Below are positions 1 through 64,000 of a DNA stretch of 64,000 nucleotides, in pieces. The stretch spans positions 248,001 through 312,000 of the forward strand of contig CP003179.1 in the NCBI GenBank assembly GCA_000237975.1, in the 5' to 3' direction. Position 1 is the first letter of the stretch. Each line of letters starts with the position of its first letter. This DNA comes from Sulfobacillus acidophilus DSM 10332 (GTDB taxonomy: Bacteria; Bacillota; Sulfobacillia; Sulfobacillales; Sulfobacillaceae). The notes under the pieces are model-generated. The model was not told the origin of the DNA and did no database searches. It worked only from the letters and a program-made list of their open reading frames with translations. Position numbers and translations under genes: made by a program.

Positions 1-1
1 C

Positions 2-253
2 CCGGACCGGGAACGTGTCTACCGGGTTCCCGGTGTGCCGATCGTGCCGGTGATCGGGGGGCTTTTGTTTTTGGCGTTAGGAATTGGTGCGTTATTGACG
101 CCGGCAACCCCTCATGGCGTGGTGCCCTGGTCCTTGGTGTATGTCGTGACGGTCACGCTTCTCGTGGCGGGATATGTCCGTTATGGCGTACCCAAAATTA
201 AAGCGGCGCGCTCGCGCGCGATGACGGCCCGACAGGAGCCCTGGGGCAAGTAA
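2..253 (+). CDS. C-terminal end of an APC-family amino acid permease (partial)
   Basis: The frame is already open at the window edge. Its first residues read PDRERVYRVPGVPIVPVIGG, which resembles the loop before the last two membrane helices of APC-superfamily amino acid permeases (an R-x-P-G-x-P-x-x-P pattern). Two hydrophobic segments follow (about residues 16-35 and 43-60), then a short basic tail ending in a TAA stop. A GTG lies inside at 35 but is not needed as a start, because the frame continues upstream. The gene ends at a hairpin terminator. The substrate cannot be judged from this fragment, and the family call rests on the short loop motif and the helices. Confidence 0.6.
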   Translation, partial: PDRERVYRVPGVPIVPVIGGLLFLALGIGALLTPATPHGVVPWSLVYVVTVTLLVAGYVRYGVPKIKAARSRAMTARQEPWGK

Positions 254-278
254 TTCGGAATTGCTATTAGAGGTTATT

Positions 279-318
279 GAGGGGGCGCACAGACTTTGGC
301 ATTGGTGCGCTCTTTTTT
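279..318 (+). terminator. Rho-independent terminator after the permease
   Basis: GCGCAC (285-290) pairs with GTGCGC (305-310) and is followed by a T-rich run. It lies between the permease stop codon and the regulator promoter region. Confidence 0.7.
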
Positions 319-350
319 CTCGTCTTGGGCTACGGTATGATAAGGCTACA

Positions 351-365
351 ATTATCCGAAATAAT
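351..365 (+). promoter_or_regulatory. Inverted repeat upstream of the IclR-type regulator gene
   Basis: The sequence ATTATCCGAAATAAT has 5-bp inverted arms (ATTAT/ATAAT) and lies 26 bp before the regulator start. A nearly identical sequence occurs on the other strand at 1212-1223, just after the regulator gene and before the glcF promoter, and AATTATCC recurs at 9864-9871 upstream of the permease. This suggests a shared operator half-site. Regulatory function is inferred only from position and recurrence. Confidence 0.4.
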
Positions 366-391
366 GCAATAAGTTTACGACAATCATCGAG

Positions 392-1195
392 GTGAGCACG
401 GTGGAGCCAGGCGCCATTCCCGAATCGGACGGACAAGTCCGGGTCCAGTCGGTCGAACGGGCATTTCGGTTGCTGGAAAAATTGGTGATGCATACGGAAA
501 TGTCATTGGGACAACTTGCCGAAGCGGCGGGCATGCATAAAAGTACGGCCTACCGTTTGCTGCATACTTTAATGGAACTGGGTTATGTGGAGCAAGACGG
601 TGATCAGGGCAGTTACCGGGTGGGAATTCGGCTCGTCGAAATGGGCGGGTTGGCCACCCGCTCCTGGCCGCTTCATCGGGCGGCTGAACCGGTCATGGAC
701 CGGTTGGCGGAAGCATTAGGCGAGGCCGTCAATTTAGCGGTGGAAGACGGTCTTGACATGGTGTATGTCGCCACGATCGACGCCTATAACCTTTTGCGCA
801 TGCAACTGAATGTGGGGCGGCGGGCACCGCTGCATTGTACGGCGGTGGGCAAAGTCATGTTGGCGTTTCGCCCCGAACTGCTGCGGCGATTGCAAACCGT
901 CCATCCCCAACTGCGCCGGTTTACCCCCCATACGCTGACCGATTGGGCGGCACTCGAGGCCGAGTTGGCTTCGGTGCGGGAGGTGGGGTTTGCCGTCGAC
1001 GATGAAGAGCAGGAAGTGGGGGCACGCTGTGTCGCGGCGCCCATTGTGGACCACCGTAACCGCATTGTGGCGTCTATCGGTATCTCGGCGCCGACGGCGC
1101 GCTTATCGCGGGAACGGGCGATCGAAGTCGGGCCCGACATTATCGAAGCCGCACGTCAAGTGTCTGAACGCTTAGGCTATTTGGGAAAAAAATAA
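392..1195 (+). CDS. IclR-family transcriptional regulator, probable regulator of the glycolate genes
   Basis: The 267-residue protein has the IclR layout: a winged helix-turn-helix (about residues 22-75, with the recognition-helix stretch LAEAAGMHKSTAYRLLHTL) followed by an IclR effector domain (about 85-260) containing a conserved ARCVAAP segment near residue 212. The start is GTG at 392, the first in-frame start before VEPGAIPESD, and its ribosome site is weak. The gene directly precedes the co-directional glycolate operon. Relatives such as IclR and AllR often control glyoxylate metabolism, so control of the downstream genes is the natural inference. The effector is unknown. Family assignment is firm; the target is inferred. 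Confidence 0.88.
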   Translation: MSTVEPGAIPESDGQVRVQSVERAFRLLEKLVMHTEMSLGQLAEAAGMHKSTAYRLLHTLMELGYVEQDGDQGSYRVGIRLVEMGGLATRSWPLHRAAEPVMDRLAEALGEAVNLAVEDGLDMVYVATIDAYNLLRMQLNVGRRAPLHCTAVGKVMLAFRPELLRRLQTVHPQLRRFTPHTLTDWAALEAELASVREVGFAVDDEEQEVGARCVAAPIVDHRNRIVASIGISAPTARLSRERAIEVGPDIIEAARQVSERLGYLGKK

Positions 1196-1237
1196 ACGCG
1201 AAAACACCCCTAATTCGGATAATAGTGAGCAGGATTT

Positions 1238-1266
1238 TTGAGATTCGTGACGAATATCCATATATC
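1238..1266 (+). promoter_or_regulatory. Predicted sigma-A promoter of the glycolate operon
   Basis: TTGAGA (1238-1243) and TATATC (1261-1266) are separated by exactly 17 bp. Inside the spacer is the near-perfect palindrome ATTCGTGACGAAT (1243-1255). Predicted transcription starts near 1273, just before a second palindrome. The gene start chosen for glcF (1310) leaves room for this promoter. Confidence 0.6.
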
Positions 1267-1273
1267 AAAACGC

Positions 1274-1292
1274 TGTTTCACAATGCGAAACA
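1274..1292 (+). promoter_or_regulatory. Palindromic operator candidate at the start of the glycolate transcript
   Basis: TGTTTC-ACAATGC-GAAACA has perfect 6-bp inverted arms around a 7-bp centre and sits at the predicted transcription start, where a bound repressor would block initiation. The adjacent IclR-type protein is the likely ligand (inference). Confidence 0.5.
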
Positions 1293-1309
1293 CCGAAGGG
1301 AGGCCGGCC

Positions 1310-2569
1310 GTGGATACAGGCCAGTGCGTTCATTGTGGATTGTGCCTCTCCGTCTGCCCGACCTACCAAGAAACCGGGCTGGAGGCGGAGTCGCCACGGG
1401 GCCGGGTGTTCTTGCTCGAGCACGTGCGGGAAAACCCCGCGTCACTTAATGCCAGTGCCATGAAAGCCTTAGACGACTGTTTGGATTGTCGGGCGTGTGA
1501 ATCCGTTTGCCCGTCGCACGTGGCCACCGGCCATTTGGTGGAACAATGGCGTGCCGAATCGGCCGTTCGGCTGCAAGAAGAAGGCCCCGAAGCCATGCGG
1601 CTGTTTCGGCGGGTTTCTCGGCCGCTAACCTTCTTTTTGGGGTCGCCGCGCGGCCTTAAATGGTTTCAACGTCTTGCCCGGTTAAGCCAAAAGCCTTTAG
1701 TCGGACGCTGGGTAACCCGGCTGCGTTTTGTCCCGCCGGCGGCCGAGGGGCTAGTGCGCGGTCTTCCGGCCCAAATTCCTCGGACCTTAAGTCGTGTGCG
1801 GCGTCCGCGTAACCATCCGCCTGGGGCGCGTCGTGTCATGCTGTTTGTCGGGTGCATTATGGACACGGTGTATGCCGACACCAATCAACATACCCAGGAC
1901 CTGATCGAAATGGGCGGGGTCGGGGTCGTCATTCCTGAAGAACAACGGTGTTGCGGGGCCTTGCATATGCACGGCGGTGCGCCTGAGGTAACGAAACGGT
2001 GGGCCCAGGAGAATATTGCCGCATTTGAAGCGTCCGGGGCGGAGGCCGTGGTGGTCAACGCCGCCGGGTGTGGAGCGATGTTGAAGGAATATGCCGAACT
2101 TTTTGACCCGGAGGATGCTTGGTACGAGCGAGCCAAGCGGTTTCAGTCGGCCGTGGTGGACGCCACGGTGTTTCTTGCCGACCTGTCCTTGCCGGAAATT
2201 CCGCCGACCGAGCGGGCCGTGACGGTCCATGATCCCTGCCACTTGGCGCATGCGCAAGGCATCCGCCAAGAACCGCGCCGTTTATTGCGACAGGCCGGCT
2301 ATGTGATTCACGAAATGCCGGACTCCGATCGGTGCTGTGGCTCGGCCGGTATTTATAATTTGACCCACCCCGAAATGGCCCAACGTTTACTGGAGCGTAA
2401 AGTCGAGGATATTCCGCGTGATGTCGAGTGGGTGGCGGCCGCTAATCCGGGGTGCTTAATGCATATCCAGTCGGGACTGGCGCAACAACCCCAACTGCCG
2501 CCGGCCGTGCATCCGCTTGATTTGATTTGGCAGGCTTATCATCGTGCAGGTTTGATTACGAACGATTGA
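1310..2569 (+). CDS. glcF: Glycolate oxidase iron-sulfur subunit GlcF
   Basis: This 419-residue protein is the electron-transfer subunit of the membrane-associated glycolate dehydrogenase, passing electrons from the GlcD/GlcE flavoproteins toward quinone. Two ferredoxin-type 4Fe-4S motifs lie at the N-terminus (CVHCGLCLSVCP from residue 6, CLDCRACESVCP near residue 57). Two cysteine-rich CCG domains follow, with CCGALHMHGG near 213 and CCGSAGIYN near 341. I chose GTG 1310 because GAAGGGAGG ends 6 bp upstream. Earlier starts (1238, 1283) would run through the predicted promoter and operator. It is the first gene of the glycolate operon, separated from the flavoprotein subunits by three downstream pathway genes. 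Confidence 0.9.
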   Translation: MDTGQCVHCGLCLSVCPTYQETGLEAESPRGRVFLLEHVRENPASLNASAMKALDDCLDCRACESVCPSHVATGHLVEQWRAESAVRLQEEGPEAMRLFRRVSRPLTFFLGSPRGLKWFQRLARLSQKPLVGRWVTRLRFVPPAAEGLVRGLPAQIPRTLSRVRRPRNHPPGARRVMLFVGCIMDTVYADTNQHTQDLIEMGGVGVVIPEEQRCCGALHMHGGAPEVTKRWAQENIAAFEASGAEAVVVNAAGCGAMLKEYAELFDPEDAWYERAKRFQSAVVDATVFLADLSLPEIPPTERAVTVHDPCHLAHAQGIRQEPRRLLRQAGYVIHEMPDSDRCCGSAGIYNLTHPEMAQRLLERKVEDIPRDVEWVAAANPGCLMHIQSGLAQQPQLPPAVHPLDLIWQAYHRAGLITND

Positions 2570-2609
2570 CCCCCAACCGGGGGAAACCGAAAAAAGGTGG
2601 GAATCATCA

Positions 2610-4358
2610 ATGCCTAAAATGCCGGCCATGGATGCCGTAGTGTCGATTTTAATGGACGAGGGCGTGGATACCGTCTTTGGGATACCAGGCGCCGCGATTT
2701 TACCCCTCTACCAATCATTATCTAAAGTGTCGGATAAAATCCGGTCGGTAACGGCTCGCCATGAGGAAGGGGCTACCCATATGGCTGACGGCTGGGCTCG
2801 TATTACGGGACAAGTCGGGGTCGCCATCGGTACCTCCGGGCCGGCGGGAACCAACATGGTGACGGGTCTCTATACCGCATGGGCGGATTCGATTCCCATG
2901 ATTACGATTACCGGCCAAGTACCGCGATCGCAATTACACCGTGAAGGATTTCAAGCGGTGGACATCGTTAATATCGTAAAGCCGGTGGTGAAGAAAAGTT
3001 TCATCGTGATGGAGCCGGCCCAAATTCCCTGGGTGTTTCGGGAAGCCTTCCGGATTGCCCGGGAAGGGCGGCCGGGTCCGGTGCATATTGATCTGCCGTT
3101 AGATGTGCAAAAAGCCGAGATTCTTTATGATCCGGAGGTGGATCAAGCTCTACCGGTATTTCGGACGCCGCCCAATCCGAACGCAATTCGCCGCGCGGTG
3201 GAGCTCTTGTTGACGGCGGAACGTCCCTTAATATTGGCGGGCGGCGGGGTCATTAATGCCCAAGCGGAGGACCTCTTGGTACAGTTGGCCGAATACTTGC
3301 AAATTCCCGTGTCGCCGACGTTGATGGCTTGGGGGGCTATCCCGGCCGATCACCCGTTGGCGGTGGGCACGGTCGGCATCCAAACGCATACCCGTTCCGC
3401 TAACCGCGTGTTTTTAGAGTCGGATCTGGTCTTGGCGCTCGGCGCTCGCTTTGCGGAACGCCACACCGGGGATTTGGCAGTGTACACCCAAGGCCGGCAG
3501 TTTATTCATGTCGATGTCGATCCCGGCCAAATTGGTCGCATTATCGAACCTCAATTAGGGATTGTGGCAGATGCCCGGTTGGCATTGGACGCGCTTTTGG
3601 CGGAGGCCCGACGGCAGGTTGCGCCACGCACTCCCGGGGCTTGGGTGTCTCGTGTCCAGTGGCTGCGGGAAAGTCATGACCGGGTGATGGACATGGACAC
3701 GGTTCCGATTCACCCGGCGCGAGTGTTTAAGGCGATTAACGAATCCTTTGGACCTGACACCATTTTTACGACCGCGATTGGTCTTTATCAAATTTGGTCA
3801 GGGCAATTTCAACGGGTCTATCGTCCACGGCACTATTTGGTATGCGGGCAAGCCGGCCCCTTAGGGTGGGAAATCCCCGCGGCTTTGGGGGTGAAGCTGG
3901 CCCGGCCGGATCAAGAAGTTGTGGCCGTGGTGGGGGACTATTCGTTTGAATTTCTGGTGGAAGAAATCGCGGTCGGCGTCCAATATCAAGTGCCTTTCGT
4001 CATGGTCATGCTGAATAATGGATACCTCGGTCTGATCCGGCAGCCGTCCAAGTACCAATATCAGATGAACTATGGGGTGGATATCAGCTACGACCATAAC
4101 CAAGGGATGGGGATGGATAATGTGGCGATGGTGGAAGCGATGGGTGGTCGGGGCCGACGCGTGACCCGCCCGGATGAGTTAGAAGACGCGATCCAATGGG
4201 CCCGCCAAGAAGCCCGGAACCACCGGGTACCGGTATTGGTTGAAGTCTTTATTGAACGGGAAGCCGATGCGGCGATGGGCCCGGCGCTGGATCAAATTCG
4301 GGAATTCAGTCCTGTCATCGATCGAGAGCCGGCACTGGCTGCGCCCGGGCAGGGATAG
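2610..4358 (+). CDS. gcl: Glyoxylate carboligase (tartronate-semialdehyde synthase)
   Basis: This 582-residue ThDP enzyme condenses two glyoxylates to tartronate semialdehyde and CO2. It follows Gcl closely: an N-terminal GIPGAAILPLY segment, EGFQAVDIVNIVKPV near 112, CGQAGPLGWEIPAALG near 415, and the ThDP/Mg motif GDYSFEFLVEE...NNGYLGLIRQ near 440-475. An FAD-binding-type middle domain is present, as in acetohydroxyacid synthases. Residue 52, in the motif ARHEEGA, is Glu, whereas E. coli Gcl has the unusual Val51 at the aligned place. Flanking hyi, glxR and garK homologues support the Gcl role, but this residue makes acetolactate-synthase-like side activity worth testing. The ribosome site is AAAAAAGGTGGG before ATG 2610. 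Confidence 0.9.
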   Translation: MPKMPAMDAVVSILMDEGVDTVFGIPGAAILPLYQSLSKVSDKIRSVTARHEEGATHMADGWARITGQVGVAIGTSGPAGTNMVTGLYTAWADSIPMITITGQVPRSQLHREGFQAVDIVNIVKPVVKKSFIVMEPAQIPWVFREAFRIAREGRPGPVHIDLPLDVQKAEILYDPEVDQALPVFRTPPNPNAIRRAVELLLTAERPLILAGGGVINAQAEDLLVQLAEYLQIPVSPTLMAWGAIPADHPLAVGTVGIQTHTRSANRVFLESDLVLALGARFAERHTGDLAVYTQGRQFIHVDVDPGQIGRIIEPQLGIVADARLALDALLAEARRQVAPRTPGAWVSRVQWLRESHDRVMDMDTVPIHPARVFKAINESFGPDTIFTTAIGLYQIWSGQFQRVYRPRHYLVCGQAGPLGWEIPAALGVKLARPDQEVVAVVGDYSFEFLVEEIAVGVQYQVPFVMVMLNNGYLGLIRQPSKYQYQMNYGVDISYDHNQGMGMDNVAMVEAMGGRGRRVTRPDELEDAIQWARQEARNHRVPVLVEVFIEREADAAMGPALDQIREFSPVIDREPALAAPGQG

Positions 4359-4372
4359 GAGGAGCAGGCATC

Positions 4373-5167
4373 ATGCTGAAATTTGCGGCGAACCTCACCA
4401 TGCTTTACGGGGATTCCCCGTTTTTAGAGCGGTTTGACCGCGCCCGGCAATCGGGATTTGACTTTGTCGAATTTTTATTCCCTTACGGCGCGGGGCTATC
4501 GGCGGTCGAAAAGGCGCGACAAGACGCCCAATTAACCATCGTGTTGTTTAATCTGCCGGCCGGCGATTGGGATCAAGGAGAGCGGGGCATTGCCATTTTT
4601 CCCGACCGACGGGCGGAGTTTCGGGAGGGGGTGGCCGAAGCGATTCGGTACGCCAAAGCGCTGGGCGTATCCCAAGTAAATTGTTTGGCCGGGCGGCGCC
4701 CCGAGGATTTGCCGGTTGACGAGGCTTGGGCGGTTTTACGGGAAAACGTCCGTTATGCCGCAGACGCCTTGGAACGAGAAGGGTTGACGCTTCTGATGGA
4801 GCCTATCAACCCGTTTGATGTGCCGGGCTTTTTTATCAACTCGCCGCGCGAGGTGATGCGGTTACGGGAAGAAACCGGCGTGCCGAATCTTCGGCTGCAG
4901 TACGATATCTATCACCAGCAGCGGACCGCCGGGGAGATTCTCGCCACGTTCCATGCCTTTCGTGCGAGCGTCGGACATATTCAAATCGCCGATAATCCGG
5001 GACGACATCAGCCGGGCACGGGAGAACTCCATTACGGACGCATTTTTTCCGCCTTAGACAGCGCCGGGTATTCCGGCTATATCGGGCTCGAATATATTCC
5101 CGACGGGACGACGGAAGAGAGCCTGGAGTGGTGGCGGCAATATCAGGCGGGACAATTTTTGGGCTAA
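4373..5167 (+). CDS. hyi: Hydroxypyruvate isomerase
   Basis: The 264-residue TIM-barrel protein interconverts hydroxypyruvate and tartronate semialdehyde. The N-terminus FAANLTMLYGDSPFLERF and the segment GFDFVEFLFPYG match the Hyi family (relatives of xylose-isomerase-like barrels). The two catalytic/metal glutamates are expected in LLMEPINPFDVPG (about residue 140) and GYIGLEYIP (about 242), and both are present. The length equals the usual 258-265 residues. ATG 4373 is preceded by AGGAGGAGCAGG. It lies 14 bp after gcl and 12 bp before the reductase gene, in the same order as in known glyoxylate operons. Confidence 0.9.
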   Translation: MLKFAANLTMLYGDSPFLERFDRARQSGFDFVEFLFPYGAGLSAVEKARQDAQLTIVLFNLPAGDWDQGERGIAIFPDRRAEFREGVAEAIRYAKALGVSQVNCLAGRRPEDLPVDEAWAVLRENVRYAADALEREGLTLLMEPINPFDVPGFFINSPREVMRLREETGVPNLRLQYDIYHQQRTAGEILATFHAFRASVGHIQIADNPGRHQPGTGELHYGRIFSALDSAGYSGYIGLEYIPDGTTEESLEWWRQYQAGQFLG

Positions 5168-5179
5168 GGAGCGAGAAAG

Positions 5180-6076
5180 ATGGCAGAACACACTTCCAGA
5201 ATCGGATTCATCGGGCTCGGCATTATGGGGGCCCCTATGGCGCTCAATTTAATCCGTGCGGGCTATTCGCTGATTGTGCATAATCGGACGCGGGAAAAAG
5301 AAGCGGCGCTCGTGGCGGAAGGCGCACAAGCGGCCGCGAGTCCCCGGGACGTCGCTCGTCAGGCGGATGTGGTCATTACAATGCTGCCGGACACGCCGGA
5401 TGTGGAAGCGGTGTATTTCGGGCCGGAGGGAATTTTCCAAGCGGTGCGTGCCGAGCATCTATTGATCGATATGTCGACCGTGAGCCCGGCAATTGCCCGC
5501 CGTATTCATGATCAGGCGGTTTTAGCCGGAGCGGAGAGTCTTGACGCTCCCGTGTCGGGAGGGGATGTCGGGGCGCGGGCGGGGACCCTTTCGATTATGG
5601 TGGGAGGTTCGACCGCGGCCTATGAGCGGGCCTATCCCTTGTTTCAGGCCATGGGCAAGAATATTGTCCATTTAGGGGACGCCGGGGCCGGCCAAGTCAC
5701 GAAGGCGTGTAACCAAATCGTGGTCGCCCTGACCATCGAAGCGGTGGGGGAGGCGCTGGTGTTGGCCCAAAAGTCCGGAGTAGACCCCCATCGTGTGCGC
5801 CAAGCCCTCTTAGGCGGCTTTGCCCAAAGCCGCGTATTGGAAGTGCATGGACAACGGGCGCTCGATCACCAGTATGATCCCGGCTTTCGGGTACGCCTGC
5901 ATCGGAAAGATTTGGCCATTGCGTTGAACGCGGCACAAGACTTGGGGGTCTCGACGCCGGTGACGGCACTGGTACACGACATGATGAACAGTCTTTTGGC
6001 CAACGGGCTCGGGGATCGGGACCACTCCATTTTAATCGACGAGTTGGCTCGGCGTGCTAACACCGAAATACGGTAG
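5180..6076 (+). CDS. glxR: 2-hydroxy-3-oxopropionate (tartronate semialdehyde) reductase
   Basis: This 298-residue member of the beta-hydroxyacid dehydrogenase family reduces tartronate semialdehyde to D-glycerate with NAD(P)H. The Rossmann nucleotide site IGFIGLGIMGAPMA occupies residues 8-21. The substrate motif DAPVSGGDVGARAGTLSI is near 120-138, and the catalytic lysine lies in GAGQVTKACNQI near 172. An Arg follows the second beta strand (NRTREKE), which suggests NADPH preference; this is an inference only. ATG 5180 follows AAGGAGCGAG. Its place between hyi and glcE fits the pathway. glxR and garR homologues cannot be told apart from sequence alone. Confidence 0.88.
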   Translation: MAEHTSRIGFIGLGIMGAPMALNLIRAGYSLIVHNRTREKEAALVAEGAQAAASPRDVARQADVVITMLPDTPDVEAVYFGPEGIFQAVRAEHLLIDMSTVSPAIARRIHDQAVLAGAESLDAPVSGGDVGARAGTLSIMVGGSTAAYERAYPLFQAMGKNIVHLGDAGAGQVTKACNQIVVALTIEAVGEALVLAQKSGVDPHRVRQALLGGFAQSRVLEVHGQRALDHQYDPGFRVRLHRKDLAIALNAAQDLGVSTPVTALVHDMMNSLLANGLGDRDHSILIDELARRANTEIR

Positions 6077-6091
6077 CGGAAAGGCGGCGGC

Positions 6092-7144
6092 ATGGTGGCA
6101 TCGACGGAAGCGTTACACGATCGCGAAGATGCGCTGACGGCTCGGTTTGACGAGGCCCGCCGGTTAGGCTACCAAATCCGGGTGGAAGGATTAGGGCACC
6201 GGTTACGGCAAGAGGCGACGGAGCGGCCCGTTCATCCGGTTCGCCTGACCGAATGGAATGCGTTGATTGCGTACCAACCGGCCGATTTGGTCGTCACAGT
6301 GGAGGCCGGGATGACCATTGCCCAACTCAACGCCTATTTGGCACCCAGCGGCCAGTGGGTTCCGTTGACCGTAGCGGACGGGCAAGACGATACCGTCGGG
6401 GGTGCCGTGGCGGCCGGACTGGATGGGGTGTGGCGCGGCGGTTACGGTCCGTTTCGGGACCGCGTACTGGGGATGCGGGTGCTCACCCCGAGGATGGGGG
6501 CCATTCAAGTCGGCGCGCAAGTCGTGAAAAATGTGGCGGGCTATAATTTGCCTCGACTGTTTATGGGCTCCCGCGGCCGCCTGGGCGTGATTACCCAGGT
6601 CACGCTCAAGGTGAGTCCCACGCCGCCCGTGCGTTGGAGCTGGGTATGGGAAGGGACGATTGACCAGTTGATTCAGCAAGCGGATGTCTTGCTTGGATTG
6701 GCCAATCCGTGGGCGTCGATTTTGCTGGTGCAAGAACCCGGGTTGGCCGGCTGGCGCCTCTGGGCCCAATGGCACGGTATTGAAGCGACGGTCGACTACT
6801 TGCGGCAAGCGCTCGGGGAAGGGGCTGCCGAGCTTCCCTGGTGGCGACCGGCCGCGTTGGCTGCACGCGAGGTGACGTTAAAGGGGGCTGTCCCGCGCCG
6901 CGTAATCGGGGATTTGATTCGCGCTTGGGAAGACGGTCCGTTGGCGGTGGAATGGCAGACCGGCAGTTTTTGGGGGGCTTTAACGGCTGGCGGGGCACAT
7001 CGCATCAGGCGTTGGATTCGTGATCGTTCGGGCGGTGTGGAGGTGCTGTCGGGTCCGTCGGATCCTCAAGAGATGCCGGATATCTTGCGGGGGCCCTGGC
7101 AGCGGTTGAAGGTATCCTATGATCCCGATGCCATTTTGGTTTAG
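6092..7144 (+). CDS. glcE: Glycolate oxidase FAD-binding subunit GlcE
   Basis: The 350-residue protein is the smaller flavin-binding partner of GlcD. It has the PCMH-type FAD-binding fold: VTVEAGMTIAQLNAYLAPSG near 70, DDTVGGAVAAGLDG near 100, VVKNVAGYNLPRLFMGSRG near 148, and then LGVITQVTLKV. This segment set is typical of GlcE rather than GlcD. The C-terminal part is divergent and lacks the full oxidase substrate domain, as expected for GlcE. The start ATG 6092 is preceded by GGAAAGGCGGC. It follows glxR by 15 bp and precedes glcD by 12 bp, so translation is probably coupled across the operon. Confidence 0.87.
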   Translation: MVASTEALHDREDALTARFDEARRLGYQIRVEGLGHRLRQEATERPVHPVRLTEWNALIAYQPADLVVTVEAGMTIAQLNAYLAPSGQWVPLTVADGQDDTVGGAVAAGLDGVWRGGYGPFRDRVLGMRVLTPRMGAIQVGAQVVKNVAGYNLPRLFMGSRGRLGVITQVTLKVSPTPPVRWSWVWEGTIDQLIQQADVLLGLANPWASILLVQEPGLAGWRLWAQWHGIEATVDYLRQALGEGAAELPWWRPAALAAREVTLKGAVPRRVIGDLIRAWEDGPLAVEWQTGSFWGALTAGGAHRIRRWIRDRSGGVEVLSGPSDPQEMPDILRGPWQRLKVSYDPDAILV

Positions 7145-7156
7145 GAGGGGGAACGG

Positions 7157-8596
7157 ATGAAGGAACCGGACTGGATCCAAGAATTGAAAGCCGTCGTGGG
7201 CGCGTCTTTTGTTTTGACGGATCCCATGGATCTTTTGCCCTATGCCTGTGACGGCTACACCTTGTCTCAAGAAGTTCCCCGGGCTGTCGTATTGCCCTCC
7301 AAAACGGCCGAAGTACAGGCGGTCGTACGTATTTTGCGACGCGAAGGGATTCCCTTTTTAGCCCGGGGCGCGGGAACCAGCTTGTCGGGGGGAGCCACGC
7401 CGTTGGGTGGGGCGGTGATTATTCATCTCTCACGCATGAACCGGATTTGGGATATCGATCCCGAAAACCGGGTGGTGGTGGTTGAACCGGGAGTGATTAA
7501 CGCCCATATTACCCGGGCGTTGGACAGTTATGGCTATTTTTATGCCCCGGATCCGTCGTCTCAGCAAGCGTGTACCATCGGCGGTAACTTTGCCGAGAAC
7601 TCGGGCGGACCGCATTGCCTCAAATATGGGGTGACGGTGAATCACATCGTGATGGCCGAAGTTGTGACCGTCGACGGCGAGGTTGCCCTATTGGGCAATT
7701 TGGCCGGTGAACCCGAGGGAATTGACTGGTTGGGACTGGTCATCGGATCGGAAGGTACCCTCGTGATTACGACGAAATTGTGGCTGCGCATGACCTTGAA
7801 GCCCGCCGAGAGCGAAACGGTGTTAGCATTGTTTGATGACGTGGCGGAAGCCAGCCAAGCGGTATCGGATATCGTAGCCGCCGGGGTGATTCCGGCCGCT
7901 TTGGAAATGATGGACCGGCTGGCCATCTACGCCGTCGAACGGGGGCCCTATCCTGTCGGATACCCCGACGACGTGGCTGCCGTCCTATTGATTGAAGTGG
8001 ACGGCGAGCGGCATGAGGTCATAGAGACGGCCCGTCGGGTTGCGGAGGTTTTGCAGGCGCATCAAGTCCGGGAGGTCCGGCGGGCCACGAGCGTGGCGGA
8101 ACGGACCCGGTGGTGGGCGAATCGCAAAACCGCTTTTGGTGCCATGGGTTTAATCTCTCCCCAATATTACGTCCAAGACGGCGTGATTCCCCGCAGTCGG
8201 CTACCCGAGGCGCTGGCGCGCATTGAGGCGATTGCCGAACGCTATGCCATCCGGATCGCCAATGTATTTCATGCGGGGGACGGAAATTTGCATCCGTTGC
8301 TCCTTTATGACGGAAAGGATGCGGCCATGGTGGAACGGGTGATGGCGGCGGGCTCGGAAATCTTGGGGGTCTGCGTGGAACTGGGCGGTAGCATAACCGG
8401 CGAGCATGGGGTCGGAATCGAAAAACGCGAAGACATGTTGAAACAATTCGGGCCCGCGGATATTCAAGCGCAAGAAGCCGTCAAAAAGGCGTGGGATCCT
8501 GCCGGATTATTGAATCCGGGCAAATTGCTGCCGACCGCGCCCGTCTGCCACGAAAGCACCATGCCTCCGCAATCGGTCGGCACCGGTCGGAATTAA
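7157..8596 (+). CDS. glcD: Glycolate oxidase catalytic flavoprotein subunit GlcD
   Basis: This 479-residue FAD enzyme oxidises glycolate (and often D-lactate) to glyoxylate. Visible features are the PCMH FAD domain with RGAGTSLSGGATPLGG near 73, the DPSSQQACTIGGNFAENSGG segment near 133, and the C-terminal FAD-oxidase domain with NVFHAGDGNLHP near 372 and the SITGEHGVGIEKR substrate motif near 413. Its length matches GlcD (about 470-500). ATG 7157 has AGGAGGGGG upstream. The complex with GlcE and GlcF would sit at the cytoplasmic face of the membrane and feed electrons to quinone. A D-lactate dehydrogenase role is possible, but the neighbouring gcl/hyi genes favour glycolate. Confidence 0.92.
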   Translation: MKEPDWIQELKAVVGASFVLTDPMDLLPYACDGYTLSQEVPRAVVLPSKTAEVQAVVRILRREGIPFLARGAGTSLSGGATPLGGAVIIHLSRMNRIWDIDPENRVVVVEPGVINAHITRALDSYGYFYAPDPSSQQACTIGGNFAENSGGPHCLKYGVTVNHIVMAEVVTVDGEVALLGNLAGEPEGIDWLGLVIGSEGTLVITTKLWLRMTLKPAESETVLALFDDVAEASQAVSDIVAAGVIPAALEMMDRLAIYAVERGPYPVGYPDDVAAVLLIEVDGERHEVIETARRVAEVLQAHQVREVRRATSVAERTRWWANRKTAFGAMGLISPQYYVQDGVIPRSRLPEALARIEAIAERYAIRIANVFHAGDGNLHPLLLYDGKDAAMVERVMAAGSEILGVCVELGGSITGEHGVGIEKREDMLKQFGPADIQAQEAVKKAWDPAGLLNPGKLLPTAPVCHESTMPPQSVGTGRN

Positions 8597-8597
8597 T

Positions 8598-9716
8598 ATG
8601 CGGATTCTCGTGGCAGTCGATTCCTTTAAAGGCTCCCTGACGGCGGACGAAGCGGTTCATTGGCTCAGCCAAGGTTTGATGAAGGGGGCTCGGGTCGAGG
8701 TGGATCCGTGTCCTTTGGCTGACGGCGGCGAGGGCACGAGCGCCTTGGTGGAGCGCTATTTAGGCGGCCGGCGGGTCATGGCTCCGACGGTGGACAGCTT
8801 TGGTCGTCCTCGCCCGGGGTGGTGGGTCCGGTGGGGGCGGACCGCAGTGGTCGAATCGGCGGTAGGATCCGGATATCTGCCGCCCGCTGACCGACCGGCC
8901 TCCGTGTGGCATACCACGAGCCGCGGAACCGGAATGCTAGTGCATCATGCCCAACAGGCCCCCGATATCGACCGGGTGATTGTCACGCTGGGCGGAACCG
9001 GTGCGGTCGATGGCGGCATGGGATTTTTGGAAGCCCTGGGGGTGGAATTTTACGATCGCGATGGGCACCGTCTAACCGGGATGGCCGGGCACTTGGAGAG
9101 GGTTCATCGAATCCGGTGGCCGGATGTTGTGCCCCCTATAGTCGGCTTATATGATACGTTTGTGCCGTTGCTCGGGCCCACGGGGGCGGTTCGGTTGTAT
9201 GGCCCGCAAAAAGGGGTGACACCGCAGGATGTCGAGCCCTTTGAACGGCACCTGGCCCATTTTGCCCACGTCTTGCAGGACTCGTTAAACCAATCGGACT
9301 TGACGAACCGTCCCGGGGCGGGCGCCGCCGGAGGGATGGGCTTGGCGATTTATGCGCTGGGAGGACGATTGGAAGCGGGCGCGCCGGCGGTGGCCCAATG
9401 GATGGATCTCGCGAGTCGGTTGGAGCGCGCGGATTGGGTGATTACGGGGGAAGGGCGACTGGACGCCCAGAGCCTTTTAGGAAAAGTGGTCGGTACCGTG
9501 TTAGATCAAGCCCGGGCCCGGTACCGCCCGGTCTTGGCCGTGGCGGGTGCCTTGCCGGCGGATTTGTCGCCTTTCTATCAGGCCGGGCTCACGGCGGCTT
9601 GGCCGTTGGTATCGGGACCGATGACGGTGGAGGAGGCCATGCGGGATGCACCGCGCTTGTTGCAACAATTGGGCGAGAATTTTGCCCGCTTGTTGATGTA
9701 CGGAGACTCGGGTTAG
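8598..9716 (+). CDS. garK: Glycerate kinase (GarK/GlxK type)
   Basis: The 372-residue kinase phosphorylates D-glycerate, by family precedent to 2-phosphoglycerate, and delivers carbon to glycolysis. It begins MRILVAVDSFKGSLTADEA, the family signature. GGEGTSALVERYLGG is near 45, LGGTGAVDGGMGF near 131, GAAGGMGLAIYALGG near 236, and VITGEGRLDAQSLLGKVVG near 281. The start codon follows the glcD stop after one base, so the two are translationally coupled. It is the last gene before the hairpin at 9746 and completes the glycolate-to-glycerate route. The 2- versus 3-phosphoglycerate product is assigned by family only. Confidence 0.92.
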   Translation: MRILVAVDSFKGSLTADEAVHWLSQGLMKGARVEVDPCPLADGGEGTSALVERYLGGRRVMAPTVDSFGRPRPGWWVRWGRTAVVESAVGSGYLPPADRPASVWHTTSRGTGMLVHHAQQAPDIDRVIVTLGGTGAVDGGMGFLEALGVEFYDRDGHRLTGMAGHLERVHRIRWPDVVPPIVGLYDTFVPLLGPTGAVRLYGPQKGVTPQDVEPFERHLAHFAHVLQDSLNQSDLTNRPGAGAAGGMGLAIYALGGRLEAGAPAVAQWMDLASRLERADWVITGEGRLDAQSLLGKVVGTVLDQARARYRPVLAVAGALPADLSPFYQAGLTAAWPLVSGPMTVEEAMRDAPRLLQQLGENFARLLMYGDSG

Positions 9717-9745
9717 CAAAAAATTTCTGTGAATCTTATCAAATG

Positions 9746-9772
9746 CGAGCAGGAATTTTGAATTCCTGCTCG
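9746..9772 (+). terminator. Strong hairpin after garK
   Basis: A perfect 12-bp stem (CGAGCAGGAATT with AATTCCTGCTCG) closes a 3-nt loop. No clear T-run follows, so it may be a weak terminator or an mRNA 3' stabiliser separating the enzyme genes from the permease. Confidence 0.6.
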
Positions 9773-9781
9773 AATACTTTG

Positions 9782-9809
9782 TGCCATAATACGAAAGACA
9801 ATTTCGTAT
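9782..9809 (+). promoter_or_regulatory. Permease promoter (extended -10) overlapped by a palindrome
   Basis: TGCCATAAT (9782-9790) reads as an extended -10 element. The perfect inverted repeat ATACGAAA-GACAA-TTTCGTAT (9789-9809) covers the -10 and predicted start site. The GAAA-N5-TTTC core resembles operators of IclR-type regulators. Repression by the product of 392-1195 is an inference. Confidence 0.5.
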
Positions 9810-9911
9810 AGTGAAACCTCTCGAAGTCCACAAGACCTGGGGTCCATTTTTCTACGTTATCGGAATTATCCTAAAGGGACAAAGCGCACGACAAAGAAAG
9901 GCGGGGGTGCT

Positions 9912-11516
9912 GTGTTTCAACAAATCTTAAACCCGGCCCACAATTTGGGGCTCACCGCGTTATTGGCGCTGATCCCGTTCGTGGTGCTGTTGGTTTTGCT
10001 GGCCGGTATGCGGGTTACGGCTTGGCTCGCCACCATTATCGGGTCGGTGGTCACACTGCTGATGGCCGTCGCGGTCTGGAAATTGCCGCTCGGCACCGGA
10101 CTTCATGCGTATTTATTGGGCAGTTTGACGGGTGTTTGGAATATTGACTGGATTACCTTTTGGGGCGTCGTCATCTTTAACACGCTGACACTCACGGGCG
10201 TTTTTGACACCTTCAAAAGTTGGTTGGTCAGTCAAGCGACGGCCGACATTCGGGTGCAGACAATCTTATTGGCCTGGTCGTTAGGGGCCCTGTTGGAGGG
10301 GCTCGTCGGATTTGGGTATCCGTGGGCCGTCATGGCGCCCATTTTGGTGGGCTTTGGGATTATGGAACTCGATGCCATTCGCGTAGCCGCGATTGCCAAT
10401 AACGCCCCGGTGTCGTTCGGTGCTCTGGGTGTGCCGATTATTGCCCTCGCGGCGGTCACGGGGATTCCTTTGATGAGTTTGTCGGCGTCGATCGGGAAAA
10501 TCGTGGCGGTGTTAGCCTTGCTGCCGCCGTGGGTCTTAATTTACCTGGTGACCGGCAAGAAAGGCTTACGCGACGGCTGGCCGTTAGCGGTGGTGGGGTC
10601 GCTCTCGTACATTTTGGGACAGTTTCCGGTATCCCAATGGGTTGGACCCTATTTACCGGATGTGACTGGATCATTGGTATCCTTCGGCTGCTTGTTGCTC
10701 TTCTTAAAAGTATGGCGCCCCCGGCGGATTCTGGGCTTTGGCGGTGTCGAATTAAACGAGGTGGCGGCCACCCGCAACGAGGCTCCCAAGCTTTCGGCGG
10801 CCGACATTTGGCGGGCCTGGATGCCGTTTATTGTGCTGATTATTGTCGTGGTCTTGTGGACCGGTCCGTGGTCACCTTTGCCCAAAGTGAGTTGGCTATT
10901 ATTAAAAGTGACCGGGATCTCGTCCATTTCGCATAAAGCCACCGATGTCGAGTTTAACTTTGCCCCGTTTGTGGGTGGGACATCGATTTTGGCGTCCTGG
11001 ATTGTCATTTTACTGTTCTTGCGACCGCGAGCGGCGGTGATTGGGCAAGTCTTCAAAAATGTGTTCCATCAAATGTGGGGTGCGATTCTCGTCGGATTCT
11101 TCATTTTCGGGTTGGCTGACGTGTTTAACTTTTCCGGCATGGCGGCTTCCTTGGCCTATGCGTTTAGCCGCATTGGCCCGGCGTTCATTTTGCTGGCGCC
11201 CATTTTAGGCTGGATCGGCGTGGCGTTGTCGGGCAGCAATACGTCGACCAATGCCATGTTTGGCTTGATGCAAACGCTGGTCGGGAAGATTCTGGGGTTT
11301 CCGCTCCTCTTATTGCCGTCGTTAAATTCGGTGGGGGCGGAAGTCGGTAAGCCGATTGCTCCGCAAACCGCGAGTGTAGGGGTGTCGACCAGTAAATATG
11401 TTCGCAGTGAAGGGGAAGTGATTCGGCACAACTTGGGATGGACCCTCGTGGTGTTGGCCTGGTTGATTGTCGTGGGACTTCTCTACTACTTCCTTATGCC
11501 TGGAGCCATGCGCTGA
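9912..11516 (+). CDS. GlcA/LctP-family glycolate/lactate permease
   Basis: The 534-residue polytopic membrane protein has roughly 12-14 hydrophobic helices and belongs to the L-lactate permease (LctP/GlcA) family of proton symporters for 2-hydroxy monocarboxylates. Typical stretches are LLEGLVGFGYPWAVMAPILVG, ANNAPVSFGALGVPI, LSGSNTSTNAMFGLMQ and IAPQTASVGVST. The neighbouring glycolate enzymes make glycolate the likely substrate, although family members commonly also take lactate. GTG 9912 follows AAAGGCGGGGGT. It has its own promoter and palindrome and ends at a good terminator, so it can be controlled separately from the enzyme genes. Confidence 0.88.
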   Translation: MFQQILNPAHNLGLTALLALIPFVVLLVLLAGMRVTAWLATIIGSVVTLLMAVAVWKLPLGTGLHAYLLGSLTGVWNIDWITFWGVVIFNTLTLTGVFDTFKSWLVSQATADIRVQTILLAWSLGALLEGLVGFGYPWAVMAPILVGFGIMELDAIRVAAIANNAPVSFGALGVPIIALAAVTGIPLMSLSASIGKIVAVLALLPPWVLIYLVTGKKGLRDGWPLAVVGSLSYILGQFPVSQWVGPYLPDVTGSLVSFGCLLLFLKVWRPRRILGFGGVELNEVAATRNEAPKLSAADIWRAWMPFIVLIIVVVLWTGPWSPLPKVSWLLLKVTGISSISHKATDVEFNFAPFVGGTSILASWIVILLFLRPRAAVIGQVFKNVFHQMWGAILVGFFIFGLADVFNFSGMAASLAYAFSRIGPAFILLAPILGWIGVALSGSNTSTNAMFGLMQTLVGKILGFPLLLLPSLNSVGAEVGKPIAPQTASVGVSTSKYVRSEGEVIRHNLGWTLVVLAWLIVVGLLYYFLMPGAMR

Positions 11517-11533
11517 GCCGCGCGTCATAAACG

Positions 11534-11563
11534 GCCCCTGGGGTAATTTCCCGGGGGCTTTTT
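11534..11563 (+). terminator. Rho-independent terminator of the permease gene
   Basis: GCCCCTGGGG pairs with CCCGGGGGC (one wobble) around a short AT loop, followed by TTTTT. Confidence 0.85.
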
Positions 11564-11608
11564 CATGTTTTTCGAGGGACAAGCATACATTGGTGATGAG
11601 GTGGGATA

Positions 11609-12736
11609 ATGGCGCGTCCGGTGGAAACCCTAAAGACAGAATCCAAACGCCCGAAACCAGGACGATGGGTTATCGTGATGGCGCTGGCGCTCGTGATGCT
11701 GACGGGGGCGTTTTCGGGAGGCATTCATCGAATCACCCAATGGGATCGATGGCTTTTGCGTCCGGCCGAATCGGGGATAGCCGTTTCGCGACCCATTCGT
11801 CGAATGGCTCCGGCTCCGGCCTCCGGGTTGCCGGCGGGGATGGTGCTCGGATATTTTTATGACCCGGGTCAGACGGCCGGGGCTTTCGATATGTTGCGGG
11901 CGTATTTACCGGTATTGACCGGCATTATTCCGTTTTGGTATCAAATTAACGCGAACGGCTCGTTATCCGGAACCACCGATCCAGCCGTTCTCCAGTTGGC
12001 AGAGACCCATCATTTGTGGACATTTGCCTTAGTGGAAAACATGGCCGGGCAGTCGGTGTTTGGGCCTTTGCTGGCGAGTCCGACCGCCCGCCGACGTGCC
12101 ATCGATAATATGCTGACGCTGGTTGAATCCAATGGATACGACGGTATCAACCTCGATTGGGAAGGCATCGCGCCGAGCGACCGGCAGGCGTTTTCCGACT
12201 TTGTGGAGCAACTGGCGATCGTTTTTCATCGGCATGGCTATTACGTCACGCTGTCGGTACCGGCCGAAACGGCTAATCAGCCTACGAATAGCTGGACCGG
12301 CGCCTATGATTACCGGGTACTCGGGCATTGGGCCGATTTACTGATGGTGATGGCTTATGATCAGCATTATGCCGGCGGGAGTCCAGGGCCCATCGCGTCC
12401 CCCGGTTGGGTCAAACAAGTGTTGGACTATACGATTTCGGTCGTGCCCCCGAATAAAGTGATTTTAGGTATTCCCGGGTATGGCTATGATTGGTCGCCGT
12501 CGGGTCCGGCCGTGGCGTTGACCTATCAAGAGGCGCAGGCTTTAGCGAAACAGTACGGGGCGTCCGGCAGCAATCACTTCGTCTATGTCCAAAATGGGCA
12601 GGTTCACTCGGTGTGGTTTGAAAACACCCAAAGTCTTTTGAGCAAAATACAGCTGGTGGCCGGCTACGAATTACGCGGCGTGGCCCTTTGGCGGCTTGGG
12701 ATCGAAGATCCCAAGGTTTGGAACTTTCTTCAGTAA
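11609..12736 (+). CDS. Membrane-anchored GH18 glycoside hydrolase (spore/cell-wall type)
   Basis: The 375-residue protein has an N-terminal membrane segment (about residues 20-38) and a GH18 barrel from about 78 to the end. The catalytic signature DGINLDWE lies at 178-185, so the acid/base Glu185 is present. The second Asp of the DxxDxDxE pattern is Asn here, as is common in the SleL/YaaH-like spore peptidoglycan hydrolases. SVPAETANQP, MVMAYDQHYAGGSPGPIAS and GIPGYGYDW are further family features. N-acetylglucosaminidase activity on cortex peptidoglycan is likely, chitinase less so. No LysM domain is seen. It stands alone between a terminator and the first rRNA operon. Confidence 0.82.
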   Translation: MARPVETLKTESKRPKPGRWVIVMALALVMLTGAFSGGIHRITQWDRWLLRPAESGIAVSRPIRRMAPAPASGLPAGMVLGYFYDPGQTAGAFDMLRAYLPVLTGIIPFWYQINANGSLSGTTDPAVLQLAETHHLWTFALVENMAGQSVFGPLLASPTARRRAIDNMLTLVESNGYDGINLDWEGIAPSDRQAFSDFVEQLAIVFHRHGYYVTLSVPAETANQPTNSWTGAYDYRVLGHWADLLMVMAYDQHYAGGSPGPIASPGWVKQVLDYTISVVPPNKVILGIPGYGYDWSPSGPAVALTYQEAQALAKQYGASGSNHFVYVQNGQVHSVWFENTQSLLSKIQLVAGYELRGVALWRLGIEDPKVWNFLQ

Positions 12737-12755
12737 CTTCAAGGCAAAAATCCTC

Positions 12756-12784
12756 TTGATTTTCTTTGGTGACGGTGCTAAGAT
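12756..12784 (+). promoter_or_regulatory. Promoter of rRNA operon A
   Basis: TTGATT (12756-12761), a 17-bp spacer and TAAGAT (12779-12784) lie just upstream of the point where the two rRNA operons become identical (12791). Operon B has a different, stronger-looking promoter at the matching place. Confidence 0.75.
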
Positions 12785-12790
12785 GACAAA

Positions 12791-12877
12791 GCTGTCGCGA
12801 GACAGTCCCGGTCCTTGAAAACTATATCATCATGCCACACGCAAGAATGTGTTTGAAGTATGACGGTGTTTTACCGA
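12791..12877 (+). ncRNA. rRNA leader with GNRA hairpin and boxA-like sequence (operon A)
   Basis: The leader begins with the hairpin CTGTC-GCGA-GACAG (12792-12805) and contains GTCCTTGAAAACT, similar to the boxA antitermination element of Bacillus rRNA leaders. The same leader precedes operon B at 20639-20725. Confidence 0.6.
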
Positions 12878-14423
<1,546 letters not shown>

Positions 14424-14471
14424 GGGAGCCGTGGCGGCATGATGATATGGTTTTGAGGGACCGGGCGTCGG

Positions 14472-14547
14472 GGGCCGATGGCGCAGGGGTTAGCGCACCC
14501 GCCTGATAAGCGGGAGGTCGGTGGTTCAAATCCACCTCGGCCCACCA
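14472..14547 (+). tRNA. tRNA-Ile (GAU), operon A spacer
   Basis: It has a full cloverleaf: acceptor GGGCCGA/TCGGCCC, anticodon stem CCCGC/GCGGG with GAU at 14505-14507, T-loop TTCAAAT, and encoded CCA. It lies in the 16S-23S spacer, the usual place. Confidence 0.97.
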
Positions 14548-14578
14548 TCACGACACCAGGACGTTGACAACTTCAGAG

Positions 14579-17494
<2,916 letters not shown>

Positions 17495-17528
17495 TCGGAA
17501 GTTGTGAACGCCCTGGTGGGCGGTAAGT

Positions 17529-17650
17529 TTGGTCGGTGCGTTGCGCCGGGTGAGTTGACCCGTTCCCATGCCGAACACGGTCGTCCCCCGCCCGCACGCT
17601 GAGACTACTGGTCCCGTCGGGGACCGGGATCATCAGGCCGTGCCGACCAG
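17529..17650 (+). rRNA. rrf: 5S ribosomal RNA (operon A)
   Basis: The terminal stem TGGTCGG (17530-17536) pairs with CCGACCA (17643-17649), and the conserved loop segment CCGTTCCCATGCCGAACACG is inside. The length is about 120 nt. Confidence 0.92.
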
Positions 17651-17662
17651 TTATTGTGACGA

Positions 17663-17690
17663 GGCTGCCCCGCATACGGGCAGCCTTTTT
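17663..17690 (+). terminator. Terminator of rRNA operon A
   Basis: GGCTGCCC and GGGCAGCC form a perfect 8-bp stem followed by five T. It is identical at 25511. Confidence 0.93.
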
Positions 17691-18085
17691 GTGTTCCAAT
17701 GCGAAATCGAGCCAGAATATATTCGGCTGCCATTCAGGAACATTTATCCTTTTCGGGGTCCGTAACTTCCGATGCTTTTGCGGCCAATCCGGATTCGGCC
17801 GCGTGATGATCGAAGCGTAGTGCGCTCCTCAAGATGGTGGCAAATTACCGGCATGCCTAACGGATGACACCCGAATGTCCTCATTACCTTGTGTCTTCTA
17901 CACATGCGTCAAATCTTGTTGGAGGGCGAGAAATTGGGCGTGTAATCGGGGGATAAAATCCGTGCGGGACAACACGGTGAACGAGGCCGCCCGGGACGGG
18001 GGTAAAAGGGCAGATGGTCAAAAGTCGGGATTAAAGGCCATTACGTTATAATCAGGACAAGTGGCCGAAGGTAAGGAGCTACGAT
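17691..18085. other. Gene-free stretch after rRNA operon A
   Basis: No convincing coding frame or RNA is seen. A TATAAT box at 18047-18052 lies 34 bp before the next gene and may be its -10 element, although no good -35 is present at 17-18 bp. Confidence 0.5.
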
Positions 18086-18697
18086 ATGCTAATTTTTATG
18101 GATGAATCCGGTGACACCGGATTTAAGTTTGGAGAGGGCTCATCCGCGTATTTTGTCATCATGCTCGTTATGATTAACAACGTGAAGATTACAGAACAAG
18201 TGAGTCAGGACATCGACCAGATTCGAACCGATCTTCATTGGGCTAAAGAATTTCACTTTAACAAATGTCCCGATCGTGTTCGAACCGTTTTCCTCCAGAC
18301 AATGGCCCGTCATCCGTTAAAATTTCGTGCGATTGTAGTTCCCAAAGCCAGAATTTATACCGATTTTCTGCGTCATAATAATCAGGCGTTTTATCAATAC
18401 ATGACCCGCCTGGTTTTGGAACACGACAATGGTATGTTCGAACAAGCGAAACTCTTTATCGATAAACGAGGGAACAAGATTTGGCATAACGAACTCGCCA
18501 CATATCTTAGGAAAATGGTGAATACCGAAAACCGACGACGTCTTATCGCCGTTCGTCATAAGGACTGGAAAGAAAACCCTTTAATCCAAGTAGCGGACAT
18601 GTATAGCGGAGCACTTTATCGTTGGGCCACCCATGGGCACCGGGAATTTTATCGGATTATTGAACACCAAAAGGATGACGTCTGGTACTTTCGATGA
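18086..18697 (+). CDS. DUF3800 domain protein
   Basis: The 203-residue protein starts MLIFMDESGDTGFKFG and ends with a KENPLIQVADMYSGALYRW segment. Both are hallmarks of the DUF3800 family, whose fold resembles RNase H-like nucleases; two acidic residues near the N-terminus (D6, E7) and the late Asp of QVADM would form the metal site. Members often lie in mobile or defence-type regions, but no biochemical role can be claimed here. The start is supported by AAGGAG 8-12 bp upstream. Codon use is visibly more AT-rich than in the flanking genes, and it lies between two rRNA operons, so horizontal arrival is likely (inference). Confidence 0.8.
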   Translation: MLIFMDESGDTGFKFGEGSSAYFVIMLVMINNVKITEQVSQDIDQIRTDLHWAKEFHFNKCPDRVRTVFLQTMARHPLKFRAIVVPKARIYTDFLRHNNQAFYQYMTRLVLEHDNGMFEQAKLFIDKRGNKIWHNELATYLRKMVNTENRRRLIAVRHKDWKENPLIQVADMYSGALYRWATHGHREFYRIIEHQKDDVWYFR

Positions 18698-18724
18698 AAA
18701 TAGGGGCAGGCTAGACCTCACGGT

Positions 18725-18752
18725 CACGCGCACACACAGGGTGACTATTCGC
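18725..18752 (+). repeat. 28-bp direct repeat, unit 1
   Basis: The unit ends ACAGGGTGACTATTCGC. A second unit at 18793-18820 matches at 26 of 28 positions, and the 40-bp interval between them is unrelated. A 9-bp inverted pair (GGCCTCGGA at 18770, TCCGAGGCC at 18821) lies around the second unit. Confidence 0.85.
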
Positions 18753-18792
18753 CCATATCGTACATATTCGGCCTCGGAACTAGGCTTGACGC

Positions 18793-18820
18793 CACGCACA
18801 CGCACAGGGTGACTATTCGC
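18793..18820 (+). repeat. 28-bp direct repeat, unit 2
   Basis: This is the second copy of the unit at 18725-18752, with two substitutions. The repeat-spacer dimensions are CRISPR-like, but there are only two units and no cas gene in the window. Confidence 0.85.
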
Positions 18821-19094
18821 TCCGAGGCCATTCGGTATCCTTATTATAAGGGAGAATGTAAAAAGATATCCATTCACCGCAAACATTTTTTTGCGGCATC
18901 AGGATCATCGATTAGGCCCCCTACTCGCTCTACTGGGCCAACACCACCGCAATTTGGGCGGACGAGGACGACGTGTCAATGACGAGGCGAAAGCCCCAAA
19001 CCGCCGGAGCGGTTCCGGCATATGCCGTAGAGCTACCGGCCCGAACCCTATGCCATTCCATGGTTCAGGCGGTGTCCAGGCGCCGCGGCATCTT

Positions 19095-19244
19095 AGCCGA
19101 ATCACGGTCGGAATGCTTTGGACGCCGTAGGCTTGGGTGACCGCCGGATCCTGCCGATCTGCTTGGCGCAACCGCCAAACACGGCCGACACCAGAGGGCC
19201 CAAAAATTGACAACAACCTCCTGTGCCGTCTGCCGGTAGCTCAT
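19095..19244 (-). pseudogene. Degenerate thioredoxin gene
   Basis: Reading the minus strand from ATG 19244 gives a thioredoxin-like start, QEVVVNFWALWCRPC, with the WCxxC active site. In another frame shortly after comes DPAVTQAYGVQSIPTVI, the cis-proline region. Only about 18 codons separate the two landmarks instead of about 40, and they lie in different frames, so the gene has a deletion plus frameshift and its C-terminus is lost. It is a remnant, not a working gene. It is distinct from the intact thioredoxin-like gene at 50294-50626. Confidence 0.75.
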
Positions 19245-19489
19245 CGGCGAGTCATCTCTTCCGGAGATAAGCTCGAAATGAGTTCGCTACCCTCGCGCCA
19301 TAGACGGACGTGAATCAGGCCATAAAATAATCCCCACCTTCGCAGCCCAACTCACACAATGGGAAGACCGGTCGGGATCCCCGGATCGCGAAGAGAATAC
19401 GATTGCGGCGCGTACGACTGATCCGTCGGGAACGGCTGAGGGCTGTGCCCCTTCCTTGACGCCCGATCAGACGTGTTGGCGATCGAATC

Positions 19490-19624
19490 CGGAGGTTGGG
19501 ATAGCCCCCGTTCGAACCCGAAATAACGGAGCCAAAAGCCGTGGTTGGCCCCTTCTAAAATTTTGAATTTATCACGCGCACGGTTGCAAAACACAAAGAG
19601 CACCAGACTGCAGGGATTGAGGTG
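19490..19624 (-). mobile_element. IS66-family TnpB (Orf2) remnant
   Basis: The minus-strand frame reads LVLFVFCNRARDKFKILEG followed by a W/F-rich stretch and FERG, the conserved core of the IS66 TnpB accessory protein. The N-terminal half, the tnpA and tnpC genes and any terminal inverted repeats are not found nearby, so only a fragment of the element remains. It marks the inter-rRNA segment as a past insertion site. Confidence 0.7.
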
Positions 19625-19917
19625 AAAGGTCTTTGCACCAAGGAGGCCAACCTATCAAAGGATTACCGAAGGTCTATTGCCCCGACCGCTACATACACGG
19701 GTCGGTTCATCCTGACGTTAAGGGCCGGACGACGGCTTGGAACAGGGGTCGAATTTGGGACTCACCCGAATTTTCACGGGACCGACGCAGATTGTCAGGG
19801 GGGCGCGAGTGTCCGTCCCCGCCGACGACGGACAGGTCACCCAAGCCGATGGCTTATTAGCCTCGGTGGGCGTCGGAAACTTGGGGATCCCGTACGACAG
19901 TTGGGAGAAATTGACGC

Positions 19918-20442
19918 TTACTCTTCTAATTTCATCCGATACCAATCCAGCGCTTTTTGTTGGATGGCCGATACGGTGGCCGATTTACCGTTGATGTAGC
20001 CGTCAATATCGGTGGGGAATCGAGCCGCCAGGGCCATTTTGAGCTTTGCGTAGGCGAATGCCTCGTCCGGGTGGGATATGAGATAATCGCGAAACGCGAG
20101 ATGACGCACGATGTGGGGACTTTCGGAGGAAACCATGTGGAGGTGATGGGTTCGTTGGTCGCCTCCTTTGGGAAAAAAGTAACGGTTCGGAATCCCGTAT
20201 TCACCCCAAAATTCATAACCTAAGGCTTTAAGAGCCGGAAGTTTGTCGGTGAGTTCGGTCATATCCGAGACGACGACTAAAAGGTCGATGATGGGCTTTG
20301 CCGCTAACCCAGGTACGGCCGTACTCCCCATATGGTGAATCGCCAATACCCATGGACCCAAAGCTTTTTGGATTTGGGCGGCTTCATCTTGGAAACGAAC
20401 GGCCCAAAGAGGATTGTAAGGCTCTACGTGGACCCGCCGCAT
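19918..20442 (-). CDS. GrpB-family (UPF0157) protein
   Basis: The 174-residue protein carries the GrpB/UPF0157 pattern: VEPYNPLWAVRFQDEAAQI at the start, IHHMGSTAVPGLAAKPIIDLLV near residues 36-57, and HHLHMV with HLAFRDYL near 100-120. The fold is nucleotidyltransferase-like, with GSTAVPGLAAKPIID bearing the putative metal-binding Asp. Its cellular role is not established. I chose ATG 20442, preceded by GGGAGATG, which gives the usual family length; a longer frame extends to 20544 without a ribosome site. It is convergent with the pseudogene cluster and divergent from rRNA operon B. Confidence 0.8.
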   Translation of the reverse strand: MRRVHVEPYNPLWAVRFQDEAAQIQKALGPWVLAIHHMGSTAVPGLAAKPIIDLLVVVSDMTELTDKLPALKALGYEFWGEYGIPNRYFFPKGGDQRTHHLHMVSSESPHIVRHLAFRDYLISHPDEAFAYAKLKMALAARFPTDIDGYINGKSATVSAIQQKALDWYRMKLEE

Positions 20443-20602
20443 ATATATCATCTCCCGAAAGATGACAGGGTATTCCCGTTGTTTTAGCATAACATGGTCC
20501 CGTCCGAGATGGATCTCTGGTGTTTGGGTATCCCCGGTTCTCATGGTCCGGAGTGTTTTAGACCGGGTGATAGAAATCGTGATGATAACCGAAATTTGGG
20601 TC

Positions 20603-20631
20603 TAGACAACGTAAAAAAACCGCGATATAAT
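20603..20631 (+). promoter_or_regulatory. Promoter of rRNA operon B
   Basis: TAGACA (20603-20608), a 17-bp spacer and a consensus TATAAT (20626-20631) are followed by the shared leader at 20639. It differs from the operon A promoter and looks stronger. Confidence 0.8.
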
Positions 20632-20725
20632 CCTTTTTGCTGTCGCGAGACAGTCCCGGTCCTTGAAAACTATATCATCATGCCACACGCAAGAATGTGT
20701 TTGAAGTATGACGGTGTTTTACCGA

Positions 20726-22271
<1,546 letters not shown>

Positions 22272-22319
22272 GGGAGCCGTGGCGGCATGATGATATGGTT
22301 TGGAGGGACCGGGCGTCGG

Positions 22320-22395
22320 GGGCCGATGGCGCAGGGGTTAGCGCACCCGCCTGATAAGCGGGAGGTCGGTGGTTCAAATCCACCTCGGCCCACCA
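22320..22395 (+). tRNA. tRNA-Ile (GAU), operon B spacer
   Basis: It is identical to the copy at 14472, with GAU anticodon and encoded CCA. The spacer differs by one base upstream. Confidence 0.97.
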
Positions 22396-22426
22396 TCACG
22401 ACACCAGGACGTTGACAACTTCAGAG

Positions 22427-25342
<2,916 letters not shown>

Positions 25343-25376
25343 TCGGAAGTTGTGAACGCCCTGGTGGGCGGTAAGT

Positions 25377-25498
25377 TTGGTCGGTGCGTTGCGCCGGGTG
25401 AGTTGACCCGTTCCCATGCCGAACACGGTCGTCCCCCGCCCGCACGCTGAGACTACTGGTCCCGTCGGGGACCGGGATCATCAGGCCGTGCCGACCAG
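25377..25498 (+). rRNA. rrf: 5S ribosomal RNA (operon B)
   Basis: It is identical to the copy at 17529, with terminal stem TGGTCGG/CCGACCA. Confidence 0.92.
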
Positions 25499-25510
25499 TT
25501 ATTGTGACGA

Positions 25511-25539
25511 GGCTGCCCCGCATACGGGCAGCCTTTTTT
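25511..25539 (+). terminator. Terminator of rRNA operon B
   Basis: It has the same 8-bp stem as operon A, followed by six T. The convergent SHOCT gene ends 8 bp downstream. Confidence 0.93.
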
Positions 25540-25546
25540 CCGCATA

Positions 25547-25804
25547 TTAAAAGGGGGGCTTTTTGTCCTCCGTGCGTACCAGACGACCAACTAACGCGTC
25601 AAATTCCTCTTGGGAAATGAGACCTTGAGCATATCGTTCACGGGCTATCTCTAACGGATCGGTGGGCGTCGGCGAGATTCTCGGCGAATCTGGCCGCTTT
25701 GCAACCCGAGTCAGTATGATCGCGGTAAATCCACCCAGACCGGTCATCATGACGACGGGAATCAACCACCAAATATGTGGTCCGGCCATCATAGGATTCA
25801 TCAT
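25547..25804 (-). CDS. Small membrane protein with SHOCT domain
   Basis: The 85-residue protein has a Met-rich N-terminus, one hydrophobic helix (about residues 11-33), a proline-rich linker and a C-terminal SHOCT motif (PLEIARERYAQGLISQEEFDALV, about 50-72). SHOCT segments are short oligomerisation modules found at protein ends, and no enzymatic role follows. The start is ATG 25804, preceded by AAGGGGGGAT. It is divergent from the ctsR operon, and its own upstream region contains a CtsR-box-like tandem heptad, so it may belong to the heat-stress regulon (inference). Confidence 0.75.
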   Translation of the reverse strand: MMNPMMAGPHIWWLIPVVMMTGLGGFTAIILTRVAKRPDSPRISPTPTDPLEIARERYAQGLISQEEFDALVGRLVRTEDKKPPF

Positions 25805-25817
25805 GGGTATCCCCCCT

Positions 25818-25842
25818 TGTGTCTCCCTTTGACTTGATTATA
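25818..25842 (-). promoter_or_regulatory. Promoter and CtsR-box-like element of the SHOCT gene
   Basis: On the minus strand TATAAT (25842-25837) is followed by AGTCAAA-GGG-AGACACA (25834-25818). The first heptad matches the CtsR half-site, the second in 5 of 7 positions. The element would cover the transcription start. Confidence 0.4.
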
Positions 25843-25963
25843 CATGAATGTTTCGACGAAATTCTTGATCCGGTCCGGGTGCATAGCGGGAGATGAAATT
25901 CGCTATCCTGACCGATGGAGAAATTTTTTTGTCGAGGGGCTGGATCTTGGCATCCATTCCAGC

Positions 25964-25992
25964 TATAATTTGAAAAGACAAAGGAAGTCAAA
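25964..25992 (+). promoter_or_regulatory. ctsR operon promoter with CtsR box
   Basis: TATAAT (25964-25969) is followed by the tandem heptads AGACAAA-GGA-AGTCAAA (25976-25992). The CtsR consensus is RGTCAAA-NAN-RGTCAAA; the second heptad is exact and the first has one mismatch. This fits autoregulation of the operon. Confidence 0.7.
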
Positions 25993-26010
25993 GACAAACG
26001 GTGAGGGTAC

Positions 26011-26475
26011 ATGGCAAGCATATCGGATGCGATCGAAGCGTATATTCGCGGTTTGTTAAGCCAGTCGCCGGATGGCACTATCGTAATCCAGCGGACCGAA
26101 CTCGCGGACCGTTTTGATTGTGTGCCTTCCCAGATTAGTTACGTGTTGATGACCCGTTTTACGCCGGAACGGGGTTATTTAGTGGAAGGTCGACGTGGCG
26201 GAGGCGGCAATATTCGGGTGGCCCGTTTGCCGACTGAGCAGCAGGAGTTGGCGGGCCTTATTACCCAAATCGAGGCGATTGATCAGGCGCGGGCACTGAA
26301 TTTGGTGGTAGGGGCACTCGAATCGGGACTGATCAGTGAGCGGGAAGCGTTGATTATGCAATCGGCACTGAAGCGGGACGTTCTCCAGGTCGATTTACCG
26401 GAACGCGATCGTTTGCGGGCGCGCTTGTTACAAGCCATGTTTTTGACGGTATTACAAGCCAAAGGAGAGTGCTAG
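26011..26475 (+). CDS. ctsR: Transcriptional repressor CtsR
   Basis: The 154-residue class III heat-shock repressor has the N-terminal winged helix (ISDAIEAYIRGLL to ADRFDCVPSQISYVLMTRFTPERGY) and the glycine-rich wing VEGRRGGGGNIRV near residues 52-65, which contacts DNA and senses heat. A C-terminal dimerisation domain follows, the region recognised by McsB. Its length matches the family. It heads ctsR-mcsA-mcsB-clpC, the standard Firmicute order, and a CtsR box covers the promoter. ATG 26011 follows GGTGAGGGTAC. Confidence 0.95.
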   Translation: MASISDAIEAYIRGLLSQSPDGTIVIQRTELADRFDCVPSQISYVLMTRFTPERGYLVEGRRGGGGNIRVARLPTEQQELAGLITQIEAIDQARALNLVVGALESGLISEREALIMQSALKRDVLQVDLPERDRLRARLLQAMFLTVLQAKGEC

Positions 26476-26478
26476 GCG

Positions 26479-27024
26479 ATGGACACGCCGAATGGAGCGC
26501 CTTTATGCCAACGGTGTTTGACCAAACCGGCTACAGTACATTTTCAGAAGGTGGTCAACGGCGAAAAAAGCGACCGATACCTTTGTGAAGACTGTGCTCG
26601 GGAAGAAGGGGCATTTCACTTCATGTTGGGCCCGCAATTCACGGTTCAGCATGTATTAGGCGGACTTATCGGTCAGTCCTTTCCGCACCGGGAGCGTGGG
26701 CGCCTGGATGATCGGCGATGTTCCGCTTGTGGATATACCTATCAGGAGTTTGCCGAAACCGGCCGCTTGGGCTGCGATCAATGCTACCGGACTTTTCACG
26801 GAGACCTCATGCCGTTAATTCAACGGATTCAAGGCCGCGCCGAGCACCGCGGTAAATTTCCTCGTCGGGGAGCGCGTGACTTGGCTTGGCGCCGGGAAGT
26901 CGAGGCATTACGGGAGCGCTTGCAAGATGCTATACAACGCGAGGCGTTCGAAGAGGCGGCTCAAATTCGTGATCAGATTAAGCAGTTAGAGGAAAGGGGG
27001 CGTTCACATGACGCCTCACTTTAG
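26479..27024 (+). CDS. mcsA: Protein-arginine kinase activator McsA
   Basis: The 181-residue protein has zinc-type CxxC pairs (CQRC, CEDC, CSAC, CDQC between residues 10 and 97) and a C-terminal UVR motif (LQDAIQREAFEEAAQIRDQIKQLE, about 152-175). McsA activates the arginine kinase McsB and helps link CtsR to degradation. It follows ctsR after 3 bp and overlaps mcsB by 17 bp, so the products are probably made in fixed ratio. All four Cys pairs are intact, as needed for metal or redox sensing. Confidence 0.93.
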   Translation: MDTPNGAPLCQRCLTKPATVHFQKVVNGEKSDRYLCEDCAREEGAFHFMLGPQFTVQHVLGGLIGQSFPHRERGRLDDRRCSACGYTYQEFAETGRLGCDQCYRTFHGDLMPLIQRIQGRAEHRGKFPRRGARDLAWRREVEALRERLQDAIQREAFEEAAQIRDQIKQLEERGRSHDASL

Positions 27025-28054
27025 TCAATGGATGACGGGAAGCGGGCCCGAAGCGGACATCGTGTTGTCCAGTCGGATTCGGTTAGCCCGCAACATGGCC
27101 GGACAGCCGTTTCCTCACCGGATGACCGCCGAACAAGCCGAGCGTTTGTTAGAGGACGTGTCCGCGGCGGTGAAAGAACTCCAAAGCGGATGGCAAATCG
27201 ATTTTCGACGACTAGACCAAGTGACGCCGGTGGAACGCCAGTTGTTGGTCGAAAAACATTTGGTCAGTCCTCTTTTGGTCCAAGAACCCATCCGTTATCA
27301 GGCGGTGGCGATTGATCAGCGCGAAAGTATTAGTATCATGGTGAATGAAGAAGATCATTTGCGTATTCAAGTGCTTCTACCTGGGTTACAATTGGATGAA
27401 GCTTGGAAAGTCGCCGATACTATTGACGACGCCTTAGAGTCTCGACTGGATTACGCGTACGACGAGCAATCAGGATATTTAACGGCTTGGCCCACCAATT
27501 TGGGAACCGGACTTCGAGCTTCGGTCATGCTCCACCTGCCGGCATTGGTACTCACCCGTCAAGCGGCACAAGTATTTACGGCATTAGCGCAAGTCGGTAT
27601 TGTGGTCCGCGGGTTATATGGCGAAGGGTCCGAAGCTCTAGGCAATATTTTTCAAGTGTCCAACCAAGTCTCTTTAGGGTTGACCGAAGAGGAGATTGTC
27701 CACAACTTGACGGTGGTCACACAGCAAATCATCGGTCGCGAACGGCAAGCGCGAGCCCATTTAATGGCCGCCGAACAGCTGTTGTTGGCCGACCGGGTGG
27801 GCAGGGCGTGGGGTATCTTGACCAATGCTAAAGTGATGACCTCGGCCGAGGCGCTGCGACTCCTGTCCGATGTTTCTTTAGGCCATGACTTGTCGTTATT
27901 GGAGGCACCCATGCCGTTCACTTTTGCCCAATTAGCGTTTATGACCCGGCCGTCCTATCTCGAAACGGAGGCGGGGCACCCGTTGAGTGCGGTAGACCGC
28001 GACCAAATGCGGGCGGAGACGTTGAGGCGGCATCTGTTAGGGAAAACTTTATAG
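27008..28054 (+). CDS. mcsB: Protein-arginine kinase McsB
   Basis: This 348-residue phosphagen-kinase-like enzyme phosphorylates arginine residues on misfolded proteins and CtsR, tagging them for ClpCP. VLSSRIRLARNMAGQPFPHR near residue 19 is the nucleotide-binding N-terminal signature. GTGLRASVMLHLPAL near 166 and RGLYGEGSEALGNIFQVSNQ near 203 are the family's catalytic core. The length is usual (about 350-360). ATG 27008 lies inside the end of mcsA after AGAGGAAAGGGGGCG. McsB here supports a full arginine-phosphorylation quality-control system. Confidence 0.94.
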   Translation: MTPHFSQWMTGSGPEADIVLSSRIRLARNMAGQPFPHRMTAEQAERLLEDVSAAVKELQSGWQIDFRRLDQVTPVERQLLVEKHLVSPLLVQEPIRYQAVAIDQRESISIMVNEEDHLRIQVLLPGLQLDEAWKVADTIDDALESRLDYAYDEQSGYLTAWPTNLGTGLRASVMLHLPALVLTRQAAQVFTALAQVGIVVRGLYGEGSEALGNIFQVSNQVSLGLTEEEIVHNLTVVTQQIIGRERQARAHLMAAEQLLLADRVGRAWGILTNAKVMTSAEALRLLSDVSLGHDLSLLEAPMPFTFAQLAFMTRPSYLETEAGHPLSAVDRDQMRAETLRRHLLGKTL

Positions 28055-28078
28055 CATATGACGTAGGGGGGGTTACCG

Positions 28079-30550
28079 ATGTTTGGCCAATTTACCGAAA
28101 AAGCACGCCGTGTGGTGATTAATGCGCAAGATGAAGCGCGTCGCATGGGCCACAATTTTGTGGGTACGGAGCATCTCTTGTTAGGGTTGATTCGGGAAAG
28201 CAATTCTTTGCCGGCCAAGATTTTGCAATCGATCGGGCTCGATCTGGAAACCGTTCGCTCGGAAGTGCTGAAAGCGACGGGACGGGGTCCGGCCATTGGC
28301 CCCAACGAGGAAGTGGTATTTACCCCTCGGGCTAAAAAAGTCGTGTTGGAATTAGCCGGGGAAGAGGCGCGGGCACTAAACCAAAATTATATTGGGCCCG
28401 AACATTTATTACTGGGCTTGATTCGTGAAGGGGAAGGCGTTGCCGCCCAGGTGCTGCTGGCGGCGGGGGCGGATTTGAATAAGGTTCGCCATCAATTGAT
28501 TCAAGCAACCGGCAATACCGGCGGTAACAGTGGAGGGAATGAGCAACAGGCCCAGGTGAATACCCCGACGTTGGATCTATATGGCCGTGATTTAACCCAA
28601 ATGGCCCGGGAAGGAAAGTTGGATCCGGTCATCGGGCGGGACAAAGAAGCCGAACGGGTAATTCAAATCTTGAGTCGCCGGACGAAAAACAATCCGGTGT
28701 TGATTGGGGAGCCGGGTGTCGGGAAAACCGCCGTTGTCGAAGGGTTGGCGCAACGAATCGTCGAGAACAAGGTCCCGGAGATCCTTAAAGACCGCCGAGT
28801 GGTCGCTCTCGACTTGGGTGCGATGCTGGCCGGATCCAAATACCGGGGAGAATTTGAAGACCGCCTCAAGCGGGCCATGAACGAAATCCGGGAAGCCAAG
28901 AACGTGATTTTGTTCATCGATGAAATGCACACCATCGTGGGGGCAGGCGCCGCAGAGGGTGCGATAGACGCCGCGAACATTTTAAAACCGGCGTTGGCGC
29001 GTGGCGAATTGCAGGCCATCGGAGCCACCACGTTAGACGAATATCGCAAATATATCGAACGGGACCCGGCTTTGGAGCGGCGATTCCAACCGATTATGGT
29101 AGAGGAGCCTTCGGCGGAAGAGGCCGTCCAGATATTGAAAGGGCTTCGCGATCGCTATGAGGCACACCATCGGGTCAATATTACGGACGACGCCATTGAA
29201 GCGGCGGTTCACCTGTCCGATCGCTATGTGTCGGATCGCTTCTTACCGGATAAGGCGATTGACTTGATTGACGAGGCCGCCTCGCGGGTACGGTTGAAGA
29301 GTTATGTGGCTCCGCCGGATCTAAAAGATTTGGCGGATAAGCTGGAGGAAATCCGGAAAGAAAAAGAAGCCGCGGTTCAAGCCCAGGAATTCGAAAAAGC
29401 GGCCCAAATGCGTGACGAGGAACAAAAACTGCGCGAGGAACTGGAGCGCCAAACTCACGAGTGGCACAATCGGCAGCGCGTCGAGACGATTACGGTGACA
29501 CCGGACGATATTGCCCACATCGTGTCGTCCTGGACCGGTATTCCGGTTGAGCGGCTCGCCAGTGAGGAGTCGGAGCGTTTGCTCAATTTGGAAGAAGAAT
29601 TGCATCGACGGGTGGTGGGTCAAGAGGAGGCGGTGCGTGCCGTCAGTCGGGCGATTCGTCGCGCGCGTGCCGGGCTCAAGAATCCCCGTCGGCCGATCGG
29701 TTCCTTCTTGTTCCTGGGCCCGACCGGGGTCGGGAAGTCGGAACTGGCTAAAGCGCTGGCACAAGCATTATTCGGAGACGAAGATGCCATGATCACGATT
29801 GACATGTCCGAATACATGGAGCGGCATGCGGTATCTCGGCTTGTCGGAGCCCCTCCCGGCTATGTCGGGTACGAAGAGGGTGGCCAATTAACGGAAGCCG
29901 TGCGCCGTCATCCGTATTCGGTGGTGCTACTGGACGAAATCGAGAAAGCCCACCCGGAAGTCTTTAACATCTTGTTGCAGGTGTTGGAAGAAGGGCGTTT
30001 GACCGAAGCCAAGGGACGGGCGGTCGATTTCCGCAACACGGTCATTATCATGACGTCCAACGTGGGCGCCGAAGTGATTAAACGGCAGGCGACGATCGGT
30101 TTCCGAAAAGATACGGAAGAGACCGCTTATCGCGACATGAAGGACCGGTTAATGGACGAGGTCAAACACACCTTCCGGCCTGAATTCATTAACCGGGTAG
30201 ACGAGATCATCGTCTTCCACGAGCTGAGCGAAAAGCACTTGGCCGAGATAGTAGGAATTATGCTCAAAGAGGTCGAAGATCGGATCGGGCAAAACGGCTA
30301 TCGTTTGACCGTCAGCGATGCGGCTAAAGCGATCATCGCCAAAGAAGGGTTTGACCCGGTGTTCGGGGCCCGGCCGTTACGCCGTGCGATTCAGCATCTG
30401 GTGGAAGATGAATTGGCGGAACAGATTCTGGCCGGCAAGTTTGCCGAAGGTGCCCACATTTACGTGGACGCGGAGGACGGCAAGCTGGTGTTTCGGACGA
30501 TGACGGAACACGATAGCGCGATGGAATCCATTGCCCAAAAGGGGTCGTGA
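28079..30550 (+). CDS. clpC: ATP-dependent Clp protease ATPase subunit ClpC
   Basis: The 823-residue Hsp100 unfoldase has two N-terminal Clp repeats (about 5-70 and 80-145) that bind adaptors and phosphoarginine. NBD1 carries Walker A GEPGVGKT near 211 and the Walker B-type sequence [10 protein letters not shown] near 277. A coiled-coil middle domain with a UVR motif lies near 420-455, followed by NBD2 with GPTGVGKS near 547 and [15 protein letters not shown] near 618. It supplies substrates to ClpP. AGGGGGGGTTACCG precedes ATG 28079. The stop codon overlaps the GTG start of radA (GTGA), coupling the two genes. Confidence 0.97.
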
Positions 30551-31189
30551 AGACAATTCGTGAAAAGCGCCGCTATACCTGTCAGGTATGTGGAACGGGC
30601 AGCGTCCGATGGCTTGGACGTTGCCCGGGCTGCGGCGGGTATAGCACGATGGTAGAAGAAGTCGTGACCGAGGAAAAACGGACCGTTTTGAGCGAAAATC
30701 ACCCCAAACCGATGGCCGAAATCGAGGAAACCCGGATGACTCGGATTCCCACGGGATTGGCCGAAGTCGATCGGGTATTAGGCGGCGGGATTGTTCCCGG
30801 CGCATTCATGCTTTTGGGTGGGGATCCCGGGATCGGGAAATCGACGTTGTTGCTGCAAATTGCGGCCTTGGTCAGTCAGTCCGGCCCCGTGCTGTACGTC
30901 ACCGCCGAGGAGTCGGAAGCCCAAACCCGGATTCGGGCTGAGCGGTTAGGCTTGCCGATTGGCCAGGTCTATCTCATGGCAGAGGGCAACATCGATGCGA
31001 TTGTCGCCGCCTTGGAAGCCGAGCCGTGGCGCCTCGCGGTGGTGGATTCGCTGCAAACCGTCTATAACCCGCTACTCGAATCGGCGCCGGGGTCCGTTTC
31101 GCAAGTACGGGATGTCGCGGCACGCTTGATGCGCGTGGCCAAAAACGGGTGTCCGTTATTTTTGGTCGGCCATGTGAACAAAGAGGGGT
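30547..31189 (+). CDS. radA: DNA repair protein RadA, exon 1 (joined with 31978-32687)
   Basis: RadA is a RecA-like branch-migration ATPase of recombinational repair. Exon 1 encodes the C4 zinc finger ([20 protein letters not shown]), Walker [11 protein letters not shown] near residue 98, and the ATPase core up to [11 protein letters not shown]. Read on without splicing, the frame stops at 31209 after a few unrelated residues (MRPAA). Joining after T31189 to C31978 gives a 450-residue protein (1353 nt, in frame), the normal RadA length, and restores KEG-SLAGPRV, a conserved RadA segment. The GTG start overlaps the clpC stop. The interruption has the features of a group I intron. Confidence 0.9.
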
Positions 31190-31977
31190 CAATGCGGCCC
31201 GCAGCATGAGGTAACTGATGCTGAGGCACTGGGCTATATGCATGAAACACCGAAAGCGCCAAGCGCGAGAGCCCTTGGCGGCGGTCAATGTGCAGGAAAC
31301 CGGAGAGATTCGTGGATCCTCAGAGACAATACGCCCAGCTCCTGACGTTATGGGCTAAAGGCAGTAAAACCTTTCGCCGGTTTGACCAGTATCCGGAAGG
31401 CTTTCAGGCCGAATGGGATCTGTGGTGGCGCCTCGGGCGGCGGCTCGTCGAACGTCAATTCCACGTGTTGCCCATACCAGGCTTGCCGAAGCCGGTTTTG
31501 GCGGTCGCCTGGGCCAACTATCAGGTATTCTTGGCCGATAGGGACCTAAAAGATTGGCGGGGGCAATTGCCCGAAGCCTGGTGGGGGGATCGGCGGCCAA
31601 CCCCCGTATGGCGGGTGAATGCCCACGAAGCGACATTTTCGTTGACGTTTTTGATGCGGTGGGGTCAACGGGGATTTACCGCGTGGGAGAGGATTCGGCC
31701 GTCGGCATTGGCGGCTTCGGGCGAGGAAGAGACGATTGTTGCGGAATCTATCGGCGACGGCTTGACGATTTTAGGGGCGCTCATCCGTTATCCCCGACTT
31801 TTTTCCCATCTTCCCCCGTCCGCATGGGCTTGGGCCGGTCGCTTGGTTCGTCATCCCGGCACCTGGCACAAAGTATCCCAGGTACCGGATGGGTTGGCCA
31901 CGATTTCGGGCATGGCCTATGATCCGCTGACGGATAGCTGGTGTTGGTTAGGTCAGGATGAAGACAGTGTCCATAAG
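31190..31977 (+). mobile_element. Group I intron interrupting radA (788 bp)
   Basis: The 5' exon ends in U (31189) and the intron ends in G (31977), as group I introns do. P1: exon GGGU pairs with the guide GCCC at 31197-31200 (U-G at the site). P10: guide GCG at 31194-31196 pairs with exon 2 CGC. P2: 31202-31207/31218-31223. P3: CTGGGC 31229-31234 with GCCCAG 31333-31338. P4: TGCAT 31239-31243 with GTGCA 31290-31294. P5: ACCG 31249-31252 with CGGT 31282-31285, plus an inner 7-bp hairpin (31257-31263/31274-31280). P7: GAGACA 31323-31328 (one bulged A) with TGTCC 31968-31972. P8: TCCTGAC 31340-31346 with GTCAGGA 31952-31958. AAGACAGTGTCC (31961-31972) resembles the conserved S element. Only five bases follow P7, so no P9 hairpin is possible, which is unusual. 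An ORF fills the P8 loop. Confidence 0.85.
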
Positions 31978-31983
31978 CGCTAG
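31312..31983 (+). CDS. Unrecognised ORF inside the radA group I intron
   Basis: The frame is open through the intron and stops at TAG 31981-31983, four bases into exon 2. I chose GTG 31312 because GGAGAG lies just upstream; an ATG at 31288 lacks a ribosome site. The protein (223 residues) is rich in Trp and Arg (FQAEWDLWWRLGRRLVERQ near residue 32) and moderately acidic near the middle (GEEETIVAESIGDG). I see no LAGLIDADG, GIY-YIG, HNH or His-Cys motif, and cannot assign it to a homing endonuclease or maturase family. The position in L8 is typical for intron-encoded proteins, so such a role is inferred. It may instead be a decaying or new family. Confidence 0.6.
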   Translation: MDPQRQYAQLLTLWAKGSKTFRRFDQYPEGFQAEWDLWWRLGRRLVERQFHVLPIPGLPKPVLAVAWANYQVFLADRDLKDWRGQLPEAWWGDRRPTPVWRVNAHEATFSLTFLMRWGQRGFTAWERIRPSALAASGEEETIVAESIGDGLTILGALIRYPRLFSHLPPSAWAWAGRLVRHPGTWHKVSQVPDGLATISGMAYDPLTDSWCWLGQDEDSVHKR

Positions 31984-32687
31984 CAGGTCCGCGGGTGGTA
32001 GAGCATTTGGTGGATGTCGTGCTGATGTTCGAAGGGGACCGACATCATGTGTTCCGCCTCCTGCGGAGTATTAAAAACCGGTTTGGGGCCACCCATGAAA
32101 TGGGCCTTTTTGCCATGCAAGGCGAAGGGCTGGTGCCCGTGGAAGATCCGTCGCGTGCTTTATTGGAGGAACGCCCGGTCAATGCGCCCGGTTCGGTGGT
32201 CGTCGCGGCGTTAGAGGGCACGAGGCCCTTGATGGTGGAAGTGCAAGCGCTGTTAGTGCGGGCGTACGGCCCGCCGAGGCGGGTCGTTTCCGGGATGGAT
32301 CCCCATCGCGTGGGACTGGTTCTCGCCGTCATTGAACGGCATCTCGGGCTTCGTATATCGGAAATGGATGCCTATTTTAAGTTGACCGGAGGCGTTTCCG
32401 TTGACGATCCGGCGTTGGATTTGGGTATTATGGCCGCCGCGGTATCCAGTGTCACCGGGGTGGTGGTCCCGCCGGAATGGGTTCTTTTAGGGGAACTGGG
32501 ATTGACGGGTGAGGTACGTCGTGTGTCGCGAATGAACGAACGGTTACGTGAGGCCCAAAATTTGGGTTTTACGAAAGCGTTGGTACCGGGACGCGTGTCC
32601 GAAATTCAACCGGGATTAACCTTATACTCGGTAGAGCGCATTCAAGACGCCGCCGCCCGGTTGGGATTGGACAGTGAACGCGATTAA
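31978..32687 (+). CDS. radA: DNA repair protein RadA, exon 2
   Basis: This part continues RadA in frame after splicing: (S)LAGPRVVEHLVDVVLMFEGD, then the KNRFG motif (KNRFGATHEMGLF), unique to RadA and required for branch migration, and the C-terminal Lon-protease-like domain (SGMDPHRVGLVLAVIERHLGL, DPALDLGIMAAAVSS, LLGELGLTGEVRRVSR). No stop, frameshift or missing motif is visible, so the gene is functional only if the intron is removed. Translation from an internal GTG (31995) would make just the C-terminal domain, which is not expected to work alone. A terminator follows. Confidence 0.9.
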
Positions 32688-32690
32688 GGG

Positions 32691-32726
32691 GTAAGCGCCG
32701 GCATTTTTGTCGGCGCTTGCCTTTTT
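32691..32726 (+). terminator. Terminator after radA
   Basis: GTAAGCGCCGGC pairs with GTCGGCGCTTGC (one internal mismatch/wobble) around a T-rich loop, followed by TTTTT. Confidence 0.85.
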
Positions 32727-32979
32727 ATCCTCCGGGTACAGCCCAGGATATGGCGAGGCTTGGCAAAAAATTTGCCTGCGGGTGGAGGCTGGTGTCGGAC
32801 TGTCCACACAATATTTGGCGCGATTTCTGCCGGATACTTGTGATATGATTCCCATGAGGCGCGATTTGGGGGTTAGCACTTGTTATTTTTTAGTATTAAT
32901 AGCGCGCCTCCGGGAAGACTAAATACTGGTTCGGTTGGAAAATACCGAGCTCGTACGTCAATAGAAGGAGGTGGTCGAT
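32727..32979. other. Intergenic region before yacL
   Basis: Besides the yacL ribosome site it contains an 8-bp inverted pair, GAGGCGCG near 32855 and CGCGCCTC near 32901, flanking an AT-rich stretch. No promoter with both hexamers well matched and no small gene could be supported. Confidence 0.4.
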
Positions 32980-34077
32980 GTGGACAGGGTTTTACGCCAT
33001 GTGCTGACCGCGGTGGGGGCCGCGATTGGCGTGGGGATTATTTGGCAAAATCGGACGGCGTTATTGTCCTGGCCATATCTTCGCACCCTCGGGGCGCACC
33101 GCGAGGGTGTCTTACTCATGGCTGGCCTCATTGTCGGGGGGCTACTAGGGTACATTATCGGTCCCAAACTCATGATTTGGGTAAGCCGGGCCATCGTTTG
33201 GGGGGAGTCACGCCTCCAGAGGACGCCAACCCAAGATTTATTGTCCGGATCGATAGGGCTGATTGTCGGGCTGGTGGTGGCCTTCTTGCTCGGGGTGGAC
33301 CTGTCCGGGCTGGGGACGCTTGGGACGATCTTACGCGTGGCGATTACCATTGTGTTCGGATATATCGGATTACGCGTATCGATTCGGCGTAAAGACGATA
33401 TTATGCGCCCACAAAGCTGGCTGCCGAATCGCATGAAACACCGGAGTAACGCGGATGCGGTGAAACCGAAGATTTTGGATACCTCGGTGATTATTGACGG
33501 GCGTATTGCGGATATTTGCCAAGCCGGATTTTTAGAAGGACCTTTGGTCATTCCCGGCTTCGTCCTGGAAGAACTTCGCCATATTGCCGATTCGGCTGAC
33601 GTGTTAAAACGCAACCGAGGTCGCCGTGGATTAGATATCTTAAACCGGATTCAAAAAGAACAAAACAACGTCCAGATTTATGAGCGGGAAATCGACCCGA
33701 ATATGGAAGTCGATTCGAAGCTGCTCAAACTGGCCAAGATTTTGGACGGGAAAGTCGTTACCAACGATTTTAACCTCAACAAGGTGGCAGAACTGCAAGG
33801 AGTGCCGGTGCTCAACATCAATGAACTGGCCAATGCGGTCAAGCCGGTGGTATTGCCCGGCGAGGAAATGGTGGTGCATATCATCAAGGACGGTAAGGAG
33901 TCCGGGCAAGGCATCGGGTATTTAGATGACGGCACGATGATTGTGGTGGATGGTGGGCGCAAGTTTATTGGACAATCTGTCGCCGTGTTGGTCACGTCGG
34001 TATTACAAACGGCGGCGGGTCGCATGATTTTTGCCAAACTGAAATCGCAACCGCAAGTGGAGCTGGAAGCGCGGTAA
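32980..34077 (+). CDS. yacL: PIN/TRAM-domain membrane protein (YacL family)
   Basis: The 365-residue protein has an N-terminal region with four hydrophobic helices (about residues 5-125), then a PIN nuclease-like domain opening with KPKILDTSVIIDGRIADI near 160, further acidic positions in VTNDFNLNKVA near 260, and a C-terminal TRAM domain (GQGIGYLDDGTMIVVDGG near 308). PIN domains are metal-dependent RNases; the cellular target of YacL is not established. I chose GTG 32980, 8 bp after AAGGAGGTG; a GTG at 32971 overlaps that site. The gene lies between radA and ispD, as in Bacillus. Confidence 0.9.
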   Translation: MDRVLRHVLTAVGAAIGVGIIWQNRTALLSWPYLRTLGAHREGVLLMAGLIVGGLLGYIIGPKLMIWVSRAIVWGESRLQRTPTQDLLSGSIGLIVGLVVAFLLGVDLSGLGTLGTILRVAITIVFGYIGLRVSIRRKDDIMRPQSWLPNRMKHRSNADAVKPKILDTSVIIDGRIADICQAGFLEGPLVIPGFVLEELRHIADSADVLKRNRGRRGLDILNRIQKEQNNVQIYEREIDPNMEVDSKLLKLAKILDGKVVTNDFNLNKVAELQGVPVLNINELANAVKPVVLPGEEMVVHIIKDGKESGQGIGYLDDGTMIVVDGGRKFIGQSVAVLVTSVLQTAAGRMIFAKLKSQPQVELEAR

Positions 34078-34093
34078 CGTGCGGAGAAGTCGA

Positions 34094-34120
34094 AAACCCC
34101 CGATATCGGGGGTTTTTTTT
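34094..34120 (+). terminator. Terminator after yacL
   Basis: AACCCCCGAT pairs perfectly with ATCGGGGGTT, followed by a run of T. Confidence 0.9.
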
Positions 34121-34192
34121 CTGGCCGTCATACGGCATGACTCGTGGCTTCGGTTATACTCCTTATATGACATGGATGACGGCGGCAGGAAC

Positions 34193-34882
34193 ATGACGGA
34201 CATATGGGGGATCGTAGTGGCCGCCGGTCAGTCCCGTCGGATGGGCTCCATCAACAAAATCTGGATGCCTTTTCACGGACGACCGGTGTTACAGTGGACA
34301 TTGGCCCGACTGCATCAAGCGGGGGTGACCCAAGGGGTCTTAGTGATCCAAGCTGCTGATATTGCCCGGGCCGAAGCTCTCTTAAAGGAAAACCATTGGC
34401 CGGGCTGGTGGGTAACGGCAGGCGGGTCGGAACGCTATCTCTCGGTTCTGGCCGGGCTTAAGGCGCTGGGACCGCGATCACCGGACGAGGTGATTTTGGT
34501 GCATGATGCGGCTCGTTTTTTGGTTTCTTCCGAGGTGGTCGCGCGGGTGGTGGAGAAGGTTCGGGAGATAGGAGCCGCGATTCCCGCAATGCCGGTGGTC
34601 GATACCGTGAAAACGGTGGCAGACGGACGGATTCAAAAGACGGTTCCCCGAAATGCGTTGGTTTTGGCCCAAACGCCGCAAGGTTTTTTCTATCGAATTC
34701 TCGTCGAGAGCTATCGGCAATGGTCGGGGGGCGTGCCCACCGACGATGCGGAAGTCGTGGAACAGGCCGGTTACCCGGTGTTTGTCGTAGCCGGCGACGC
34801 CCGTAACCAAAAATTGACGGTTCCCGAAGACATTCCGCTGTTTGAACGGTGGTTAGGGGCACCGGATGGAGGACAGACATAA
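34193..34882 (+). CDS. ispD: 2-C-methyl-D-erythritol 4-phosphate cytidylyltransferase
   Basis: The 229-residue enzyme adds CMP to MEP in the non-mevalonate isoprenoid pathway. VVAAGQSRRMGS near residues 7-18 is the CTP-binding signature, VTAGGSERYLSVLAGL lies near 75, VLVHDAARFLVS-type ILVHDAARFLV near 100, and the late TPQGFFY and TDDAE segments are typical. ATG 34193 leaves only two bases after AGGA, so initiation may be weak; an upstream ATG at 34172 lacks any site. The stop is followed at once by ispF, so the two consecutive pathway steps are coupled. Confidence 0.93.
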   Translation: MTDIWGIVVAAGQSRRMGSINKIWMPFHGRPVLQWTLARLHQAGVTQGVLVIQAADIARAEALLKENHWPGWWVTAGGSERYLSVLAGLKALGPRSPDEVILVHDAARFLVSSEVVARVVEKVREIGAAIPAMPVVDTVKTVADGRIQKTVPRNALVLAQTPQGFFYRILVESYRQWSGGVPTDDAEVVEQAGYPVFVVAGDARNQKLTVPEDIPLFERWLGAPDGGQT

Positions 34883-35359
34883 ATGCGTATCGGGCAGGGG
34901 GTGGATGCCCATCCTTTAGTGTCGGGCCGCCCATTGGTGGTAGGAGGCGTAACGATTCCTTTTGACCGGGGATTGGACGGCGATAGCGACGGCGATGTGC
35001 TGACGCATGCGGTAATGGATGCCCTCTTGGGGGCACTCGTTTTGGGCGATTTAGGGGCTTGGTTTACGCAAGCGGATGCGGAGCGGGTGCAAGGATCGTC
35101 TGTCGCTTTGCTTCAGGAGGTTGTCCGGCAGGTGCGGCAACGCGGCTATCGCATTGTGCAGATGGATTCCACCGTCATTGCTCAGGCGCCGCGATTAAGC
35201 CCTTATGTACCGGCTATCCGAGAGCGCCTCAGCACGGCGCTTGAAACCCCCTATGACCGGGTGTCCGTGAAAGCGACAACCACGGACCATTTAGGGTGGA
35301 TTGGGCGCCAAGAAGGGATGCTGGCGACGGCCATGGTGCTATTGGAGCCGATTGGTTAG
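34883..35359 (+). CDS. ispF: 2-C-methyl-D-erythritol 2,4-cyclodiphosphate synthase
   Basis: This 158-residue homotrimeric zinc enzyme cyclises CDP-ME 2-phosphate with loss of CMP. The metal motif GVDAHPL (D8, H10) opens the protein, and a third ligand His lies in SDGDVLTHAVMDALLGAL near residue 42. KATTTDHLGWIGRQEG near 132 is the CMP-binding end. Length and all motifs are normal. It starts directly after ispD and overlaps the convergent cwlD gene by four bases at the stop. Confidence 0.95.
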   Translation: MRIGQGVDAHPLVSGRPLVVGGVTIPFDRGLDGDSDGDVLTHAVMDALLGALVLGDLGAWFTQADAERVQGSSVALLQEVVRQVRQRGYRIVQMDSTVIAQAPRLSPYVPAIRERLSTALETPYDRVSVKATTTDHLGWIGRQEGMLATAMVLLEPIG

Positions 35360-36012
35360 GGGGCGGTGTGCCAATAACGGGTAATACCTTGCGCTACGGC
35401 TCTCGCCAATGCGATTTGAAAGGCCGGCTGGGCCAAGCGGTATCGATCGGACGGGTTGGAGAGAAACCCGATTTCGACATTGACGGCGGGCATATGGGTA
35501 TATCGTAGCACCCATTGGTTAATGGGACGCGGCGCATGATAGGGACCGATGCCGCGCAGCGTATCGGTGATGGCCGAAGCCAACCGCCGGGATTCGGCAC
35601 TTTCCGGAACATAATAGACAATCGGGCCCCAGACCTGCCCGGAAGGCTCGGTGTTGACGTGGATCGAGACGAAGAGAGCGGCCGCCAACGTGTTGGCCAA
35701 CCGGACGCGCTCATTCAGGTCGGCCGGTACCGTGGGGCCCAAATGGACATCTCCGGTGCGGGTGTAAAATACGCGAAACCCCTGTTGGCGCAGAAAAGGG
35801 CCTAAGTCCTCGGCTACGGCCAGGGTAATCTGCTTTTCGGTCAATCCCGGAGCCACCGCTCCCGGATCGCGACCGCCATGACCGGGGTCGAGGACAATTA
35901 ACGGGGTCGGCACACTACCGGTCACCACGGTCCGGGGGCTCATCGCCATCAGACCGTAGGCTATCACCAACAGGATGCCGATTAAAAGGATCCAACCGCG
36001 TTCCGGCATCAT
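35356..36012 (-). CDS. cwlD: N-acetylmuramoyl-L-alanine amidase (CwlD-like)
   Basis: The 218-residue protein has a signal-anchor helix (about residues 7-24) and an Amidase_3 domain. Zinc ligands are expected in VLDPGHGGRDPGA (near 42-54), in the Glu of GLTEKQI, and in VSIHVN (near 114); the catalytic Glu lies in NVEIGFLSNPSDR (near 177). In Bacillus, CwlD makes muramic-delta-lactam in spore cortex together with PdaA; a vegetative cell-wall role cannot be excluded. The neighbouring PBP2 gene supports wall metabolism. It is convergent with ispF. Confidence 0.85.
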   Translation of the reverse strand: MMPERGWILLIGILLVIAYGLMAMSPRTVVTGSVPTPLIVLDPGHGGRDPGAVAPGLTEKQITLAVAEDLGPFLRQQGFRVFYTRTGDVHLGPTVPADLNERVRLANTLAAALFVSIHVNTEPSGQVWGPIVYYVPESAESRRLASAITDTLRGIGPYHAPRPINQWVLRYTHMPAVNVEIGFLSNPSDRYRLAQPAFQIALARAVAQGITRYWHTAP

Positions 36013-36071
36013 CGACGCCCCCTTGATTGGAGCTATGCCGGTCGGTCAAAAAATAGACATCCAGAGGCCGC

Positions 36072-36356
36072 TTAGGTGAGAGACGTCTGGGACCACACCC
36101 ATTGACGGGCCTCCCAAAATTCTCGCTGCCAGGATTCTCGAATCGCGTCCACGTCGTGGGGACTATACGGCGACAAATCGCTTTGGTGTTCGGTGATATT
36201 GGCCAAGACAACGATTTCCATTTGGTCGATGAAGGCCAGCAATACGGCCCGCGATACCGGGCCAAACGCGCCTTGGCCCGCTTTCTCGAGAAATTCTTTT
36301 AGACCGAGGCCTTCCGCCGCGAGGTCATAATAGGCGGCGATGAGGGTATCGAGCAT
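36072..36356 (-). CDS. Hypothetical 94-residue protein
   Basis: I do not recognise this protein. ATG 36356 is well supported by GGAGGAG eight bases upstream. The sequence is mostly helical in character and soluble: LIAAYYDLAAEGLGLKEFLE, then a hydrophobic stretch AVLLAFIDQMEIVVLANI (about 42-59), and a C-terminus rich in Asp, Glu and Trp. No known motif is seen. It lies 23 bp downstream of the PBP2 gene and upstream of cwlD on the same strand, so it is probably co-transcribed with cell-wall genes. The role is unknown. Confidence 0.65.
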   Translation of the reverse strand: MLDTLIAAYYDLAAEGLGLKEFLEKAGQGAFGPVSRAVLLAFIDQMEIVVLANITEHQSDLSPYSPHDVDAIRESWQREFWEARQWVWSQTSLT

Positions 36357-36379
36357 GGCGTCATCTCCTCCGCAAATGC

Positions 36380-38305
36380 TTACGGCCCTTTCGGTTGTGG
36401 GGGCTGATAGCCAAACGGCCACGCAAAAGGGCGCCCGAAGGTTTGGTCGAATATCGTCTGGGCTTCCGGATCTTTGACTTTAAAATATTGGTCGTAGATG
36501 GCCCGCGCAACAAAACCGGAATTGGCCCCCCAGTTACCGGAGCGCACATAAACGATAATTAAAATCTTAGGATGGGGCATCGGACCGTAGGTCAGGAAGA
36601 ACGCATTGTTGGGTCGACCGGTCACCTGGGCGGTTCCGGTCTTGGACGCTAACGGAATCGGAAAGCCCGCCAGCGCCCCATAACCCGTCCCCGACACGTT
36701 ATCTTTGATATTCGGGTCTTGTGCGGAGAGTTCCATTCCCTTATAGACCGTTTGCCACACGAACGCGGGAGCCGACACGTGACCTTGTACAACCGGGTGA
36801 AATTTTTTAACCACCTTGCCGGAGGGACTGGTGATTTCGGATACCAAATGGGGCCAATAGAGCGTGCCGCCGTTGGCAATCGCCGAATCGGCGCGGGCCA
36901 GCGCAATGAGGGTAAATTGGTCCAATCCTTGTCCGATGGCGGTATTGAGATTCCATCCCCAGGTCCACGGGACACCGACTTGTTTTTGTAAATATTGGGG
37001 GGTGGGGACAATGCTGGTGGTTTCGTCCGGCAAGTCGATACCGGTCGGCTTATTCAGGAGAAAAGCCTCCATCCAGTGATCCATCGTTTGGATGCCCATA
37101 TCATAGCCCAACGTATAGAAAAAGACGTCGTCCGACAGTCCGATGGCTTGTTCGATGTTGAGCCATCCAAAACCGGGCGAATACCAGTTATGGAACGAGG
37201 GGAGTTTCGGGAAATAACCCGGGTCAAAGATTTCCGTTGTCGGGGTCACCGTACCCGATGCGAGAGCGGCGACCGCCATAATCGGTTTGAAAATGGAACC
37301 CGGCGAATACCGCTGGTATATCGGGCGAACGAGTAACGGGTTTAACGGATTGTTGAGCACTTTTTGGACATATTGGCTTTGCCCCGGGGTGTTGGGGACC
37401 ATTTTATTCGGGTTATAGCTGGGCAAACTCGCCATGGCGAGGATATCGCCGTTATTGGGATTCAGGGCGACGACCGCTCCGACTTGTGCACCGGGCGAAT
37501 AGGCCGACGATGCCGGATTGGCGTGTTGCATGGCATACATGTCGTACGCCAACGCCTTTTGGGCGGTCTCTTCCAGCCGCCAATTAATCGTTAAATGGAG
37601 CGTGTCGCCAGGCGTCGGGACCTGTTGCCCGAATAACCGCACCAATTGTCCTTGACTATTGACTTCGGCATAGACCCCACCGCCGTGGCCGTGTAAATAG
37701 GTGTTATATTCTTCTTCCAAACCGGCTTGCCCGATTAACGAATTAATGGAGAATCCTTGGTTTTTTAATTGTTGATACTGTTGTTGGTTGATATATCCGA
37801 TGTAGCCCAGAATGTTGCCCATGACCGAATTGAAGGGGTAACTCCGAATAGCGATCGGGCGGATAATTAAATTGGGTAAGGTGGCCAAATTTTCTTCAAT
37901 GGCCGTCATCTGGGCGTCGGTTAAATCGGAGGCGATTTGAATCGGCTCATAGCTGGGTAACTGGACGAGGGCTTTAGCAATCGTCTGCGTAATTTGACTG
38001 GCGGGCGTTCCCAATAGCCGGCTGAGTTTTTGGACTTCCGCGGTCGGCAACGGACCGCCTTGGTTTAAATAATAAAGACTCCAAGCCGGACGTGACGTGG
38101 CGATGGTCACTCCGTCGGCCGTGACGATATTGCCTCTTGGAGACGGCACCGGAATTTCCCGCAAGTAGTCCTGGCGGGCGAGCGATTGATAGTACGTGCC
38201 ATGGACGACTTCTAAGCTCCAAAAACGGACGCCGATGACGACAAACAGAGCCACGATAAATGACAACATAAAAATGGCCCGGCGGGCGGTCATCCTAGGG
38301 GACAT
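36380..38305 (-). CDS. mrdA: Penicillin-binding protein 2 (transpeptidase)
   Basis: The 641-residue class B PBP has an N-terminal membrane anchor (about 9-30), the conserved PBP dimer region starting DYLREIPVPSPRGNIVTADG, and a C-terminal transpeptidase domain. Active-site motifs are SxxK in RYSPGSIFKPIMAVAAL (near 335), SxD in GLSDDVFFYTLGYD (near 390), and KTG in ASKTGTAQVTG (near 548). It crosslinks peptidoglycan during elongation or sporulation; PBP2 versus SpoVD-type assignment is not certain, and no PASTA domain is seen. ATG 38305 is preceded by GGGAGAGAACGCC. Confidence 0.88.
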   Translation of the reverse strand: MSPRMTARRAIFMLSFIVALFVVIGVRFWSLEVVHGTYYQSLARQDYLREIPVPSPRGNIVTADGVTIATSRPAWSLYYLNQGGPLPTAEVQKLSRLLGTPASQITQTIAKALVQLPSYEPIQIASDLTDAQMTAIEENLATLPNLIIRPIAIRSYPFNSVMGNILGYIGYINQQQYQQLKNQGFSINSLIGQAGLEEEYNTYLHGHGGGVYAEVNSQGQLVRLFGQQVPTPGDTLHLTINWRLEETAQKALAYDMYAMQHANPASSAYSPGAQVGAVVALNPNNGDILAMASLPSYNPNKMVPNTPGQSQYVQKVLNNPLNPLLVRPIYQRYSPGSIFKPIMAVAALASGTVTPTTEIFDPGYFPKLPSFHNWYSPGFGWLNIEQAIGLSDDVFFYTLGYDMGIQTMDHWMEAFLLNKPTGIDLPDETTSIVPTPQYLQKQVGVPWTWGWNLNTAIGQGLDQFTLIALARADSAIANGGTLYWPHLVSEITSPSGKVVKKFHPVVQGHVSAPAFVWQTVYKGMELSAQDPNIKDNVSGTGYGALAGFPIPLASKTGTAQVTGRPNNAFFLTYGPMPHPKILIIVYVRSGNWGANSGFVARAIYDQYFKVKDPEAQTIFDQTFGRPFAWPFGYQPPQPKGP

Positions 38306-38433
38306 GGCGTTCTCTCCCTTGCAATCTGCCTCTTAGTGTAGCAAATGGCCACATACTCTCCCAGCGATAAAACGCGGCAAAGGAGGGAAAAGATACATGT
38401 CCGGGAATAGACGAAATAGACAAAACATCAAGG

Positions 38434-38457
38434 GGCCCCCGCGCTTTGGCGGGGGCC
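38434..38457 (-). terminator. Hairpin after ilvD
   Basis: GGCCCCCGC and GCGGGGGCC form a perfect 9-bp stem. On the minus strand it follows the ilvD stop and is followed by a T-containing stretch (CCTTGATGTTTT), so it probably ends the ilvD transcript. Confidence 0.7.
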
Positions 38458-38465
38458 GTGACAAA

Positions 38466-40136
38466 TTAGGTCGGGTCGTGACTTAATACGGCACCGGTAT
38501 CGGCCGAGGTGACAAACCAACTATAGCGGCGGAGCCACCCTTCTTGGACTTTCGGTTGGAAGGGCGGTAAGCTTTGCCGTCGGCGTTCCAATTCGTCCTC
38601 CTCGACCAGGAGATCCATACGACGGGCCGGAATATCGATCCGAATGATGTCCCCGTCGCGCACCAACGCAATGGGACCTCCGGACGCGGCTTCGGGTGAT
38701 ACGTGGCCGACACAAAAGCCGCGGGTTCCCCCCGAAAACCGGCCGTCCGTAATCAAGGCCACGTCATGACCACGCCCCATGCCCATCAATAAGGATGTCG
38801 GGGATAGCATTTCGGGCATGCCGGGTCCGCCTTTAGGCCCCTCGTAGCGGATGACGACCACCGTGCCGGGCTCGATCCCGGCGCGAATCCCTTCTAGCGC
38901 CGCCTCTTCCGAATCGAATACACGCGCCGGGCCTTCAAAGATGTCCTGCCCGGTTTCGATGGCCGCGGTCTTAATCACGGCTCCGCGGGGAGCGAGTGAG
39001 CCCATCAGGATGGCGAGACCGCCATCACTACGGTAGGCCGTTTCCAGTGAGCGGATAACCTCAGGATCCTTTGAATGGTGCCCTTCAAAATAGGTACTAA
39101 AGGGCTCGCCGGTGACGGTGGGACGGTCAGGATGCAACAGTCCGTCGATGCGAGAAAGTTCGCCTAAAATAGCCGAGATGCCGCCGGCCCGTTCCACATC
39201 CTCCATATGCCAGTGGGAAGCGGGTGAGACTTTGCACAAATGCGGCACTTTCTGAGAAATTTCATTGATACGTTCGAGCGGGAAGTCGATGCCCGCCTCT
39301 TGGATTAGTGCCAATGTGTGTAAAACGGTGTTGGTGGATCCTCCCATGGCCATGTCGAGCGCAAAGGCGTCCCAAATGGCATCCGCCGTCACGATGTCCC
39401 GAATTTTGACATCGGCTTTGGCTAACGCAACGATTCGTCGGCCCGCTTCCTTAAAGAGTTCGTCCCGCCGGGGATCAATGGCCAAAATGCTGCCGTTGCC
39501 GGGCAAGGCGACGCCGAGTGCTTCGGACAGACAATTCATCGAATTGGCTGTGAACATACCGGAGCACGAACCACAACTCGGACACGCGGCCGCTTCGAGC
39601 TCCATTAATTGATCGGGGCTCATGGTACCGGCGGTGACGGCACCCACCCCTTCGAAGACCGAGATGAGGTCGACCGCACGTCCATTCCAGCGACCGGCCG
39701 CCATCGGCCCACCGGACACGAAGATGGTCGGAATGTTGACCCGCAGCGCCCCCATGAGCATGCCGGGCACAATTTTGTCGCAATTAGGAATACAAATCAT
39801 ACCGTCAAACGCATGCGCCCGTACCATGGTCTCGATACTATCGGCAATAATTTCCCGACTGGGTAAGGAATAACGCATACCAAAATGGCCCATGGCGATG
39901 CCGTCATCAACCCCGATGGTATTAAATTCAAAGGGGACTCCGCCGGCTTCCCGGACGGCCTCGGCGATTAATCGGCCAATGCGGGCCAAGTGGGTGTGGC
40001 CCGGAATGATTTCCACGAAAGAGTTGGCAATGGCAATAAATGGCCGATCCCATTCATGGTCTTTAACCCCAGCGGCGCGCAGAAGACTCCGATGTGGGGC
40101 GCGGTCGATCCCGCGTTTGATGGTATCGCTTCGCAT
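38466..40136 (-). CDS. ilvD: Dihydroxy-acid dehydratase
   Basis: The 556-residue Fe-S enzyme converts dihydroxy-isovalerate and dihydroxy-methylvalerate to the 2-oxo acids in valine, leucine and isoleucine synthesis. The cluster Cys lie in [13 protein letters not shown] (near 100) and [20 protein letters not shown] (near 172-191). [13 protein letters not shown] (near 250) and [20 protein letters not shown] (near 460) are further family signatures. ATG 40136 has AAGGGGG upstream; the frame also extends to 40199 without support. It stands alone between cysS (divergent) and the PBP2 gene. Confidence 0.95.
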
Positions 40137-40307
40137 AGAATCCCCCTTTATGACGTACTCTAATCGGCAAAATGGTTTCCCGTAAGGTTGCCTTGTCAAG
40201 CAGTATACACGCCTTAACCGGGATTTTCATCACAATTCTGAGCGGGAAACGCCGATTCGTTGACGCTCCGGAGACAAATCGGTATGATTTGGTTAACACG
40301 GATGGAC

Positions 40308-40490
40308 GTGATGAAGTAAGGAAGAAATAGGGATTCGGGTGTCTAGAGAGCAAGGGCGTCGGTGAAACCTTGTCCCCGAACCCTAGGGTGCACCTTACCG
40401 AGCGTCGGGGATGGCCCCCGGATATCGGCCGCCTGAGTGAGAAAACAGAGTGGAACCGCGACAGTCGCCTCTGCCCGAACGAGGCGGCTC
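40308..40490 (+). promoter_or_regulatory. T-box riboswitch for cysS, specifier TGC (Cys)
   Basis: The T-box AGAGTGGAACCGCG lies at 40447-40460. CGCCTC (40466-40471) and GAGGCG (40481-40486) form the terminator stem before a T-rich tract. The antiterminator can form between the T-box AGAG...CCG and CGGCTCT after the stem. Stem I contains TGC at 40389-40391 in an appropriate specifier context (AGGGTGCACC), matching uncharged tRNA-Cys and the downstream gene. Confidence 0.92.
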
Positions 40491-40518
40491 TATTTATGTC
40501 AGGGAAAGGGTGCGACCC

Positions 40519-41937
40519 ATGATCCAAGTTTACGATAGCCTACGACGTGCGAAAGTACCGTTGACGCCCCGTGAGCCGGGACATGTAAAAATTTATGTGT
40601 GTGGCGTCACGCCCTATGCCGAGAGCCATCTGGGTCATGCCCGGCCCGCCGTGGTATGGGATGTCATCCGCCGTCATTTACGGCGTCGCGGCTATCGGGT
40701 CACGTTTGTGCAAAATTTCACCGACATTGACGACAAAATTATTGCCCGTTCCCGGCAACTGGGGATGTCGGCGGCGGAACTGGCCGAGCGGCACATTCAG
40801 CAATATGAGATGGTCATGAAACGGCTGGGCGTGCGGCCGCCCGATTTTTCTCCTCGGGTCACCGACAATATCGCGACCATTATTGGGTTTATTCAACAGT
40901 TAGTCGATCGGGGGGCTGCCTATTCTTCGCACGGTGACGTCTATTTCCGGGTGGCTCGGGACCCTCTGTACGGATCTTTGTCGGGTCGGCAACTGAAAGA
41001 TATGCGCGAAGGGGCCCGCATCGAGCCCAGTCCTTGGAAACAGGCGCCCGAGGATTTTGCCCTCTGGAAAGCGGCAGAACCGGGAGAACCGGCCTGGGAA
41101 AGCCCTTGGGGTCTTGGTCGTCCAGGATGGCACATTGAGTGCTCCGCGATGTCCTGTCAATATTTGGGGGATGTGTTTGATATGCATGGCGGGGGATTGG
41201 ATTTGATTTTTCCCCATCATGAAAATGAACGGGCCCAATCCCGCGCGTACTTAGGCCATGAACCCGTGACCTTGTGGGTGCATAATGGGCTTATTACCCG
41301 GGGACAGGTGAAGATGTCCAAGTCGCTCGATAACGGGATTGGCCTCACGGAACTATTGGATCGCTTTCCTCCGGAAATTGTCCGGACCTACTTGTTAACC
41401 GTGCATTATCGATCGCCTTTAGATTTCCAAGAAGACTACTTGCGCGATTGGCAGCAAGCCATCGAACGCGTGTGGCGACTTTGGGACGAGGTGCGGACGG
41501 CCGATGCGCCTCGGCATTGGGTGCAGGAAGAGTGGATGGAACGGTTACAGTCGTTTGAGGCGCGCTTTTTGGAGACGCTTGACGACGACTTTAACACGGC
41601 CCGGGCTTTTGCGGACGTGTTTGACATGATCCGGGACGTGCGGGCGGGCATGACGACTCCGTTTCGAGACGATGCGCGGGCTTGGGGCCGAAAAAACTTG
41701 GAGATAGCCGATGAAATTTTGGGCTTTTTACCCGCCGAGTGTTCACCTACGACCGAGGTTGACGGCTCCTCCGAAGGCCTTTTGGCGCAGGTGCTGGCAC
41801 TCCGGGATAATGCGCGTCGGCAACGGCAGTTTGCCTGGGCCGATGCTTTGCGGGATGTTCTCATAAAGAGCGGCTATGACGTGGAGGATACTCCGGAGGG
41901 GACTCGCGTACACCGAAGGACCTCCGGTCCACAATAA
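40519..41937 (+). CDS. cysS: Cysteinyl-tRNA synthetase
   Basis: The 472-residue class I synthetase charges tRNA-Cys. The zinc-site Cys is in YVCGVTPY near 29, and the HIGH-type motif is SHLGHARP near 38. The KMSKS motif is VKMSKSLDNG near 270, and zinc ligands are also in IECSAMS (near 213) and HHENE (near 236). The start at ATG 40519 is placed by the family N-terminus (IQVYDSLRRAKVPL); a longer frame from 40450 runs through the T-box terminator and is not a real start. It is controlled by the T-box and followed after 12 bp by rlmB. Confidence 0.96.
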   Translation: MIQVYDSLRRAKVPLTPREPGHVKIYVCGVTPYAESHLGHARPAVVWDVIRRHLRRRGYRVTFVQNFTDIDDKIIARSRQLGMSAAELAERHIQQYEMVMKRLGVRPPDFSPRVTDNIATIIGFIQQLVDRGAAYSSHGDVYFRVARDPLYGSLSGRQLKDMREGARIEPSPWKQAPEDFALWKAAEPGEPAWESPWGLGRPGWHIECSAMSCQYLGDVFDMHGGGLDLIFPHHENERAQSRAYLGHEPVTLWVHNGLITRGQVKMSKSLDNGIGLTELLDRFPPEIVRTYLLTVHYRSPLDFQEDYLRDWQQAIERVWRLWDEVRTADAPRHWVQEEWMERLQSFEARFLETLDDDFNTARAFADVFDMIRDVRAGMTTPFRDDARAWGRKNLEIADEILGFLPAECSPTTEVDGSSEGLLAQVLALRDNARRQRQFAWADALRDVLIKSGYDVEDTPEGTRVHRRTSGPQ

Positions 41938-41949
41938 GGAGATGAAATA

Positions 41950-42840
41950 ATGGCCAAAACCTCCATTAAACGGGGAGACAAGAAATCACGCGGCGGACAA
42001 AAAACGGAGCGGCCGCAGCGGGCTGGGCGACCTTCTCGCCGCCCGACCGCTTTAGGGCGGGATACCCGGGAGACGAAACGCTATGATGCACCGCCCATAG
42101 AGGCGCAGGAGCCGTTGATTATCGGACGGCATCCGGTGTTGGAAGCCTTACGCGCCGGGCGGGCAATCACCCGGATCTGGGTCCAAACCGGTCTTCTGGA
42201 AGGGAGTCTGCGGGAAATCGTCGGACTAGCCCGTGATGCCCACATTGCGGTCAACACGGTGCCCAAAGTGCTCTTGGATCGCATGGCCGAGACCGTGCCG
42301 CACCAGGGCGTTATTGCGCAAGCGGCATTAAAACCGGTGTTGAGTCTCGACGATCTGGAAGCGTTGATTCGGGGGGTGTCCAACCCTTTAATTTATGTAT
42401 TAGACGGTATTCAGGATCCCCAAAATTTGGGGGCGATTTTACGGGTGGCCGATGCCACCGGGGCGGCGGCGGTCGTTATTCCGGAACGCGGGGCGGTCGG
42501 GTTGACGGCGGCGGTTGGCAAAGCCTCGGCCGGTGCTATCGAATATGTTCCGGTTGTGCGGGTGACCAATTTATCCGCGGCCCTACAGAAAATCAAAAGT
42601 TGGGGCGTGTTTGTTTATGCTGCCGACCCGGCCGCCGAGCGGCTTTATACGGCGGTGGATTGGCGGGGCGCGGTGGCGGTGCTGATTGGGGCAGAAGGCC
42701 GCGGCATTCGACCCTTGGTGAAAAGCCGGGCGGACGACGTCGTGCGGCTCCCGATGTTTGGTCACGTCAATTCGTTAAATGCGGCGACCGCGGCGGCCGT
42801 TTTAGGATTTGAGGTGGTGCGGCAACGCTCCCAATCCTAA
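41950..42840 (+). CDS. rlmB: 23S rRNA 2'-O-methyltransferase, SpoU/TrmH family (RlmB-like)
   Basis: The 296-residue protein has a basic, disordered N-terminal extension (about residues 1-45), a small substrate-binding domain starting LIIGRHPVLEALRAGRAI, and a SPOUT knot domain. The three SPOUT motifs are visible: LDGIQDPQNLGAILRVADATGAAAV (near 155-180), VLIGAEGRGIRPLVKSRADDVVRLPM (near 238-263), and HVNSLNAATAAAVLGFE (near 266). RlmB methylates G2251 of 23S rRNA in E. coli. Its place after cysS and before sigH matches other Firmicutes, although the usual yacP gene is missing in between. Confidence 0.88.
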   Translation: MAKTSIKRGDKKSRGGQKTERPQRAGRPSRRPTALGRDTRETKRYDAPPIEAQEPLIIGRHPVLEALRAGRAITRIWVQTGLLEGSLREIVGLARDAHIAVNTVPKVLLDRMAETVPHQGVIAQAALKPVLSLDDLEALIRGVSNPLIYVLDGIQDPQNLGAILRVADATGAAAVVIPERGAVGLTAAVGKASAGAIEYVPVVRVTNLSAALQKIKSWGVFVYAADPAAERLYTAVDWRGAVAVLIGAEGRGIRPLVKSRADDVVRLPMFGHVNSLNAATAAAVLGFEVVRQRSQS

Positions 42841-42928
42841 TGGAGGCGTATATCGGCCCCGGACCGCATAGAATGGTGTCAATATCATTCGGCCGATCGG
42901 CCAAAATGAGGGGAATAGGGCGCAAATA

Positions 42929-42958
42929 TTGACGTTCAGGATGAACCGTGACTATAAT
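42929..42958 (+). promoter_or_regulatory. Predicted sigma-A promoter of sigH
   Basis: TTGACG (42929-42934), an 18-bp spacer and a consensus TATAAT (42953-42958) lie about 110 bp before sigH. A small inverted pair, GGGTT/AACCC, lies in the leader near 42973-42997. Confidence 0.75.
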
Positions 42959-43070
42959 GCTTAAAGATCATTGGGTTCCCTTTTACAAACGGTAACCCTT
43001 GATTCTTTTTCTAAAATGAAAGATAATTTCGTTAAATTCCAGACAGTACCTCAAGGTGGAGGCGATTTGG

Positions 43071-43757
43071 GTGAGCGTTGGCCCCTATCCAGAAGTAGCT
43101 CGGCACTATGATGCAATGGTGGACGAGGACATTGTCGCTCAAGCGCGAGACGGCAATGGCGAGGCGCTGGAATATCTCATCCATAAGTATCGCAATTTTG
43201 TCCGGGCCAAGGCGCGCTCGTATTTTCTGATCGGGGCCGATCGGGAAGATATCATCCAAGAAGGGATGATAGGCCTTTATAAAGCCATCCGCGATTTTCG
43301 TAATGACAAATTATCGTCGTTTCGCGCCTTTGCGGAACTTTGTATTACCCGCCAAATCATTACGGCCATCAAAACGGCCACGCGTCAAAAGCATATTCCC
43401 TTAAATTCCTATATTTCCTTAAATAAGCCGATATATGAAGAAGATTCCGATCGTACCCTCATGGACGTGGTGTCGACGGCCCGCGTATCTGATCCGGAAG
43501 AAATGGTTATTAACCGGGAAGAATTCGGGGATATCGAAGAAAAAATGGGGGAAATCCTGAGCGATCTCGAGTGGAAAGTCCTCATGTCCTATCTCGACGG
43601 GCGTTCGTATCAAGAAATTGCCATAGAATTAAAACGCCACGTCAAATCGATCGACAACGCGTTACAACGCGTCAAACGGAAATTGGAACGTTACCTGGAT
43701 GGCCGGTTAGCCTTAACGATGGATAGTTCCTTGCCGGACGAAGACGTCGACGATTAA
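43071..43757 (+). CDS. sigH: RNA polymerase sigma factor SigH (sporulation sigma-30)
   Basis: The 228-residue sigma-70-family factor directs early sporulation and stationary-phase genes. Region 2 is clear: DEDIVAQARDGNGEALEYLIHKYRNFVRAKARSYF, then DREDIIQEGMIGLYKAIRDF (about 60-80). Region 4 contains LDGRSYQEIAIELKRHVKSIDNALQRVKRKLERYL (about 178-212). Start GTG 43071 is 8 bp after AAGGTGGAGG; the GTG at 43056 overlaps that site. Its length is slightly above that of B. subtilis SigH because of an acidic tail. It converges with the transglutaminase operon with a 4-bp overlap of stops. Confidence 0.93.
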   Translation: MSVGPYPEVARHYDAMVDEDIVAQARDGNGEALEYLIHKYRNFVRAKARSYFLIGADREDIIQEGMIGLYKAIRDFRNDKLSSFRAFAELCITRQIITAIKTATRQKHIPLNSYISLNKPIYEEDSDRTLMDVVSTARVSDPEEMVINREEFGDIEEKMGEILSDLEWKVLMSYLDGRSYQEIAIELKRHVKSIDNALQRVKRKLERYLDGRLALTMDSSLPDEDVDD

Positions 43758-45835
43758 CGGTGTCGGCGGCGGAGCTCGCGCCAGCGGCTCGACACCGCGT
43801 CGATGTCGGTCTCGGATAGACCGTGTAATCCATAGAATCCGGCATTGAATGTCTTGACCACAGCCAGAACGATATCCGCATCGTCGGGAAAATACCGGAG
43901 CCATGCCCGTCCCCATCCCTGAGGCGTAAACCCCTGGACAGAGTGCCCAAGGTATCTGGGTGTCCCTTTTAGGATTTGTTGCCATAATTGGGCCATTGCC
44001 GACGCCGATCGCCGTCTGATTTGCCACCCCGCGAAGAGCCCTGCCAGACCGAGTCCGAAAAGAATCCATTGTGCCCCGATCGGCCGAGCGGCGAAGTACC
44101 GGTCATGGTGAGGGGGCGTTTTCGGCGTAGCCGTGCGCGGTGAAGGCAGGGGCACAGGATGCACCGGGAGGGCTTTAGACGATGGGGCCGGCGTCGGATG
44201 GGTACGATTCAGGGGAATAACCCCGCTTGTACTACCGATTGCGGCAGTGTTGGGCGGCGTGTGGACGATCTGGACGGGGCCTGCGAAACCGGGGGTCGGG
44301 TCAAACGCGACCCACCCTAACGATCCGAGCCAAATTTGGGCCCAGGCATGGGCGTCCTCGGCCCGAATCAGATAGCCTTTTTGTGAGGGATCATAGACGC
44401 CCGGGGTATAACCCACCACCCAACGCGCAGGGACCCCTAAAAGCCGCATCATCATGACAAACGTGGTCGAGAACTGGTCGCAATATCCTCGGCGGTCGCC
44501 AAACAGGAAGTGATTGACGGCATTTTCCTGACTGGGCGTCACGGAATAGGAATAGCGATAATGCTGATCTAAGTATGCCTTGATGAGAAGCGCCGCTTGC
44601 CAGGGCGACACGGCCCCGTGGGTAACGGTCAATGCCAATTGTTTCACGCGCGGGGATAGCGAGCCGGGGACGGCCAAATCGGGAGCCAACGATCGGGGAA
44701 CGGAGCCGATTTGGGCAATGGCTAGTTGATCGGCCGAATAGCGAGGGACTTCCGTGACCAATTGATAGTGTTTGGTCGGCAGACTCACGACCGTTTCGTT
44801 ATTCGGATTAATCGTGGTCAATACCGAAAAGGTTACCGGGTCCCCAGTGTAAACCAGATGCTCCAAGGGAGTCGGGGTCAGGCCGGTTACGCCCACGTGC
44901 CAAACCGTGGATACGACACCGCGGCCGAAATTCGACGTCCAAAGACTTTTCGGCAGGGTGGTTGTGGGGGATCCGGCGGGATTGGACCAGCTCAATCCGT
45001 TAAACGTGGTGTAAACCCCGTCCTGCCAATAGGCCGGCGCCGGGCTATGGATCAAAAGCACCGGTGTGGCTTGAGGGGCGACGGACCGCGTGATATTGGT
45101 GTCCGACAAGGAGAGGCCGGTCACGGCGGTGGCGGCGGGGCCGGGGATAGATGGGGTGAGGCGGTTAAACCACTGCCATCGTAGCGTGAAGTGGCGCGTC
45201 GGCAGGGTAACACCGGTGGCCAGGCTGACGGTGAAGATGGAGACACCGGCCATCTCGAGCCATAGCGGCCACCGAGGGGACTCTCCCCCGTCTTCCAACC
45301 GGAGGGTACTCAAATGGCGATAACCCATGTCCAAAAGGCCTAAAATCGCGAAGGCGGTAAACGGGCCGACCCCGGCCAACCCCCATAGCAGATGATTCAA
45401 GACAATAACCCCGAGGCCGATAATCCATAGGAGGAATCGTTGGCTTGGGGTTGAAGCGGAACGGGTTACCAACCAAATAAGCCATCCGCCTCCCAATAAT
45501 AAAGGAACCGCCAAGTGGGCATTTAAGTGTTGCCATTGGGTCACCTGAAGACTTTCCAAGTCTTTGAGCGCACGCCCGATGTCGTGAAGCAGGTGGCCTG
45601 GAGAAGCGGCGTGACCCCACCCGATGACGAGCTCCCCATAGAGCACCGTCGCCTGCGCCACCCGTTTCTTCCAGGCATGCCCGGGAATGATGTCGGTTAA
45701 GGCAAGCCACAACGGGGTTAGGGCTAAAATCGGCGCATGCACAATTCCTCCGGCTTCGGGATAAGGCCAGAAGAGCGCACTGGCCCAAAGGCCGGTCAAG
45801 AGGGTGAGGTAGGTCCGTCGGGATAGCCGAGTCAT
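43754..45835 (-). CDS. Membrane protein with transglutaminase-like domain
   Basis: The 693-residue protein has about six N-terminal membrane helices (residues 10-180), an extracytoplasmic region with a transglutaminase core, and another helix near 590. The catalytic Cys lies in RRGYCDQFSTTFVMMMRLLGVPARWVVGY, and the His/Asp pair in AHAWAQIWLGSLGWVAFDPTPG, so the papain-like triad is intact. Such TgpA-like proteins occur beside DUF58 and MoxR genes, as here; their substrates are unknown. ATG 45835 is preceded by AAAGGAG and overlaps the upstream stop (ATGA). Confidence 0.88.
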   Translation of the reverse strand: MTRLSRRTYLTLLTGLWASALFWPYPEAGGIVHAPILALTPLWLALTDIIPGHAWKKRVAQATVLYGELVIGWGHAASPGHLLHDIGRALKDLESLQVTQWQHLNAHLAVPLLLGGGWLIWLVTRSASTPSQRFLLWIIGLGVIVLNHLLWGLAGVGPFTAFAILGLLDMGYRHLSTLRLEDGGESPRWPLWLEMAGVSIFTVSLATGVTLPTRHFTLRWQWFNRLTPSIPGPAATAVTGLSLSDTNITRSVAPQATPVLLIHSPAPAYWQDGVYTTFNGLSWSNPAGSPTTTLPKSLWTSNFGRGVVSTVWHVGVTGLTPTPLEHLVYTGDPVTFSVLTTINPNNETVVSLPTKHYQLVTEVPRYSADQLAIAQIGSVPRSLAPDLAVPGSLSPRVKQLALTVTHGAVSPWQAALLIKAYLDQHYRYSYSVTPSQENAVNHFLFGDRRGYCDQFSTTFVMMMRLLGVPARWVVGYTPGVYDPSQKGYLIRAEDAHAWAQIWLGSLGWVAFDPTPGFAGPVQIVHTPPNTAAIGSTSGVIPLNRTHPTPAPSSKALPVHPVPLPSPRTATPKTPPHHDRYFAARPIGAQWILFGLGLAGLFAGWQIRRRSASAMAQLWQQILKGTPRYLGHSVQGFTPQGWGRAWLRYFPDDADIVLAVVKTFNAGFYGLHGLSETDIDAVSSRWRELRRRHR

Positions 45836-46920
45836 TGTCCGCTCCTTTGGAGTAGGCGAGGGGCCGATTGCAGCATTCGGGGCAAATCGGCGAGCCGGGT
45901 GAGACCTCCCTCGCCGATCCGAAGCCAACGCCCGGACGCTTCAGGCGGGGGGGCGCCGGCAGACGGTCCGACCCACCAGCTAAACGAGCCCGCAAGGGAG
46001 AATCGAGGCGGCGAAGACGAGGCGGGAACTCCATCGGACGGCCATTCGGCCAGCCGATTCAGGGATTGGACCAGTTGTTGCCGTGTGGGAGTGCCGTCGA
46101 AAAACGCATGGGGCTGATCGAGAAAATACACCCGGACGGCGGATCCGGTTCGATGCCCCCACATCAGCACCGATGCCACCAACGAGAGAACCAGCTCCCA
46201 TTCGGGGAGGCTGAAGGTCTTTTGGTTGTCGACGGCGAATGTCCACCGATGGTGGGGCGGATCCCACTCTTTGGTCAGCCAGGTATCGCTCCGGGCCAAG
46301 CTTTTCCAATGAATTTGACTAAACCGATCGCCGGGTACATAGGGGCGTAAGCCGCGCCAAAAGTCAGGCGTCGGATCCGGACGGCCGAACGGGGAGCGGG
46401 GTTTACCGAGCGGACGGGCCGTTAACGTTGTGGGCCAGGAGGTAATCTCCGGCCAGACCGTTAAGGGGGTTTCCAGCAATACCCGGTGGGTGAACCGTGT
46501 CCAACCAAACCAATCACCCCACTGAATTTCAATCGGCCCGAGGACATATTGGCCGCGAACCAGGTGCCGAATGGTATAGGTAAACGTCATCTGTCGGCGC
46601 CGTCGGGGATATAAGACGAGTCGAGCAGGTCCTAATGCCAGGGCGTCCGGGAGTCGATCAATGACGACCACCCAAGGCCATAAGCCCCAGCGGGGAAAGG
46701 TGAGGGTCAAGGTGACGGTCAGCGGATGCCCGGCAAAGTAAGGACCGGATTCTAATCGACGGCTGACACGGGGCGGTGGGCTCATCCCGATGACGAGGAA
46801 AATTCCCAGCAATATGATGCCCAAGACGTCGATATGGCTCGCCAAAGGAAGAGAACCGCCGAAGCAGAGGAGAAGCCCGGCGAGGGCCGCTAAAGCCAAA
46901 AAAAGAATCCGGCGTGTCAT
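45832..46920 (-). CDS. DUF58 family protein
   Basis: The 362-residue protein has two N-terminal hydrophobic helices (about 5-45) and the DUF58 core, recognised by YVPGDRFSQIHWKSLARSDTWLTKEWD (near 195-222), the usual RxYxxGDxxRxIxWxxxAR-type signature. The following region is von Willebrand A-like. With MoxR ATPases these proteins are thought to act as chaperone-like partners, but no specific function is known. Start ATG 46920 overlaps the moxR stop by ATGA. It is the middle gene of a three-gene operon. Confidence 0.88.
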   Translation of the reverse strand: MTRRILFLALAALAGLLLCFGGSLPLASHIDVLGIILLGIFLVIGMSPPPRVSRRLESGPYFAGHPLTVTLTLTFPRWGLWPWVVVIDRLPDALALGPARLVLYPRRRRQMTFTYTIRHLVRGQYVLGPIEIQWGDWFGWTRFTHRVLLETPLTVWPEITSWPTTLTARPLGKPRSPFGRPDPTPDFWRGLRPYVPGDRFSQIHWKSLARSDTWLTKEWDPPHHRWTFAVDNQKTFSLPEWELVLSLVASVLMWGHRTGSAVRVYFLDQPHAFFDGTPTRQQLVQSLNRLAEWPSDGVPASSSPPRFSLAGSFSWWVGPSAGAPPPEASGRWLRIGEGGLTRLADLPRMLQSAPRLLQRSGQ

Positions 46921-47897
46921 AGCGACCGTCCTTCGGGCACCGTGGGAACCGGAATACGCTGCAAAATCTCCTGAAATATCTCCTGACGGGAGGACGAAGT
47001 CGGGGAATCCCACGCCTTGTCGTCCACCACCAGCCGGTGAAGCGCCACATAAGGAGCCAAATCTTGAATATCGTCGGGCGTGACGAATGTGCGATCGTGC
47101 AAAAACGCCCAGGCTTGACTGGCATGATATAAGGCGAGGGTAGCCCGCGGGGATAGTCCGAGGCGAACGGCGGGATGAGTCCGGGTCGCCTGGACAATAT
47201 CCACCAGATATCGTTTGACCGTCGGCGCCACGATAACCTGCCGGACGGCCTCTTGGAGCGCCAAAAGGCGGTCGGGGGTCAACACGGGCGTGGGTAACGC
47301 GGCCGGCTCCTCCCGATCGGTTAAAAGCGCCAATTCTTCTTCCGGAGTGGGATAACCAAGGCTTAAACGGAATAAAAAGCGATCGAGTTGACTTTCCGGT
47401 AGCGGGTAGGTTCCCTCAAACTCGAGGGGATTTTCGGTGGCAATCAACATGAAGGGGTTCGGGACCGGGCGACTGACGCCGTCGACGGTGACTTGTCGTT
47501 CTTGCATGACCTCCAATAAGGCGCTTTGGGTTCGCGGCGAGGTTCGGTTGATTTCGTCGGCAATAATCAAGTGAGAAAATAGGGGGCCGGGGTGGAACTC
47601 AAAATGGCGTGTCGCCGGATTGAAAATGGTCATCCCGGTGATGTCGCTCGGTAACAGATCGGGTGTGCATTGGATGCGATGATAGCGCAAATCCAAAGCG
47701 TCGGCCAGAGCTTTGGCCAACGTCGTTTTGCCGACTCCGGGCACGTCGTCCAATAAAATGTGTCCACCGGCTAACAGAGCGGTGACGAGATAGGTCATCA
47801 CGGTGTGTTTGCCGATTAGACGGCTTTCCAAATAGTCGATTAAGGGCACCAGTTCACCGTGTAAGGCTTCGGACCATGGTGGTCGGCGGTCTATCAT
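46917..47897 (-). CDS. MoxR-type AAA+ ATPase
   Basis: The 326-residue ATPase carries Walker A DDVPGVGKTTLAKAL near 50, Walker B LIIADEINRTSPRTQSALLEVMQE near 110, sensor 1 FMLIATENPLEFEGTYPLPESQLDRF near 146, and the C-terminal lid with GLSPRATLALYHASQAWAF near 250. This is the MoxR (APE2220-type) arrangement; MoxR proteins act as chaperones for VWA-containing partners. It leads the operon moxR-DUF58-transglutaminase, with overlapping stop/start codons throughout, so stoichiometric assembly is likely. The start is ATG 47897. Confidence 0.92.
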   Translation of the reverse strand: MIDRRPPWSEALHGELVPLIDYLESRLIGKHTVMTYLVTALLAGGHILLDDVPGVGKTTLAKALADALDLRYHRIQCTPDLLPSDITGMTIFNPATRHFEFHPGPLFSHLIIADEINRTSPRTQSALLEVMQERQVTVDGVSRPVPNPFMLIATENPLEFEGTYPLPESQLDRFLFRLSLGYPTPEEELALLTDREEPAALPTPVLTPDRLLALQEAVRQVIVAPTVKRYLVDIVQATRTHPAVRLGLSPRATLALYHASQAWAFLHDRTFVTPDDIQDLAPYVALHRLVVDDKAWDSPTSSSRQEIFQEILQRIPVPTVPEGRSL

Positions 47898-48016
47898 ACA
47901 TATCCCCCAGAAACTATATTTCCATAAATTTCATAACATGAACAGGGCATCTATTAAAGCTAACGATATCAGGCCAGACAAGGTTTCTACGGTTCCAAAG
48001 GATTTTGGCGAGGGAC

Positions 48017-48046
48017 TTGAAACCCGGTGACGACCTATGTTAATAT
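48017..48046 (+). promoter_or_regulatory. Predicted promoter of the tRNA cluster
   Basis: TTGAAA (48017-48022), an 18-bp spacer and TAATAT (48041-48046) lie about 40 bp before the first tRNA. Confidence 0.55.
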
Positions 48047-48086
48047 ACGTGAGCGACACGGACAGTTCCCGTGACTCATTGAACAC

Positions 48087-48162
48087 GCTGGCGTAGCTCA
48101 ATAGGTAGAGCAACTGATTTGTAATCAGTAGGTTGCGGGTTCGAGTCCCATCGCCAGCTCCA
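48087..48162 (+). tRNA. tRNA-Thr (UGU)
   Basis: Acceptor GCTGGCG/CGCCAGC, anticodon loop TTTGTAA (UGU), T-loop TTCGAGT, CCA encoded. It is the first of four tRNAs in a row. Confidence 0.96.
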
Positions 48163-48179
48163 TTTCAATTGCATAGCGC

Positions 48180-48265
48180 GGATGGGTGCCCGAGTGGTTA
48201 AAGGGGGCGGTCTGTAAAATCGCTGGCTCACGCCTACGTTGGTTCGAATCCAACCCCATCCACCA
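48180..48265 (+). tRNA. tRNA-Tyr (GUA)
   Basis: It is 86 nt with a long variable arm, acceptor GGATGGG/CCCATCC, anticodon loop CTGTAAA (GUA), and CCA encoded. Confidence 0.96.
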
Positions 48266-48266
48266 T

Positions 48267-48344
<78 letters not shown>

Positions 48345-48345
48345 C

Positions 48346-48421
<76 letters not shown>

Positions 48422-48440
48422 TTTTTATTTTTGCGACAGA

Positions 48441-48800
48441 TTATCCGATGGCCGTCAAATACACGAGGACCAGGACGCCTAGCCCCGCCAACAGCGCGGC
48501 CAAAACATACGGGACCGGGGAGCGTCCCAAAGGCTCTTGCCGTTCAATGTGTCGCTCGACCTGATAAAAATGAACGGATGCCATGGCAATGACCACAATT
48601 CCGGCGCCAACCCAGACCAACCCCAAAACTTGTTCATGGATGCGCGAAAATGCATTAACATGAACAATATGGAGTCGAAGGAACAGATTAAATTTGGATA
48701 CGACGAACCCGAAAGCCATCAACGCCACACCGGTACGCAACCAGGCCAGGAACGTCCGTTCATTGGCGAGAATCGTGCGCGGATCGCCACCTTTTTTCAT
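48441..48800 (-). CDS. DUF202 family membrane protein
   Basis: The 119-residue protein has the DUF202 start [32 protein letters not shown] and three predicted helices (about 22-45, 60-82, 97-117). The family (YidH/VTC1-like domain) is widespread and uncharacterised in bacteria. ATG 48800 is preceded by AAAAAAGGAGCCGG. It ends 19 bp before the last tRNA on the opposite strand and is divergent from the DNA methylase gene. Confidence 0.85.
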
Positions 48801-48833
48801 CGTGGACCGGCTCCTTTTTTTCGATCGCCGGTA

Positions 48834-49697
48834 GTGTCTCCGAACCCCCTCGAGTTACATGTAGCCCACGCCGATTTGGTGGGCCAAATTGACGGTCTTC
48901 TGCAAAGTCCTTGGCGTCCGGCTTTTCGTTTAATATACTTCGATCCGCCGTTTTTTACCCAAAAAACACAGAGTGGCGACGAGGGCAGTTATTCGGATCG
49001 CTGGGACAGTTTGGAACAATATGTGGCGACGATTGCGCACTGGATCGAGTCGACTTTTTCCCTGTTGGCCGATGACGGTTTTTGTGTGTTGCATGCCGAC
49101 TATCACGCCTCGCATTATTTAAAGGTGGCGGTCGATAAGATTTTCGGGTACCGCCATTTTCGTAACGAGTGGATTTGGCACTATACCGGTCGCCGGGTGC
49201 CCGCCCGCCGACGGGTCAACAGTAAACATGACGTCTTGCTGGTCTGGGCCAAAAGCGATCAAGCCGTCATGCAGCCGGTTTACGAGCCCTGGACCCGGAA
49301 TGAATATCTTCACATGAAACGTCAAGCCCTTCATCGCGATCCGGACGGACGGGAATGGATATGGGGGCATCAAGGCCGCGGCAAATCCAAAGCCTACCGG
49401 ATTTATGTCGATCAGCATGTGGAGCGGGGGCGCGCCATCGACTCGGTTTGGGATATTCCGATTTTGAATACGTCGGCGAAGGAACGGCGGGGTTATCCGA
49501 CACAAAAACCTGTAGCGTTATTGGAACGGGTCATTCGATTAACGACCAAACCGGGTGATTGGGTGGCCGACTTTGCCGCCGGATCGGGGACTACCGGCGA
49601 GGCGGCCGTGCGTTTGTCCCGGCACGCGTGGCTAGGGGATGTCAGTGACCAGGCGATTCGGGTGATGAGGACCCGTTTCGGCATGGGGGAGGGCTAA
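48834..49697 (+). CDS. DNA methyltransferase, N4/N6 amino type (beta class), orphan
   Basis: The protein (about 287 residues) has the beta-class motif order: catalytic motif IV as [16 protein letters not shown] near residue 37, [10 protein letters not shown], a target-recognition middle, [31 protein letters not shown] near 215, and the AdoMet motif [20 protein letters not shown] near 250. It should methylate adenine N6 or cytosine N4. No restriction endonuclease gene is adjacent. The start is uncertain: GTG 48834 is the first plausible codon clear of the divergent DUF202 gene and has no clear ribosome site. The frame extends farther upstream but over DUF202. Confidence 0.85.
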
Positions 49698-49701
49698 AAA
49701 G

Positions 49702-50319
49702 GTGGAGTGGCTCGATATTTATGACGAGAACTTCGAACGCGTCGGGGTCAAGGAGCGGCAGGCGGTTCATCGTGACGGAGACTGGCACCGGACTTTTCAT
49801 GGTTGGATTGTCCGCTCGGACGGGCTTCTTTTGTTTCAGCTCCGAAGCGCGACGAAAGCCGACTATCCGAACCGTTTTGACGTGACCGCCGCCGGTCATT
49901 ATGCGGCCGGCGAAACGGGTTTGGCCGGTCTTCGGGAGGTCACCGAAGAGCTTGGGATTCACGTCAATCCGGACCAGCTGCAATATGGGGGCATTCGGGT
50001 ACGCGTCCGCCGACAACCGGGACTGATTGACCGAGAATTCTCCGAAGTCTATTTCATTCGGGATGACCGGCCCTGGTCCGCCTATCATCCGGCACGGCAA
50101 GAGGTGGACGGCTTGTTGGCCATTACCATCGATGACGGTCTGGCTTTATTCAGCGATCGGCTAACAGCCATCCACGGTCTATATTTCGATGCCGTCTCCG
50201 GTCGGGTCGATCATCGGCGGGTGTTGCGGGCCGAGTTCCTCGAAACCCGCGACCCCTATTTTTTGACGGTGACGATTATGGCGGGCCGGTTTCTCAAGGG
50301 TCAACCGATCGCGGTTTAG
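49702..50319 (+). CDS. NUDIX hydrolase, isopentenyl-diphosphate-isomerase-like
   Basis: The 205-residue protein starts MEWLDIYDENFERVGVKERQAVHRDGDWHRTFHGWI, the pattern of IDI-like NUDIX proteins. The Nudix box spans GHYAAGETGLAGLREVTEELGI (residues 65-86), with the REVTEE metal-binding core intact. Substrate is unknown; relatives hydrolyse nucleoside diphosphate derivatives or isomerise IPP, and the name should not be pressed. GTG 49702 follows GGGGGAGGG and lies 4 bp after the methylase stop, so they may be co-transcribed. Its 3' end overlaps the convergent thioredoxin-like gene by 26 bp. Confidence 0.85.
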   Translation: MEWLDIYDENFERVGVKERQAVHRDGDWHRTFHGWIVRSDGLLLFQLRSATKADYPNRFDVTAAGHYAAGETGLAGLREVTEELGIHVNPDQLQYGGIRVRVRRQPGLIDREFSEVYFIRDDRPWSAYHPARQEVDGLLAITIDDGLALFSDRLTAIHGLYFDAVSGRVDHRRVLRAEFLETRDPYFLTVTIMAGRFLKGQPIAV

Positions 50320-50626
50320 GTGCCGACACCCAGGCCAAAATTTGTTCGGCGGGCCGAAACCCGATGAGTCGGGCGACTTCTTGGCCGGCTTCGACCCGGA
50401 CCAATGCCGGGATGGCCTGAACATCCCATTGTTCGGCGATCTGGGGAAACGTGTCGGTATTGACTCGCACAAAAGTGACCTGTCCGGCTACCGATTCGGA
50501 CACCCGCTGCACGACTGGACCCAGTCGGCGGCAATGGGGTCACCAAGGGGCGGTAAAAACCAAAACGATCGGTTGCGTCGTGTCGGCGGCAAGCACCGGC
50601 CAGCTGATGGATTCATACTCGACCAT
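50294..50626 (-). CDS. Thioredoxin-like protein with in-frame UGA at the active-site Cys (candidate selenoprotein)
   Basis: From ATG 50626, with GAGGAGG upstream, the minus strand encodes a 110-residue thioredoxin fold if codon 29 (UGA, 50542-50540) is read through: PIVLVFTAPW-U-PHCRRLGP, then VRVNTDTFPQIAEQWDVQAIPALV with the cis-Pro. The motif would be WUPHC where thioredoxins have WCxxC. Frame and fold are intact on both sides, with no other stop until TGA 50296. Immediately downstream is a hairpin with a GGUC loop, as in bacterial SECIS elements. UXXC thioredoxin-like selenoproteins are known in other bacteria. Alternatives are a one-base nonsense change in a recent pseudogene or a sequencing error. 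No sel genes are in the window. Confidence 0.75.
50504..50531 (-). promoter_or_regulatory. Candidate bacterial SECIS hairpin
   Basis: In the mRNA, CCGC (50531-50528) plus CGACTG (50527-50522) pairs with CAGTCG (50517-50512) plus GCGG (50507-50504), with a 4-nt bulge on the 3' side. The loop is GGUC, starting exactly 18 nt after the UGA. The E. coli fdhF element, as I recall it, has the same loop at the same distance. Confidence 0.7.
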
Positions 50627-50755
50627 GGGAGATCCTCCTCTTCCGGTATACCCTTATCATACACGGACCCCACCGGAAAGAGTTTGGCCCCCGACCTGCC
50701 AGAAAACCTTTGGTTCGGATACGGTTCTCATCTGGACTCTAGGTCGCCTGGTTGA

Positions 50756-50784
50756 TTGACAGGGATCTCGTCTAGTGCTAAAAT
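50756..50784 (+). promoter_or_regulatory. Promoter of rpmG-secE-nusG-rplKA
   Basis: A consensus TTGACA (50756-50761), a 17-bp spacer and TAAAAT (50779-50784) lie 29 bp before rpmG. Confidence 0.85.
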
Positions 50785-50812
50785 TCTTGCGCATGACGGG
50801 GAGGTAAGCAAC

Positions 50813-50962
50813 ATGCGTACCATAATTACCTTGGCGTGTAACGAGTGCAAGCGGCGCAATTACACGACCACGAAAAATAAGAAAAACGACCCGAACCGGT
50901 TGGAGCGACGAAAATATTGCCGGTGGTGCCGAACGCACACCATTCATCGCGAAACGCGGTAG
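50813..50962 (+). CDS. rpmG: 50S ribosomal protein L33
   Basis: The 49-residue protein has the L33 pattern [20 protein letters not shown]...[21 protein letters not shown]. Both CxxC pairs are present, so this is the zinc-binding form. GGGGAGG lies 8 bp before ATG 50813. It begins the rpmG-secE-nusG-rplK-rplA cluster, the common order in bacteria. Confidence 0.96.
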
Positions 50963-50980
50963 TTTAGCAGTCTCTAGGAA

Positions 50981-51205
50981 ATGGGGACCATGATGGAAGC
51001 GAAAGGCAACGCGGTGCAGTCCGGTGCCCGGCCGTGGAAATATCTCCGCGAGGTCAGGTCCGAACTGCGAAAAGTTGTTTGGCCTACCCCGCGGCAGACG
51101 GTGTCCTATACCGGATTTGTAGTGGCGTTCACAGCTTTAGTGGGATTAATCATCGCGGGATTGGACGCCCTGTTTAATTTCGGCTTGCACCTGTTTCTCC
51201 GCTGA
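50981..51205 (+). CDS. secE: Preprotein translocase subunit SecE
   Basis: The short protein (74 residues from ATG 50981, 71 from ATG 50990) has the SecE core WKYLREVRSELRKVVWPTPRQTVSYTGFVV followed by one transmembrane helix. SecE clamps SecY in the translocon. The choice between the two nearby ATGs is open, as neither has a strong ribosome site; AGGA precedes the first. Its place before nusG is standard. Confidence 0.93.
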   Translation: MGTMMEAKGNAVQSGARPWKYLREVRSELRKVVWPTPRQTVSYTGFVVAFTALVGLIIAGLDALFNFGLHLFLR

Positions 51206-51284
51206 GGTCGGTGACGGTCGCGACTTGGCGGAGTCTTTCTGTGCATAAGTCACGGTGAGAGGGTTACGGAAGGCGGCAACCGAC

Positions 51285-51815
51285 GTGGAAAAAGACTGGT
51301 ATGTCATCCACACCTACTCTGGGTACGAGAATAAAGTCAAGGCGAATTTAGAGCGGCGTGTGGCGTCCATGGGCATGGAAGACAAGATATTCCGGATTAT
51401 GGTGCCCATGGAGGAAGAACTCGAAGTAAAAGACGGCAAAAAGAAATTGGTCAAAAAGAAAGTCTTCCCGGGATATGTTCTGGTGGAGATGATTTTGACC
51501 GACGATTCTTGGTATGTGGTCCGGAACACGCCAGGGGTAACGGGATTTGTCGGTTCGGGTTCGAAGCCCATTCCTTTGCTGGATCATGAGGTCCGCATGA
51601 TTTTGGGTCGTGACTTGTCCGGCGTACCAGAGTTGCCGCGTGTGAACTTTTCCGTAGGCCAGGAAGTGCTGGTGCGGGAAGGCCCGTTTGAGGGGTTCTC
51701 TGGAAAAATCGAAGAAATCTATCCGGATCGGGGCAAGGTGCGACTGACGGTGTCGATGTTCGGTCGTGACACCCCGTTGGAATTAGACTTTACTCAGGTC
51801 TCGGAACTCGAGTAA
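51285..51815 (+). CDS. nusG: Transcription termination/antitermination factor NusG
   Basis: The 176-residue protein has the NGN domain ([23 protein letters not shown], then [25 protein letters not shown]) and a C-terminal KOW domain ([34 protein letters not shown]). It contacts RNA polymerase and modulates pausing and rRNA antitermination. GTG 51285 has GGAAGGCGG upstream and gives the normal length; an earlier GTG at 51255 would add ten unusual residues. Confidence 0.96.
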
Positions 51816-51837
51816 TCGAGAAAAGCGAGGGAAGAAC

Positions 51838-52263
51838 GTGCCAAAAAAAGTTGTTGGGGTAATTAAGCTGCAAATTCCGGCCGGTAAGGCGACACCGGCA
51901 CCGCCGGTCGGTCCGGCCTTAGGGCAGCACGGTGTCAATATCATGGCGTTCGTTAAAGAATATAACGAGCGGACGGCCGGGCAAGTCGGATTAATCATCC
52001 CGGTCGAAATTACCGTATTTGAAGACCGGTCGTTTACCTTTGTCACCAAGACGCCGCCGGCGTCGGTATTGATTAAAAAGGCGCTGGGGATTGAAACGGC
52101 CTCGAGCAACCCCAACACCAAAAAAGTCGGGAAACTGACGCGGGCCCAAGTGCGAGAAATCGCGGAAACCAAAATGCCCGACCTGAACGCAACGACCCTT
52201 GATGCCGCCATGCGCATGATTGAAGGTACCGCGCGTAGCATGGGCGTCGAAATCCAGGATTAA
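51838..52263 (+). CDS. rplK: 50S ribosomal protein L11
   Basis: The 141-residue protein is typical L11: [35 protein letters not shown] at the N-terminus (target region of thiopeptides and PrmA methylation), and the rRNA-binding C-terminal domain ending in ARSMGVEI. It binds the GTPase-associated region of 23S rRNA. GTG 51838 follows GAGGGAAGAAC. Confidence 0.97.
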
Positions 52264-52317
52264 CATCCAAAGTTTGGTGGGAGGCAGATGCCGCCAACAC
52301 CACAAGGAGGTTTGAGT

Positions 52318-53028
52318 ATGGCGAAAGAAGGCAAACGGTATCAAGAAGCCGTGGCCCGCATTGAAAAAGGTCGGCTTTATGAACCGCTTGAGGCGATGCA
52401 GCTGGCCAAGGACCTAGCCAAAGCCAAGTTTGTGGAAACCGTGGAAGTCGCCGTGCGGCTCGGTGTGGATCCCCGGCACTCGGATCAAGTCGTACGGGGC
52501 GCGGTGGTATTGCCGCACGGGACCGGACGGACCCAGCGGGTGCTGGTATTTGCCAAAGGCGACAAGGCGAAAGAAGCCGAAGAGGCCGGCGCCGATTTCG
52601 TCGGGGCGGATGATTTGGCGGAAAAAATTCAGCAAGGCTGGCTGGATTTTGACGTGGCGGTTGCTACGCCCGACATGATGGCGATGGTGGGTCGCTTAGG
52701 GAAAATTTTAGGCCCACGGGGTTTGATGCCTAATCCGAAGACCGGTACGGTGACCTTTGACGTGAAAAACGCCATCCGTGAAATTAAAGCAGGAAAAATC
52801 GAGTTCCGTACCGAGAAGGCCGGTATTGTGCACGCACCCATCGGGAAAGTTTCGTTTACCGCCGAACAATTGGCGGAGAACTTCGCCACCTTGATGGACG
52901 CCTTAATCAAGGCGAAGCCGGCAGCGGCCAAGGGGACCTATATTCGGGGCATTACGGTGTCTACGACCATGGGCCCCGGCATTCCGATTAATCCGCAATC
53001 TGCTCAACGAACGACCACGGTCGCTTAA
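52318..53028 (+). CDS. rplA: 50S ribosomal protein L1
   Basis: The 236-residue L1 protein shows [26 protein letters not shown] at the start, the signature [27 protein letters not shown] near residue 120, and [21 protein letters not shown] near 158. It binds the L1 stalk and autoregulates in many bacteria. ATG 52318 has AAGGAGG upstream; an in-frame ATG at 52288 precedes that site and is not the start. A terminator follows, so rplJ-rplL are not in this transcript. Confidence 0.97.
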
Positions 53029-53042
53029 GCGATACGGCATAA

Positions 53043-53074
53043 AGCCCCTCGGACCATCTGTCCGGGGGCTTTTT
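53043..53074 (+). terminator. Terminator after rplA
   Basis: AGCCCCTCGGAC pairs with GTCCGGGGGCT (one wobble), followed by TTTTT. It probably also serves the convergent flavoprotein gene. Confidence 0.85.
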
Positions 53075-53079
53075 AGGTG

Positions 53080-54234
53080 TTAAAGGCTGATTTTCGACAT
53101 CGGCACGGCCCATTTGTTAAACATCGGGGTGTTCACGAAGGCGTATTCTAAGGCGGCCTTAGCCCACGGCCATTGCCGACCTAATTTCATGGTTTGGTGG
53201 CGGGCGTTCCAGAGAGACCGGCGCACAAACAAGCCTTGCCCGTTACCCAAGTCCAATACACAGCTCATCTCATGGTCGTACTCGCGGCGCGGGGCGGCAC
53301 TACCGGTCAGATCCAACGCCAAGTTATGGGCGGCGACTTCGGCCTGTAACATGGCGGTGTGCCCTTGTTTGGGTCCTTCAAACGCCACGGCACTTCCGGC
53401 GACGTAGATATCGGGATGGTGAATGGCCCGCATGTCACGTCCGGTCTCCAACCAGTCTCGCGGATGATTTTGGGCTAAGCGTTTTTGGGCCGGTTCGCCC
53501 CGAAAGGGCGGGGTGACGATCGTCAGGACCGACGGAATTTCCCGACCGTCCGCCAGCACGACATGGTCCCGATGGACCGATTGAATCTGAACCGGGCCCA
53601 GTCGCGTAATGCGCCGTTCTTGAAAGATCTGCGAGAGCAATTGGGTAGCTTTCTCACCGGCAGGTGCCCAGAGCTTCGGTAAGGGATCGACAAAGGTAAT
53701 CGATCCTAATAATAACTGTTTTTCCATCCGTTCGTTTAATTCGAGAGCCACCTCAAACGCCGGGCCTCCCGTTTGCACGTTCTGCGCCCATCCGACAACC
53801 GCCGGACCGCCTCCAAACTCGTCGAGCGCTTGCCGCAGTTTCATTGCGCCTTCGGCGGTGCATACGGTGTGTCCGAACTCGCGTAAACCCGGAATCTCTT
53901 CAAACGCGAGTCGTTCGCCCAAGGCGACAATGAGCTTGTCATAATAGACCAATTTATCTTGGGTGGACACGGTGTGGGCTTCGGGATCGATATCGACGAT
54001 TTCCGTTTGAAGAAACTCGATACCGGCCTCGGCATATAAGGGAGCCAGCGGCACGGAAATGTCTTTGAGCGATTTTTTGCCGAAAGCGACGTGGACCAGC
54101 GAGGGCCGGTATAAAAAGTGGGCGTCACGGGCGATCACGGTAATTTGGTGGCTCCCTCGGCGGAATTTCCGCCTCAACTGAAAAGCCGCCGTCATCCCGG
54201 CAAAGCCGCTACCTAAAATCACAACCCGGGCCAT
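53080..54234 (-). CDS. SQR-like FAD-dependent oxidoreductase lacking the central active-site Cys
   Basis: The 384-residue flavoprotein has an N-terminal FAD site VVILGSGFAGMTAAFQL, the RPSLVHVAFG segment, a second FAD motif IYVAGSAVAFEGPKQGHTAMLQAEVAAHNL near 276-304, and a hydrophobic/amphipathic C-terminus. The layout matches sulfide:quinone oxidoreductases. Cys125 (TVCTAEGA) and Cys325 (EMSCVLDLGNG) align with two of the three SQR cysteines, but the central one is replaced (QNVQTGGPAFE, Thr155). It may therefore oxidise another substrate or act as an NDH-2-like enzyme. ATG 54234 has AAAGGAGGCG upstream. Confidence 0.78.
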   Translation of the reverse strand: MARVVILGSGFAGMTAAFQLRRKFRRGSHQITVIARDAHFLYRPSLVHVAFGKKSLKDISVPLAPLYAEAGIEFLQTEIVDIDPEAHTVSTQDKLVYYDKLIVALGERLAFEEIPGLREFGHTVCTAEGAMKLRQALDEFGGGPAVVGWAQNVQTGGPAFEVALELNERMEKQLLLGSITFVDPLPKLWAPAGEKATQLLSQIFQERRITRLGPVQIQSVHRDHVVLADGREIPSVLTIVTPPFRGEPAQKRLAQNHPRDWLETGRDMRAIHHPDIYVAGSAVAFEGPKQGHTAMLQAEVAAHNLALDLTGSAAPRREYDHEMSCVLDLGNGQGLFVRRSLWNARHQTMKLGRQWPWAKAALEYAFVNTPMFNKWAVPMSKISL

Positions 54235-54356
54235 AATAGCGCCTCCTTTGCTTGTGCAACCGATTTGCATATGCTAAAAGTATACAATACGATGCGAGCA
54301 TGAGGCATAACCCGATCGAACTATCTTGCAAGAGGGGGCGGGCGCCCCCTAACAGG

Positions 54357-54572
54357 CTACGATTTTTTGGGGGGAACCGGGCACGTACTGATTCCGAATA
54401 ATCGGTAGAGGCCGCAAAATCCGGTAATCCCGGTAATAATTGCTACGACGGCCAAAATGCCGAAGATCCAGGTGCCGACGCTTCCGCCCCAGTGATTGAA
54501 GGCGCCATAACCCAAGACGAGTCCGATAACGATCCGGATGATCCGATCGGTGGTGCTTTCGTTCTGTGGCAT
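54357..54572 (-). CDS. DUF2892 membrane protein
   Basis: The 71-residue protein has two hydrophobic helices around the DUF2892 pattern (TTDRIIRIVIGLVLGYGAF, then FGILAVVAIITGITGFCGLYRLFGIST). The domain is often fused to rhodanese or placed near sulfur-handling genes. The Cys of GFCGLYRLFGISTCP is typical. Start ATG 54572 has AAGGAGGG upstream. It is divergent from the TrmB-type regulator and follows the SQR-like gene on the same strand, so a sulfur-linked role is plausible but unproven. Confidence 0.82.
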   Translation of the reverse strand: MPQNESTTDRIIRIVIGLVLGYGAFNHWGGSVGTWIFGILAVVAIITGITGFCGLYRLFGISTCPVPPKKS

Positions 54573-54602
54573 AACCAGCCCTCCTTGTCGAGCGTAGTAT
54601 CC

Positions 54603-54630
54603 TTGATAACTACTATAGTGAGCGTATAAT
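54603..54630 (+). promoter_or_regulatory. Promoter of the TrmB-type regulator
   Basis: TTGATA (54603-54608), a 16-bp spacer and a consensus TATAAT (54625-54630). The spacer holds the perfect palindrome ACTATAGT (54612-54619), a candidate operator placed between two divergent genes. Confidence 0.6.
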
Positions 54631-54672
54631 AAAATGGTAGGGGAGTCAACAACAAATATAAGGAGCCTACCT

Positions 54673-55392
54673 ATGGATCCCGTCAAGGCGTTACAAGAAA
54701 TCGGCTGGTCGGAATTGGAAGCACGGGTTTATGTGGCCCTTTGGGAATCGGGAACGGATTTAAGCGGCTATCAGGTGGCCAAAGCGGCGCATATAGCGCG
54801 GGCGAACGTCTATCCGGTGCTGGAACGTCTCATTCGGCGGGGAGCCGTCCAAGAATACCCGGCCACCGAGGGCAGTCGGTATCGAGCGGTGCCTTTCACC
54901 ACGATTGCCGAAGCCCAAATGGCGATATGGTCGGAACGCATGGCGAACCTGAAAGAAGCGTTGGCCAAGCCCTTAACGCCGCCGCGAGTGGCTGTCGCCC
55001 GGGGGGTGGAAGCCGGGTTGACCCATGGGTTTCGCGTGATTCAGGAGGCGTCTCGGACACTGGATATTGGCGCCTCTTATGGGAGTGTGCGGCCGTTTGC
55101 GAACGCCTTGGCCGAGGCCCGTCAACGCGGTGTCAAAGAACGCTTTTTGTGCTTTGATCGCTGTCCGCCACCCGGTTGTGGCGTCTGCCAAGATCCCATC
55201 ATGGTGGGGACCGGCCCCTTCCGGTCGACGGGTTGGCTTCTGTTGGTGCGCGATAAAGAGGACGCGTTGATTGCTTCAGGGACGGACGAAAAACGGGAAA
55301 TCCTCCTGACGGATTTGGCCCCGATTCAAGAGACGGTCCAATTATTGCTGACGTTAGGGGAAGATCGGGCGCTCCAGATTCGCCCCGAGTGA
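54673..55392 (+). CDS. TrmB-family transcriptional regulator with Cys cluster
   Basis: The 239-residue protein has a TrmB-type winged helix (LQEIGWSELEARVYVALWESG to ARANVYPVLERLIRRGAVQEY, residues 5-60) followed by a phospholipase-D-like effector domain. Near residue 170 it contains CFDRCPPPGCGVC, four cysteines in thirteen residues, suggesting metal or redox sensing. Targets are unknown; the divergent DUF2892 gene and the nearby SQR-like gene are natural candidates. AAGGAG lies 7 bp before ATG 54673, and a good promoter with a palindrome lies upstream. Confidence 0.83.
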   Translation: MDPVKALQEIGWSELEARVYVALWESGTDLSGYQVAKAAHIARANVYPVLERLIRRGAVQEYPATEGSRYRAVPFTTIAEAQMAIWSERMANLKEALAKPLTPPRVAVARGVEAGLTHGFRVIQEASRTLDIGASYGSVRPFANALAEARQRGVKERFLCFDRCPPPGCGVCQDPIMVGTGPFRSTGWLLLVRDKEDALIASGTDEKREILLTDLAPIQETVQLLLTLGEDRALQIRPE

Positions 55393-55403
55393 AGGGATCG
55401 TGG

Positions 55404-55409
55404 TATAAT
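55404..55409 (+). promoter_or_regulatory. -10 element ahead of the glycine riboswitch
   Basis: A consensus TATAAT about 25 bp before the first aptamer. No clear -35 is seen at normal spacing. Confidence 0.5.
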
Positions 55410-55432
55410 AAATCATTCGTAAATAGGATGCG

Positions 55433-55612
55433 GATGAGTGAAGTCGGAGACCGGTCCCCCGGGGACAGGCCGAAGGAGCAACTGCCGCCTGCTGACGCGC
55501 GGCCAGGAATCTCTCAGGCTCACAGGACGGCTTTAGGACGCTCCTCTGGAAATGCCCGCAACCTGCGGAAGCCGATGGGGATCCAAAACTCTCAGGCAAA
55601 AAGACAGAGGCA
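55433..55612 (+). promoter_or_regulatory. Tandem glycine riboswitch
   Basis: Two aptamers follow each other. The first has GCCGAAGGAGCAACTGCC and AATCTCTCAGGCTCACAGGAC. The second has GCCGATGGGGATCC and AACTCTCAGGCAAAAAGACAG, closed by CCTCTG (55543-55548) with CAGAGG (55605-55610). These are the conserved glycine-aptamer cores. No terminator follows before sdaAA, so control may act on translation. Confidence 0.9.
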
Positions 55613-55665
55613 CGATGTCAGAGGACATGGTGTCTTTTGGTTTTGCGCGGAGGGGAGGACATCGG

Positions 55666-56547
55666 ATGGCATTTTCTCAACTAAAACAGCTCGTGGAAGA
55701 AGCCGAGCGCCGTAACGGGACGATTGCCCAGGTCATGCTCGAGCAAGAACACCAAACCACCGGCCAAGATCCGACGGTGATTGAAGAAAAGATGGCCAGC
55801 CAACTGGTGGTGATGGAAGAGGCGGTCAGAACAGGCCGTACCCGACCTCGCCGATCGTTTGGCGGGCTCATTGGCGGGGAAGCCGCGCGGTTGGCCGCCC
55901 GTCCGCCGTCGCGCTTGATTGGTGCGGTGGCGATGGATGCGATGGCTAACGCCATGGCCGTTTCGGAGGTTAACGCGTCGATGGGCCGAATTGTCGCGAC
56001 GCCTACGGCCGGGGCCGCTGGGATCTTGCCGGGTGTGCTCGTGGCGTTATTGGATCATCAGCTGATTTCACGACCGCAGGCGGTCCAGGGATTGTTGACG
56101 GCCGCCGCTTTGGGTCTGGCCATTGCGAATTCCAGCTCCATTTCCGGGGCGGCCGGCGGGTGTCAGGCCGAAGTCGGGTCGGCGACGGCGATGACGGCGG
56201 GAGCGGTCACCGAACTTTTGGGGGGCTCTCCGCAACAGGTAATCGACGCCGTGGGATTGGCGTTAACGGATTCGTTAGGGCTGGTCTGCGATCCGGTGGC
56301 CGGTTTGGTGGAGGTCCCCTGTCTTTATCGGAACGGCTTACATGCCGTGGCGGCTTTAGCGGCCGCCGAATGTGCTCTGGCCGGTATTCACAACGTGATT
56401 CCGGCCGACGAAGTGGTTTCCGCGATGCGCGATATCGGCAACTTAATGCCTCCGCAGTTACGCGAAACGGGTTTGGGCGGGTTGGCCGATACCCCGACCG
56501 GCCGGCAGCTTCGGCGGGACATTTTAGGAGGGTCGTCCCATGCCTGA
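55666..56547 (+). CDS. sdaAA: L-serine dehydratase, alpha subunit (iron-sulfur)
   Basis: The 293-residue subunit deaminates serine to pyruvate and ammonia together with the beta subunit. It carries the 4Fe-4S cysteines in SGAAGGCQAEVGSA (near 164) and CDPVAGLVEVPC (near 207-218), and the TAGAAGILPGV substrate loop near 115. ATG 55666 has GGGGAGG seven bases upstream; earlier in-frame starts lie inside the riboswitch. It overlaps sdaAB by 8 bp. Control by the glycine riboswitch links it to glycine disposal via serine. Confidence 0.93.
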   Translation: MAFSQLKQLVEEAERRNGTIAQVMLEQEHQTTGQDPTVIEEKMASQLVVMEEAVRTGRTRPRRSFGGLIGGEAARLAARPPSRLIGAVAMDAMANAMAVSEVNASMGRIVATPTAGAAGILPGVLVALLDHQLISRPQAVQGLLTAAALGLAIANSSSISGAAGGCQAEVGSATAMTAGAVTELLGGSPQQVIDAVGLALTDSLGLVCDPVAGLVEVPCLYRNGLHAVAALAAAECALAGIHNVIPADEVVSAMRDIGNLMPPQLRETGLGGLADTPTGRQLRRDILGGSSHA

Positions 56548-57244
56548 ACCCTCTCCGGTTCTCTCGTACCTCAGTGCGTTTGACATTATCGGGCCGGTGA
56601 TGGTGGGGCCTTCGAGTTCCCATACGGCCGGCGCTTTACGTTTAGGGCGAGTGGCACGCAAATTATTGGGCGACGAGCCGGTGGCGGCCGATTTTGTGTT
56701 GCTCGGATCTTTTGCGGAAACGTTTCGGGGCCACGGAACCGATCGGGCCTTAGTCGCAGGCATCTTGGGGTTAGCGACCGACGACCCGCGGGTGCCGGAG
56801 GCGCTCTCCTTGGCGAACACTCAGGGGGTTCGATACCAATTTCGGGCGGCGCCGAACACCGTGTCGCAAGGATATCATCCGAATACGGTGACGATGACCG
56901 TGTACGGCAGTTCGGATCAGGTGCGTGTGACCGGCAGTTCGCTGGGCGGAGGCAAAATTGAGGTCACGGAAATTGACGGGTTTCATGTGCGGATTTCGGG
57001 TGATTTTCCCGCCATCGTCATATGGCACCAAGATGTCCCCGGGGTGTTAGCCGCCGTCGTGCAGAATATTGCGCATCTGGGCATCAACATCGGACGGTTG
57101 ACGCTTGACCGCACGCATCCTGGCGGGTTGGCGCTCGGCGTCATTGAATTGGATTCGCCTCAGGAGGTGACGGCGTCATTATTGGATGCGCTGAGCCGGA
57201 CCCGTCTTCCGATTGTCCGGCAGCGCTGGATTTATCCTATTTAA
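56540..57244 (+). CDS. sdaAB: L-serine dehydratase, beta subunit
   Basis: The 234-residue partner starts with SAFDIIGPVMVGPSSSHTAGALRLGRVAR, the family signature, and ends in an ACT domain (FPAIVIWHQDVPGVLAAVVQNIAHLGINIGRL, residues 154-190), a usual amino-acid sensing module. The two-subunit form is typical for Firmicutes. ATG 56540 follows TTTAGGAGGG within the end of sdaAA, so the two are translated together. Confidence 0.93.
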   Translation: MPEPSPVLSYLSAFDIIGPVMVGPSSSHTAGALRLGRVARKLLGDEPVAADFVLLGSFAETFRGHGTDRALVAGILGLATDDPRVPEALSLANTQGVRYQFRAAPNTVSQGYHPNTVTMTVYGSSDQVRVTGSSLGGGKIEVTEIDGFHVRISGDFPAIVIWHQDVPGVLAAVVQNIAHLGINIGRLTLDRTHPGGLALGVIELDSPQEVTASLLDALSRTRLPIVRQRWIYPI

Positions 57245-57302
57245 CAGATTTGTGAAAAAAATATCTTGAAAAAGGCAATTTCCATTGGGGAAGGGGCGAT
57301 CT

Positions 57303-57460
57303 ATGATAAAAGAGGGTCGGCACGGCATACACTGGCGCAGGACCCAAAGGGCCAGAGGGGGCTGAAACAAGCACATGATCACCGAATCCGTCGAGGAAGT
57401 GCCTTCCGGCATGTTTGGCGATAGTCGCCCGTTTCGAAACGGGGCTTGGAGTGAGGAGGG
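57303..57460 (+). promoter_or_regulatory. Structured leader of unknown type before the 57-residue protein
   Basis: TATGAT (57303-57308) may be a -10 element. Downstream the RNA can form CTGG...CCC-AAA-GGG-CCAG (about 57332-57354), TGCC-TTCC-GGCA (near 57400), GGCGA-TAG-TCGCC (near 57418-57429) and CCCGTTTCGAAACGGG (near 57428-57443), then GAGGAGGG. The dense hairpins suggest a cis-regulatory RNA. I could not match it to any riboswitch class I know. Confidence 0.45.
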
Positions 57461-57469
57461 ACCTCCAAT

Positions 57470-57643
57470 ATGGAATGGCTATGGCGGTTAACGACGGCAG
57501 TATTAGCGGTTTTGACCATGATTAACGGCGGTTATTGGGAAGCCCACCATTATATATTACGGGGGTTAGGCATCGCCTTAGTCGGGATTTTGGCCCTGGT
57601 TCTGGTCAGTATTGTCGGGCTTCCCTCGGCCGAGATCGAATAA
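57470..57643 (+). CDS. 57-residue single-pass or hairpin membrane protein, unknown
   Basis: The frame MEWLWRLTTAVLAVLTMINGGYWEAHHYIL continues through RGLGIALVGILALVLVSIVGLPS to a short acidic tail, giving two hydrophobic segments (about 5-22 and 30-50) separated by a WEAHHY turn. I do not recognise the family. AGGAGGG lies 10 bp before ATG 57470, and the gene follows the structured leader and ends before a terminator, so it looks like a real, separately regulated small gene. Function unknown. Confidence 0.6.
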   Translation: MEWLWRLTTAVLAVLTMINGGYWEAHHYILRGLGIALVGILALVLVSIVGLPSAEIE

Positions 57644-57684
57644 TCGCCCGCGAATCGAGTACAATGGCACGAGAGAGGAATCCG

Positions 57685-57709
57685 GAAGGAGGGCAACCTC
57701 CTTCTTTTT
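57685..57709 (+). terminator. Terminator between the small membrane protein and ddl
   Basis: GAAGGAGG and CCTCCTTC form a perfect stem around GCAA, followed by TTTTT. It lies 20 bp before ddl, so it might also attenuate readthrough into ddl. Confidence 0.8.
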
Positions 57710-57728
57710 ATGAAGCGGGGGAAAAGGC

Positions 57729-58778
57729 ATGGAAAACATTCGGGTGGTGGTCATGATGGGGGGGCCCTCCAGTGAGCACGACGTCTCGTTGGCAAGCGGC
57801 TCCGAAGTCTACCACGCGCTGAAAAGTCAGCCCGCCTTTGACGTGAAAGCGTTAACGATTAGCCGTGATGGACATTGGACGCTGGACTCGGCTCCGCCGG
57901 AAGCCCTGGTGCCGTCGGGCGGATCGCCCACCGGGACCGTTTCGCGGCAAGGCGCCATTCGTGGTGTGTCGTTATTGGCTCAGGCTGATGTGGTATTTTT
58001 GGCCTTTCACGGAACATTTGGCGAGGACGGCACGCTGCAGGGCCTTTTGGAAACGCTCGGCATCCCCTATACCGGGAGCGGACCGTTGGCGTCGGCCTTG
58101 GCGATGAATAAAGCCAAAGCCAAAGAACTTTTTCAATATCATGGACTCGCGACTCCGCCCGGGGTAGTGTTAAGCCGACGAGAAATCCAGGCGTCCTTGT
58201 CCTCATGCGCAGCGTATGTGAAGAGCCGTTTAACGTATCCGCTGGTCGTCAAACCGAATGTCGGCGGATCCAGCCTAGGGGCGGCGATGGTTGATGACGC
58301 GGTGGATTTGGAGAAGGCGCTCGCCGACGCAAGCCGGTACGATTTGGACGTGTTGGTCGAGGAACGGATATCGGGACGGGAATTTACGTGTGCCGTATTA
58401 GAAGAAATGGACGGGCAGCTGCGGGCGTTGCCGGTCATCGAAATTATTCCCAAAAGCGGCCGGTTTTTCGATTTTACGGCTAAATATCAAACTGGGGCGG
58501 CCGACGAAATTTGTCCGGCGCCTATCCCGGATGCGATGCGGGACACCATTCAACACATGGCGATAAAGGCTCATGACGTTTTAGGATGCGAAGGGCTTTC
58601 GCGGGCGGATATGATTTGGACCGACCAGGGGCCGGTTCTGTTGGAAGTGAACACCATTCCGGGCATGACACGAAACTCGCTTGTGCCTAAAGCGGCGCGG
58701 GCTGCCGGCATCGCGTTCGAGGGTTTGGTGGGCCACCTGGTTCGATTGGCTCTTCAACGCCAGCAGCTCCGCCGTTAA
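57729..58778 (+). CDS. ddl: D-alanine--D-alanine ligase
   Basis: The 349-residue ATP-grasp enzyme makes D-Ala-D-Ala for peptidoglycan. VVVMMGGPSSEHDVSLASG opens the protein, HGTFGEDGTLQGLLETLGIPYTGSG lies near 97-121, and the ATP-grasp core has YPLVVKPNVGGSSLGAAMV near 171. The C-terminal metal site is VLLEVNTIPGMTRNSLVPKAARAAG near 303. ATG 57729 is preceded by GCGGGGGAAAAGGC. It converges with the Spo0E-like gene with overlapping stops. Confidence 0.95.
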   Translation: MENIRVVVMMGGPSSEHDVSLASGSEVYHALKSQPAFDVKALTISRDGHWTLDSAPPEALVPSGGSPTGTVSRQGAIRGVSLLAQADVVFLAFHGTFGEDGTLQGLLETLGIPYTGSGPLASALAMNKAKAKELFQYHGLATPPGVVLSRREIQASLSSCAAYVKSRLTYPLVVKPNVGGSSLGAAMVDDAVDLEKALADASRYDLDVLVEERISGREFTCAVLEEMDGQLRALPVIEIIPKSGRFFDFTAKYQTGAADEICPAPIPDAMRDTIQHMAIKAHDVLGCEGLSRADMIWTDQGPVLLEVNTIPGMTRNSLVPKAARAAGIAFEGLVGHLVRLALQRQQLRR

Positions 58779-58963
58779 CGGGAAACCAATCCGCGGCGGT
58801 AAAACGACAAGATGAGATAATCGAGCTCGCGGCTGGCCGCCAGAACCCGATCATCCGTGAGATTGCCCACGCGATCGGCCAATTCGACTAACTGGTGGCG
58901 TTCGAACTCCAGAAACATAACCGGATTGGACCGGGGTTCCTTGACAGCCGTTGACGCTTGCAT
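58775..58963 (-). CDS. Spo0E-like sporulation regulatory phosphatase
   Basis: The 62-residue protein carries the Spo0E-family signature SRELDYLILSFYR near residues 44-57, preceded by a helix (FERHQLVELADRVGNLTDDRVLAA). In Bacillus, Spo0E-like proteins dephosphorylate Spo0A-P and delay sporulation. ATG 58963 is 12 bp after AAAGGAG; Met16 (58918) is an alternative start that would still keep the domain. It is a single gene convergent with ddl. Confidence 0.75.
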   Translation of the reverse strand: MQASTAVKEPRSNPVMFLEFERHQLVELADRVGNLTDDRVLAASRELDYLILSFYRRGLVSR

Positions 58964-59075
58964 GTGGTACTAAACTCCTTTGGTTTGCGACAGGTCGCAT
59001 AATGACAAAAAACGCTGAAATGGATTCGCCAACTTTCAGCAATCTCCTGCCTGACGGCGGAGGAATCCCTCGACT

Positions 59076-59142
59076 CTCCTCGACATGCTCACCGGAACCA
59101 AAGCGGCAAGTGCCGAGAATGCGTGAGCTCCCGGTCGAGGAG
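59076..59142. ncRNA. Candidate structured RNA: three nested stems
   Basis: Nested inverted pairs are CTCCTCGAC/GTCGAGGAG (59076-59084/59134-59142), GCTCAC/GTGAGC (59087-59092/59123-59128) and CGGC/GCCG with an AAGT loop (59104-59107/59112-59115). No coding frame explains it. It lies in the 360-bp gap between the Spo0E-like gene and the transporter gene; strand and expression are unknown. Confidence 0.4.
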
Positions 59143-59225
59143 TGTCGGTAGTTTCAAGAGTGCGAATTTTTTGTTTTGATGAGCCGGGAACTTTTTTGGG
59201 GGAATCGGGCAGGCTATGGAGGAGC

Positions 59226-59264
59226 TTAACACGATCTTAACCTGAAGTTCATTAAACGGTAATA
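59226..59264 (+). promoter_or_regulatory. PhoP (Pho) box upstream of the phosphate-type transporter
   Basis: TTAACA (59226), TTAACC (59237), TTCATT (59248) and GTAATA (59259) recur every 11 bp, the spacing of Bacillus PhoP boxes (TTAACA-like repeats with 5-bp gaps). TAAGAT at 59274-59279 follows as a -10 element. This predicts induction under phosphate starvation. Confidence 0.7.
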
Positions 59265-59322
59265 CCGGGTCGGTAAGATACAAGCGAAACAGTCAACGGA
59301 CCCAACCCAAAGGAGGATCATC

Positions 59323-60705
59323 ATGAACGATTCGTCTCAGACCGGAGTGCTCCAGGCGCTAGACGAAACGGGCTTGCAAAAGTTTCACTGGCGGACCGTT
59401 ATTACCGCCGGGATGGGATTTTTTACGGATGCATACGACCTTTTTATTATCGGCACCGTGACCGCAATCTTAACCCCTTTATGGCATCTCAGCACCGGAC
59501 AATTAGCGATTTTGAACAGTACGTCGTTGGCTGCGGCGGCCTTTGGCGCCCTCGTGTTCGGGCGGTTAATGGACCGCTTGGGCCGAAAGGCCATGTATGG
59601 CATTGAAGTGATGATGCTGGCGGGAGGGGCGCTTTTATCCGCGTTGGCTCCGTCCTTCGGCTGGCTGGTCGTCTTTCGGATTTTGGTCGGTTTGGGCGTC
59701 GGGGGCGATTACCCCACCAGTTCCGTCATTATGAGTGAATATGCCAACCGCACGCATCGCGGATTTTTGGTGACTTTGGTCTTTTCCATGCAAGGCTTAG
59801 GTTTGTTGGCCGGGCCGGCGGTCGCGGCGATTTTATTGGCGTCCGGCATGTCACATGATTTGGCTTGGCGTCTCATGCTCGGATTAGGGGCGATTCCGGC
59901 GGCCTCGGTCATCTACTTGCGACGCCGGATGGCGGAAACGCCTCGCTATTTGGTGACGGTGCAGGGGAAAACCGACGAAGCGGCCGAAGTGGTAAAGTCG
60001 CTGACCGGCAAAGCGGTCGTCGCGGAAGCGAATGCTCCTACTAAAGTCCAAGGCGGCCTCTGGACGCGTAAGAACTTGATCCGCCTCTTGGGGACGGCCG
60101 GTAGCTGGTTTCTGGTCGATGTCGCGTTTTACGGTAACGGCGTCTCGTCTCAGCTCATTTTAAAAGCTCTTTTACCCCAAGCCCACTTGATCGAAAAAGT
60201 TTTGGTTTCGGCTTTGATCTTTCTCGTGGCCGCCGTGCCGGGATATTATGTGGCGGCTTATTTCATGGACAAAATCGGTCGGAAGTGGATTCAAAGTGTG
60301 GGTTTCTTGGTCATGGCGATAACCTATGGATTAATTTTTGGGGTGCCGCGCATCATTCAAATGCCCGTGCTCTTTTTAATCGTGTATGCGGTCAGTTATT
60401 TCTTTATCGAATTCGGGCCCAACACCACCACGTTTTTGGTTCCGTCCGAAGTATTTCCGACCCATTTACGGGGAACCGCCCATGGCATATCGGCCGCCGC
60501 CGGCAAAATCGGCGCCTTTTTGGGAGCGTTTGTGTTGCCTTTCGTCCTAAAATCGGCAGGACTCGGTTCGACGATGGGGCTATTGGCGGCGGTGGCTCTA
60601 TTGGGGGCGGCCCTGACTCTCGCCACCTTGCCGGAAATGAAGCAGAAATCCTTGGAGGAAGTGCAGACGGATCCGCTTCCGGTGGCGGAACGACGGTTAT
60701 CGTAA
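59323..60705 (+). CDS. MFS transporter of the phosphate:H+ symporter type
   Basis: The 460-residue, 12-helix major facilitator has TAGMGFFTDAYDLFIIGTV near residue 28, which matches the phosphate:proton symporter (Pho84-like) family. It also has GRLMDRLGRKAMYG near 85, LVGLGVGGDYPTSSVIMSEYANRTHRG near 126-152, and IEFGPNTTTFLVPSEVFPT near 363. Related subfamilies carry organic acids, so the substrate is inferred from this motif and from the Pho box upstream. ATG 59323 has AAAGGAGG upstream. It ends at a terminator. Confidence 0.82.
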   Translation: MNDSSQTGVLQALDETGLQKFHWRTVITAGMGFFTDAYDLFIIGTVTAILTPLWHLSTGQLAILNSTSLAAAAFGALVFGRLMDRLGRKAMYGIEVMMLAGGALLSALAPSFGWLVVFRILVGLGVGGDYPTSSVIMSEYANRTHRGFLVTLVFSMQGLGLLAGPAVAAILLASGMSHDLAWRLMLGLGAIPAASVIYLRRRMAETPRYLVTVQGKTDEAAEVVKSLTGKAVVAEANAPTKVQGGLWTRKNLIRLLGTAGSWFLVDVAFYGNGVSSQLILKALLPQAHLIEKVLVSALIFLVAAVPGYYVAAYFMDKIGRKWIQSVGFLVMAITYGLIFGVPRIIQMPVLFLIVYAVSYFFIEFGPNTTTFLVPSEVFPTHLRGTAHGISAAAGKIGAFLGAFVLPFVLKSAGLGSTMGLLAAVALLGAALTLATLPEMKQKSLEEVQTDPLPVAERRLS

Positions 60706-60728
60706 GTACCGGACGACGGGGACCCATG

Positions 60729-60756
60729 AAGGCGGGGCAATCATGCCTCGCCTTTT
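60729..60756 (+). terminator. Terminator after the MFS gene
   Basis: AAGGCGGGGCA pairs with TGCCTCGCCTT (one wobble), followed by TTTTT. Confidence 0.85.
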
Positions 60757-60833
60757 TGCCTGGCGAAATCGGGTTACAAATTTGGGGACTTCCGGGCTAC
60801 GCGCTAGTATGAAGGTGGAAAGGGGGGATATTC

Positions 60834-62381
60834 ATGGATCAACCACCAATGACCATGGTCCCGACCATTTCTGACGAAGTCCGAGAAACGTTGGCCGTGT
60901 TAGAGACGGTCATGCATGACGTGGCTTCCCATGCCGCCACAAACCAGCGTGATTTGGGTCAAGTGGCGGCGGTGGTGGCGGACTTGCATCATCAGGTAGA
61001 GGATACCGATCAGACGGTGGCCGAAGCGTTAAACGGGGTCCTCTCCATGGCCGAACGGCTGACTACGGTGGCGGCCCACGTGGAAGAGGTCGAGGCCGAG
61101 ACGCAGGAAGTCGGTCGGGTTGCGGACGCCTCGCGCCAATATGCCAGTCGGGCGGAAGACGCGATTCAAGAGATTCAGCGCACGATGGCGCTTTTGGATG
61201 AGCACACGCGAAAGGTGTTAAAAATTAGCGGGGTGATTCAGCAAATCGCCAATACGACGAATCTCTTGGCGTTAAATGCGTCGATTGAGGCGGCCCGGGC
61301 AGGCGAGTACGGCCGAAGTTTTTCGGTGCTGGCGGAAGAGATTCGTAAGCTGGCCGATCAAACGCGAGCCGAAGCGCAAGGCATCGCGACGGATTTGGAT
61401 GCGGTCGTGCACCAGTTGGCCCAGGCCCGTTCGATTTCGGAGGGGGTCGGGGAGGCCGTCACGGCGTTGAGCGGCGCGGTGACCCAGTCTCATCAATCGT
61501 TTACCGCCATTGGCCAGGTCATTCATGACGCCGCCAATCAAATTGCCGAAACGGCGCAATTAGGGGAACAGCAAAAACAGCACATGGCACGGGTGGGACA
61601 GGTCATGGACACGTTGACCGAACGGTTTCGCGAGGTCAGCGGACAAGTGGAACATATTACCGGTGAAGTGCAAAAAACCGCTTTGGCGATGGAAAACGGC
61701 TACCAAGCGCTGGAATCCTATACTTACGAGGGATGGGTGCCGAAAGCCCTCCAAGACGCCGAAGAAGCCGCGCGGGCAGTCGAAGGGGTGTTGGAAGCGG
61801 CTGTTCGTGAAGGGCAGGTGTCCTTAAGTCAACTGTTGGCCACCGGCCAATATGTCCCGTATCAACCCGCCGAGATTCAGCAGCTGTCCCGTTATATTGA
61901 TGTGAGCCGGGTGGTGGGGGCATCGTCCCTCAATCCGCCGAAATATCGCGTGCCCTACGAACACACCGTCGAACCGGCGCTCAATCGGCTGATGGATGAA
62001 TATATTCAGCGGCATCGGTGGATTCTTTTTAGTGTCGTAGACCTGAACGGATACGTGGTGGCTTGTGCCGCGGTCGATAGACCGTCGTTGACGGGCGACC
62101 CGGCCGAAGATGACCGAAACCGGTTTAAGCGACTATTACCCCATCCATCTTGGGTGCGAGGGAGTCGTACCGGATTGGGCGACCGGGTTGCGTGGTTGCC
62201 GAATCACCTGACGCGGGCGGATTTTTCCGCTCATGGGGTGAGTCTTAAACGGCCTGAGACGCCGGAACGTCCGCTGGTCCAGACGTACATTCGCAACAAC
62301 GTGACGGTCATGACGCTCCTCTCTTATCCGGTCCATGTAGAGAATGAGCGCTTCGGGGCCATTATGGTGGCGTGGCATTGA
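60834..62381 (+). CDS. Soluble chemoreceptor-like protein with N-terminal signalling domain
   Basis: The 515-residue protein has no membrane helix. Residues about 20-300 form a methyl-accepting coiled coil with the conserved hairpin tip [43 protein letters not shown] near 138-180, which binds CheA/CheW. A C-terminal sensor-like domain follows ([24 protein letters not shown], then [14 protein letters not shown], and a final [18 protein letters not shown]) similar to the domain at the end of some proteobacterial receptors. The sensor is thus after, not before, the signalling part. The ligand is unknown. Separate start after GGAAAGGGGGG. Confidence 0.85.
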
Positions 62382-62498
62382 AACCGAGCGACCGTTTAAT
62401 TAGGGACTGAAAAAAGAGGGGTTTTGCAACGAGGGTACGAATCAGATCCAACGGATCGCGAGATCCGAACGGATGGGATACCTTAGGGGGGATCGACA

Positions 62499-63083
62499 AT
62501 GAGTTTTCCACAATCGGCATATTTGCCGGTGGCCATTGGATTTTTTGGGTTGGCCACAAATTATTTTGTCTGGGGAGGCCAAGCGTTATTTCAGCATCCC
62601 AAAAGTAACCCGGAGTTAAATAAGGCCATCGGCGTATGGGGCATTTGGATGGGCGGATTTATGCAATTTATTACCGGGGTCTATTTGATGGTAGGGCTGA
62701 GCTGGTTTCCTGTCTATACCTCTAAAGCGCCACTGTATATGGCTGCGGTGGCATTTACATCGTATGGTGTGCACTGGTTTGCCATTGGATGGCGGCGATA
62801 CATTGGCGCACCCGATGGCGTGGAGGGGCTTATGGCCATCGCGTATTCGGCCATTTCGTTGCTCGGAGTGCTCGTGTTTTTCCAAGCCGGAGACGTTCCG
62901 GTAGGCATTTTGTTTATTATTCTTTTGTTAATCTATTTAACGGAAATCCCGACACGGCTAGGTCCGTGGGTTCCGGGAGGGCGACTGATTGGATTCTTCC
63001 AGTTTATCGGGGCCATTTGGCTGATTTATTTAACCTATGGAGTCGTATTTAACACCGCTTTAGGCGGTCACTGGTGGGTATGA
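62499..63083 (+). CDS. Six-helix membrane protein, GPR1/FUN34/YaaH- or AmiS-like
   Basis: The 194-residue protein has six hydrophobic helices. GGFMQFITGVYLMVGLSWF followed by AVAFTSYGVHWFAIGW resembles the acetate-transporter (GPR1/FUN34/YaaH) pattern GGxxQxxxGxxE...FxSYGxFW, but the N-terminal NPAPLGL-type signature is absent, so AmiS/UreI-like channels are an alternative. Passage of acetate, urea or short amides is possible but unproven. AGGGGGGATCGACA precedes ATG 62499. A terminator follows and separates it from rplJ. Confidence 0.65.
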   Translation: MSFPQSAYLPVAIGFFGLATNYFVWGGQALFQHPKSNPELNKAIGVWGIWMGGFMQFITGVYLMVGLSWFPVYTSKAPLYMAAVAFTSYGVHWFAIGWRRYIGAPDGVEGLMAIAYSAISLLGVLVFFQAGDVPVGILFIILLLIYLTEIPTRLGPWVPGGRLIGFFQFIGAIWLIYLTYGVVFNTALGGHWWV

Positions 63084-63093
63084 CGCCCGATTG

Positions 63094-63126
63094 AGCCAGA
63101 CACCCTTATGGGTGTCTGGCTTCTCT
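63094..63126 (+). terminator. Terminator before the rplJ promoter
   Basis: AGCCAGACACCC and GGGTGTCTGGCT form a perfect 12-bp stem around TTAT, followed by TCTCTT. Confidence 0.88.
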
Positions 63127-63154
63127 TGACAGCTTCGGTAGCTCTTGATACGAT
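63126..63154 (+). promoter_or_regulatory. Promoter of rplJ-rplL
   Basis: A consensus TTGACA (63126-63131), a 17-bp spacer and TACGAT (63149-63154). Confidence 0.75.
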
Positions 63155-63304
63155 ACCCCCGAAACCCGAGACGATGGGTGTCGTTTGGTGCGACTTAATA
63201 TCCCATCCAGGTAGAATAGGTGGTCACGGTATGCCTTGGCCTTCTCCCTGCGGGTGGAGGCTTTTTTTATTGGCCTCGGATGTTAGGTACGGGGAGGTGA
63301 ACGG
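63155..63304 (+). promoter_or_regulatory. L10-type ribosomal protein leader with attenuator
   Basis: The leader holds paired segments (for example GATGGG with CCCATC near 63173-63206) and ends in a terminator-like hairpin (GCCTTCTCCC with GGGTGGAGGC, about 63239-63261) followed by seven T, about 35 bp before rplJ. This matches the arrangement of L10(L12) autoregulatory leaders in Firmicutes. Confidence 0.7.
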
Positions 63305-63829
63305 ATGGCAACAGCAGAAAAAGCGCAGGTCATCGAAGAAACCCGGCAAGCCCTCGAATCGTCGCAAGCTGCGGTGTTGGCCGATTACCGGGGCTTGACG
63401 GTGCAACAAATGGCTCAGTTGCGAACCCAGCTAGCTAAGGGCGGCGTCACCTTAAAGGTGATCAAAAACACCTTGATTAAGCGGGCGGCCGATGAGGCGG
63501 GCATTAGCGGATTAGAGCCTTATTTGAATGGACCGACCGCGGTCGCGTTCAGTCCGGATGACCCGGTGGTGGCGGCCAAACTTTTGTTTCAGGCCGCTCG
63601 CGAATTACGGAAAATCGAAATTAAAGCGGGCGTGCTCGGAAAATCCGCCATTGGGCCCGACGGGGTGAAAGAACTGGCGGATTTGCCCAGTCGAGAAGTG
63701 CTGCTGGGCAAGGTGGTCGGGACGCTGAACGCGCCAATTCAACAATTCGTGTGGGTTTTGAACGCGCCTTTGGGCAACTTGGCTCGTGCGTTGGATCAAA
63801 TTCGGCAAAAGCGGGAAGCCGAGGGCTAA
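63305..63829 (+). CDS. rplJ: 50S ribosomal protein L10
   Basis: The 174-residue stalk-base protein shows VIEETRQALESSQAAVLADYRGLTVQQMAQLR at the start, VTLKVIKNTLIKRAADEAG near 50, and a C-terminal helix that binds L7/L12 dimers. It normally represses its own operon through the leader. GGGGAGG precedes ATG 63305. It is followed after 30 bp by rplL. It has its own promoter because rplK-rplA lie 10 kb upstream. Confidence 0.96.
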   Translation: MATAEKAQVIEETRQALESSQAAVLADYRGLTVQQMAQLRTQLAKGGVTLKVIKNTLIKRAADEAGISGLEPYLNGPTAVAFSPDDPVVAAKLLFQAARELRKIEIKAGVLGKSAIGPDGVKELADLPSREVLLGKVVGTLNAPIQQFVWVLNAPLGNLARALDQIRQKREAEG

Positions 63830-63859
63830 AATTTTTTTGGAATTTGAGGAGGTAATTTG

Positions 63860-64000
63860 ATGGCTAAGGTCGAAGAAGTTATAGAGATTGTCAAGGGCAT
63901 GAACGTGCTCGAGTTGTCCCAGTTGGTTAAGGCGTTGGAAGACGAGTTTGGCGTAACGGCGGCGGCTCCGGTGGCCGTGGCGGCGGCGGCGCCGGCGGCG
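63860..64000 (+). CDS. rplL: 50S ribosomal protein L7/L12 (partial, continues beyond the window)
   Basis: The first 47 codons read [31 protein letters not shown] and an Ala/Pro-rich hinge, as in L7/L12. TGAGGAGG precedes ATG 63860. The C-terminal factor-binding domain is outside the window. Confidence 0.95.

What the first reader, a model, noticed from the sequence alone, without database searches (positions are those of the whole stretch)
31190..31977. Group I intron inside radA
Seen: the radA frame is cut after KEG and resumes 788 bp later at SLAGPRV. A guide sequence pairs with both exon ends (GGGU with GCCC; CGC with GCG), the 5' exon ends in U and the intron in G, and P2, P3, P4, P5, P7 (with a bulged A) and P8 are all formable, with an S-like AAGACAGTGTCC. 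Exact removal restores a 450-residue RadA. Group I introns in bacterial chromosomal repair genes are uncommon, and I know of none described in radA. The missing P9 is a structural oddity.
Basis: partly seen in the sequence, partly recalled or inferred. Interest (0 to 1): 0.9.

Follow-up and report, generated by a model that had tools for sequence, protein, structure and literature searches.

The report
Ancient P9-less group I intron in radA
The DNA-repair gene radA of these acid-loving bacteria is interrupted by an RNA segment that almost certainly cuts itself out of the message; it has stayed at this one site across nearly a whole bacterial order, lacks a helix that such introns normally carry, and carries a conserved gene for a nuclease-like protein without recognisable catalytic residues, which may help it splice.

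Summary
Confirmed and extended. The 788-nt insert (31190-31977) splits radA exactly as described, and comparison supports a group I intron. The same insert sits at the same radA site in 32 of 42 genomes of the order, in one further order of the class, and in three genomes of another class. P2, P3, P5, P6 and P10 covary; P7 and P4 change compatibly between classes. The splice U·G, terminal G, bulged A in P7 and J8/7 'AAGACA' are all present. P9 is absent in every radA copy read to its 3' end (tail 4-11 nt). Rfam's group I model misses it. Our own model found sister introns without ORF or P9 (174 and 162 nt) in cheY of two genomes; their removal restores CheY's conserved sequence. It is under purifying selection (dN/dS 0.10-0.34), predicted to have a PD-(D/E)XK-like fold without the catalytic residues, and its ribosome site lies in P6. 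Best reading: a long-fixed, vertically inherited group I intron whose former homing endonuclease now probably serves as a splicing helper (inferred). No splicing experiment could be run.

The parts
30547..31189 (+). radA exon 1, ends ..AAAGAGGGGU (Lys-Glu-Gly-Ser split after the first base of the Ser codon)
31190..31977 (+). group I intron, 788 nt, ends in omega-G at 31977
31978..32687 (+). radA exon 2 (CGCUAGCAGG...)
31186..31189 (+). P1, 5' exon strand GGGU
   Evidence: pairs with 31197-31200 in 27/27 distinct sequences
31194..31200 (+). internal guide: GCG (P10, pairs with 31978-31980) and GCCC (P1)
   Evidence: GCG/CGC becomes UCG/CGA in another class
31202..31223 (+). P2 hairpin with GNAA loop
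   Evidence: 6 of 9 pairs with changes on both sides
31207..31209 (+). TGA in frame with exon 1, upstream of the ribozyme core
   Evidence: stop at intron nt 18-20 in 26/28 genomes as TAA, TAG or TGA; at nt 33-35 in the other two
31229..31234 (+). P3 5' strand CUGGGC (pairs with 31333-31338)
   Evidence: 100% paired, 2 covarying pairs; CCGCUC/GAGCGG in cheY
31239..31243 (+). P4 5' strand UGCAU (pairs with 31290-31294)
31249..31286 (+). P5 domain with inner GNRA-capped hairpin
   Evidence: 7 of 9 pairs covary
31290..31294 (+). P4 3' strand GUGCA
31295..31319 (+). P6 (GGA/UCC) and P6a, which hold the ORF's Shine-Dalgarno-like GGAG (31302-31305) and start codon; P6a is weak in this genome
31323..31328 (+). 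P7 5' strand G[A]GACA with bulged A31324
   Evidence: GACA/UGUC here, GGCC/GGCC in G083
31312..31983 (+). intron ORF, 223 codons from GTG; stop TAG lies past the 3' splice site in exon 2; no Pfam, NCBIfam or PHROG family; predicted PD-(D/E)XK-like fold without catalytic residues
31333..31338 (+). P3 3' strand GCCCAG
31340..31343 (+). P8 5' strand UCCU (the ORF fills the P8 loop)
   Evidence: AGCC/GGCU in cheY
31955..31958 (+). P8 3' strand AGGA
31961..31972 (+). J8/7 AAGACA and P7 3' strand (UGUCC, 31968-31972)
31973..31977 (+). AUAAG: 5-nt tail to omega-G; no room for P9
   Evidence: tail 4-7 nt, ending in G, in 28/28 genomes

Best explanation
The insert is a group I intron without P9. The exon 1 end (GGGU) pairs with the internal guide (P1, U-G wobble at the cut). 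A guanosine held at the G-C pair beside the bulged A in P7 attacks 31189/31190, the freed exon attacks after omega-G 31977, and P10 holds exon 2, restoring a continuous RadA of about 450 residues. Ribosomes from exon 1 stop in P2 (or just before P3), so the core can fold. On unspliced RNA a second ribosome site in P6 makes a 223-residue protein. That protein is probably a former PD-(D/E)XK homing endonuclease kept as a splicing helper in place of DNA cleavage. SHOWN by comparison: intron boundaries, the RNA core, absence of P9, the conserved stop, inheritance broadly along the RadA tree with a precise absence, and selection on the protein. INFERRED: splicing in the cell (about 0.95), nuclease ancestry (about 0.8), helper role (about 0.5), and translation and splicing excluding each other (about 0.6).
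For: Covariation in P2, P3, P5 and P6; P7, P4, P8 and P10 changes that keep pairing between lineages. Same site in 32 of 42 order genomes, plus G083 and three genomes of another class. Precise intron-less alleles in G039 and G040. radA and ORF trees broadly share their clades. In-frame stop conserved in place but not in codon. ORF dN/dS 0.10-0.34 outside the RNA core; invariant K, RR and R-H residues use varied synonymous codons, whereas the ORF start that overlaps P7/P3 has invariant codons. Model pLDDT 87 and 91; most of the best structural neighbours are restriction-endonuclease-like folds, including the homing endonuclease I-Ssp6803I. Sister introns in cheY restore its conserved sequence on removal.
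Against: No RNA evidence of splicing. Rfam RF00028 gives no hit. P9, usual in group I introns, is absent. P4, P7 and P8 hardly vary within the order, so their support there is only compatibility. Structural matches stay below Z 8, where common arrangements can score. The helper role rests on conservation without catalytic residues; the cheY introns have no ORF, so a protein in cis is not always needed.
Confidence: 0.88

Rival explanations
1. The intron is still a mobile element: the ORF is an active, diverged homing endonuclease that keeps reinvading radA.
For: PD-(D/E)XK-like fold as in I-Ssp6803I; the ORF stays open in all 28 genomes translated; the radA site is conserved.
Against: No conserved D or (D/E)-X-K at the expected strands; intron ORF and RadA trees share clades, not a scattered pattern; no copy in viral contigs, phages or plasmids by the searches made.
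Confidence: 0.12
2. The intron is a regulatory switch: ribosome entry at the ORF site in P6 unfolds the core, so RadA output depends on the balance between ORF translation and splicing, and this control is why the intron persists.
For: Ribosome site and start codon inside P6; clean stop for exon 1 before the core; persistence across an order.
Against: Geometry only; intron-less radA in G039 and G040 shows it is dispensable. Not exclusive with the best explanation.
Confidence: 0.25
3. The insert no longer splices: RadA is made as two pieces or not at all.
For: No Rfam hit; some relatives show no radA hit at all, so RadA can be dispensable.
Against: Exon 2 dN/dS of 0.01-0.09, covarying ribozyme, conserved splice sites and P10; these would decay.
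Confidence: 0.03

Closest known systems
Group I introns in bacterial protein genes (recA and nrdE of Bacillus, flagellin of Geobacillus; reviewed in PMC3984707)
   Same: P1-P8 core, U-G 5' splice site, omega-G, stop in frame with exon 1, chromosomal protein gene
   Different: radA and cheY hosts not found in the papers searched; P9 absent; fixed across most of an order; Rfam model blind to it
I-Ssp6803I, PD-(D/E)XK homing endonuclease (PDB 2ost, titled 'a bacterial homing endonuclease'; that its gene lies in a group I intron is from memory)
   Same: similar predicted fold (Z 5.5, 89 residues); intron-encoded
   Different: catalytic residues absent here; extra N-terminal helices and a C-terminal part; ORF conserved under vertical descent
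LAGLIDADG maturase of the Thermotoga neapolitana 23S intron (PMC3984707, citing Mo et al. 2011)
   Same: intron-encoded protein that helps its own intron in a thermophile
   Different: unrelated protein fold; helper role here is only inferred
Prasinoderma rnl.1 trans-spliced group I intron (PMC3873408)
   Same: modelled without P9, called very unusual there
   Different: trans-spliced, mitochondrial, a single case that may have a missing third piece; here more than 30 continuous introns lack P9
IStrons (PMC4227781)
   Same: group I intron with internal ORF in Bacillota
   Different: no transposase; no P7.1/P7.2 or P9.x; single copy at one site

Membership tests
Group I intron | P1 with a U-G wobble at the 5' splice site | tested here: met
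   27/27 distinct sequences
Group I intron | core P3-P8 with the P3/P7 pseudoknot | tested here: met
   P3 covaries within the order; P7 pairs replaced in G083, P8 pairs replaced in cheY
Group I intron | G-binding G-C pair beside a bulged nucleotide in P7 | tested here: met
   G[A]GACA x UGUCC, conserved
Group I intron | terminal omega-G, with P10 to the 3' exon | tested here: met
   G in 28/28; GCG/CGC changes to UCG/CGA; 10 bp in cheY of G214
Group I intron | P9 helix (usual, but outside the catalytic core P3-P8, so not taken as defining) | tested here: not met
   tail of 4-7 nt in 28/28, 4-11 nt in the further radA and cheY introns; a P9-like hairpin series is present in the phage-gene relative L198
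Group I intron | GTP-dependent splicing | not testable with these tools
   needs RNA
IStron | IS200/IS605-type transposase ORF | tested here: not met
   ORF has no Pfam, NCBIfam or PHROG match
Intein | insert translated in frame with the host protein | tested here: not met
   in-frame stop in all 28 genomes
PD-(D/E)XK homing endonuclease | restriction-endonuclease-like fold | tested here: inconclusive
   most top structural neighbours are of this superfamily, but Z is 7.4 at best
PD-(D/E)XK homing endonuclease | catalytic D and (D/E)-X-K | tested here: not met
   not conserved in A1 or A5; a lone D64 in the three f103 proteins
Group I maturase | intron-encoded protein kept by selection | tested here: met
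   dN/dS 0.10-0.34
Group I maturase | binds the intron and speeds splicing | not testable with these tools
   needs protein and RNA

The most novel reading that the evidence does not exclude
A separate lineage of group I introns without P9 (radA with ORF, cheY without ORF at 162-174 nt) in which a catalytically dead PD-(D/E)XK protein took over the stabilising role of P9, acting on its own intron and, in genomes with both, on the cheY intron in trans: a new protein fold for a group I maturase.
Probability: 0.3. Interest if true: 0.82.

Novelty: new variant of a known kind. Interest (0 to 1): 0.64.

Why it matters
Group I introns are usually seen as short-lived mobile guests; here one appears settled in a DNA-repair gene across nearly a whole order. 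The P9-less core, down to 162 nt in cheY, tests how little RNA a natural self-splicing intron needs. The kept, apparently dead nuclease makes the old question of how homing endonucleases become splicing helpers testable with a bacterial series of more than 30 species. It also shows a group I lineage that current RNA annotation misses, so that radA and cheY can look broken in genome records.

Tried and rejected
Rfam scans of window, insert, relatives and whole genome: no group I match. Pfam, NCBIfam, PHROGs and PDB-sequence searches of the ORF: nothing. P7-motif pattern and ORF searches in viral contigs, phages, plasmids: none; a looser pattern gave 57 viral stretches, none matching the model significantly; the one inspected, L168, is ordinary terminase-like coding sequence. 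Intein: rejected by the conserved in-frame stop. IStron: no transposase. First model R1 had P4 one column off and was replaced by R2; alignment A2 had a wrong window start and was replaced by A3. Papers on radA or Sulfobacillus group I introns: none relevant in the library held; most subscription papers are not held, so absence there is weak. Foldseek alone gave no match at E 0.001.

Full report
Observation. Exon 1 of radA runs to 31189 (..AAAGAGGGGU) and exon 2 resumes at 31978 (CGCUAGCAGG..). The halves match TIGR00416 positions 3-227 and 233-453. Between them lie 788 nt. The genome holds no other radA; further hits are Lon-like.

Spread. A family search showed radA split at the same profile position in most genomes of the family, and the intron ORF has relatives at the same place. 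A covariance model of P2-P3' (R2) found one copy each in 33 of 154 genomes of the class: 32 in the order and one, G083, elsewhere. Another class (family f103: G252, G214, G473) also has it, in radA at the same site. Named relatives include Sulfobacillus thermotolerans Kr1 and S. harzensis. The window's chromosome length, 3,472,898, fits S. acidophilus DSM 10332 from memory. G039 and G040, which group with intron-bearing G037 and G038, have intact radA with no insert: a precise absence, most simply a loss.

RNA structure. On 27 distinct sequences 97.6% of cells in P2-P6 pair; 17 pairs change on both sides, beyond all 500 shuffles; slid structures fall to 20-49%. P3 covaries at two pairs (U-A/C-G, G-C/A-U). 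P7 is G[A]GACA x UGUCC here, and the paired bases become GGCC x GGCC in G083, as expected for a group I G-site. J8/7 AAGACA resembles the canonical AAGAUA (from memory). P10 changes from GCG/CGC to UCG/CGA in f103 (seen directly), which supports the 3' splice site; in G083 P10 is weaker (GUG opposite CGA). The tail after P7 is 4-7 nt and ends in G in 28 of 28: there is no P9.

Sister introns. Model R2 found a further intron in cheY of G214 (174 nt), and a broader model (R3) a second in cheY of G252 (162 nt). Both have P1, P3-P8 and P10 but no ORF and no P9; the shorter lacks P2 too. Joining the exons restores FMRMMIKDIL of CheY. A third relative lies in a phage-like gene of G034 and carries three hairpins after P7, as a P9 region would. 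The P9-less lineage may therefore descend from P9-bearing introns, perhaps from a phage (inference). Rfam's model misses all of these, so its silence says nothing about P9.

Translation. The exon 1 frame meets a stop at intron nt 18-20 in 26 of 28 genomes, as TAA, TAG or TGA, and at nt 33-35 in the other two, always before P3. The review PMC3984707 describes in-frame stops as a possible way to let introns fold. The ORF has its own ribosome site inside P6 and starts with GTG or TTG (ATG in f103); its first codons overlap P7, P3 and P8 and are invariant at DNA level (DPQR: one codon each in 28 genomes), while the invariant K, RR and R-H further in use several synonymous codons. dN/dS outside the RNA core is 0.10-0.34 against 0.01-0.09 for exon 2. 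The stop of the ORF lies near or beyond the 3' splice site.

Protein. No family match. AlphaFold models have pLDDT 87 (window protein) and 91 (G252 protein); neighbours are mostly PD-(D/E)XK folds: Hjc 7.4, VRR-NUC 7.2, McrBC 7.0, HindIII 6.0, I-Ssp6803I 5.5. These Z values are below 8, so the fold is likely, not proven; the consistency across two models is the main argument. The catalytic D and (D/E)-X-K are not conserved.

Interpretation. A mobile group I intron with an endonuclease gene entered radA long ago, became fixed, and lost P9 and the nuclease's active site while the protein stayed under selection. The best-supported use of such a protein is as a splicing helper, as known for LAGLIDADG proteins (PMC3984707), but for this fold that is inference. 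radA and ORF trees share their main clades; placement of G083, G041, f2 and f103 is uncertain because of long branches, so transfer between the two classes is not excluded.

Limits.

Noticed in passing
L139 1492-1665 (G214) and L140 1518-1679 (G252): ORF-less group I introns of 174 and 162 nt in cheY, without P9; the shorter also lacks P2.
   Followed up: yes
L139, cheY exon 2 after the intron: In G214 the spliced cheY still has an in-frame TAA (..CGEA*DGVQ..) where G252 has GAA; sequencing error, pseudogene or something else.
   Followed up: no
L198 900-1460, minus strand (G034): A group I intron related by the core, with P9-like hairpins, in a phage-like (weakly tail-fibre-like) gene; also missed by Rfam.
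   Followed up: partly
genomes G001, G002 (one genus), G034, and MAGs G012, G015, G026: No radA found at all although several are over 95% complete; radA may be lost in some lineages.
   Followed up: partly
window 12878-17495 and 20726-25343: Two rRNA operons, each with a tRNA between 16S and 23S, only about 3 kb apart.
   Followed up: no
window 18766-18829, minus strand: DUF3800-IX RNA (41.4 bits) between the two rRNA operons.
   Followed up: no
window 55434-55610: Tandem glycine riboswitch aptamers.
   Followed up: no

Follow-up and report, generated by a model that had tools for sequence, protein, structure and literature searches.

A thioredoxin gene of Sulfobacillus acidophilus with an in-frame UGA codon predicted to encode selenocysteine

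We infer that a gene of Sulfobacillus acidophilus NAL-T (DSM 10332) very probably specifies a cytosolic thioredoxin with a redox role, into which selenocysteine (Sec) would be inserted in a SelB-dependent manner at an in-frame UGA codon. The gene itself, the conservation of its UGA codon and, in 11 of 15 orthologues, of a hairpin behind it, the Sec machinery and the protein fold were established by computation. The host is an acidophilic, moderately thermophilic Firmicute from mineral-sulfide environments, and its published genome (PMC3558970) consists of two contigs of 3,472,898 and 84,933 bases (3,557,831 in total). The window analyzed here is a stretch of 64,000 nucleotides of this genome (contig CP003179.1, positions 248,001 to 312,000); coordinates given without a contig refer to it.

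Results

A thioredoxin reading frame interrupted by a single UGA

The gene and its signals, as deduced from the sequence, translation, Pfam, orthologues and predicted fold, are as follows.

50294..50626, minus strand: predicted Sec-thioredoxin gene, 110 residues with Sec29
50626 and 50296-50294, minus strand: ATG start (at 50626) and terminal TGA
50540..50542, minus strand: in-frame UGA, predicted Sec codon, residue 29, first position of WUPHC
50633..50639, minus strand: Shine-Dalgarno-like AGGAGGA, 6 nt 5' of the ATG

A first-pass annotation of this region had described a thioredoxin frame broken only by a UGA at the first Cys of a WCxxC motif. Its coordinates were correct, and the strand, which it did not give, is minus. 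A plus-strand reading of 50294-50626 gave no meaningful product and was rejected. The internal UGA, in the context FTAPW-U-PHCRRLGPV, is the sole interruption of a frame that is otherwise open, and the translated product matches the Pfam family Thioredoxin (PF00085) over residues 14-101 with an E-value of 3.5e-21 and 75.6 bits, compared to a gathering score of 23.5. TIGR01068, the classical single-domain thioredoxin model, gave the best score among the thioredoxin-type models compared, with a match (E 1.2e-21) that lies below the cut-off of the model. The AGGAGGA sequence bears out the strong ribosome site proposed earlier. The same is true for the intact downstream fold, since an AlphaFold model built from a 15-sequence alignment was confident (pLDDT 86.9, pTM 0.80) and a Foldseek search with this model returned thioredoxins of the cytosolic type as the top PDB matches.

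The UGA codon is conserved in an order-restricted clade

Searching 60 relatives yielded 14 orthologues, all within the order, with 39-57% identity and each containing a TGA. Together with the S. acidophilus gene, all 15 sequences carry the UGA at exactly the same codon in frames that are open on both sides, the extra TAA in the G022 match being the end of that gene. They span several genera and two families, and none of the 15 members of the clade has Cys at this codon. The first-pass annotation had asked whether close homologues have Cys or UGA at this codon, and had named stops scattered elsewhere in homologues as a finding that would speak against Sec; all orthologues have UGA, and no such stops were found. 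The S. acidophilus copy is the most diverged member, with the longest end branch of the Sec clade (1.27), which would fit a decaying gene whose Cys codon became a stop by mutation. The presence of the same UGA in all orthologues, with the frame otherwise intact, argues against both a sequencing error and a pseudogene confined to one strain. Moreover, other internal stops are absent, the ribosome site is intact and the synonymous sites downstream are frozen (see below), and we regard decay or error as exceedingly unlikely.

In the 15-sequence alignment, the invariant residues W, P, C, R, R, L, P, D, A, the cis-Pro P73, and G extend through and far past the UGA. Sec insertion competes with termination at the UGA in all selenoprotein genes, and the codon might therefore act as a genuine stop, with the hairpin behind it regulating a short peptide or exerting selenium-dependent control of a downstream function. 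Conservation of the protein far beyond the UGA indicates that the downstream part is translated, leaving termination as the main outcome with hardly any probability.

When 63 thioredoxins were placed in a tree, the 15 sequences with Sec grouped in a single clade, with 100/100 support and in 100% of the bootstrap trees, that adjoins Cys thioredoxins. WCxxC-type Cys thioredoxins, whose Cys aligns to the UGA, are widespread in the same and in other genomes, and S. acidophilus itself encodes one with the motif WCMPC. Using a family profile on 398 genomes of the phylum, we found no UGA orthologues outside the order at an E-value of 1e-22, only Cys thioredoxins. A search of genome contigs returned only distant relatives (23-58% identity), mostly from Akkermansia, and those bearing the motif have WCPHC. 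The gene neighborhood varies by genus, with secE/nusG at the side of the gene in two, a leuS-like gene in two and an adjoining DNA methylase in five (names assigned by eye); due to these differences, we do not infer an operon partner. In the simplest history, the Sec form would have arisen once, close to the root of the order, and have been lost again in several genera.

A hairpin conserved in 11 of 15 orthologues follows the UGA

50512..50527, minus strand: predicted bacterial SECIS hairpin CGACUG-GGUC-CAGUCG with a 6-bp upper stem (based on pairing, fdhF spacing and conservation)

The GGUC loop occupies 50521-50518 and begins at the 19th nucleotide after the UGA, so that 18 nt lie between them. 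This is precisely the spacing stated in the first-pass annotation, and its comparison with Escherichia coli fdhF is also exact, as we measured the fdhF sequence and found GGUC likewise after 18 nt. With a stem of 6 bp, a GGUC loop and a distance of 18 nt, the hairpin falls within the published limits for bacterial SECIS elements, i.e., an upper stem of 4-16 bp, an apical loop of 3-9 nt with a G in the first two loop positions, and a loop 16-37 nt from the UGA (PMC13188914).

To estimate how often such a structure arises by chance, synonymous codons were drawn for the same protein stretch. A 6-bp hairpin with a GG loop at that spot appeared in 7% of the draws and any hairpin resembling a bacterial SECIS in 17%, and the folding energy was equalled in 4%. 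The amino acids RRLGPV thus favor such a hairpin, and in one sequence alone it is weak evidence.

Comparison of the orthologues is more informative. The GGUC-type hairpin is fully paired in 11 of the 15 sequences (66/66 pair cells), with A-U/G-U and C-G/U-A/U-G exchanges and one compensatory change among these 11. In shuffles, 99 of 500 reached the observed level of covariation, which is weak when taken alone. As to whether the hairpin co-varies between homologues, 11 sequences are paired with compatible changes, and the GGUC hairpin is lost in the four sequences of genus g12. When 22 four- or six-fold codon columns are ranked by conservation among the 11 orthologues, the hairpin codons CUG GGU CCA GUC take the first four places, with pairwise codon identities of 0.67, 0.82, 1.0, and 1.0 compared to a mean of 0.32 and a maximum of 0.49 in the other columns. 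The naive probability of these four ranking on top, which ignores relatedness, is 1.4e-4. The Pro codon CCA is fixed in 11/11 although it accounts for 6% of the Pro codons in the window, whereas the invariant Pro just past the UGA, outside the hairpin, freely uses all four codons. Judged by these codon columns, the conservation of the hairpin in the 11 sequences is not due to chance, and it is on this comparative evidence, not on the single hairpin, that the case rests.

In genus g12 (L043, L047, L048, and L051), the UGA is kept, while the GGUC hairpin is broken by a Gly-to-Asp exchange (LDP) in combination with synonymous changes. A weaker alternative hairpin, which Sec decoding in this genus would require, can be drawn (GCCG.CGG/CCGUGGC, with the GG-containing loop CUGGAUC and -6.0 to -8.4 kcal/mol); among the four sequences, there is only one whose predicted optimal fold has it as its core. 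The g12 genomes contain selA and tRNA-Sec, and the GGUC hairpin may have been replaced by another one in this genus. Such a hairpin change under a constant UGA offers a natural experiment, if a small one, on how SECIS elements are recognized.

The genome encodes a complete Sec system

The first-pass annotation had considered the absence of the Sec machinery as decisive against Sec. All four components are present in the S. acidophilus genome above the family cut-offs: selA (551 bits), selB (339 bits), selD (357 bits), and a tRNA-Sec with anticodon UCA and G73 (73 bits with the RNA family model RF01852). By eye, the C-terminal region of SelB resembles the winged-helix part. Two further genes of the same genome have an in-frame UGA.

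G000:C1:1401608-1402540 (L027), plus strand: SelD with an in-frame UGA (SG-U-GCK), predicted selenoprotein
G000:C1:1555706-1555912 (L036), minus strand: second thioredoxin-like gene with an in-frame UGA (TPT-U-PYC)

The latter gene has a GG-containing hairpin, with the GG close to its loop, about 18 nt past the UGA and probably encodes a PDO-type selenoprotein. Matches similar to it, with one TGA each, occur in G004, G015, and G028. With all four components present, the Sec system is complete, and given the in-frame UGA codons of SelD and the PDO-like protein, it probably also acts on genes other than the thioredoxin. A Sec-containing formate dehydrogenase was reported for every Sulfobacillus genome that was studied (PMC4378227), and S. 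thermotolerans is reported to have a Sec peroxiredoxin (PMC7409299).

Across the genomes compared, selA exceeded the cut-off in 14 of the 15 that carry the UGA gene and in 33 of the 46 others, a difference that has the expected direction but is not significant (Fisher p 0.15). At the thresholds used, G036 (97% complete) has the gene and selB, with no match to selA or tRNA-Sec; this reflects either a gap in the draft genome or a recent loss. For G019 (89% complete), selA is present and no tRNA-Sec match was obtained.

The S. acidophilus genome also contains a 95-nt tRNA-Cys(GCA) with a long variable arm and U73 (G000:C1:1007562-1007656, minus strand; L010 1497-1591), which scores 56 bits with the tRNA-Sec model (cut-off 47). 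A canonical tRNA-Cys is found at 1348573. The genes next to the long-arm tRNA appear, by eye, amino-acid permease-like, acetamidase/formamidase-like and cytosine-permease-like. With its tRNA-Sec-like shape, the long-arm tRNA looks like a member of the selC* tRNA-Cys class (PMC7609411). Several relatives have a second tRNA-Sec-like match of similar score. Within the window, tRNAs at 14472 and 22320 belong to two near-identical segments (about 14500-17900 and 22400-24900), probably two rRNA operons.

The long-arm tRNA-Cys bears on the question of whether a suppressor tRNA reads the UGA as Cys or another amino acid, which would make the protein an ordinary Cys thioredoxin. Some tRNAs of the selC* class have UCA anticodons (PMC7609411). 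The anticodon of the long-arm tRNA, however, is GCA, which does not read UGA, and the sole UCA anticodon found is that of the tRNA-Sec with G73. The conserved hairpin at the spacing used by SelB, together with selA, selB, and selD, also favors Sec, and we consider suppression very improbable. Decoding of the UGA as Sec, as proposed in the first-pass annotation, is thus supported by the machinery, the orthologues sharing the UGA and the hairpin retained in most of them.

Discussion

Proposed mechanism

SelB recognizes both Sec-tRNA-Sec and a SECIS hairpin, and brings Sec to the UGA codon; S. acidophilus has every component of this scheme. In S. acidophilus, SelA and SelD would make Sec-tRNA-Sec(UCA), which would then be loaded on SelB. 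Bound to the hairpin just 3' of the UGA, SelB would supply Sec where translation would otherwise end. When Sec takes the first position of a thioredoxin motif, it attacks as the nucleophile, with Cys32 as the resolving residue. Sec would accordingly be the nucleophilic N-terminal active-site residue of W-U-P-H-C, and the protein would act as a thiol/selenol-disulfide oxidoreductase beside the ordinary WCMPC thioredoxin of the same genome. By analogy with DsbA, the PH dipeptide hints at a more oxidizing potential than that of the usual GP.

We tentatively put forward a further-reaching view, which we hold to be somewhat doubtful: the clade could be an order-restricted selenothioredoxin subfamily with a DsbA-like UPHC motif and a redox potential and partners unlike those of classical thioredoxin, in which one genus swapped its SECIS hairpin while the UGA was kept. 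If true, g12 would be a natural test of SelB-SECIS co-evolution.

Significance

Gene callers based on stop codons often miss genes of this kind or cut them short, and the present result would correct the annotation of a biomining bacterium. As selenoproteins of the genus, the literature found reports formate dehydrogenase and peroxiredoxin; the predicted protein would be a thiol-redox addition to these, and it extends Sec-thioredoxins to a clade that two bacterial families have retained. No Sec-thioredoxin of Sulfobacillus was found in the literature searched.

Comparison with known systems

The assignment of the gene to the established Sec-thioredoxin family is well supported, with Sec as the predicted residue. 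A UxxC thioredoxin is listed among experimentally characterized prokaryotic selenoproteins (PMC13188914), and Sec-thioredoxin was already included in surveys of 2005 and 2006 (PMC1088965, PMC1794560). One example is WP_010956703 (Kim et al., 2015, cited in PMC13188914). With this family (PF00085, UxxC), which has members in Treponema, Geobacter, and Carboxydothermus, the S. acidophilus protein shares the thioredoxin domain, the predicted Sec at the first active-site position and the bacterial Sec machinery. It differs in its PH dipeptide and in belonging to an order-restricted clade, which is set apart only from the Cys thioredoxins compared.

A thioredoxin fold combined with UxxC or a related motif is also found in other selenoproteins, such as PDO_seleno_TRX (TIGR02187), SaoT, TsoB, and the HUIPC type. 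Unlike members of the first and third of these, the S. acidophilus gene scores below the cut-offs (28.6 vs. 185 bits for TIGR02187 and 28.1 vs. 805 for TsoB). The hairpin resembles the E. coli fdhF SECIS in its GGUC apical loop and in the measured distance of this loop from the UGA. It has six uninterrupted pairs, whereas the upper stem of fdhF has another sequence and a bulge, and the host proteins are unrelated.

The redox motif of DsbA is CPHC, in which PH lies between the two redox residues, and WUPHC has this dipeptide in common with it. In contrast to DsbA, the S. acidophilus protein, with its 110 residues, has neither the inserted helical domain nor an evident export signal, and the fold search places it with thioredoxins of the cytosolic type.
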